NCBI GenBank assembly: GCA_017519415.1
Contig: JAFWSI010000002.1
Span: 1-32,450, forward strand
Origin: Ruminococcus sp.
Lineage (GTDB): Bacteria > Bacillota > Clostridia > Oscillospirales > Ruminococcaceae
Reading direction: 5' to 3'
DNA length: 32,450 nt
The translations under genes and the position numbers were made by a program. The notes under the pieces were generated by a model. That model saw nothing but the letters and a program-made list of their open reading frames with translations, made no database searches and was not told the DNA's origin. Shown piece after piece: positions 1 through 32,450 of the stretch (position 1 is the stretch's first letter; every line of letters starts with the position of its first letter).

Positions 1-1053
1 ATAAGTGAACTGAGTTATCATATAATTGCTCTCGGCGGTATGATTGGTATTGAATCTCCTTGAACCTCTGAGAAAATAGTCGTATTTGACGTCTTTGCCG
101 TTGGAACCGTCGGTATCGTCCCATGTCACGTCCATGGCGTACCATATACCGTCCTCCATCTGGACATAGTTCCACATATGGCCGGTATTGTCTTCAGTAT
201 TCATATTTCCGAATACGAGTACACAGGGGATACTGAGTCTGTCGCAGATAAGCTTGAAGGCTTCGGCGTATCCTTCGCAGACAACGCCCGGCTCTACCAG
301 GGCGCCGATAGGGGAATTGCTGAATCTTGCTCCGGTATCGTAGAATGTGAAGCCTGCAATATAGTCGTGTACGGATTTAAGCTGCTCATAGCGGTCATTG
401 CCTGTAACAGGGATCTTTTCAAGGGCTTCGTCAAGTCTTCTTCCGTATGTTGTCGCTTCGTCAAGTGAAACAAAGCCTTCGAGATAGGCAGGATTAATAA
501 CTAAGGAACGTATTTTCAGAGTTATAATGCCTGTCCGGTAATTGGTGGACGATGTGGTGTCCCTGCCGAGATTTATACTCATAAGGAACGGTTCTATCCA
601 ATAAAGCTCGGGGTAATCAAAGAGAGCAGCGTCGATACCCGGCTTGCAGCTTCCGAAGATAGCTTCCTGATATACCTCCATATCCTCTTCCGAGAAATCC
701 TCGCTGCCCGGCAGCGAATGGAGCTTGACGGTGACCATATTAGGCAGTGGGATAGTGATGCTTGATGTTGTAGGCTTGATAAGGGTTCTTATCTTGTCGT
801 AAACAGCACGGTTGTTTTCGTCGAGAGTGTCGCCGTAGTTATAGGCGTCGCTGCCCGAATAGGAAAGTGCTTTCGGAGCACCTGTAAAAGAGAGCTCCAT
901 ATCTGCGGCGTCTCCGAGCAATAATTCTTCACCCTCCAGAGCGGCTCCTACATACTGTTCGGTATTTGCACCGAAGGTTGCGCCGAATGAGGCGAAGGCA
1001 AGAATAGCAGCAGATGTCAAAAATGAAATTGTCGATGAGATTAATTTTTTCAT
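1..1053 (-). CDS. Secreted transglutaminase-like protein (C-terminus beyond window)
   Basis: The 351 visible residues start with MKKLIS and a hydrophobic signal peptide of about 28 residues, so the protein is probably exported. A transglutaminase-like core is seen by its triad: Cys259 in VCEGYA, His292 in GHMWNYV and Asp308 in MDVTWDD, in the family's usual order and spacing. Such domains act as cysteine proteases or crosslinking/deamidating enzymes on proteins or peptidoglycan; the substrate is unknown. The start is the ATG at 1051-1053, preceded by a strong AGGAGG site (1061-1066). The gene is cut by the left window edge. In Ruminococcus such proteins can carry a C-terminal dockerin, but that end is not visible here. 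The domain is well supported; the biological role is not. Confidence 0.85.
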   Translation of the reverse strand, partial: MKKLISSTISFLTSAAILAFASFGATFGANTEQYVGAALEGEELLLGDAADMELSFTGAPKALSYSGSDAYNYGDTLDENNRAVYDKIRTLIKPTTSSITIPLPNMVTVKLHSLPGSEDFSEEDMEVYQEAIFGSCKPGIDAALFDYPELYWIEPFLMSINLGRDTTSSTNYRTGIITLKIRSLVINPAYLEGFVSLDEATTYGRRLDEALEKIPVTGNDRYEQLKSVHDYIAGFTFYDTGARFSNSPIGALVEPGVVCEGYAEAFKLICDRLSIPCVLVFGNMNTEDNTGHMWNYVQMEDGIWYAMDVTWDDTDGSNGKDVKYDYFLRGSRRFNTNHTAESNYMITQFTY

Positions 1054-1114
1054 AAAGATACCTCCTGACTGAAGCAATTAATTCCCATCCCCTGAAATTT
1101 CTCTGTACACTTAT

Positions 1115-1143
1115 ATTATATACAATTTCCATATAAAAGTCAA
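1115..1143 (-). promoter_or_regulatory. SigA-type promoter of the transglutaminase-like gene
   Basis: On the minus strand, TTGACT (1138-1143) is followed after exactly 17 bp by TATAAT (1115-1120). It lies about 62 bp upstream of the ATG, leaving a leader of roughly 55 nt that contains the AGGAGG site. Confidence 0.8.
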
Positions 1144-1291
1144 TGATTTTTTCTCGTTTTCATGGATAATTAACATTGTAAAGATCTGGGTAAAAATCGC
1201 ACTGAATGAGAATACCGCTATATATAGGCGTAAAATGCCGAAAACACCAAAAAAAACAGTTTTCCCGCTTTATAATTTGTTATATTGTCAC

Positions 1292-1320
1292 TTGAAAATG
1301 CTCTTTCGCTGTGATATACT
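1292..1320 (+). promoter_or_regulatory. SigA-type promoter of the aminotransferase gene
   Basis: TTGAAA (1292-1297), 17 bp, then TATACT (1315-1320). The leader to the ATG at 1380 contains a small hairpin (GTGCA 1336-1340 with TGCAC 1345-1349). The rest of 1144-1291 is AT-rich and I see no gene in it. Confidence 0.7.
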
Positions 1321-1379
1321 TTTAATTGGAGTTTTGTGCATTTTTGCACTCAGTAATATTGAAAGGTGAGATCCAGATA

Positions 1380-2654
1380 ATGAAATTATCTCAGATGACA
1401 AAAGAAGAGCTCGCTTCATTCAAGAGTGAGAACGAGAAGCGCTACAGCGACTTCAAGGCTCAGGGGCTCTGCCTTAATATGGCAAGAGGAAATCCCTGCA
1501 AGGAACAGCTTGAACTCAGTGTTGATATGCTCAGAGTATTCGACGACGGGAACTTTGTCAGTGAGTGCGGCACCGATGTCCGTAATTACGGCGTACCCGA
1601 CGGTATCCCCGAGGCAAAGAAGCTCTTTTCGGATATGATCGGCGTCGGCACAGATGAGATAATCATTTTCGGCAATTCAAGCCTTAACGCTATGTACTGG
1701 ACCGTACAGTGCGCGTTCAACAAGGGCGTGCTCGGCTCAAAGCCCTGGTCTGAGTACGATAAGGTAAAATTCCTGTGTCCTGTTCCGGGCTATGACAGAC
1801 ATTTCAAGGTAACCGAATTCTTCGGCGTTGAAATGATAAATATCCCCATGACTGCTTCGGGTCCCGATATGGATATGATCGAGAGCCTTGTGGAGAAGGA
1901 CGATACTATAAAGGGAATATGGTGTGTTCCTCAGTATTCAAACCCCGACGGTATCTGTTACAGTGATGAGACTGTAAAGCGCTTTGCCGCACTCAGACCC
2001 GCTGCAAAGGATTTCCGCATATTCTGGGATAACGCTTACTGTATACATCACCTTACAGATAAACCGAAATGTATCCTCAATATACTCGATGAGGCCAAGA
2101 AGGCCGGAAATGAGAATATAGTGTATATTTTCGGTTCGACTTCAAAGATCACATTCCCCGGCGCAGGCGTTGCTGTAATGGGAGCAAGCAGGGAGAATGT
2201 CGATGAACTAAAAAAATATCTCGGTATAAGCATAATCAGCTATGATAAGATGAATCAGCTCCGACATGTCAGGTTCTTCGGTACATTTGAGAATATGCTG
2301 GAGCACATGAAGAAGCACATGAGCATAATCGCTCCGAAGTTCAGACTTGTATGTGATAAGCTGGAGAAGGAGATAGCACCTCTCGGAATCGGTCAGTGGA
2401 CAACACCGCAGGGAGGTTACTTTATTTCCTTCAACGCGCCCGCAGGCTGCGCAAAGAGGATAGTTCAGCTATGCAGCGAGGCAGGGGTGACTCTTACGGG
2501 CGCAGGTGCGACCTTCCCTCATGGTATTGATCCCGAGGATAAGAACATCAGGCTTGCACCTACATATCCTTCTGTTGAGGATCTCGGCAAGGCAATGGAT
2601 CTTTTCGTTATCTGTGTAAAGATCGCAGCAGCAGAAAAGCTTCTTTCCGAATAA
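1380..2654 (+). CDS. PLP-dependent aminotransferase, MocR-type aspartate aminotransferase family
   Basis: This 424-residue protein is a fold-type I PLP enzyme of the family known as Aminotran_MocR, some members of which are aspartate aminotransferases. It lacks the DNA-binding domain of true MocR regulators. Visible marks are the family-like N-terminal MARGNPCKEQL, NYGVPDG, the substrate/PLP region QYSNPDG, the Asp-bearing FWDNAY, and FGSTSKITFPG, whose Lys256 should form the PLP Schiff base. The start is the ATG at 1380, with AAAGGTGAG upstream; the frame is open to 1326 but that part lacks a ribosome-binding site. It is monocistronic, between its own promoter and a strong terminator. The likely reaction is aspartate to oxaloacetate with 2-oxoglutarate as acceptor; substrate specificity is inferred from family. 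Confidence 0.88.
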   Translation: MKLSQMTKEELASFKSENEKRYSDFKAQGLCLNMARGNPCKEQLELSVDMLRVFDDGNFVSECGTDVRNYGVPDGIPEAKKLFSDMIGVGTDEIIIFGNSSLNAMYWTVQCAFNKGVLGSKPWSEYDKVKFLCPVPGYDRHFKVTEFFGVEMINIPMTASGPDMDMIESLVEKDDTIKGIWCVPQYSNPDGICYSDETVKRFAALRPAAKDFRIFWDNAYCIHHLTDKPKCILNILDEAKKAGNENIVYIFGSTSKITFPGAGVAVMGASRENVDELKKYLGISIISYDKMNQLRHVRFFGTFENMLEHMKKHMSIIAPKFRLVCDKLEKEIAPLGIGQWTTPQGGYFISFNAPAGCAKRIVQLCSEAGVTLTGAGATFPHGIDPEDKNIRLAPTYPSVEDLGKAMDLFVICVKIAAAEKLLSE

Positions 2655-2662
2655 TTATGATT

Positions 2663-2692
2663 AGCCTCCCGTCTGGTTCGGGAGGCTTTTTT
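2663..2692 (+). terminator. Rho-independent terminator of the aminotransferase gene
   Basis: A perfect 9-bp stem (AGCCTCCCG 2663-2671, CGGGAGGCT 2679-2687) with a 7-nt loop is followed by a run of T. Confidence 0.92.
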
Positions 2693-2696
2693 ATGT

Positions 2697-2732
2697 AAAA
2701 AAGCGGCATATCCTGTACGGATATACCGCTTT
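2697..2732 (-). terminator. Rho-independent terminator of the LCP operon
   Basis: Read on the minus strand, AAAGCGG pairs with CCGCTTT and, after one mismatch, GGATAT pairs with ATATCC around a 5-nt loop (2700-2732). The T run on that strand corresponds to A2697-2702. It sits directly after the stop of the LCP gene. Confidence 0.85.
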
Positions 2733-2735
2733 GGT

Positions 2736-4133
2736 TTATTTCTTAGCAAAGACTTCTTCTTCGATTATCCTGATATTCTCATCTCTGTCGATCTGAAGCA
2801 CACTGCCCACATCAACATCCTCGTCGTAATATGTTCCCTCGGCGGGGATACGTACCTGCTTTGTGGCATACCTTGCAGCAAGCGGCGCTCTCAGTGAGAG
2901 CAGATAAGCCTTGAGCGTGGACATATTGGTAGAAATATCGGGTATAACGTCCGAAGCAAGATTTTTGAACATCGACGGCCTGAATGTCCTGAGCTTAGCA
3001 ATTATAAGTGAGAGCACCCTGCGCTGTCGTTCTGTGCGCTCGAAGTCGCTGTTTCCTACTTTTCTTATACGTGAGTAGGAAAGGGCCTGTTTGCCGTTGA
3101 GGTGCAGTTTCCCGCCGCCGTCAAGGAGGTCTGACATTCTGTCGTCGCCCATAAGCTCGTTTACCTCCGAGATAAGGATAACGTTAATTTCTTCAGCCTC
3201 TGCGTCGGAAACTTCAATATCAACGCCGCCAACTGAATCTACAAGGGAGACAAAGGAGGCAAAGTCAACAGTCACATAGTCGTCTATTCGGACGTCGAAG
3301 TTGTATTCGAGGGTGTCCATAAGAAGCTCGGGACCGCCGAAGGCATAGGCGGCATTTAGCTTGTTCCAGCCGTTGTTGGGGATCTCAACATAGCAGTCAC
3401 GCATGAATGAGGTCATTATTATCTCGTTGGTCTTGCTGTTGAGGGAAACAAGGATCATTGAGTCCGAACGCCCCTGTTCGTCGGCGGAACGTCCGTCGGT
3501 GCCTATGATAAGGAAGCTCCTTACATAGCCCCTGCCCACTGAATCCGCATAGTGGGTACGGCTGCCGGAAGGCTTGTGCTCCATTTTGTTTATGAGTGCA
3601 ACTGAGGTACAGGAATATATGCCGAAAAGCAGCAGGAAAAGTATAATGATGATACGAAGTATTCTTCTGATTATCCTTCCTGTCAGCGATTTGTGACGGT
3701 GTTTTTTCTTTTTGCGGACAGGCTTTTCAGTTTCCGAGTCTGTATCGCGCTTAGGTCTCGGAGGCCTGCTCGGCTGCGCCATGGGAGGCGGAACGGCGGG
3801 CGGCGGAGCCTCATTGCCTGTGCTGCTGTTGTCTACGTACCACTGCGGAGGCTTGTTATTGTAGTCATAATACCCTGGCTCCTCGGGGGAGTGCTGCTGA
3901 GCCGGCTGCGGTATTGCAGGTGGCTTGCCTGACTGAGGAAACTGAGGAGGATCGGCAGTATAATCTGTCTTTGGCTTCTGCTTAGCGGAGCCTGCACGGC
4001 GGTTTATCCTTTTAAGCTGAGGCAGCTCCGACCGGGGAGGCTCGTCGGGAAAGCCGCCGGGTATGAGCATTGTATCCTCGTCGTCTGTATTTTTTATGTT
4101 GTCTGACTCTCTGCCGTTATATCTGTATGGCAT
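2736..4133 (-). CDS. LytR-CpsA-Psr (LCP) family cell-wall glycopolymer ligase
   Basis: LCP proteins are membrane-anchored phosphotransferases that attach teichoic acids or capsule-like polymers to peptidoglycan. The 465 residues comprise a proline-rich, disordered cytoplasmic tail (about 1-135), a basic cluster KKKKHRH, one membrane helix (about 155-178) and an extracytoplasmic LCP domain (about 207-380). Recognisable LCP marks are IGTDGR, RSDSMILVSLN, FMRDCYVEIP, KLNAAYAFGG, VGGVDIEV and ALSYSRIR followed by FERTERQRR. The tail is long for the family. The start is the ATG at 4131-4133 with AAAGGAG seven bases upstream. It is the last gene of the operon with rlmB and the degenerate P-type ATPase, ending at a terminator. 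The family is certain; the polymer transferred is unknown. Confidence 0.9.
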   Translation of the reverse strand: MPYRYNGRESDNIKNTDDEDTMLIPGGFPDEPPRSELPQLKRINRRAGSAKQKPKTDYTADPPQFPQSGKPPAIPQPAQQHSPEEPGYYDYNNKPPQWYVDNSSTGNEAPPPAVPPPMAQPSRPPRPKRDTDSETEKPVRKKKKHRHKSLTGRIIRRILRIIIILFLLLFGIYSCTSVALINKMEHKPSGSRTHYADSVGRGYVRSFLIIGTDGRSADEQGRSDSMILVSLNSKTNEIIMTSFMRDCYVEIPNNGWNKLNAAYAFGGPELLMDTLEYNFDVRIDDYVTVDFASFVSLVDSVGGVDIEVSDAEAEEINVILISEVNELMGDDRMSDLLDGGGKLHLNGKQALSYSRIRKVGNSDFERTERQRRVLSLIIAKLRTFRPSMFKNLASDVIPDISTNMSTLKAYLLSLRAPLAARYATKQVRIPAEGTYYDEDVDVGSVLQIDRDENIRIIEEEVFAKK

Positions 4134-4156
4134 AGCGAGCTCCTTTCTATACTGTG

Positions 4157-4195
4157 AGAACCTGTACCGTTCTTTGAAAGGGCGGCACAGGTTCT
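4157..4195 (-). other. Intercistronic hairpin without U-tract
   Basis: AGAACCTGT (4157-4165) pairs with ACAGGTTCT (4187-4195), continued by CCG/CGG after one mismatch. It lies between the ATPase-like gene and the LCP gene, about 18 nt ahead of the LCP ribosome-binding site. On the transcribed strand no T run follows, so a processing, stability or partial attenuation role is more likely than termination. Confidence 0.55.
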
Positions 4196-4203
4196 TTGTC
4201 TTT

Positions 4204-6738
4204 TTATGTTTTTTTCAGGCTTACCGCCAGGTATGTAAGGGCTGTCCAGGCTATATTGTATACTGTCATGGCTGTAGCCGACATATATACATAGTTGGAC
4301 TGAAAGGCCTTTGACAGTATCAGGAGCATACAAAGCACGAAACCGAGAAGGATAGAAGCAGTCTGAAGGATCAGGCCGATTATTGCCGAGAAGTGTACGA
4401 CCTTGGTGCCGATAAGAAGCTCGGCAAGGGAGGCGAATTTACCTGTCGTCGCCATGGAAGCGCTCAGACGGACGGATTTTTTTGTTTCCTCGTAGAAATC
4501 CTCATGCAGCTTCTTGGGGAGTATCCTTGCCATATCCTCCGGTATACCGAAGAGCCTGTTGAGCTTTTTTACTGTTATGCACGGGTCTATGCTCTTGATG
4601 AACATGCATATCTTCTGCTTGCAGAGCTTTTTAGCCCATTTTTTTACATATCTGTCAGCCACCATGTCAACTATGAACATAGCAGCGAGATTTCCCGATA
4701 TGGAAAGGTACATAACGTCCTTGTTGCCGTCTACGAGCTCTGCTTCCTGGGTCTTTGTGGGAACTCCCTCGATATTATGACTTGTCATGAGCTCGCGGTT
4801 GCCGAAGAGAACCCGCTTGTTGTTTATCCAGCCGCACATGCCCATTCCTTCCTCATAGGAGTAGTTCTCTATAGGATAGAGGGCGCCGTTGCGGCCTGCT
4901 ATGACATCTGTAAAAAGCTGGGACATGGTGCTGCCTGCGGTTGAAGTCAGACTTGCGGCTTCAAGGAAGGCCTCGTCAAGCTTGGTGTTGGAGAACACCT
5001 TTATTCCGTCAAGTCTTACCGTTCCTTCGGGGAACAGGGCATTTGCGTCTATGAGTATCGAATTGGTATCGTAGAAATCGTCAACGCTCTGATAGCCCAG
5101 CATTATGCCCTTGTTTTTTATGGCGCTGTTTGAAACGTTATCAAGTGGTATATTCACCACAAAGGGGATAGCGATGCAGGACGTAGCGCATATGATCATA
5201 CTGAATATGGAAAAGCCGAATGCTGCTGCGTCAAGACTTGCAAATGTTCCCTTGCAGAAGAACGTAAGGAACAGCGATACCAATATCGAAGCGATAAGAC
5301 ACAGCGGAGTGGCCCTGCGGCAGAAATCGTCCGTCATATCCGAGGAATATGTATATCTCAGGAAATCCGTAAGGAAGTCGGTTTTGCGCATGGAAGCAAG
5401 AATGGGGAAATCACCGAGGGTTCCTCTTGTAATCCTTTCCGCGCGGTCCTCGTCCTTTACATAGGTAACACCGTGACGGTCGAAATTCTTGGAAACGAAT
5501 TTGAAGTTTCTTGCCGCTCTTCTTATGATAAGCAGCTTGCCCACTGAATTGATGAGCAGGGCAAGAATGCCGACGGGCATATAGATATGTATATTTTCAG
5601 ATCCGACGAGCTGAGGCCTGAGAAATGCGGGGATAATGGCGATAAGACAGGACAGAGCCGTTACTGCTGTCATTGAATCGCTGTCTGCCTTGAGACTGAA
5701 CAGTTTTCTTACGCCCTTTGTTATCACCGCAAAGGAACAGAGCACTGAAATGATACCGAGTACAAGATGTGCGGTGAGATATGTCCTGATATGGGACATA
5801 CTGAGTATATCGAGTATAGGCCACTGGAACTGATTGGATACAGTGATGAAAAGATTCAGGAAAGCGGTCATTGCAAGAATGACAACTCTTACAGATATGG
5901 TGCTTTTCAGCTCGTATATATCCCTTCCTACATCTTCGACGTCACCGTAATAATTGAAATCGACTATTCTTTTTGTCCGCTTGTTCTTTGAGCGGACCGA
6001 CATGAATTCGTCCGCTTCCTGTGTGATGTGGACATCGAGCTGTCCTGCGTCCACAGGAGCCTTCTCGCTCAGATTGATGCTTGTGAGCTCTGCTCTCGGA
6101 GCAGGCTCAACAGGCTTGGCTGCTTCAACAGCAGCTGGTGAGGGGACGATGTCGGTTATCTGCTTTTTGCCCTCGGGACTTTCTGCCTCTCTTATTATCT
6201 GTATACGGCTGCGCTTTTTCTTTTTGAACTCAGGAGGAGTGTACATATACTCTCCTTCCGGAGTTTCGCGTGCGTAGGTATATTCGTTGTCCTTATCCCT
6301 GCGGTTTTTCTTCCGCTTTTTCTTTTCACTCTTTATTTCCTTGGCGCGGGTGGAGTCGCTCATACGCCTTATCTTCGGCGCCTCGTCGGGAGTCATCTGC
6401 ACGGGAGTTATAGTTCCCGTGGGAGTGATCTTCCTCTGGGGATTGGTGCGGATCTCGCTCATCGCGTCTGCGCTTACCACGGCTATCTTATGCCTTGAGA
6501 GGTCGGCGGGTTTCACGTCGTCCGCGGGCTCGTCATTGCGGAGCGCGTTATCGAAGAGAGCGGATTTTTCATGGGATATGGGAGGCCTTGACTGAGCGGC
6601 TTTCACTAAATCAGGGGACTCAATGGTAGAATTTATTATTTTCTGGGCATCAACTCTGCCCACTTTGGTTTTAGGTTCATGATTTCCGGGAGAATACTCG
6701 TCCAGAATATCCTCCAGCAAGGGTTTCTGTTCCGGCAT
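4204..6738 (-). CDS. Degenerate P1B-type ATPase-like membrane protein (putative pseudo-ATPase)
   Basis: The 844-residue product has a long charged cytoplasmic tail (1-275, very Lys-rich near 134-180), then eight predicted membrane helices (about 280-300, 318-341, 356-374, 386-405, 476-495, 503-530, 783-808, 818-840). This is the helix count of P1B metal-transport ATPases, with the soluble region between helices 6 and 7. Remnants of the family line up: CATSCIAIPF (517-526) where CPCALGLATP is expected; GIMLGYQ; IDANALFPEG (563-572) where FDKTGTLTEG is expected, keeping Asp564 but losing KTGT; GMGMCGW and VLFGNRELM of the nucleotide domain; MFIKSI (712-717) for MLTGDN. The TGE actuator loop and the GDGxND hinge are not recognisable. 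Catalysis as a pump is therefore unlikely. The start is the ATG at 6736-6738 with AAGGAG six bases upstream. Its operon partners are rlmB and an LCP ligase, which suggests a cell-envelope role (inference). Confidence 0.72.
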   Translation of the reverse strand: MPEQKPLLEDILDEYSPGNHEPKTKVGRVDAQKIINSTIESPDLVKAAQSRPPISHEKSALFDNALRNDEPADDVKPADLSRHKIAVVSADAMSEIRTNPQRKITPTGTITPVQMTPDEAPKIRRMSDSTRAKEIKSEKKKRKKNRRDKDNEYTYARETPEGEYMYTPPEFKKKKRSRIQIIREAESPEGKKQITDIVPSPAAVEAAKPVEPAPRAELTSINLSEKAPVDAGQLDVHITQEADEFMSVRSKNKRTKRIVDFNYYGDVEDVGRDIYELKSTISVRVVILAMTAFLNLFITVSNQFQWPILDILSMSHIRTYLTAHLVLGIISVLCSFAVITKGVRKLFSLKADSDSMTAVTALSCLIAIIPAFLRPQLVGSENIHIYMPVGILALLINSVGKLLIIRRAARNFKFVSKNFDRHGVTYVKDEDRAERITRGTLGDFPILASMRKTDFLTDFLRYTYSSDMTDDFCRRATPLCLIASILVSLFLTFFCKGTFASLDAAAFGFSIFSMIICATSCIAIPFVVNIPLDNVSNSAIKNKGIMLGYQSVDDFYDTNSILIDANALFPEGTVRLDGIKVFSNTKLDEAFLEAASLTSTAGSTMSQLFTDVIAGRNGALYPIENYSYEEGMGMCGWINNKRVLFGNRELMTSHNIEGVPTKTQEAELVDGNKDVMYLSISGNLAAMFIVDMVADRYVKKWAKKLCKQKICMFIKSIDPCITVKKLNRLFGIPEDMARILPKKLHEDFYEETKKSVRLSASMATTGKFASLAELLIGTKVVHFSAIIGLILQTASILLGFVLCMLLILSKAFQSNYVYMSATAMTVYNIAWTALTYLAVSLKKT

Positions 6739-6748
6739 AATCTTCTCC

Positions 6749-7537
6749 TTATTCGGCCTGACTGCGCTGTCTGAGCACCTCGTACATAAAGATGCCCGCA
6801 GCAACAGATGCATTAAGCGAATTGATCTTTCCCAGCATGGGAAGCTTTATCATAAAGTCACATTTTTTCTGTATAAGTCTGCTTATCCCGAAGCCTTCCG
6901 AGCCGATGACAAGAGCTATGCCGCCTGTCATATCGGTTTTGGAATAATCGGTGCCCGAAGCATCTGTACCGTATATCCATACTCCGTTTTCCTTGAGCAT
7001 ATCTATACATGATGCAAGATTTGATACTCTTGCCACAGGTACGTAGCTTGCAGCTCCTGCCGATGTCTTGAACACTGTCGCATTCAGGGAAGCGCTCCGG
7101 CGTTTTGGTATTATAACACCGTCGGCACCCGCGGTCTCGGCAGTACGTATTATAGCGCCGAGATTATGAGGATCCTCTATCTCGTCGCAGATGATTATAA
7201 AAGGCTTTGTGCCTTTTTTACGGGATACTTCAAGAATATCCTCAGCTGTCACATATTCTCCGCAGGCGCCCTCTGCGACTACTCCCTGATGGGAAGCGCC
7301 GCCCGCAAGGCGTGAGAGCTTCTTGTCGTCGGCGTCCTTTACAACAACGCCTTTTTCCCTGGCAAGTCTGCGGATGACTCCGAGACTTCCGCTGCTTCCG
7401 TCAATATAGATCGTATCGAGATTAGCGCCTGATTTAAGGGCTTCGATAACGGGATTGCGTCCGCAGATAAGATTTTCGTTTTTTTCGGTCATATTTATAT
7501 CTTTTTCCATATCAGCCGTCAGGCGCGAAACGCCCAT
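6749..7537 (-). CDS. rlmB: 23S rRNA (guanosine-2'-O-)-methyltransferase RlmB/TrmH family
   Basis: This is a SPOUT-class, SAM-dependent 2'-O-ribose methyltransferase; RlmB methylates G2251 in the peptidyl-transferase P-loop of 23S rRNA. It shows the N-terminal substrate-binding piece ENLICGRNPVIEAL and the three knot motifs: EDPHNLGAIIRTAE, VIGSEGFGISRL and LNASVAAGIFMYE. The longest frame gives 262 residues. The start is uncertain: AAAGGAG ends only one base before the ATG at 7537, so the ATG at 7510 or 7492 (MTEKNENL) may be used, and the last best matches family length. It is the first gene of the operon with the ATPase-like and LCP genes; its stop is 10 bases before the next start. The sister enzymes TrmH/Gm18 or a general YacO-type enzyme cannot be excluded. 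Confidence 0.85.
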   Translation of the reverse strand: MGVSRLTADMEKDINMTEKNENLICGRNPVIEALKSGANLDTIYIDGSSGSLGVIRRLAREKGVVVKDADDKKLSRLAGGASHQGVVAEGACGEYVTAEDILEVSRKKGTKPFIIICDEIEDPHNLGAIIRTAETAGADGVIIPKRRSASLNATVFKTSAGAASYVPVARVSNLASCIDMLKENGVWIYGTDASGTDYSKTDMTGGIALVIGSEGFGISRLIQKKCDFMIKLPMLGKINSLNASVAAGIFMYEVLRQRSQAE

Positions 7538-7588
7538 GCTCCTTTTGTTCTGTTGGCGTTCACCCGTAAACGGGGAAACACTGTTTCT

Positions 7589-7617
7589 ATTATACCATTA
7601 ATGAGTAAAAAAAACAA
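7589..7617 (-). promoter_or_regulatory. SigA-type promoter of the rlmB operon
   Basis: On the minus strand, TTGTTT (7612-7617), 17 bp, TATAAT (7589-7594), about 50 bp before the longest rlmB frame. A short T-rich stretch precedes it, between the metallophosphoesterase stop (7643) and this site. Confidence 0.7.
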
Positions 7618-7642
7618 GTATTTTTTATTATTATCTTATCTT

Positions 7643-8485
7643 TTATCTGTTTATGTCGATGACCGACAGCTCGGGACGGTTGAATATCCTCGGAATGAAT
7701 ATCATTCGCAGCGGTATTGCGAGGCCGCGGCTGATAATATGTACGGTATTACCGTATTCGTACATACCCGTTGTATATTTCGGGAACATTCCCTGATCCG
7801 GAGCATAGAGTCCCTGATCCAGCAGGCCGGGTATTCTCCACTGACCGCCGTGAGCGTGTCCCGAAAGGATAAGGTCGAAATATTTAGCGGGCTCCTTGCC
7901 GTTTCCGAGGTAGCTGTCGATCTGTTCGGGCTGATGAGCCAGCAGTATATTGTAGCAGCTGCTGTCGAGTGTGTCGAAGCATTCCTCCAGCTGAGTTTTT
8001 TTCTGTCCCCACTGTACCGAGTCGAGGACTCCGTATATGCGTATATCCTGACCTTTGACAGTAATCTGCTCATAGCTTCCCATGACCAAAGGGCATATTT
8101 TTTTCACTTTCTCGTAGAAGCTTTCCTTATCATCGCGCATTTCCTCGTGATTGCCGGGACAATATACACAGGGGTATTTACTGCTGAGGGCCGACATCAG
8201 TTTAAGAGAATACTTTGTACCGCCCCATGCGTCTATGACGTCACCGCCGAAGACGACTATATCGGGAGAGCGGCTGTCTACCGCCTCGATTATTCCCGAC
8301 TGATCCGTGCCGCCGTAAAAGCAGTTGTGCAGATCGGAGATGAAAACTATCCTTATGCCTTTTTTGAGTTTATCGCTTCTGAGGCTGTAATTTACAGGCT
8401 TCATTGAAAAGCCCCATATGTTAAGTATTATCAGTACGGCAAGAATTGTCGTAAAAACAACGAATTTCTTTTTCTTCTTACTCAT
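7643..8485 (-). CDS. Membrane-anchored metallophosphoesterase (YkuE/YaeI-like)
   Basis: This is a calcineurin-like, two-metal phosphoesterase of 280 residues. A Lys-rich N-terminus and one membrane helix (about 8-27) should hold it on the outer face of the membrane. The metal-site motifs are complete: DLHN (51-54), GGDVID (80-85), GNHEE (111-115), LLAHQPEQ and SGHAHGGQWRIPG. Relatives act on phospholipid-type substrates or UDP-linked lipid A precursors, or remain uncharacterised; the substrate here is unknown. The ATG at 8483-8485 was chosen because GAGGG lies six bases upstream; an in-frame GTG four codons earlier lies within that site. It has its own promoter and a long structured leader. 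No terminator was seen after it, so some readthrough towards rlmB is possible. Confidence 0.87.
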   Translation of the reverse strand: MSKKKKKFVVFTTILAVLIILNIWGFSMKPVNYSLRSDKLKKGIRIVFISDLHNCFYGGTDQSGIIEAVDSRSPDIVVFGGDVIDAWGGTKYSLKLMSALSSKYPCVYCPGNHEEMRDDKESFYEKVKKICPLVMGSYEQITVKGQDIRIYGVLDSVQWGQKKTQLEECFDTLDSSCYNILLAHQPEQIDSYLGNGKEPAKYFDLILSGHAHGGQWRIPGLLDQGLYAPDQGMFPKYTTGMYEYGNTVHIISRGLAIPLRMIFIPRIFNRPELSVIDINR

Positions 8486-8500
8486 ATTATCCCTCACCGA

Positions 8501-8568
8501 GTTCCGTGTTAACGTTCACGAATACATATTATCTGCTTCCGCAGGAGCTGCGTAGCACGGAAACATTA
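8501..8568 (-). other. Structured 5' leader ahead of the metallophosphoesterase gene
   Basis: The leader is rich in complementary segments: GTTCCGTG (8501-8508) can pair with CACGGAA near 8557-8563, enclosing CGCAG/CTGCG around 8540-8552. AACGTT and GTTAAC palindromes lie nearby. It is about 90 nt between promoter and start. It matches no riboswitch class I recognise. Confidence 0.4.
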
Positions 8569-8576
8569 TACAGCTA

Positions 8577-8605
8577 ATTATACAACAAAAACCGTCTGAA
8601 TGCAA
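8577..8605 (-). promoter_or_regulatory. SigA-type promoter of the metallophosphoesterase gene
   Basis: Minus strand TTGCAT (8600-8605), 17 bp, TATAAT (8577-8582). A second TATAAT occurs 12 bp downstream (8565-8570) without a good -35. Confidence 0.7.
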
Positions 8606-8638
8606 TAGAAAAGAGAAGATTTACGGATTATCGTATAT

Positions 8639-8672
8639 AAAAAGAGCCTGAGAGCTTTCTGCTCTCAGGCTC
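8639..8672 (-). terminator. Rho-independent terminator of the nfeD-SPFH operon
   Basis: A perfect 12-bp stem (GAGCCTGAGAGC 8644-8655 with its complement 8661-8672) and a 5-nt loop are followed on the minus strand by five T (8639-8643). Confidence 0.95.
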
Positions 8673-8693
8673 GCGGTATATTTTCGTATTTGT

Positions 8694-9671
8694 TTACTGT
8701 GCCGAAGGTCCGTCCTTTTCAACAAGTGCTTTAAGACCTGTTGCAAGACCTGCAAGACCCTGTATCTCACTTGGGATAATGATCTTTGTAGCCTGACCGT
8801 CAGCAGCCTTTGCAAATGACTCAAGTGATTTGAGCTGGATAACTCTCTCGTTAGGATTAGCGTTATTAAGCTTTACGATACTGTCAGCCAGAGCCTCCTG
8901 TACCATTTCGATAGCTCTCGCCTCACCGGTAGCTTCGAGGATCTTCTGCTCTCTTACAGCGTCAGCTCTGAGAACCATTGCCTGCTTCTGAGCCTCTGCT
9001 TCGAGGATCTGAGCTTCCTTCTTGGCCTGTGCACGGAGTATCTGTGACTCCTTTTCACCTTCTGCAACGAGGATCTGTGACTTCTTGTCACCCTCTGCCT
9101 GAAGGATCTTCTCACGGCGCTCACGCTCAGCCTTCATCTGCTTCTCCATAGCGTCCTGGATCTCACGAGGAGGAAGGATGTTCTTGAGCTCAACGCGGTT
9201 TACCTTGATACCCCAGCGGTCAGTAGCCTGATCGAGGATAGCGGTGATCTTTGAGTTGATAACGTCTCTTGAAGTAAGAGTTGCGTCCAGTTCCATCTCA
9301 CCGATGATGTTACGGAGAGTGGTTGCCGAGAGGTTCTCGATAGCGGCAAGAGGTCTTTCAACGCCGTAGATATACTGCTTTGCGTCGGTGACCTGATAGA
9401 ATACAACGGTATCTATCTGCATTGTAACGTTATCCTTTGTGATAACCGGCTGAGGCTTGAAGTCAACGACCTTTTCCTTGAGGGATACCTTTCCGGCGAT
9501 CCTGTCTATGAAGGGAACGAGGATATGAAGACCTGTTTCCCATTCAGCGTGGAATGAACCGAGACGCTCGATAACGAATACGTGCGCCTGCGGAACAATC
9601 CTGAAGCATCTTATGATAACAAAGAGCAGGAAAATAACAACTAATAAAACGATTATACCAAAAATATCCAT
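8694..9671 (-). CDS. SPFH/band 7 (stomatin-like) membrane scaffold protein
   Basis: SPFH proteins of the slipin/QmcA group oligomerise into ring- or cage-like assemblies on the membrane and organise microdomains. The 325 residues show an N-terminal membrane helix (about 3-22), the band 7 domain with the typical stretch FVIERLGSFHAEWETGLH and KEKVVDFKPQPVITKDNV, and a long charged coiled coil (about 185-245) built of repeated EGEK/AEAQK-type blocks. It ends in ALVEKDGPSAQ. The start ATG (9669-9671) has CGGAGG eight bases upstream. It follows nfeD by 40 bp in the same transcript, the classical stomatin-NfeD pairing, which suggests that the two form one membrane complex. The operon ends with a very strong terminator. 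Confidence 0.93.
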   Translation of the reverse strand: MDIFGIIVLLVVIFLLFVIIRCFRIVPQAHVFVIERLGSFHAEWETGLHILVPFIDRIAGKVSLKEKVVDFKPQPVITKDNVTMQIDTVVFYQVTDAKQYIYGVERPLAAIENLSATTLRNIIGEMELDATLTSRDVINSKITAILDQATDRWGIKVNRVELKNILPPREIQDAMEKQMKAERERREKILQAEGDKKSQILVAEGEKESQILRAQAKKEAQILEAEAQKQAMVLRADAVREQKILEATGEARAIEMVQEALADSIVKLNNANPNERVIQLKSLESFAKAADGQATKIIIPSEIQGLAGLATGLKALVEKDGPSAQ

Positions 9672-9711
9672 TTTAAATACCTCCGATGATATTAATGTAG
9701 TTTTGCAATTA

Positions 9712-10146
9712 CTATTCAGGCTTTACAAGCAGCCTTGCACCTATAACCTTCTGAACGATAACGATAGTACCTACAGGTATTATCTCGTCCTCGTTTTCGG
9801 GAACGGCACTCCAGTTTACCCCGTTCAAAGTGACCCGTCCCGTGCCTTTATCACTGTTAATCTCTTCGATAACCTCAGCGTGCCTGCCGACGTCAAGTTC
9901 GGCATTTGTAGCAACCACGGCATTTTTCCTGCGCCGTTTTCTTATAAGCGGTACGCTCATGAGCAGGAAAATCGTTGAAGCTAAAACGAATATCCCCAGC
10001 TGCTGAAGAGCCGAGAGATCGTATGCATAGCTCAGCAGCATCGTAATAAGCGCTCCTGCCGCGAACCAGATCGACACAAGTTGTACCGTTGCTACTTCCG
10101 CGATAACGAATGCGACTACAGCGATTGCCCAAAACAGTACATCCAA
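9712..10146 (-). CDS. NfeD family membrane protein (short form, TTG start)
   Basis: This is a short NfeD of 144 residues: three hydrophobic segments (about 4-20, 27-44, 50-70), a basic turn RKRRRKN, and a C-terminal OB-fold (about 85-142) with the pattern VGRHAEVIEE, GRVTLNGVNWSAV and VGTIVIVQKV. Short NfeDs lack the ClpP-like protease domain of long forms and are thought to partner SPFH proteins. The start is TTG (10144-10146); no ATG lies nearby in frame, and GGGGG sits about eight bases upstream. It is first in the operon with the SPFH gene, behind a clear promoter that has an inverted repeat at its transcription start. Confidence 0.9.
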   Translation of the reverse strand: MDVLFWAIAVVAFVIAEVATVQLVSIWFAAGALITMLLSYAYDLSALQQLGIFVLASTIFLLMSVPLIRKRRRKNAVVATNAELDVGRHAEVIEEINSDKGTGRVTLNGVNWSAVPENEDEIIPVGTIVIVQKVIGARLLVKPE

Positions 10147-10169
10147 GGCGAGTTCCCCCTTTCACAAAA

Positions 10170-10191
10170 ATTTGTAGTAATCCCTACAAAT
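10170..10191. repeat. Inverted repeat at the nfeD transcription start (possible operator)
   Basis: ATTTGTAG (10170-10177) and CTACAAAT (10184-10191) form a perfect 8-bp inverted repeat with a 6-bp centre. It begins four bases downstream of the -10 box, so it either covers the start point as an operator or forms a 5' hairpin in the mRNA. Confidence 0.55.
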
Positions 10192-10194
10192 ATC

Positions 10195-10223
10195 ATTATA
10201 TCATGAAAGTATGAACTTTTCAA
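10195..10223 (-). promoter_or_regulatory. SigA-type promoter of the nfeD-SPFH operon
   Basis: Minus strand TTGAAA (10218-10223), 17 bp, TATAAT (10195-10200), leaving a leader of about 40 nt. Confidence 0.8.
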
Positions 10224-10311
10224 GTACGGGCGGCAGTATTTCGACAAAATTTTTATTCACTGTGTATAATGCTTGGTATATATTATTTTCTGTATATGTG
10301 TTAAGGGTAAG

Positions 10312-10336
10312 AAAAGATGCTGCGGTTTGCAGCATC
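10312..10336 (-). terminator. Rho-independent terminator of sigG
   Basis: GATGCTGC/GCAGCATC (10316-10323 with 10329-10336), 5-nt loop, then TTTTCTT on the minus strand. It lies 25 bp after the sigG stop. Confidence 0.85.
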
Positions 10337-10361
10337 AGTATAAATATGATAGAGAAGCGGT

Positions 10362-11135
10362 TCAGACGCTGTCTTTTATTTTTTGTATAGCACTTTTTTC
10401 AAGACGGGATACCTGCGCCTGGGATATACCGATCTCGCTTGCAACCTCTACCTGGGTCTTGCCGTTGATGAAACGGCTGTACAGGATATTCCGTTCGCGC
10501 TCGTTGAGTCCGTTTATTGCGTCTCGTATGGATATTTCTGTCATACGGCTGTCAACGTCGCAACTGTCGCTTATCTGATCCATGACATAGAGAGTATCGT
10601 CGTTATCGGAGAAAACAGGTTCATACAGTGATACGGGATCACTGATGCTCTCGAGAGCAATGACCACGTCCGCACGCTTGGCTCCTATCTCGGCGGCTAT
10701 TTCCTGAATATCGGGTTCGCGTTGCAGGGCGGCGGTGAGCCTGTCCTTTGCCTGTATCGCCTTATATGCAAGATCTCGCATGGAACGGCTTACCTTTACG
10801 TGACTGTTGTCTCTGAGATAGCGTCTGAGCTCGCCACTTATCATGGGGACGCAGTATGTGGAGAACCTGACTTCCTTGCTGAGGTCGAAATTGTCTATTG
10901 CCTTCATAAGACCGATCACACCTATCTGAAAAAGATCGTCAATATCGTCGCAGCGGCTCGTAAAGTGCTGGATAACGCTGAGCACAAGCCTGAGATTGCC
11001 TTTTATTAGCTTATCCCGTGCAGCCCTGCTGCCTGTTTCTCTGATTTCCTTTAAAAGAGCGATCTTTTCATTTTCCCTCAGTACTTCGAGTTCCGAGGTG
11101 TTTATACCTGCAATGACCACCTTATTGTATGCCAT
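10362..11135 (-). CDS. sigG: RNA polymerase sporulation sigma factor SigG
   Basis: This sigma-70 factor of 257 residues contains regions 2, 3 and 4: NLRLVLSVIQHF and DDLFQIGVIGLMKAIDNFDL (region 2), RFSTYCVPMISGELRRYLRD, a region 3 from about 110, and a C-terminal helix-turn-helix TQVEVASEIGISQAQVSRLE. The N-terminal NKVVIAGINTSELEVL is characteristic of SigG, the late forespore factor, rather than SigF. The start ATG (11133-11135) has GGAGG seven bases upstream; the frame extends 20 residues further without a site. It is monocistronic and is not next to spoIIGA-sigE as it often is in clostridia. A SigF-like -10 sequence precedes it. The family is certain; SigG over SigF rests on the N-terminus. 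Confidence 0.9.
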   Translation of the reverse strand: MAYNKVVIAGINTSELEVLRENEKIALLKEIRETGSRAARDKLIKGNLRLVLSVIQHFTSRCDDIDDLFQIGVIGLMKAIDNFDLSKEVRFSTYCVPMISGELRRYLRDNSHVKVSRSMRDLAYKAIQAKDRLTAALQREPDIQEIAAEIGAKRADVVIALESISDPVSLYEPVFSDNDDTLYVMDQISDSCDVDSRMTEISIRDAINGLNERERNILYSRFINGKTQVEVASEIGISQAQVSRLEKSAIQKIKDSV

Positions 11136-11164
11136 GATATATCCTCCGTAATGAATTACAAGGA

Positions 11165-11193
11165 TATTATTGCCGCTGAGATACTCTGTAATC
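11165..11193 (-). promoter_or_regulatory. Possible SigF-type promoter of sigG
   Basis: On the minus strand GGCAATAATA (11165-11174) fits every fixed position of the published SigF -10 pattern GGnnAnAnTw. The only -35-like element, GATTA (11189-11193), is imperfect and 14 bp away. In Bacillus sigG is transcribed by SigF, which makes the match meaningful but not proven. Confidence 0.4.
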
Positions 11194-11211
11194 ACAGGGA
11201 AAAAATGGCAT

Positions 11212-11239
11212 AAAAAAGAGCGGCAGCCGCCGCTCTTTT
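11212..11239 (-). terminator. Rho-independent terminator of the pyridoxal kinase gene
   Basis: AAAAGAGCGGC (11214-11224) pairs with GCCGCTCTTTT (11229-11239) around a 4-nt loop; a T run follows on the minus strand. It isolates the kinase from sigG. Confidence 0.85.
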
Positions 11240-11300
11240 ATACTGTAAGCTCATAGTCCGGTGAACCGTTTTTTATATGTACAGATACTTCACGGATCTG

Positions 11301-12164
11301 TCATATACAAGAGCTATTTTTATTTACATAGCCGATGAGCTTGCCGAGGCAAAGCTCAAAGCAGCTCCCGTACCATGTTTCCTTGATATTTGGAATTGTA
11401 GCTTCGATACAGTCAAGAGTAAACCTGACAGAAATATCAAGCGCCTTCTGAATATTCATTCCGAGTGTGCAGGCGCCGCTGAAGACACTTGAAAAAATAT
11501 CGCCTGTACCGTGGAAACGCTGATTGACATTCTTGTCAAATGAAAAATAGAATCTGTCCTTTTCCGAGTCATAGGCAGCTGCGCCCTGAAGCTTATCATC
11601 GTAGTGTACCCCCGTTATAACCGGTACTTTGCAGCCGAGGTCAGCCAGCCGCATGAGAATATCTCTGATATAGGCTTCGTCGTAGCTTTCGGTATAGGGT
11701 ATGTCAAGCAAAAAAGATGCCTCAGTCATATTTGGCAGCATGAAATCGGATCTTGAACAGAGCTTTTTCATTTTTACTACAAAGTCATTTGTAAAGCCCT
11801 TGTAAAGTTTTCCTGCATCGCCCAGAACTGGATCGACTATTATGAATGTGCCGCTTTTACCGAAGTCGTTGAAAAGCTGAGATACTATCTCCACCTGTTC
11901 CTGAGACCCGAGATAGCCTGTGTATAAAGCGTCAAAGCTCAGCCCCATTTTTTTCCAGTGGTCTGCAATGGCGGGAATATCGCTTGTTAGGTCGCGGAAT
12001 GTGTATCCGCTGAAGCCCTCTCCTGTATGGGTGGATAGTACGGCGGTCGGTATCACCGCAGTTTCTATGCCCATTGCCGAGATAATAGGCAGGGCAACGG
12101 TCAGCGAGCACTTGCCGAAGCACGAAATATCCTGTATGGAAACGATTTTTTTCATCATGATCAT
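11301..12164 (-). CDS. Pyridoxal/pyridoxamine kinase (PdxK/PdxY family)
   Basis: This PfkB/ribokinase-fold kinase phosphorylates B6 vitamers with ATP in PLP salvage. Its 287 residues show the family N-terminal IVSIQDISCFGKCSLTVALP, the substrate region TAVLSTHTG, YTGYLGS, VDPVLGD, LPNMTEA, and the ATP/catalytic motif FHGTGD with the catalytic base Asp222. The start is ambiguous among three ATGs in the first four codons (12164, 12158, 12155); GAAAG lies about seven bases before the second. It has a perfect-consensus promoter and its own terminator. An AraC-type regulator diverges from it. PdxY and PdxK cannot be told apart by eye. Confidence 0.87.
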   Translation of the reverse strand: MIMMKKIVSIQDISCFGKCSLTVALPIISAMGIETAVIPTAVLSTHTGEGFSGYTFRDLTSDIPAIADHWKKMGLSFDALYTGYLGSQEQVEIVSQLFNDFGKSGTFIIVDPVLGDAGKLYKGFTNDFVVKMKKLCSRSDFMLPNMTEASFLLDIPYTESYDEAYIRDILMRLADLGCKVPVITGVHYDDKLQGAAAYDSEKDRFYFSFDKNVNQRFHGTGDIFSSVFSGACTLGMNIQKALDISVRFTLDCIEATIPNIKETWYGSCFELCLGKLIGYVNKNSSCI

Positions 12165-12192
12165 TCTTTCATAATAATGTTATCAATTTATG

Positions 12193-12221
12193 ATTATACA
12201 ACAATAGAAATCCTTTGTCAA
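12193..12221 (-). promoter_or_regulatory. Consensus SigA promoter of the pyridoxal kinase gene
   Basis: Minus strand TTGACA (12216-12221), exactly 17 bp, TATAAT (12193-12198): both boxes match consensus perfectly. Confidence 0.88.
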
Positions 12222-12247
12222 TATGCATGAATTACGAAGCAGCATTA

Positions 12248-12270
12248 TATCGTGAATTTATACTATCGTG
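12248..12270. repeat. Direct repeat TATCGTG x2 in the divergent intergenic region
   Basis: TATCGTG occurs at 12248-12254 and 12264-12270, a 16-bp period. It lies 27 bp upstream of the kinase -35 and 66 bp upstream of the araC-type -35. Tandem direct half-sites are typical of AraC-family operators, so it could bind the adjacent regulator (inference). Confidence 0.35.
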
Positions 12271-12335
12271 CAAAGCGGCATATAATAAATAGGTAACGAA
12301 AATACCATAAATAACATTAAATTACCACATTGTGT

Positions 12336-12364
12336 TTGACATGGATATACCTCCATGATAAAAT
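12336..12364 (+). promoter_or_regulatory. SigA promoter of the AraC-type gene with an internal palindrome
   Basis: TTGACA (12336-12341), 17 bp, TAAAAT (12359-12364). The spacer holds a perfect inverted repeat CATGGA (12340-12345)/TCCATG (12352-12357), placed so that a bound protein would block polymerase. Confidence 0.75.
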
Positions 12365-12420
12365 AATAAACAGATTTTTCCTATATTGCGGCATAAATAA
12401 TTACACGAGGTTTTTTTGCT

Positions 12421-13224
12421 ATGAATATTGAGAATATGTGCTATAATCAGAAGCGCGATGATAATTATGTGCTGAAAAAGCGCAGGGGAGAGGGCCACTG
12501 GCTGTTTATGGTGCTAAGAAACGAAGCCCTTTTCAGGATAGATGACAAGGATGTACCGTCGCCAGAGAACTCCTTTGTACTGTTCACTCCGGATCAGAGC
12601 TTTTCGTATCAGGCGAACGGGAGAGGATTTACCGAGGACTGGGTGGAATTTGTTCCCGACGAGAATGAGGAGCAGCTCATATACGATATGGACATACCGC
12701 TCAACAGGATCATACCTGCAACGGACGCCACGGACCTTTCCATGATAATCCGCAATCTGAGTTACGAATTCTTTTCGCTGAACAGGAATCGTCTTGAATC
12801 CATAGATCTGTATTTCAGGCTCATACTGAGCAAGCTCAATGAATATGCGTCGGATTTCAGAAGATACAGCACGGGACATGAGGGACTTTACATTGAAAAA
12901 CTCATGTGGCTCCGCGAAAGCATATACCGGTGGCCTGCCAAGGAATGGAAGGTTGATGAAATGGCGGGTGACATATCCCTCAGCCGTTCGCGGTTACAGC
13001 ATTTATACAGCGAGACCTTTGGAATAAGCATATCCAAGGACATAATAACGAGCAGACTGAACAAAGCGACGGAGCTGCTTAAAAAGGCAGAAAATCCTAT
13101 CAGCAGGATAGCGGCTATGGTCGGATATTCAAACGCTTCATATTTTAACAGACAATTCAGGAACCGCTACGGAAAAACGCCTACCGAGTACCGGAAGGAA
13201 ATATTCGGTCAGAGCAATACATGA
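12421..13224 (+). CDS. AraC family transcriptional regulator
   Basis: This 267-residue regulator has an N-terminal cupin-like ligand domain (about 15-110; HWLFMVLRNEALFRIDD, SFVLFTPDQSFSY) and a C-terminal double helix-turn-helix (about 175-262). The second half carries the strong AraC signature: ISRIAAMVGYSNASYFNRQF followed by RNRYGKTPTEYRKE. Such proteins usually bind a sugar or metabolite and activate nearby genes. The start ATG at 12421 has GAGG ten bases upstream. It is divergent from the pyridoxal kinase, preceded by a promoter with an internal palindrome, and followed by its own terminator. The ligand and targets are unknown. The neighbouring kinase and the DUF3737 gene are the nearest candidates. 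Confidence 0.9.
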   Translation: MNIENMCYNQKRDDNYVLKKRRGEGHWLFMVLRNEALFRIDDKDVPSPENSFVLFTPDQSFSYQANGRGFTEDWVEFVPDENEEQLIYDMDIPLNRIIPATDATDLSMIIRNLSYEFFSLNRNRLESIDLYFRLILSKLNEYASDFRRYSTGHEGLYIEKLMWLRESIYRWPAKEWKVDEMAGDISLSRSRLQHLYSETFGISISKDIITSRLNKATELLKKAENPISRIAAMVGYSNASYFNRQFRNRYGKTPTEYRKEIFGQSNT

Positions 13225-13227
13225 AGG

Positions 13228-13255
13228 AAAGCTGCCTAAAACAAGGCAGCTTTTT
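13228..13255 (+). terminator. Rho-independent terminator of the AraC-type gene
   Basis: AAAGCTGCCT (13228-13237) pairs with AGGCAGCTTT (13244-13253) around a 6-nt loop; the T run extends to 13255. Confidence 0.9.
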
Positions 13256-13315
13256 GACATTATAGCGTTCAGTCATATGAATTTTCGAAAAAAGTGAAAT
13301 TTTTTGTTATTTTTC

Positions 13316-13344
13316 TTGCCTTTTCAAATAAAAGATGATATAAT
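13316..13344 (+). promoter_or_regulatory. SigA-type promoter of the DUF3737 gene
   Basis: TTGCCT (13316-13321), 17 bp, TATAAT (13339-13344), about 30 bp before the ATG. Confidence 0.75.
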
Positions 13345-13373
13345 AATAACATCTTTATCAGAGGAGTGAGTTA

Positions 13374-14234
13374 ATGAAAGAACTTTTCAATGAGCACCTG
13401 ACGGGGGAAAGGGCTCTGTATCAAGGCAATGAACTCAGGATCGTAGGCACAGTGTTTGAGGAGGGCGAGTCGCCCCTGAAGCACAGCCGCTATATCGATC
13501 TGTCCGACTGTACCTTCAAATGGCATTATCCTGTGTGGTACAGCGATAACATCCGTATAAAGCACTGTACCGTCAGCGAGGACGGAAGAGCCGGTTTCTG
13601 GTATTCTTCCAATATCGATATGTCGAGCAGCGTTATCTGCGCACGCAAATCCTTCCGCCATTCAAGCAATATCAGCATGAGGGACGTCACCTTTACAAAC
13701 GGCGACGAAACTTTGTGGAGATGTGCAAATGTGCGTCTTTCAAACGTGAAGCTTCACGGCGATTATTTCGCCAAGGACTGTGACGGCATGGAAATATCAA
13801 ACATGGATCTTAAAGGAAGCTATGCCTTTGACGGAGTACGCAACGTTACCGTGCGCAATTCAGTCATAAGCGGAAGGGACGCATTCTGGAACAGTGAGAA
13901 TGTTGTCATATATGATTCAAGGATAACGGGAATGTATTTTTGCTGGAATTCCCGTAATATAACTCTTGTGAACTGTACTATCGACAGTCTTCAGGGCATG
14001 TGCTATGTAGATAACCTTACAATGAAGAACTGCAACCTTGCAAATACGTCGCTTGCTTTTGAGTATTCAAGAGTAAATGCTGATATTTCGGGATATATCA
14101 TCAGTGTAAGGAATCCGTCCGGCGGTATAATCAGGGCAGGCTCAATAGGCGAGCTCATACTGGAAGAAGACAAGGTCGATGTTTCTAAGACAAAGATACT
14201 CTGCTGCAATCAGACATCAGTAGCTGTACACTGA
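13374..14234 (+). CDS. DUF3737 family right-handed beta-helix protein
   Basis: The 286 residues consist almost entirely of short repeated beta-helix rungs of about 20-22 residues: SDNIRIKHCTV, SSNIDMSSSVI, SSNISMRDVTF, CANVRLSNVKL, VRNVTVRNSVI, SENVVIYDSRI, SRNITLVNCTI and so on, with regular Asn and aromatic stacking positions. This pattern and the opening EHLTGERALYQG fit the DUF3737 family, whose function is unknown. There is no signal peptide or membrane segment, so it is probably cytoplasmic. The start ATG at 13374 has AGGAG nine bases upstream. It is monocistronic, with its own promoter, and convergent with ackA at a shared terminator. The fold resembles sugar-acting beta-helix enzymes, but I see no defined catalytic residues. 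Confidence 0.85.
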   Translation: MKELFNEHLTGERALYQGNELRIVGTVFEEGESPLKHSRYIDLSDCTFKWHYPVWYSDNIRIKHCTVSEDGRAGFWYSSNIDMSSSVICARKSFRHSSNISMRDVTFTNGDETLWRCANVRLSNVKLHGDYFAKDCDGMEISNMDLKGSYAFDGVRNVTVRNSVISGRDAFWNSENVVIYDSRITGMYFCWNSRNITLVNCTIDSLQGMCYVDNLTMKNCNLANTSLAFEYSRVNADISGYIISVRNPSGGIIRAGSIGELILEEDKVDVSKTKILCCNQTSVAVH

Positions 14235-14237
14235 AAA

Positions 14238-14267
14238 AAGGACCTGCACCTTTGAGTGCAGGTCCTT
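14238..14267. terminator. Bidirectional terminator between the DUF3737 gene and ackA
   Basis: A perfect 12-bp stem (AAGGACCTGCAC 14238-14249 with GTGCAGGTCCTT 14256-14267). The A run before it gives a T run on the minus strand (ackA); on the plus strand CTTGCTTT follows. Confidence 0.88.
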
Positions 14268-14296
14268 CTTGCTTTGTAACACTAAATATGATATAA

Positions 14297-15496
14297 TTAC
14301 TTTGAAATGAGCTCAAGAGTATCTCTTGCAATGAGGAGCTCTTCATTTGTGGGAACGATCCATACCTCGATCTTGGAATCCGGAGTTGAGATCTTTGTGA
14401 GCTTGCCTCTGATCGTGCGGTTGAGAGCCTCATCAATCTTTATGCCGAAATAGTCCATATTCTGGCAGACCTGCTCTCTTACCTCCCATGAGTTTTCACC
14501 GATGCCGCCTGTGAAAAGAACTGCATCAAGTCCGTTCATGGCAGCAGCATATGCGCCTATGTACTTCTGTATCTCATAAGCCAGCATGTCTGAAACAAGC
14601 TGAGCCTTCTTGTTGCCGCCGTTTGCAGCTTCCTGGATGTCACGGTTGTCGGAGCCTACTCCGGAAACGCCGAGGAATCCGGACTTCTTGTTCATGTACT
14701 CGCTCATCTGTGAGGGAGTGAAGCCGTGCTTGTCAGCAACAAAAGTAACAGCCGAAGGATCAACGGAGCCTGTTCTTGTGCCCATCACAACACCATCAAG
14801 AGGTGTGAAGCCCATTGATGTATCTACGGACTTTCCGCCATCAACAGCCGTGATCGATGAGCCGTTGCCGAGGTGACATGAAACGATCTTGAGATCCTTT
14901 ACGTCCTTGCCCATAGCCTCAGCGAGAGCCTTTGACACGAAGCGGTGTGATGTGCCGTGGAAGCCGTACTTTCTTACGTGTAGCTTCTCATAGTCCTCGT
15001 AGGGAAGGCCGAACATGAAAGCCTTGGGAGGCATTGTCTGGTGGAAGGCTGTATCGAATACAACTACCTGAGGTACGTTTGCGGGGATAACACTCTTGCA
15101 GGCTCTGAGAGCGAGTGCGTGAGCGTGGTTGTGTACGGGAGCAAGCTCGCGGAGCTCATCTATTTTATCGATTACCTCATCTGTTACAAGAACGGACTTG
15201 TCGAATACATCAGCGCCCTGTACTATTCTGTGACCAACAGCGGAGATAGCGTCCATGCTGTCGATGACCTTTGCGTCTCCTGTTGTGAGAGCCTCTACAA
15301 GCTTCATGAAAGCCTCTGTGTGAGTGGGGAAAGCGCAGTCCTCGTCAAGAACTCTGCCGTCAGCAGTTTTGTGGTTGATATGTCCGTCAATTCCGATACG
15401 GTCGCAGTTACCCTTTGCGATAACGCTCTCATCGCTCATGTCGATGAGCTGATACTTCAGGGAAGAGCTTCCTGCATTAACAACTAAGATGATCAT
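14297..15496 (-). CDS. ackA: Acetate kinase
   Basis: AckA interconverts acetyl phosphate + ADP with acetate + ATP, the last substrate-level phosphorylation of acetate-forming fermenters. The 399 residues have normal family length and all signatures: VVNAGSSSLKYQL at the N-terminus, VFDTAFHQTMP, RKYGFHGTSHRFV, HLGNGSSITAVDGGKS, DTSMGFTPLDGVVMGTR and FTGGIGENS. The start is the ATG at 15494-15496 with AAAGGA eleven bases upstream; the frame extends to a TTG that I do not favour. No phosphotransacetylase gene is adjacent. It diverges from tmcAL, whose product activates acetate. Confidence 0.97.
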   Translation of the reverse strand: MIILVVNAGSSSLKYQLIDMSDESVIAKGNCDRIGIDGHINHKTADGRVLDEDCAFPTHTEAFMKLVEALTTGDAKVIDSMDAISAVGHRIVQGADVFDKSVLVTDEVIDKIDELRELAPVHNHAHALALRACKSVIPANVPQVVVFDTAFHQTMPPKAFMFGLPYEDYEKLHVRKYGFHGTSHRFVSKALAEAMGKDVKDLKIVSCHLGNGSSITAVDGGKSVDTSMGFTPLDGVVMGTRTGSVDPSAVTFVADKHGFTPSQMSEYMNKKSGFLGVSGVGSDNRDIQEAANGGNKKAQLVSDMLAYEIQKYIGAYAAAMNGLDAVLFTGGIGENSWEVREQVCQNMDYFGIKIDEALNRTIRGKLTKISTPDSKIEVWIVPTNEELLIARDTLELISK

Positions 15497-15533
15497 ATAT
15501 GTAATTCCTTTCAAAAAATATTTTGCATATATT

Positions 15534-15561
15534 ATTATATACTATTTTTTGAAAAATGCAA
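15534..15561 (-). promoter_or_regulatory. SigA-type promoter of ackA
   Basis: Minus strand TTGCAT (15556-15561), 16 bp, TATAAT (15534-15539). The leader is A/T-rich. Confidence 0.7.
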
Positions 15562-15727
15562 GTATTTTTTTGAAATTTGCTCTTTAAATGGCAATATATG
15601 CGCTTCCGCAGTCACATACCCACTGCCGGCTGAGCTGTATAAGCATCGTCGGGGTATCGGGCTAATATATGTTAATATAATTAAAAATCATAGAAAAACA
15701 TTGAAATTTACAGAAAGAGGTAGTAAA

Positions 15728-16927
15728 ATGAAAGTCAGCGGTATCATCTGCGAGTATAATCCTTTTCACAACGGCCATATTTATCATATCGGAAAGACCC
15801 GTGAAAACGGTGCTACTCATATCGTTGCTGTAATGAGCGGCAACTTTGTGCAGAGGGGCGACGTTGCAGTTATAGACAAGCTTGAAAGAGCAAAACTTGC
15901 GGTTCGCTCGGGAGTAGATCTTGTAATAGAGCTCCCTGTGCAGTATAGCCTTGCCTCTGCGGAGAACTTCGCCACAGGCGCAGTTTTCCTTCTTAATTCT
16001 CTCGGCGTTGTTGACGAGCTTTCCTTCGGCAGCGAATGCGGGGATGCGGACAAGCTTGCAAAGGCCATGGAAACAGTGGATATAGCCGCAGTTACTCGTG
16101 CAGATGAGATAAAGACGATAATGGAAAAGGGATATACCTATCCGAGGGCACTTTCGTCGGTGGTCAACGGGTACGATCCCGAAGCAGGGGAGATAATATC
16201 GTCGCCGAACAATCTTCTTGCAATTGAATACCTCAGAGCCGTAAAAAAGCTTGGAAGCTCCATGAAGCCTTTTACTGTCAGACGTTCGGGAGCCGGACAT
16301 GACAGCGGAACAGCAGGAAACGATTCCGCAAGCGCTTCCTATATACGGGGACTTATTGAAAACGGAAGATATTCCGAGATAAGCGGGCTGACCACGCCCG
16401 AGTGGGCTTCTGCCCTGACCGGCGCAGCTTCAAAAGGAGAGATCGCGTCACTGAGCAGGCTCGAAAGAGTGCTGCTGTACAAGCTAAGAACCTCATCGGC
16501 GGAGGATATTGCAGGGATATGTGATGTGGGGCAGGGGCTTGAACATAGGATATACGGTGCAAGGATGGCAGGCTCCGTAGACGAGCTGCTTTTCACCGTA
16601 AAGACAAAAAGATATACCATGGCAAGGATAAGACGCATAATGCTGGCGCTGCTCATCGGCATAACCCACGAGGATATGCGGCAGCTCCCGCCTTACGGCC
16701 GGATACTTGCCTTCAACGAAAGGGGAAGAGAGATTCTTTCCTGCGCAAAGGAGCGGGCGTCGATACCGTACGCCTCGTCGATAGCCAGGCTTTCCCAGCT
16801 TAGCGATACGGCCGAGCGCTTTGCGGAGCTTGAGATAAGAGCCTCGGATATTTACGGGCTCTCGCTTGAGACCATCGCCTCCGCGCAAAAGGATTATCGG
16901 GCAAAAATTATGATCGATATGGAGTAA
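15728..16927 (+). CDS. tmcAL: tRNA(Met) cytidine acetate ligase TmcAL
   Basis: TmcAL (formerly DUF795) activates acetate with ATP to acetyl-AMP and acetylates C34 of elongator tRNA-Met, preventing misreading. The 399-residue protein begins with the nucleotidyltransferase motif GIICEYNPFHNGHIYHI (HNGH), then VAVMSGNFVQRGDVAV, DLVIELPVQYSLASAENFA and LSFGSE, all diagnostic. The start ATG at 15728 has AGAGG seven bases upstream. It opens a seven-gene plus-strand run; a TATAAT occurs at 15676-15681 but I find no convincing -35. Its placement beside ackA means that the gene using acetate and the gene making it share one intergenic region. Confidence 0.93.
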   Translation: MKVSGIICEYNPFHNGHIYHIGKTRENGATHIVAVMSGNFVQRGDVAVIDKLERAKLAVRSGVDLVIELPVQYSLASAENFATGAVFLLNSLGVVDELSFGSECGDADKLAKAMETVDIAAVTRADEIKTIMEKGYTYPRALSSVVNGYDPEAGEIISSPNNLLAIEYLRAVKKLGSSMKPFTVRRSGAGHDSGTAGNDSASASYIRGLIENGRYSEISGLTTPEWASALTGAASKGEIASLSRLERVLLYKLRTSSAEDIAGICDVGQGLEHRIYGARMAGSVDELLFTVKTKRYTMARIRRIMLALLIGITHEDMRQLPPYGRILAFNERGREILSCAKERASIPYASSIARLSQLSDTAERFAELEIRASDIYGLSLETIASAQKDYRAKIMIDME

Positions 16928-16934
16928 TGGGTAT

Positions 16935-17846
16935 ATGAAAGAAGCTTTCCTACGCAGGGTGGCAGCAGTTTTTTCCGCTGTCGGCATGGTAACTCTGACA
17001 TCATGCGGCAGCAGGGTAGAACTCATGTCATCGGAAGCGAGCAATCAGTCGTTCTGGCCGACTGACGTCAGTTCCGCGACAGAAAGTAATACTGCGACAG
17101 AAAATAATACTTCCGAACCTGTCACTGAGCCTTTTTCACTTGATGTAAGCGTGCCGGAAGGCTATAAGCTGCCGGACAGCTATGTTATAGACGGCTTCAA
17201 GTCTATACTTCAGAAGCCGGAGCTTCCTACGGGATGTGAGGTCACAGCCCTCTGCGAGGTACTGAATTATCTTGGCTTCGGGATAGACAAGGTCGAGCTC
17301 GCCGACGAATTCATGCCTATGGACAACAATGGGCTTTCTACCATGTATCATGCCTATATAGGCGACCCGAAGGTCGAGGAGGGCTTCGGCTGTTATTCTC
17401 CCGTTATTGTCCAGACGGCAAACGATTATTTTCAGTCGCTTGATTCTCCATGCTATGCCGTGGATCTGACGGGAACGGAATTAAACGATCTTTTCTTTCA
17501 GGTGGCTGAGGGAAGACCCGTTATAGCATGGAGCACGATCGCTCTTATAATTTCTTATCCTAATTTCCGTTGGACCACATGGGAAGGCGAGGAGATGTGG
17601 TTCAATGATTTTCAGCACTGTGTTGCCATATACGGGTTTGACTGTAATGCGAATACAGTCCATGTAGCCGATCCTCTTGCGGGAAATGTCACGTATGATA
17701 TCGACAGGTTCAAAGCGGCCTATGAGCTCATGGGCAAGCAGGCTGTCGTGATATGCGGCGACTCTTCAACAGCCGGAAAGTACAGACCAATCGAGGGTGC
17801 GCCACATTCGGAAATTCTGAGCAGGAACAAGCAGGAGCAGGAATGA
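16935..17846 (+). CDS. C39-like peptidase lipoprotein
   Basis: The 303 residues start with a lipoprotein signal peptide ending in LTSC, so Cys24 is probably lipidated. A Ser/Thr/Glu-rich linker (25-70) follows, then a papain-fold C39-like domain (about 85-275). Likely catalytic residues are Cys101 in PTGCEVTAL, His228 in FQHCVAIYG and Asp246 in VADPL. The family includes bacteriocin-leader peptidases, but stand-alone lipoproteins of this type have no defined substrate. The start ATG at 16935 lies seven bases after the tmcAL stop; its GGAG overlaps the end of tmcAL, so the two are co-transcribed. The domain call is firm; the function is unknown. Confidence 0.85.
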   Translation: MKEAFLRRVAAVFSAVGMVTLTSCGSRVELMSSEASNQSFWPTDVSSATESNTATENNTSEPVTEPFSLDVSVPEGYKLPDSYVIDGFKSILQKPELPTGCEVTALCEVLNYLGFGIDKVELADEFMPMDNNGLSTMYHAYIGDPKVEEGFGCYSPVIVQTANDYFQSLDSPCYAVDLTGTELNDLFFQVAEGRPVIAWSTIALIISYPNFRWTTWEGEEMWFNDFQHCVAIYGFDCNANTVHVADPLAGNVTYDIDRFKAAYELMGKQAVVICGDSSTAGKYRPIEGAPHSEILSRNKQEQE

Positions 17847-17886
17847 TCATAGCTTTTAAAATAAAAAACAGAAACTGGAGCATATA

Positions 17887-18534
17887 GTGATAAAAGGAGT
17901 TATTTTCGATCTTGACGGTACTCTTCTTGATTCTATGACCGTCTGGAGCAGTATAGACAGGGAGTTCCTGATAGAAAACGGTATAAGCGATCCTCCCGCA
18001 GAGGTCTCCGATGTGGTGAAAAAGATGACGGTCGATGAATCGTCACAGTATTTTATTGACCGCTTCGGTCTGAGCTGCACGAAGGAATATGTTATACGCC
18101 GTATAGAAGATATGGTCAGACAGCGCTATGAGGAGCAGATACCTCTGAAGCCTTATGTTGAGCAGCTGCTCGATCATCTTGACAGCCGCGGTATACCCTA
18201 CGGTATCGCAACGGCTACATACAAGGGACTTGCAGTCGCTGCACTGAAGCGCTGCGGAGTTTACGGGCGTTTTCGCTTTCTTCTTACCGACAGGGAATAT
18301 CCCAACGGAAAGAACTTTCCCGATATTTTTATCGGCGGTGCGGAGCTTCTCGGTACTTCCGTTTCGGAAACTCTTGTTATCGAGGATTCCCTGCATTGCA
18401 TAGAGACTGCAAAGAGCGCTGGCTTTCCCGTGTGCGGAGTATATGATCCCGTTGCCGAAGCAGACAGCCCGAGGATAAGAGAGCTTTCTGACTATTATGT
18501 CAGATCTCTTGATGAGATAATAGATATTCTGTAG
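17887..18534 (+). CDS. HAD superfamily hydrolase (beta-phosphoglucomutase-like, GTG start)
   Basis: This 215-residue HAD phosphatase/mutase of subfamily IA shows motif I IFDLDGTLLDS with the nucleophile and acid/base Asp pair, a helical cap (about 18-80), motif II IATAT, motif III Lys in the GKNFPDIF region, and motif IV VIEDSLHCIETAKSAG. The cap and general form resemble beta-phosphoglucomutase, phosphoglycolate phosphatase and related enzymes; the substrate cannot be read from sequence. The start is GTG at 17887, with GGAG six bases upstream and no nearby ATG in frame. It lies 40 bp after the C39-like gene and before mnmA in the same orientation. A palindrome starts at its stop codon. Confidence 0.87.
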   Translation: MIKGVIFDLDGTLLDSMTVWSSIDREFLIENGISDPPAEVSDVVKKMTVDESSQYFIDRFGLSCTKEYVIRRIEDMVRQRYEEQIPLKPYVEQLLDHLDSRGIPYGIATATYKGLAVAALKRCGVYGRFRFLLTDREYPNGKNFPDIFIGGAELLGTSVSETLVIEDSLHCIETAKSAGFPVCGVYDPVAEADSPRIRELSDYYVRSLDEIIDIL

Positions 18535-18552
18535 GGCGAACGTTGTTCGCCC
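18534..18552. repeat. Intercistronic palindrome between the HAD gene and mnmA
   Basis: GGGCGAAC (18534-18541) and GTTCGCCC (18545-18552) form a perfect 8-bp stem with a 3-nt loop, starting at the last base of the HAD stop codon. No T run follows, so it is not a standard terminator. It resembles REP-type intergenic palindromes; only one copy is in this window. Confidence 0.5.
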
Positions 18553-18577
18553 CTGCTGTTATAAAAGGAGCGTTTTA

Positions 18578-19654
18578 ATGAAAAAGGTAATGGTCGGTAT
18601 GAGCGGCGGAGTTGACAGCTCTGTTGCGGCAATGCTGCTAAGAGATGCGGGATACGAGGTCATGGGCGTGACCCTCAAGCTTTTCTCCGACGAGGACATA
18701 TCAGAGGCGAAAAAGGAGGGAAAGACCTGCTGTGCGCTTTCGGACGTTGAGGACGCAAGGAGCGTGGCTTACCGTCTCGGCTTCGAGCACCTCGTTTTCA
18801 ATTTCAGGGACGTTTTCCGAAAATACGTCATGAAGCAGTTTGCGGATAGCTACCTATGCGGACGTACTCCCAATCCCTGCATTGAGTGCAACCGCCATGT
18901 AAAGTTCGATAAAATGCTCAGGAGAGCGCAGGAGCTGGGTTACGATTACATAGCCACGGGACACTACGCCGTGAACGAATATGACGAGAAGCGCGGCCGC
19001 TGGCTGCTGAAACGTCCCGCAGACCGCAGCAAGGATCAGACCTACGTTTTGTACGCTCTCACTCAGGAACAGCTCTTCCATACGCTTTTTCCGCTGGGCA
19101 GCCTTGAAAAGTCACAGGTTAGGGAGCTTGCGGAAAAGGCGGGACTTGTGAACTCCAACAAGCCCGACAGTCAGGACATATGTTTCGTTCCTGACGGCGA
19201 TTACGCAGCTTTTATCCGCAGATTTACCGGCTGTGATACACTCTGCGGAAGCTTCGTCGATATGGACGGAAATGTCCTTGGTGAGCACAAGGGCATCATC
19301 AACTACACTATCGGACAGCGCAAGGGACTGGGTATAGCGCTCGGACGTCCTGCCTACGTTGTTAAAAAGGACATTGCCGCAAATACGGTCACTCTCGGTC
19401 TGGAGTCTGATCTGTACACAAAAAGTCTTATCGCCGATGATTTCAACCTTATTTCCGTTGAAAAGCTTGAAGCTCCCATGCGGGTGACCGCAAAAACACG
19501 CTACAGTCAGAAGGAGCAGCCGGCTATCGTATCAAGTCTCGGGAACGGGGAATACCTGATTGAGTTTGACGAGCCTCAGAGGGCGGTAACAAGCGGGCAG
19601 GCGGTAGTTCTCTACGACGGAGATATTGTTGTAGGCGGAGGTACCATAAAATGA
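18578..19654 (+). CDS. mnmA: tRNA-specific 2-thiouridylase MnmA
   Basis: MnmA thiolates U34 of Lys, Glu and Gln tRNAs using ATP and a persulfide sulfur from a cysteine desulfurase. The 358 residues match family length. Visible are the PP-loop GMSGGVDSSVAAMLL at the N-terminus, GRTPNPCIECNRHVKF with Cys101, TGHYA, KDQTYVLYAL and DSQDICFVPDGDY with Cys202; the two cysteines are the catalytic pair. A C-terminal beta-barrel follows, with YTIGQRKGLGIA. The start ATG at 18578 has AAAAGGAG eight bases upstream. Its stop overlaps the next start by four bases (ATGA), so translation is probably coupled. Confidence 0.97.
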   Translation: MKKVMVGMSGGVDSSVAAMLLRDAGYEVMGVTLKLFSDEDISEAKKEGKTCCALSDVEDARSVAYRLGFEHLVFNFRDVFRKYVMKQFADSYLCGRTPNPCIECNRHVKFDKMLRRAQELGYDYIATGHYAVNEYDEKRGRWLLKRPADRSKDQTYVLYALTQEQLFHTLFPLGSLEKSQVRELAEKAGLVNSNKPDSQDICFVPDGDYAAFIRRFTGCDTLCGSFVDMDGNVLGEHKGIINYTIGQRKGLGIALGRPAYVVKKDIAANTVTLGLESDLYTKSLIADDFNLISVEKLEAPMRVTAKTRYSQKEQPAIVSSLGNGEYLIEFDEPQRAVTSGQAVVLYDGDIVVGGGTIK

Positions 19655-20664
19655 CGAAAACGGTACTTCTTGTTATAGACGCGCAGGAGCTCATAACCAA
19701 CGAAAGGCTTTATGCTTTTGATGAATATATCGAGAATGTCCGCCAATTAATAGCAGAATCGCGCAAAAACGGCATAGAAGTCATCTATGTCCGCCACGAT
19801 GACGGCGTGGGACAGCCCCTCTCCAAGGGGAATAATGGCTTCGATGTGTGCAGGGAGTTTGCTCCCGAGGCAGGCGAGCGTATCTTCGATAAGTCCGTGA
19901 ACAGTCCTTTTCGTGACAGCGGACTGCTTGAATATCTGCGGCAAAAAGGTGTGAAAAGGCTCATTGTTACTGGTTTGCAGACCGATTACTGCATAGATGC
20001 CACTGTGAAATGCGGTTTTGAGCACGGCTTCGAGATGATAGTTCCCGAATACTGCAATTCCATATTTGACAATGACTTTATGACAGCGGAGCAGACTAAC
20101 CGCTATTATAACGAGTTTATTTGGAAAAACAGGTATGCAAACTGCGTTTCTATTGCGGAAGCTCTTGAAATGATACAGAATAACAAATATGAGCCGAAAA
20201 AAAGGAATACTAAAAAGGCACATTACATCAGAAGAGCGACAGAAGAAGACGTTTCGAGAATTGCGGAGATACTTGTTTTTGCAAAACGAATGAAGTATCG
20301 TTCAATTTTTAAGGACGATTTGTACGCATTTGGTGAACTACAGGTGCTTTCTGTGGCTGAAAAGTACATTGAAAACGGATTTCTTAACAATATGTTCCTG
20401 TATGATGACGGAATAATAAAAGGTCTTATCCGCATTGATAAAGAAGAGATCCTTGAATTGTATGTCGATCATTTCTTCCAGGGGCAGGGAATAGGCTCGG
20501 AATTAATAGAATTTGCCAAAGAAACCTCTCAGGTAAGTTTTCTTTGGACAATTGAAAAGAATACTGATGCTATACGTTTCTATGAAGCACATGGTTTCCA
20601 TCTTACAGACAACAGGAAGTTGGAAGAAGGAACTACAGAATATATTGTAATGATGAGAAACTGA
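19651..20664 (+). CDS. Isochorismatase-family cysteine hydrolase fused to a GNAT acetyltransferase
   Basis: The 337 residues hold two domains. Residues 1-175 form an isochorismatase-like hydrolase with the triad Asp10 (VIDAQE), Lys81 (FDKSVNS) and Cys114 (LQTDYCIDATVK), typical of nicotinamidase and other amidohydrolases. After a Lys-rich linker (179-190, EPKKRNTKKAHY) comes a GNAT N-acetyltransferase (about 191-337) with the acetyl-CoA motif QGQGIGSEL (277-285) and a normal C-terminal half (NTDAIRFYEAHGF). The base composition falls at the junction near 20200: the GNAT half is clearly more A/T-rich, which suggests a later fusion. The start overlaps the mnmA stop. The substrates of both domains are unknown. 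Confidence 0.85.
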   Translation: MTKTVLLVIDAQELITNERLYAFDEYIENVRQLIAESRKNGIEVIYVRHDDGVGQPLSKGNNGFDVCREFAPEAGERIFDKSVNSPFRDSGLLEYLRQKGVKRLIVTGLQTDYCIDATVKCGFEHGFEMIVPEYCNSIFDNDFMTAEQTNRYYNEFIWKNRYANCVSIAEALEMIQNNKYEPKKRNTKKAHYIRRATEEDVSRIAEILVFAKRMKYRSIFKDDLYAFGELQVLSVAEKYIENGFLNNMFLYDDGIIKGLIRIDKEEILELYVDHFFQGQGIGSELIEFAKETSQVSFLWTIEKNTDAIRFYEAHGFHLTDNRKLEEGTTEYIVMMRN

Positions 20665-20690
20665 TCGTTTATTTATAAAAAAGGAACACT

Positions 20691-21413
20691 ATGGAATACA
20701 AATACGAAAAGCTTACGGATAAAATTTACGTCTGTGCCAGCAGCGACCACCGCTTCGGTACGGATGCCTTTCTGCTGGCGGACTTCTCTCAGTACCGCGC
20801 CAAGGACAAGGCGTGCGACCTCGGTACAGGCTGCGGCATAATACCGCTCATCATGCAGAAGAAAATGCCGCCGCAGGTCACATATGCGGTGGATATACAG
20901 GAGGGAGCCATAGAGCAGCTCCGGCTCGGACTGGAAAAAAGCGAAACTTCGGGCATTGTCCCCGTATGTGCCGACCTGAAAGAGCTATGGGAGGGGGCTC
21001 CTTTGGGGCAGCTTGACCTTGTGACCTGCAACCCGCCCTACAAGGTGAACAAAGCAGGCTTTCAGAGTGCTATTACTGCACAGAAAATAGCACGCCATGA
21101 GATACTCTGCACCATTGATGACGTCTGCGCAGCGGCTCAGAAGCTGCTGAAATTCGGCGGCAGGCTCTGCGTCTGCAACCGTCCCGAAAGGCTAAGCGAT
21201 GTTATTTTTGCTATGAAGAGTCATGATATTGAACCGAAAAGACTTCGCTTCGTATCGAAAAATGCCGATGAAGCTCCGTGGCTCTTTCTTATCGAGGGAA
21301 AAAAGGGCTCCAAGCCATTTATGAAAGTAGAGCCGCAGCTCTACATACGCAGCGAGAACGGCTTCTCGGAGGAGCTTCAGAAAATATACGATACGGGGAA
21401 GGATCAGTTATGA
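20691..21413 (+). CDS. tRNA1(Val) (adenine37-N6)-methyltransferase-like SAM enzyme (TrmN6/YabB family)
   Basis: This class I SAM methyltransferase of 240 residues has the TrmN6 marks: an N-terminal DHRFGTDAFLLADF, the SAM motif DLGTGCGIIPL (43-53), VDIQ, and the catalytic NPPY (114-117) typical of N6-adenine transfer to RNA, DNA or protein. The start ATG at 20691 has AAGGA five bases upstream. It overlaps rsmI by four bases; yabB next to rsmI (yabC) is a conserved Firmicute arrangement. The exact target (A37 of tRNA-Val or another adenine) is inferred from the family. Confidence 0.88.
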   Translation: MEYKYEKLTDKIYVCASSDHRFGTDAFLLADFSQYRAKDKACDLGTGCGIIPLIMQKKMPPQVTYAVDIQEGAIEQLRLGLEKSETSGIVPVCADLKELWEGAPLGQLDLVTCNPPYKVNKAGFQSAITAQKIARHEILCTIDDVCAAAQKLLKFGGRLCVCNRPERLSDVIFAMKSHDIEPKRLRFVSKNADEAPWLFLIEGKKGSKPFMKVEPQLYIRSENGFSEELQKIYDTGKDQL

Positions 21414-22234
21414 GCGGTACGCTTTATGTTATAGGAACTCCTATAGGAAATCTCGGGGATGTCACACTGAGACAGCTCGATACTCTTTCAGAGGTGGATT
21501 TTATATGCGCCGAGGATACAAGGGTTACGCTTAAGCTGCTCAATCATTTTGACATAAAAAAGCCCCTTGTCAGCTTTCATGAGCACAGCCCGGCGGCTGA
21601 CGCCCGGAAGATAATCGACAGGCTCCTTGCAGGGGAGAGCTGCGGTGTTGTGACCGACGCAGGTATGCCCTGTATATCAGATCCCGGAGAGGTGCTTGTA
21701 AAGCTCTGTTCGGAAAACGATATAGACATAAGAGTTGTTCCGGGTCCGAGTGCCGTAGTTTCGGCAGTTGCCGTTTCCGGACTCAGCACTCGACGCTTTA
21801 CCTTCGAGGGCTTTCTGCCCGTTCCGAAGAAGGAGCGCAGCGAACGCCTTGGAAATCTGCGCGGCGAGACAGCTGTTATGGTATTCTACGAGGCGCCTCA
21901 TAAGCTCAGGTCCACTCTTTCAGACCTTGCGGAAGCCTTTGGCGGAGACCGCAGGATAGCACTCTGCCGCGAGCTCACAAAGATACACGAGGAAGTCCTC
22001 AGACTTACTCTTGCGGAGGCTGTTGAATACTATAATAACAATGAGCCGAGAGGAGAGTTTGTCCTTGTAATTGAAGGAGCGCGGGAAAGCTCCGGCGCTG
22101 AGATGACCATTGAACAAGCTATGGAGCAGGTAAACAAGCTCATAGAGATGGGTGAAAAGCCCACAGACGCCTGCAAGGCCGTTGCGAAGGAAACGGGCTT
22201 CCGGAAAAGTGAACTTTATTCGCAGCTGCGATAA
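21410..22234 (+). CDS. rsmI: 16S rRNA (cytidine1402-2'-O)-methyltransferase RsmI
   Basis: RsmI is a tetrapyrrole-methylase-fold enzyme that methylates the ribose of C1402 in the ribosomal decoding centre. The 274 residues show LYVIGTPIGNLGDVTLRQL at the N-terminus, AEDTRVTLKLLNHFDI, VTDAGMPCISDPG, VVPGPSAVVSAVAVSG and FEGFLP, all diagnostic. The start is the ATG at 21410, inside the ATGA overlap with the upstream gene, with AAGGA eight bases upstream. It is the last gene of the seven-gene run. An A/T-only hairpin (about 22230-22250) may weakly terminate it. Confidence 0.96.
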   Translation: MSGTLYVIGTPIGNLGDVTLRQLDTLSEVDFICAEDTRVTLKLLNHFDIKKPLVSFHEHSPAADARKIIDRLLAGESCGVVTDAGMPCISDPGEVLVKLCSENDIDIRVVPGPSAVVSAVAVSGLSTRRFTFEGFLPVPKKERSERLGNLRGETAVMVFYEAPHKLRSTLSDLAEAFGGDRRIALCRELTKIHEEVLRLTLAEAVEYYNNNEPRGEFVLVIEGARESSGAEMTIEQAMEQVNKLIEMGEKPTDACKAVAKETGFRKSELYSQLR

Positions 22235-22288
22235 AAAATGTTTTTTTATCGGAAAAGTGATAACTGTGTGAAAATTAGTCGGTAATAC

Positions 22289-22317
22289 TTGAATTTTTTT
22301 GATTTTTATGCTATAAT
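22289..22317 (+). promoter_or_regulatory. SigA-type promoter of the PHP gene run
   Basis: TTGAAT (22289-22294), 17 bp, TATAAT (22312-22317). The leader is about 110 nt and has a small GCCGC/GCGGC hairpin (22401-22418) just before the ribosome-binding site. Confidence 0.78.
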
Positions 22318-22433
22318 TATCAGCGTTATTATTGCTGTTACAGTAAATGACCGTTTTTAGTTCTGAAATAAATGCCTTTTCAATAAAATAATAAAAAAAA
22401 GCCGCTTTAAAATGCGGCGGAAGAAGGTTCTGT

Positions 22434-23270
22434 ATGATTTGCGATCTGCACTGTCACACCACGCTTTCAGACGGTTCGCTTGGCATTGAAGATGTGATTG
22501 CACAGGCGAAAAGGATGAATATTGACTGGCTTTCCATAACCGATCATGATACGATGGCTTCGTTTTCGAGAGCAGACGTATTGGGCGAACGCGCGGGGAT
22601 AAAGATTCTTCACGGCGTAGAGCTTTCGGCATGGGACAAGGAGAGGAACAGCAAGGTTCATATACTATGCTATGCTCCCTCTAAGCCGAACAGACTCGAA
22701 GGCCTTTGTCTCAAATCCTGCGAGATAAGAAAGGAATGCTCGAAGGAGATGATAGAGAAGGTCATGGCGAAATTCCCCATAACTCAGGAGAGTATTCTTA
22801 AAAGGACAACGGCATCAAAGAGTATTTTCAAGCAGCATATAATGCGTGCCCTCATAGATTACGGCTATGCGCTTGAATTCTACGGAGACCTTGACAGAGA
22901 GCTCTTCAATCCGGAGAACGGCTCGTGTTATGTTGAACGTGAATATCCCGATGTAAACTTTGTTATCGATCTTATACATACCGCAAAGGGAGTTGCTGTC
23001 ATGGCACACCCTGCTCAGTATAACAATATCGAGCTTCTTGAGGAACTCGCAAAGAACGGAAAGATCGACGGAGTCGAGGTAGGACATTTTTCGGCTGACG
23101 AGAGCTGCCGCAAGGAGCTTTCGGCTATCGCTGACAAATACGGCCTTATACAGACAGGCGGCTCCGACTTCCACGGACTTTACAACAAGGTACCGACACA
23201 TCTTGGAAGCGAGACTACTACCAAGGAAAATTTGGACAGGATACTCAAGCTTGCCGTAAGCATGAAGTAA
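22434..23270 (+). CDS. PHP domain phosphoesterase (RNase AM/YciV-like)
   Basis: PHP enzymes use a trinuclear metal site to hydrolyse phosphoesters; this subgroup includes 5'-3' exoribonuclease RNase AM and nucleotide phosphatases. The 278 residues contain the four PHP motifs: DLHCHTTLSDG (4-14), ITDHDT, HGVELSAW, and VAVMAHPAQ with GGSDFHG near the C-terminus. Together they supply the His/Asp/Glu metal ligands, with none missing that I can see. The start ATG at 22434 has AAGG six bases upstream. It is the first gene behind a clear promoter and is followed 11 bp later by the DUF218 gene. The substrate (RNA end or nucleotide) is not determined. Confidence 0.87.
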   Translation: MICDLHCHTTLSDGSLGIEDVIAQAKRMNIDWLSITDHDTMASFSRADVLGERAGIKILHGVELSAWDKERNSKVHILCYAPSKPNRLEGLCLKSCEIRKECSKEMIEKVMAKFPITQESILKRTTASKSIFKQHIMRALIDYGYALEFYGDLDRELFNPENGSCYVEREYPDVNFVIDLIHTAKGVAVMAHPAQYNNIELLEELAKNGKIDGVEVGHFSADESCRKELSAIADKYGLIQTGGSDFHGLYNKVPTHLGSETTTKENLDRILKLAVSMK

Positions 23271-23281
23271 GGCGGAGAAAT

Positions 23282-24043
23282 ATGGTGGCAAAGATCATAC
23301 CGGCAGCCGTTTTCCTTGCTTTGTTCATTCTGTTTGCTGGGCCTGTTGCCGTGGGGATAGTTAATCTCGGCAATGCAGTCGGAATGGTTGTTTCGGCTCT
23401 GCTGATCTTCATATCCCTTTTTCCGCAGAAGTTTTCCGCCTTTATCGGAAAGCTGTGGAGCAGACCTGCGGGCAGGGCGGGAGTGACCCTTATAGCCCTT
23501 GCAGCGGCGGCGTGCGTGATACTTGCTGTTGTTATCAGTATCTTTATGATAAGGGCTTCCGACGATCCGCCTCCGGACGAGGATACTACGGTGGTAGTAC
23601 TCGGCTGCAAGGTCAAGGACGGCCGTCCGAGCCTTATGCTGCAGCGCAGGCTTGAGGCCGCTTACGGTTATCTTTCCGGGCATGACAGCGTTCCTGTTGT
23701 GGTTTCGGGAGGAAAGGGCAGCGATGAAGCGATAAGCGAGGCGCTGTGCATGAAGAACTGGCTTGTTGACAAGGGAATATCTCCCGACCGCATATATATG
23801 GAGGACAAGTCTGTCAGTACGGAAGAAAATCTCCGTTTTTCCAACAGAATAATAAGCTCAGAGGGGCTCCCCGTTAAAGTCACTCTTGTTACAGACGGCT
23901 TTCATCAGCTAAGGGCTGAGATGATTGCCGGAAAGCAGGGGATAGAGACCTATAACATCTCGGGGACCACTTCATGGTACCTCCTGCCTACTTATTATGT
24001 AAGAGAATGGTTCGGAGTGGTATACTGCAAGCTGTTCGGATAG
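23282..24043 (+). CDS. DUF218 (YdcF/ElyC/SanA-like) membrane protein
   Basis: The 253 residues have three hydrophobic segments (about 5-24, 30-47, 66-89) followed by a DUF218 domain (about 98-250) with VVVLGCKVKDGRPSLMLQRR, VVVSGGKGSDE, MEDKSVSTEENL and LVTDGFHQLRA. Relatives such as ElyC, SanA and YdcF act at the cell envelope; ElyC affects undecaprenyl-lipid carrier metabolism, but the reaction is not defined. The start ATG at 23282 has GGAG four bases upstream. It is 11 bp after the PHP gene and 11 bp before a small unknown gene, so probably co-transcribed with both. Confidence 0.86.
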   Translation: MVAKIIPAAVFLALFILFAGPVAVGIVNLGNAVGMVVSALLIFISLFPQKFSAFIGKLWSRPAGRAGVTLIALAAAACVILAVVISIFMIRASDDPPPDEDTTVVVLGCKVKDGRPSLMLQRRLEAAYGYLSGHDSVPVVVSGGKGSDEAISEALCMKNWLVDKGISPDRIYMEDKSVSTEENLRFSNRIISSEGLPVKVTLVTDGFHQLRAEMIAGKQGIETYNISGTTSWYLLPTYYVREWFGVVYCKLFG

Positions 24044-24054
24044 GGTGACAAGCT

Positions 24055-24264
24055 ATGAAATGGGTCATAAGGAGCATATCTGAGGGAATGTATATGGCTT
24101 CGCCGAGACTGCGCGTTTTCAGTAGCCTGTTTGCAAGACGTTTTTCTTCAAAGAAACAGGCGGAAGCATATATCCTTGCCTCAGGGCTTGACAGAAAGAA
24201 GTATATCGCAGAGGAACTTCACATTGAGTCAGACGTTATTGATGATAAGACCTTAAAGCATTAA
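24055..24264 (+). CDS. Small basic protein of unknown function
   Basis: I do not recognise this 69-residue product. It has a basic, amphipathic first half (SPRLRVFSSLFARRFSSKKQ) and an acidic end (EELHIESDVIDD). It shows no clear membrane segment, cysteines or repeats. An AGGG about ten bases before the ATG, and its tight position between two genes of one run (11 bp after the DUF218 stop, 25 bp before the fusion start), support that it is real. Base and codon use match the neighbours. Confidence 0.55.
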   Translation: MKWVIRSISEGMYMASPRLRVFSSLFARRFSSKKQAEAYILASGLDRKKYIAEELHIESDVIDDKTLKH

Positions 24265-24289
24265 AGATAAATGAAAAGGAATGATTGTT

Positions 24290-26818
24290 TTGAAGATCGG
24301 TTTTTCAACGCTTGCATGTCCCGACTGGTCGTGGACTGATATATATTCGATAGCTAAGGATTTCAAATTCGACGGCATCGAGATAAGAGGTCTCGGCAAC
24401 GAGATATTTTCTGTGAAAGCACAGCCCTTTACAGAGGCTCAGCTGCCTAATACTATTGCCAAGCTACAGTCGCTGGGACTTGAAATTCCTTGTCTATCAT
24501 CAGGTGCATGCCTTAAATTCAAGGACAAGTATCAGGAAGCCGAGAACGAGGTAAGGGCTTATGCGCAGCTTGCAAGCAAGCTCGGAGCTTCATATATCAG
24601 AATACTGGGCGACCTTGAACCTGCCCCCGGCGGCGATGTTGACGATGACTATATCATAGAGACTTTAAAGAAGCTTGCTCCCATAGCCGAGGAGTACAAT
24701 GTAACACTTCTTGTTGAGACAAACGGCGTTTACTCCGATACAGCACGTCTTGCAAAGCTCCTTGACAGCGTGAACAGCCGCAAGGTAGCAGCTCTGTGGG
24801 ATATGCATCATCCCTACCGTTATCACAATGAAGCGCCCGAGACTACTATCGCAAATCTCGGCGAGTACATAAAATACATACAGGTCAAGGACAGCGTCAT
24901 GCGCGAGGACGGTACGGTTGAATACCGTATCATGGGTACCGGAGATATTCCTGTCAAGGCCATGATAGAGGCTCTTGACACTATCAACTACAACGGCTAC
25001 ATCACTCTCGAATGGGTAAAGCGCTGGGCAAGGAATCTCAGCGACGGCGGAATTGTTATCCCGCAGTTTGCCGAGTATATGTCTCCCTACAAGAAGTCTC
25101 ACAAACATCCTCTCCAGACCAATATGAGAGGCGACGGTCAGTATCCGTGGCCGAAGGAGCGTATCCTCAATTACACCTTCCCTGATATACTTGACCGCAT
25201 ATGCGAGCAGTTCCCGAATCAGTATGCTTTCCGTTATACCGAACTTGACTATACAAGAACATATCCCGAGTTCCGTGACGACGTTGATACCTTTGCTCGT
25301 TCACTCCTTGCAATGGGCGTAAAGAAGGGCGACCACGTTGCTATCTGGGCTACGAACGTTCCTCAGTGGTATATAACCTTCTGGGCTACCACAAAGATAG
25401 GCGCGGTGCTTGTTACCATGAACACGGAATACCGCATTCATGAGGCCGAGTATCTGCTGAGACAGTCCGATACCATGACTCTTGTTATGATAGACGGTAT
25501 CAAGAATATCAATTACGTTGATATCATCAAGGAGCTCTGTCCCGAGCTGGAGACCTGCGAGCCGGGAAAGCTCAATTCCGCAAGACTTCCTTATCTCAGG
25601 AATGTAATAACCGTTGATTCCAAAAATAACGGCTGCTACACATGGGACGAAGCTGTGGCGCTTTCAAAAAACGTTCCTTACAGCGAGGTGGAGCGTGTAA
25701 GAAAGACCATAGATATACATGATGTCTGCAATATGCAGTACACCTCGGGAACTACAGGTTTCCCCAAGGGCGTAATGCTTACACATTATAATGTAGTAAA
25801 CAACGGTAAGGCTATCGGAGATTGCATGGATCTCTCCACGGCAGACCGCATGATGATACAGGTGCCTATGTTCCACTGTTTCGGAATGGTGCTCGCAATG
25901 ACTGCTTCCATGACGCACGGTACGACAATGTCGCCTATAACCAGATTTTCGCCGAGAAAGGGACTTGCCTGCATAAATAAGGAAAAGATAACCTGCTTCC
26001 ACGGAGTTCCTACCATGTTCATTGCTATGCTTGGACATGAGGACTTCCCCAAGACCGACTTCTCACACATGAGAACAGGTATCATGGCAGGCTCTCCCTG
26101 TCCTATAAAGACTATGGAGGAAGTTGTCGAGAAGATGCACATGAGCGAGATCTGTATAACCTACGGTCAGACCGAGGCTTCTCCCGCAACGACCATGAGC
26201 AAGACCACAGATACCCTTGAACAGCGTGTAAATACAGTCGGAGGTCCTATATTCGGCGTTGAGTGCCGTATTGTCGATCCCGAGACAAATCAGGAAGTTC
26301 CCGATGATGTTGACGGCGAGTTCGTGGCAAGAGGTTACAATATAATGAAGGGCTATTACAAAATGCCCGAGGCGACGGCAGCCGCTATCGACAGCGAGGG
26401 CTGGCTCCACACAGGAGACCTTGCAAGACGCCGCTCCGAGGACGGATATTTCAAGATAACAGGCCGTATCAAGGATATGATAATCCGCGGTGGCGAGAAT
26501 ATCTACCCCAAGGAGATAGAGGACTTCCTCTACACCTATCCGAAGGTCAAGGATGTTCAGGTAATAGGCGTTCCCGATGAGGACTACGGCGAGGAGATAA
26601 TGGCTTGTATAGTTCTTCAGGACGGCGAGACTGCTACCGAGCAGGAGATAAAGGACTTCTGCCTTGCAAGAATGGCAAAGCACAAGTGCCCGAGATACGT
26701 TGACTTTGTAGACGGCTTCCCCATGAATGCCGCAGGAAAGATACTGAAATACAAGATGAGAGAACAGGCAGTTGAAAAGCTGAAGCTCCATAAGGCAGAC
26801 AGTATCGTTACTGCATGA
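24290..26818 (+). CDS. Sugar isomerase/epimerase domain fused to AMP-dependent acyl-CoA synthetase
   Basis: This 842-residue protein has two whole domains. Residues 1-275 are a TIM barrel of the sugar phosphate isomerase/epimerase (xylose isomerase-like) family. Expected metal ligands Glu143 (LLVETNG), Asp171 (WDMHHP) and Glu241 (TLEWVKRW) are present, but Gln198 in YIQVKD stands where His is usual. Residues 300-842 are an AMP-forming acyl-CoA ligase: TSGTTGFPKG (485-494), YGQTEASP (625-632), HTGDL with Asp710, GRIKDMIIRGGENIYP, and the C-terminal catalytic Lys817 in AAGKILK. The ligase resembles fatty-acyl-CoA synthetases. I prefer the TTG at 24290 (MKIGFSTLACP is family-like, AAAAGGA nine bases upstream); an ATG at 24281 is one base from that site. 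It is last of the run from 22434. The combined reaction is unknown. Confidence 0.88.
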   Translation: MKIGFSTLACPDWSWTDIYSIAKDFKFDGIEIRGLGNEIFSVKAQPFTEAQLPNTIAKLQSLGLEIPCLSSGACLKFKDKYQEAENEVRAYAQLASKLGASYIRILGDLEPAPGGDVDDDYIIETLKKLAPIAEEYNVTLLVETNGVYSDTARLAKLLDSVNSRKVAALWDMHHPYRYHNEAPETTIANLGEYIKYIQVKDSVMREDGTVEYRIMGTGDIPVKAMIEALDTINYNGYITLEWVKRWARNLSDGGIVIPQFAEYMSPYKKSHKHPLQTNMRGDGQYPWPKERILNYTFPDILDRICEQFPNQYAFRYTELDYTRTYPEFRDDVDTFARSLLAMGVKKGDHVAIWATNVPQWYITFWATTKIGAVLVTMNTEYRIHEAEYLLRQSDTMTLVMIDGIKNINYVDIIKELCPELETCEPGKLNSARLPYLRNVITVDSKNNGCYTWDEAVALSKNVPYSEVERVRKTIDIHDVCNMQYTSGTTGFPKGVMLTHYNVVNNGKAIGDCMDLSTADRMMIQVPMFHCFGMVLAMTASMTHGTTMSPITRFSPRKGLACINKEKITCFHGVPTMFIAMLGHEDFPKTDFSHMRTGIMAGSPCPIKTMEEVVEKMHMSEICITYGQTEASPATTMSKTTDTLEQRVNTVGGPIFGVECRIVDPETNQEVPDDVDGEFVARGYNIMKGYYKMPEATAAAIDSEGWLHTGDLARRRSEDGYFKITGRIKDMIIRGGENIYPKEIEDFLYTYPKVKDVQVIGVPDEDYGEEIMACIVLQDGETATEQEIKDFCLARMAKHKCPRYVDFVDGFPMNAAGKILKYKMREQAVEKLKLHKADSIVTA

Positions 26819-26829
26819 TAAAAACACAG

Positions 26830-26862
26830 AGCCCCTGAGCGGTTTTTGACCGCTTGGGGGCT
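26830..26862 (+). terminator. Hairpin terminator after the epimerase-ligase gene
   Basis: A 14-bp stem with two G-T wobbles (26830-26843 with 26849-26862) and a TTTTG loop, followed by GTTATTGT. The weak T run suggests incomplete termination. Confidence 0.7.
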
Positions 26863-26906
26863 GTTATTGTGCATTGGTGTTATATTTATGAAATACAGGC
26901 TTTTCC

Positions 26907-26935
26907 TTTACAAAAAGCTCTGATTATGATATAAT
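26907..26935 (+). promoter_or_regulatory. SigA-type promoter of the dockerin protease gene
   Basis: TTTACA (26907-26912), 17 bp, TATAAT (26930-26935), about 30 bp before the ATG. Confidence 0.82.
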
Positions 26936-26965
26936 TAATATTATATTTTGGAAAGGGGACATAAC

Positions 26966-29900
26966 ATGAGTAAAAAGATCAGAAAAGCTTCAGCGGTCAT
27001 TTCCGCTGCTGTAATACTTTCAGCAGCTTTTCCCTCAGAGGCAGTTGCAGGGGTACTGCCTTTCGGCGGAGAAACTGATAAAAAAGGCGCAGTGGTTTCG
27101 GCGCAGGCCGGTTGCTGTTCAATCCCGGAATTCCGTATGGTCAGAGGCGGGGACGGAGTCAGACCCGAGCCTGTTATAGGCGCTTTTTCGGTAATGAAGA
27201 ATGCTGCCGCAGAGGCCGGCGACCTCCCGAAGAGCTTTGACATGAGGGAAAGCTTCGGGGTTCCTTCCGTAAAGGATCAGGGATCTTACGGTACCTGCTG
27301 GGTATATGCGGCAGTTGCGAGCGCTGAATCGAGCATGATCTCTTCGGAGCCGTCAATAGATCTTTCCGAGCTGCATTCCTCCTTCTACTCTTATTACGGA
27401 GAAGATCAGATAGAGCCTGTCAGCCAAAAATATGAATCCATACTCAGTGAAGGCGGTACTATCCATATGATAACCAATCTGTGGGCACAGTGGATAGGTC
27501 CTGTCAGGGAGGAAAGGTTTCCGTATGAAGAAAAGGCGGTATTTGACGATCCTGCTGAGTTGCAGAACCGCAAGTATCTTTATGATTATCATATGAAGAA
27601 TGCCTATTACTTTGACTTTAACGATGACAGAAGCAATTTCGAGGATGTAAACGCAACTATCAAGCAGTTTGTCGGCAGCGGTCTTGCAGTGGATGTCTCT
27701 TATATGTCAGATAAATCTATAAACTTCAACAATATATACTTTACGTCAAATTCTAAGCGTCGTCCCAGATTTGCCAATCATGCCGTTGCGATCATAGGCT
27801 GGGATGATGAATTCCCCGCGGCAAAGTTCAAGAATTCTCCTGAGGGGGACGGAGCATGGCTGTGCAAGAACAGCTGGGGCACCACGGAAAGCGACAAGGG
27901 CTATTTCTGGCTCTCATACTATGACAGGACCATGTGTGAATTTGCGGTATATGAGATCGAAAACTCCGATGAGCACGCATATATTTATCAGCACGATACC
28001 TATCTCCCTATACAGAATCTTTCGGCGTATGATACGGCCGAAGAGAACGGCCCTTCATATATGTCGAATATCTTTGACTCTGTCGGAGAATCCATGATAG
28101 ATGCCGTATCTACTTATATAAACTGTCCGGGCACTGAATATGAGATAACCGTTTATACAGACCTGAAGGACGAAAACGATCCGACGTCGGGAACTCCGTC
28201 GGCGGTAACAAAGGGAAGATATGATAAGACAGGTTATTTCTGCATAGATCTTGACGAGCCTGTGCATGTGGATAAATCAGAGAAATTCAGCGTGGTGGTA
28301 AGGCTTTACTGCGAGGATGATCCCTTTGTGATTCCTCTTGAAAGCAGTATATATGCTCAGGACGACGAGGGTACGATTATTGACATAAGCAGTTTTTCAA
28401 AGGATAAGAATATCAGGAAATTCACCGCCCGCAGCCAGAGCTTTTACAGCACCGACGGACAGGAGTGGAAGGATGTCTGCGACGGAGCGATTGTTTACAC
28501 CGATGAGGAGGAGAAAGTCCTTTTCGAGAAGCTTGTTGATCAGCTTTATGACGGACTTGAGGATACCGATACAGAACTGATGAAATATGCCAAGGAAAGC
28601 GAAGCTGCCTATAAGGATCTCTTTGACAACGGAACAGTAAAGGTAACTCTCGGAAACATTTCACTCAAGGCGTACGGAAATCCTGTGGATAAGGTTTTCT
28701 TCTCCGAGCCTGCGGGCAGTATCTCCGCCGATAAGAAGGTGGAGCTCAGAACAGACAGCGGAGCAGAGATATACTATACCCTTACCTCCGGTAAAACCAA
28801 GTCTGATCCCATAAAGTATACAGAGCCCATCGCAATTACCGATGATGTTACCGTGAGTGCGTACTGCAAGGGCTCGGTGCAATCCTTTGAGAGGCATTAT
28901 TATCCGAAAAAGGCGGAAATGATATTCATAGGCTATGACATATCTCCTTCATATTATGTAGGCAAGCTTAATTACGCAAAAAGGACAGCAGCTGACGAAT
29001 TTGAGATTGCCCTTTCACCCACTCAGGACAGGCTCTCTCTTTATATAGGTACTAACTGCAAAGTACTCATGGACGGCAAGGAAACAGACACCTATACCCT
29101 TACAGAACCTATATTAACTGATGTTTCGGGAAAAGAGATTCTTTTTGAGCTTTCGGGAGAGGGCGTGCCCGATAATCAGATAAAGCTGCGTATTGTGAAG
29201 AATTTAGTGGGCTTCGATCTCGAAAATGAGACTATAAATTATACTGTTGCGGATATGATATATGCTCCCAACGGCGACGAGCTCAGCCTCAATTCCAGCG
29301 TCAGCGAATTTGCGGGTGAGGAGCTCACCGTACTTAAGCAGGACAAGGAGCTCAAGGTCAAAGTGCCGGAAAGAAGGCAATTCGGCGAGCTCAGCATTAA
29401 TTACAAAAACGAGGTCATAGGACCGTTTGATTCGGAAGAGGCGGAGCTCCTTGTATTCAGAACAGGAAATGAGAAAAAAGAGTTCAGATCCGCCAAGGGA
29501 CGCTTTGTCCATGGAGAAGATGTGGACGGACTCGAAAACGGAAGTATCTATATTTCGGTTATACCGGGTGAAACTCTGACATTTAAGCTCAGGGGCGGAA
29601 ATGATATGTTTGATAGCGAGGAGCTTGAACAGGTTATCCCCGAAGCTCCCTCAATAGCGCCTGTAATAAAGTATTTCGAGCCGGTCGACGCCAGTCACTG
29701 CGTTATCCCTGCAAATATGGGAGTGGAGGCATCTGCGACGGGAAAGCTGAACGAAATGCTGTATGAAGCGCTTGCCGAAGATTACGGCTATGAGAAGTAC
29801 GAATTCGATGTGATACTTTCAAACCGCTTTAAGGCCGATCTTGAAGCAAGCTGCTATGTGGGATCGAAATTTGAAAAGGAGCTTCCGCTCGAATACGGCA

Positions 29901-30178
29901 AACTTTATCTTGTACGCTATCCCGCTACGGATAAAAGCTTTGCGTCGGTCGCTACGGCATTCTATCCCCGTGCAAAGGGCGATGTTAATCTTGACGGATA
30001 TGTTGACGCGGTAGACGCTTCAATGGTGCTTTCCTATTACGCCATGGTATCGACGGGAAAAGAAGGGGAGTTCACCGACATACAGAGGGCGGTCGCCGAT
30101 ATGGACGATAACGGTATCATTGACGCGGTCGATGCTTCGGATATACTTGCTGTCTATGCAAAGTTGTCTGTATCGTGA
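26966..30178 (+). CDS. Dockerin-bearing papain-like (C1A) cysteine protease
   Basis: The 1070-residue secreted protein starts with a signal peptide of about 28 residues. A C1A protease domain (about 90-325) follows, with Gln105 and Cys111 in KDQGSYGTCW, His272 in NHAVAIIGWDD and Asn302 in CKNSWGT, a full papain set. Next are a lectin-like beta domain (about 335-480), a chitobiase-type beta-sandwich (about 577-645; GAEIYYTLTSG, VSAYCKG) and further unassigned beta-rich sequence. The C-terminal dockerin (about 1004-1070) has two Ca-binding repeats, DVNLDGYVDAVDAS and DMDDNGIIDAVDAS. A dockerin docks to cohesins of a scaffoldin, so the protease is probably cellulosome-borne. The start ATG at 26966 has AAAGGGG seven bases upstream. 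No terminator separates it from the next gene. Confidence 0.93.
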   Translation: MSKKIRKASAVISAAVILSAAFPSEAVAGVLPFGGETDKKGAVVSAQAGCCSIPEFRMVRGGDGVRPEPVIGAFSVMKNAAAEAGDLPKSFDMRESFGVPSVKDQGSYGTCWVYAAVASAESSMISSEPSIDLSELHSSFYSYYGEDQIEPVSQKYESILSEGGTIHMITNLWAQWIGPVREERFPYEEKAVFDDPAELQNRKYLYDYHMKNAYYFDFNDDRSNFEDVNATIKQFVGSGLAVDVSYMSDKSINFNNIYFTSNSKRRPRFANHAVAIIGWDDEFPAAKFKNSPEGDGAWLCKNSWGTTESDKGYFWLSYYDRTMCEFAVYEIENSDEHAYIYQHDTYLPIQNLSAYDTAEENGPSYMSNIFDSVGESMIDAVSTYINCPGTEYEITVYTDLKDENDPTSGTPSAVTKGRYDKTGYFCIDLDEPVHVDKSEKFSVVVRLYCEDDPFVIPLESSIYAQDDEGTIIDISSFSKDKNIRKFTARSQSFYSTDGQEWKDVCDGAIVYTDEEEKVLFEKLVDQLYDGLEDTDTELMKYAKESEAAYKDLFDNGTVKVTLGNISLKAYGNPVDKVFFSEPAGSISADKKVELRTDSGAEIYYTLTSGKTKSDPIKYTEPIAITDDVTVSAYCKGSVQSFERHYYPKKAEMIFIGYDISPSYYVGKLNYAKRTAADEFEIALSPTQDRLSLYIGTNCKVLMDGKETDTYTLTEPILTDVSGKEILFELSGEGVPDNQIKLRIVKNLVGFDLENETINYTVADMIYAPNGDELSLNSSVSEFAGEELTVLKQDKELKVKVPERRQFGELSINYKNEVIGPFDSEEAELLVFRTGNEKKEFRSAKGRFVHGEDVDGLENGSIYISVIPGETLTFKLRGGNDMFDSEELEQVIPEAPSIAPVIKYFEPVDASHCVIPANMGVEASATGKLNEMLYEALAEDYGYEKYEFDVILSNRFKADLEASCYVGSKFEKELPLEYGKLYLVRYPATDKSFASVATAFYPRAKGDVNLDGYVDAVDASMVLSYYAMVSTGKEGEFTDIQRAVADMDDNGIIDAVDASDILAVYAKLSVS

Positions 30179-30200
30179 ATGAATAAAAAGGAGTGATAAA

Positions 30201-30859
30201 ATGAAATCAGTGATTATAATACTGATAATACTTGCAATTATAATAATTGGAATAATACTATTAATAAATAATGTTCCAAAACATAATAACAAACAGCAAA
30301 ATCAGCAATACAGCAATCACTCTCAGGGAATGCAATCAAATACAAATCCCAACCAACAACATAATAATTCTTCTCCTGTAATGCAACAACAGTTATTGAA
30401 TAATCAATCGAAGCTGCAACAAGAAAAAAAGGAAGCGGAAACAGATTTTTATCCATATAGAAAAAATATCTGCTTACCAAAAATGAATATTACTTTTATA
30501 ATAAATTAAAGGAAATAGCTGGACCATTAAACTTACAGATACTTGCAAAAATAAGGCTTGCAGATCTGATAGAAGTTGATACAAATCAAGCAGGAAAAGA
30601 ATGGGCGAAATACTTTGCAAAGATTAAATCAAAGCATATTGATTTTGTTATCGTTGACAATATGAAAGTAATCATTCTATTAGAACTTGATGATAGTAGT
30701 CATCAAAAAGATGATAGAAAGGAACGCGATAGTTTTGTGAATAACGCTTTATCTAAGGCTGGATATACAATCATTTGGACAAACGGAAATATGGATTTAA
30801 TCAAGAAAGCGTTGTTTGATAAAGGGTATCAAGCTAACAAAAATGAGACAAGCCTGTAA
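30201..30859 (+). pseudogene. DUF2726 membrane protein split by a -1 frameshift (pseudogene or recoded gene)
   Basis: The first frame (30201-30509, 102 residues) encodes a membrane helix (about 4-24), then a Gln/Asn-rich linker, and stops after KNICLPKMN. Switching to the -1 frame at 30461-30467 restores a normal DUF2726 domain up to the TAA at 30857: KYLLTKNEYYFYNKLKEI, LNLQILAKIRLADLIEV, HIDFVIVD, IILLELDDSSHQ, ERDSFVNNAL and AGYTIIW. The Asp/Glu-Leu-Asp-His pattern resembles restriction-endonuclease-like folds, and the family is otherwise uncharacterised. The switch falls exactly on A AAA AAT, a possible slippery heptamer. Loss of one A from a run of seven would explain it equally well. 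The ribosome-binding site AAGGAG is good and the gene begins 22 bp after the protease stop. The sequence is much more A/T-rich than what precedes it. Confidence 0.75.
30461..30467 (+). other. A AAA AAT heptamer at the frame switch
   Basis: In the first frame the codons read AGA AAA AAT, so the heptamer has the X XXY YYZ phase required for tandem -1 slippage. Reading resumes TAT CTG CTT in the DUF2726 frame. I see no close upstream Shine-Dalgarno-like stimulator (the nearest AGGA is about 28 nt away) and no obvious strong hairpin downstream. Confidence 0.4.
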
Positions 30860-31510
30860 AATGTATTAATAACTTGCCTAAAAATGGCAGATATAAGGCC
30901 CGCATTTTTTATCCGTTAGGCAATAGGCATAAAACAAGCCGCCTTTATTTGTGAAATAAGCGTTAAAATGACGTTTACCATTTTGTAACTTTTCAGTTTT
31001 ATCAAGTCGATTTATGTTATTGTTGCTAAAAAATCGCTGTTGAAAAGGTACATTATGCTCAAAGAAGATTAAGAAACGATACAAATTATTGACTTTGACC
31101 GCAAAATACGATATATTTGTAAATGCAAAAGCAATAGTTGCACAATGACAGCGTTTTAAACAGTTCAGACGCAGCAAGCCTTAACTGCGGAATACCGTTG
31201 ATCCAGTTGTGAGTCGACTGCTGAGGTCGGAGATCATATACCGGAAAGAGATGAATAACGCTTGACGGTAAAGAAAGCTCTGATATGATCAGTATCGCGG
31301 AATAACTGTTGCCGAGCAGATAAAAATGTACAAAGACGTAAGTTTTGAATAGCTTCACAGAACAGAAGCAAAGGCGGACAGAACGGTCGAAGGAAGTCGG
31401 CGGTGAGCACAGTCATCGGACAAATACAAGACCGCGATGCTTCCGATAAACATTATTTTCAGTTATTATGCACTTATGGTGTATAATATACATATTTAAG
31501 AAGGAAAAGT
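30860..31510. other. Gene-poor stretch of about 650 bp
   Basis: I find no gene I can support here. The first part (to about 31140) is A/T-rich; 31150-31440 is richer in G+C, yet all frames are interrupted. It has two partial repeats around GCGGAATA (near 31187 and 31298). Promoter-like sequences are TTGACT-17 bp-TATATT (31089-31117, plus) with no gene behind it, and a TATAAT at 31482-31487 ahead of the broken lipoprotein gene. Decayed coding sequence is the simplest reading. Confidence 0.5.
30874..30923. repeat. Inverted repeat TTGCCTAA/TTAGGCAA after the DUF2726 gene
   Basis: TTGCCTAA (30874-30881) and TTAGGCAA (30916-30923) are perfect complements with a 34-bp centre, 15 bp beyond the DUF2726 stop. 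It could be a large terminator-like hairpin or the trace of a mobile element; neither is proven. Confidence 0.4.
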
Positions 31511-32283
31511 TTGTAACGAACACACTTTAAGAGAACTTTAACCTTAGTAGCTACTATTATTATGGCAGCTACACCTTTCGCCGGCTGTGGAAATGATAAG
31601 AAGGAATCATCTTCCAAGGCTGACGAAACAACAGCAGAGCCCGGATGAAGGCTCTATCAATCCCTTTTTAAAGGCGGACGGCAAGGAGTTCACAGTTGCT
31701 GCTTCTAAGGCAGACAACGTTCCTTACGTCATCGCTCGGCGGAAGGGTCATAGCTTCGATGAAATTGTAAAGAAGCTTTTAGACGGTAAGTTTTCTGGCA
31801 TATCCTGCAACTGCATGGATTACTTCGTATCTATATGAGACTTCGGTGGCTTTGTTCTCTGCGCATTATGCGGTTATGATGAGGATAAGGACGAAGGCGA
31901 CGCTCAGTATGACAAGCGGGCTGTATATGAAGACTCTCAGGTATTCATACCGTGGAGGGGCATGGATGGTTGTTAATCCCGGTACAGATAATGATAACGA
32001 AGTTCGTGAGTTCATCCTTCCCATTGCATCTGACGAGGCTCAGATGCCTTCATACGTTAAGGTTAAACCTGAGTATGTAAACAACACAAAGGCTATGGAT
32101 GATCTTATTGCTGGCAACCCAGTATTTAACGAGAAGATTTCCGGCAAGTTCAAGGAAGGCCAGAACTACTTCGCAGCACTTGAAAAGTGTGCTCTTGAGA
32201 AGGGCGAGGTAACCGGCTCACTCTCAAGCGGCAGACAGGAGATGCTCGAGTCTATAGTTAACAACGTTCTTTTCAGTCTGTAA
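31511..32283 (+). pseudogene. Decayed sugar-binding lipoprotein of an ABC transporter
   Basis: The pieces form one solute-binding lipoprotein spread over all three frames. A signal peptide and lipobox (IIMAATPFAGCGNDKK, 31511-31645) begin with TTG TAA where ATG AAA would be expected. The middle part (about 31641-31838) gives EGSINPFLKADGKEFTV and [14 protein letters not shown], has an in-frame TGA at 31836, and continues with [18 protein letters not shown]. The last part (about 31955-32283) gives [27 protein letters not shown] and [12 protein letters not shown], typical of carbohydrate-binding proteins. At about 257 codons it is far shorter than the usual 400 or more, so there is an internal deletion. 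It lies directly upstream of an apparently intact lipoprotein gene of similar type, so it may be a dead duplicate. Confidence 0.8.
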
Positions 32284-32330
32284 AGGCTGTAAGAAAATAT
32301 CAAATTTTTATAATTTGGAGGTCAAGAAAA

Positions 32331-32450
32331 ATGAAAAAGGCATTATCAATCATTTCAGCATTAGCACTTCTTGCAACAGCTACAGCTTGTGGTTCAAAAG
32401 AAGGAACAAGCAGCAGCGCACCTGCTGATCCCAGCAGCAAGACAGAAGAT
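32331..32450 (+). CDS. Lipoprotein, probably ABC-transporter solute-binding protein (N-terminus only)
   Basis: Only 40 residues are inside the window. They form a lipoprotein signal peptide (MKKALSIISALALLATATAC, lipidation Cys at residue 20) and a Ser/Thr-rich linker (GSKEGTSSSAPADPSSK). This is typical of extracellular sugar-binding proteins, and the decayed upstream gene supports that reading. The start ATG at 32331 has TTGGAGG seven bases upstream. The function is inferred from context because the binding domain lies beyond the window. Confidence 0.7.
   Translation, partial: MKKALSIISALALLATATACGSKEGTSSSAPADPSSKTED

Follow-up and report, generated by a model that had tools for sequence, protein, structure and literature searches.

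A family of predicted P1B-ATPase-derived pseudoenzymes conserved beside rlmB in an order of Clostridia

Kinases offer familiar examples of inactive enzymes that have taken on other functions. For P-type ATPases, the one published case that we found comes from a eukaryote and is under dispute: human TMEM94/ERMA is without TGES and has its GDGxND motif overwritten, and one study reports no ATPase activity (PMC12134183), while another group claims ATP-dependent Mg2+ uptake (PMC13322241). Here we analyse a bacterial gene at positions 4204-6738 of a 32,450-nucleotide stretch of Ruminococcus sp. DNA (the window). Judged from sequence comparison, its product descends from a P1B-ATPase and belongs to a pseudoenzyme family derived from P-type ATPases, with catalytic inactivity predicted. 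Because defining features of P1B pumps were looked for and not found, the product is not itself classed as a P1B-ATPase.

The initial annotation described an intact frame of 844 codons, and this was confirmed (Table 1). An AAGGAG at 6750-6745 lies six bases upstream of the ATG and overlaps the stop codon of rlmB, which ends ten bases ahead of that ATG. Named relatives (63-89% identity, 34 loci) are mostly from Ruminococcus flavefaciens and uncultured Ruminococcus, with the NCBI lineage Clostridia, Eubacteriales, Oscillospiraceae. The GTDB order of the host and of the genomes that carry the family, hereafter the order, would presumably be Oscillospirales.

Table 1. Positions in the window of the pseudo-P1B-ATPase gene, its parts and neighbouring genes.
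Feature	Position	Strand	Basis or remark
Pseudo-P1B-ATPase gene, 844 aa + stop	4204..6738	minus	open frame; ATG at 6738, stop ends at 4204
N-terminal tail, residues 1-270	5929..6738	minus	low-complexity, charged, 36% D/E/K/R; disorder inferred from composition
Short motif LLEDILDEY, residues 7-15	6694..6720	minus	regex tuned on family sequences
P1B-derived core, residues 271-844	4207..5928	minus	putatively eight membrane helices + remnant cytosolic domains
Short cytosolic loop, residues 406-477, replacing the actuator domain, without TGE	5308..5523	minus	length versus intact pumps
CATSC, residues 517-521, at the CPC metal site	5176..5190	minus	alignment with intact pumps
DANALF, residues 564-569, at the DKTGT position	5032..5049	minus	alignment with intact pumps
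N-domain remnant, about residues 591-690	4669..4968	minus	glycines kept; HP histidine and its Glu lost
Asp718, equivalent of the TGD Asp	4585..4587	minus	D448 in alignment A1
Shortened second half of the P domain, about residues 719-768, GDGxND deleted	4435..4584	minus	length and gap columns
rlmB, directly upstream of the pseudo-P1B gene	6749..7537	minus	TIGR00186 249 bits, cut-off 160.15
LytR-CpsA-Psr (LCP) gene, downstream of the pseudo-P1B gene	2736..4133	minus	PF03816 137.7 bits
SigG gene	10362-11195		

The window protein alone matched Legionella CopA (3rfu) with an E value of 6.6e-8, and a profile of 30 order-wide members (A1) matched it with an E value of 8.4e-36, chiefly over M3-M4-P-N, with weak M1-M2 and M5-M6 stretches. 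Against profile A4, built from 24 intact P1B pumps found in related genomes, the family profile was co-linear over 554 columns (hhalign Prob 100, E 1.7e-42), which bears out the P1B layout first read from the sequence; the P-type ATPase match expected for residues 470-845 was likewise found. Two large gaps interrupt this alignment, one at the actuator core with TGES and the other at the GDGINDAPAL segment. The NCBIfam heavy-metal models TIGR01525 and PRK10671 gave about 33 bits against cut-offs of 346 and 1316 (for the window protein, 32.3 bits against the curated TIGR01525 cut-off of 346.25), and a Pfam search of the family protein gave no match. A simple hydropathy scan placed seven membrane helices above threshold and one further peak within the soluble part; the last membrane helix is visible by alignment only. 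Over 56 members, helix counts from hydropathy ran from 6 to 11, the commonest being 8 (27/56).

Catalytic positions were tabulated for 56 rows, comprising the window copy, two genus members and 53 of the 55 order-wide loci fetched (excluding the two split copies, L032 and L045); five intact pumps served as controls. At the DKTGT columns, which all five controls match, D occurs in 17 rows, K in none, T in five, G in none and the final T in none. Asp564, which the initial annotation considered kept, does sit at the phosphorylation column but is not conserved across the order. Within the genus this column holds D in 29, N in five and S in one of 35 distinct rows; counting near-duplicates, 16 of 65 rows have N, E, G or S there, so a kept functional site is not supported. 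The placement of CATSC at the CPC site was correct, its last Cys aligning with the Pro column, but the sequence is characteristic of the genus and varies within it (42 of the 65 rows, again counting near-duplicates, read exactly CATSC); order-wide, the two cysteine columns hold Cys in 2/56 and 0/56 rows, compared with 5/5 in the controls, and the proline of M4 is kept in 39/56. The N domain has lost the HP histidine and the preceding Glu in every row (0/56 each; controls 5/5 each), and its two glycines are kept in 55/56 and 56/56.

The catalytic loops had been described as destroyed. This is confirmed, with TGE and GDGxND absent, and two of the losses are real deletions. The supposed replacement of TGDN by IKSI was two residues off, as T-G-D-N aligns with S-I-D-P in the window copy, and the TGD aspartate ranks among the best-kept positions (55/56 rows). 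A pure scaffold does not obviously need this residue. The M2-M3 loop, which formerly held the actuator, has 69 residues in the window copy and 56-86 in the family (median 69), compared with 134 in the five intact pumps, and between the TGD Asp and M5 the window copy has 50 residues and the family 44-53 (median 50), compared with 81-82. Since these lengths are consistently short across the family, both deletions look ancestral. The GDG columns of GDGxND are gaps in all 56 rows.

In 15 genomes the actuator model PF00122 never matched the family gene, and the GDGxND string occurred in none of 120 family proteins (104 distinct). Three of the 120 contain TGE, three contain TGD and one contains DKTG; every one of these strings lies off the aligned sites, and the sole DKTG sits within the disordered tail; all 25 intact comparison pumps carry both DKTG and GDGxND. 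The alignments thus indicate that the K and G of DKTGT, the GDG and the HP histidine were lost order-wide and not in one mutated copy. Among the homologues compared, none has DKTGT intact at its site, and the loop losses are common to them. Aspartate occurs at the old K and G columns in 31/56 rows each, though not in the window copy. We also considered a HAD-type phosphatase reborn from the P domain and rejected it: the motif IV segment is deleted in 56/56 rows, and the window copy is without D-x-D at the site.

The family forms one clade. In a tree of the M3-to-N region, 20 members separated from 25 intact P1B pumps with support of 100/100, and with the motif columns removed the SH-aLRT value was still 100 (quick method). 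The family stem carries about two changes per column, and the tree has long branches. Profile searches matched the family in 142 of 147 genomes of the order and, with one match each, in all 79 genomes of the host's own taxonomic family. Across the class, all 12 genomes belonging to the order matched over nearly the whole profile (317-632 bits), while none of the 279 others reached a comparable score, the best being 136 bits over part of the profile. Across the phylum, two of 199 genomes matched, both from the order. The genomes in these order, class, own-family and phylum searches overlap. A protein search of 99 relatives gave matches in 92, and in 66/66 of the good genomes; true pumps that matched weakly are included in this tally, such as those behind the sole match of G041 and of G086.

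Five genomes of the order lacked a match. In one of them (G086), the contig ends 419 bases after rlmB. The other four (G474, G495, G506 and G529) have no RlmB match above 54 bits, where loci with both genes give at least 177; joint absence of the family gene and rlmB points to linked loss or to assembly gaps, and because two of these four genomes share one genus, loss is favoured. The family gene persists in two small genomes that have no SpoIVA match, G423 at 0.7 Mb and G436 at 0.9 Mb, each of them 97% complete. Among the 55 order-wide copies two are split, L032 (by an in-frame TGA) and L045, both in draft genomes.

The gene is under strong purifying selection. Its median dN/dS in the genus is 0.035, compared with 0.059 for RlmB, 0.087 for LCP and 0.104 for metallophosphoesterase, and its median dN is 0.024, compared with 0.023, 0.134 and 0.13. 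These Nei-Gojobori values come from 32 non-independent genus pairs with moderate dS (28-32 per gene; 35 distinct genus rows). The early view of a pseudo-pump maintained by selection, as opposed to a dead gene, is therefore supported. By region (43 pairs from 65 genus rows, near-duplicates included), dN/dS is lowest, about 0, in the former actuator loop, 0.023 in the tail, 0.029 in the core and highest, 0.064, in the last two helices.

The position of the gene is nearly constant on one side only. We compared 55 loci, 35 from 23 other taxonomic families of the order and the rest from 20 genera of the host's own. The rlmB gene lies directly upstream on the same strand in 53 (52 by distance, plus the split L032); of the other two, L114 has about 2.7 kb between the genes, and L056 has no rlmB in the locus stretch but RlmB on another contig of that genome. 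Of the 34 loci within the genus, 33 have rlmB upstream and one lies on a contig that begins at the family gene; LCP is downstream in 34/34, a linkage seen in the genus only. Downstream genes vary order-wide and include, from scans of one or a few representatives each, EF-G-like, glucosamine-synthase-like, Lon, Era-like and radical SAM proteins, among others. An EF-G-like gene lies at most two genes downstream in 10 of 51 rows of the neighbour table, which is without L033, L061, L111 and L121 (family gene missed by gene picking). At two loci of the taxonomic family f19 (L037 and L038), a second pseudo-P-type ATPase lies upstream of rlmB.

Members carry an N-terminal extension of median 283 residues (range 21 to 682). 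A motif of the FSLEDILAEF kind occurs near the start of 30/55 members, compared with 21 of the 565 remaining ORFs at these loci. The family sequences themselves were used to tune the regex, and the 21 include the first fragment of the split gene at L032. The motif may resemble the N-terminal helix of alphaproteobacterial PopZ. In four genomes, a strict form of the pattern hit one place, inside the G423 family gene; the copy of the window's own genome does not fit it. A looser form hit 28 places in ten genus genomes: nine in the family gene, eight at the C-terminal end of a short ORF (105-125 codons) and eleven scattered, none of the eleven at the N-terminus of an ORF of at least 100 codons that recurs in a second genome of the ten.

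Given that the phosphorylation site, Mg site, dephosphorylation motif and ATP ligands are gone, a P-type cycle should not run. Since the tail, the former actuator loop and the overall fold are nevertheless preserved by selection, we propose a static, non-pumping membrane scaffold or adaptor with a housekeeping role, whose tail carries a short helix-like motif; in our judgement, this reading of the sequence data stands about even between right and wrong. Of the sensor, scaffold and membrane-partner roles suggested in the initial annotation, scaffold is the one that we favour. The gene of a P1B metal pump would have lost its catalytic parts once, before the order radiated. From what is known of superfamily chemistry, the protein is predicted to be unable to form an aspartyl phosphate or run the pump cycle, and ATP is probably not bound in the usual pocket. 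The pump body would instead serve as an anchor and expose two surfaces to the cytosol, the N domain and the shortened loop of the former actuator, while the putatively disordered N-terminal tail and its motif may recruit a soluble partner, and cotranscription with rlmB may ensure expression as a housekeeping protein. Given the 25/55 members missed by the regex and members with almost no tail (21 residues), tail recruitment is not general in this form. A more specific version, which we put forward only tentatively and think rather less probable, has an order-defining and perhaps essential protein made by gutting a metal pump: its P1B fold would be a rigid membrane hub that recruits cytosolic partners by way of the tail and the former actuator loop, and it might tie the ribosome, or the production of membrane proteins, to the membrane. 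This last idea arises from the steady rlmB link and the EF-G-like gene found near some copies.

Two other roles seem possible but unlikely. In one, the protein would be a passive or regulated channel or carrier that passes a small solute or lipid without ATP, gated by the cytosolic remnant. The M4 proline at the CPC site would suit such a path, as would Trp561, a last-helix residue that at least 90% of the 30 rows of A1 share, but the metal ligands of M4 have been lost, and dN/dS in the genus is no lower for the membrane regions than for the soluble ones. In the other, to which we give similarly little weight, a sensor or regulator would bind metal, lipid or nucleotide through its body, with the tail or else the former actuator loop as its signal output. 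The very low dN/dS of that loop and the near-invariance of the TGD Asp and the two N-domain glycines are consistent with this, whereas the other ligand-site residues of the parent are not kept, no regulator gene is constantly linked (the downstream genes vary), and genomes with a single PF00122 pump keep the gene, which need not serve a metal-pump set. An accessory role for such a set, which we considered separately, is weakened by G423 and G436, which have one PF00122 match each.

A sporulation protein is very improbable. The idea was prompted by a host that forms spores and by the presence of SigG in the window, and SpoIVA is indeed found in 34/38 genomes of the order and 74/79 of the host's taxonomic family. 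However, all five genomes of that taxonomic family without a SpoIVA match keep the gene, the two small genomes among them, as do four genomes of the order without SpoIVA, although these are drafts in which single misses may be gaps. Retention without SpoIVA and with one PF00122 match argues against a tie of the gene to sporulation or to a large set of pumps.

We consider it at least as doubtful that the protein is an ATP-driven pump working by altered chemistry of the kind claimed for ERMA (PMC13322241). The ERMA precedent and the D-x-D string near the old phosphorylation loop, matched in 26/120 family proteins by a plain search over whole proteins, speak for such chemistry. Against it are the deletion of GDGxND in all 56 rows, a phospho-Asp in only 17, the complete loss of the Lys and of the N-domain His, and the lack of D-x-D at the site in the window copy. 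The claim of ATP-driven Mg2+ transport by ERMA counts against reading a dead pump as a scaffold. A decaying gene or annotation artefact can practically be set aside: two order-wide copies are split, but in draft genomes, and nearly all others have full-length open frames in one deep clade with dN/dS of 0.035.

The family would permit a direct test of how a pump fold can be used without pumping. It is bacterial and has no Pfam model; nearly every member sampled from this order of anaerobes of the gut and rumen has a single copy, and the gene could serve as a marker for the order. None of the literature matches listed, which cover the longer match lists in part and a scope with most subscription journals outside it, describes this family.

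Compared with the CopA-type P1B-ATPases (Legionella CopA 3rfu, TIGR01525, PRK10671), the family has a co-linear helix order and similarity across M3-M4 and the P and N domains, but it is without CPC, DKTGT, TGE and GDGxND, its actuator loop is halved, and a long tail stands in place of the metal-binding domains. The second pseudo-P-type ATPases at L037 and L038 are also without DKTG, TGE and GDGxxD strings and also lie beside rlmB; unlike the present family, they are nearest to Na,K- and Ca-ATPases and were seen here in two genera only, and one of the two exceeds the PF00122 cut-off. TMEM94/ERMA shares a P-type architecture without TGES and with GDGxND overwritten, but it is eukaryotic, has ten membrane helices and retains both a DKQGI loop and a domain resembling the actuator (PMC12134183, PMC13322241).

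Two small genomes from the window organism's own family, of 0.7 Mb (G423, locus L105) and 0.9 Mb (G436, locus L106), have no match to the sporulation protein SpoIVA, and in both rlmB adjoins the pseudo-ATPase. In a different family of the same order (f19), a second pseudo-P-type ATPase lies immediately upstream of rlmB, which is thus flanked by two dead P-type ATPases. This second protein is Na,K/Ca-ATPase-like, a type other than that of the family gene, and it matches solved pumps at 1.4e-14. Its NCBIfam scores fall far under the cut-off, and the strings DKTG, TGE, and GDGxxD are absent from both copies (L037, L038).

Two of the order-wide copies of the family gene, both in draft genomes, are in two pieces, one of them interrupted by an in-frame TGA. 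These splits may reflect either sequencing error or real decay.

Separately, a short ORF of 105–125 codons recurs in the genus (L158, L162, L163, L167, L169, L179, L180, L181), and its C-terminus is conserved, following the pattern FEAILEEFPxTIKITISEV.

Features at other loci of the order and in the window
Feature	Locus	Coordinates	Strand
Second pseudo-P-type ATPase	L037	10554-12764	-
Second pseudo-P-type ATPase	L038	11325-13784	-
Split family gene (in-frame TGA)	L032	4125-6557	+
Split family gene	L045	7209-9445	+
Isochorismatase-like domain + GNAT acetyltransferase, one frame	window	19651-20664	+
TIM barrel–synthetase fusion	window	24281-26818	+
Dockerin-bearing protease	window	26948-30178	+

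One gene of the window encodes a papain-family protease that bears a type I dockerin besides its lectin-like domain, and is thus probably carried on a cellulosome. In another gene, a single frame of 845 aa encodes both a TIM barrel resembling xylose isomerase (PF01261) and, fused to it, an enzyme of the AMP-binding, acyl-CoA-synthetase-like kind (PF00501, PF13193), an apparently unusual pairing.
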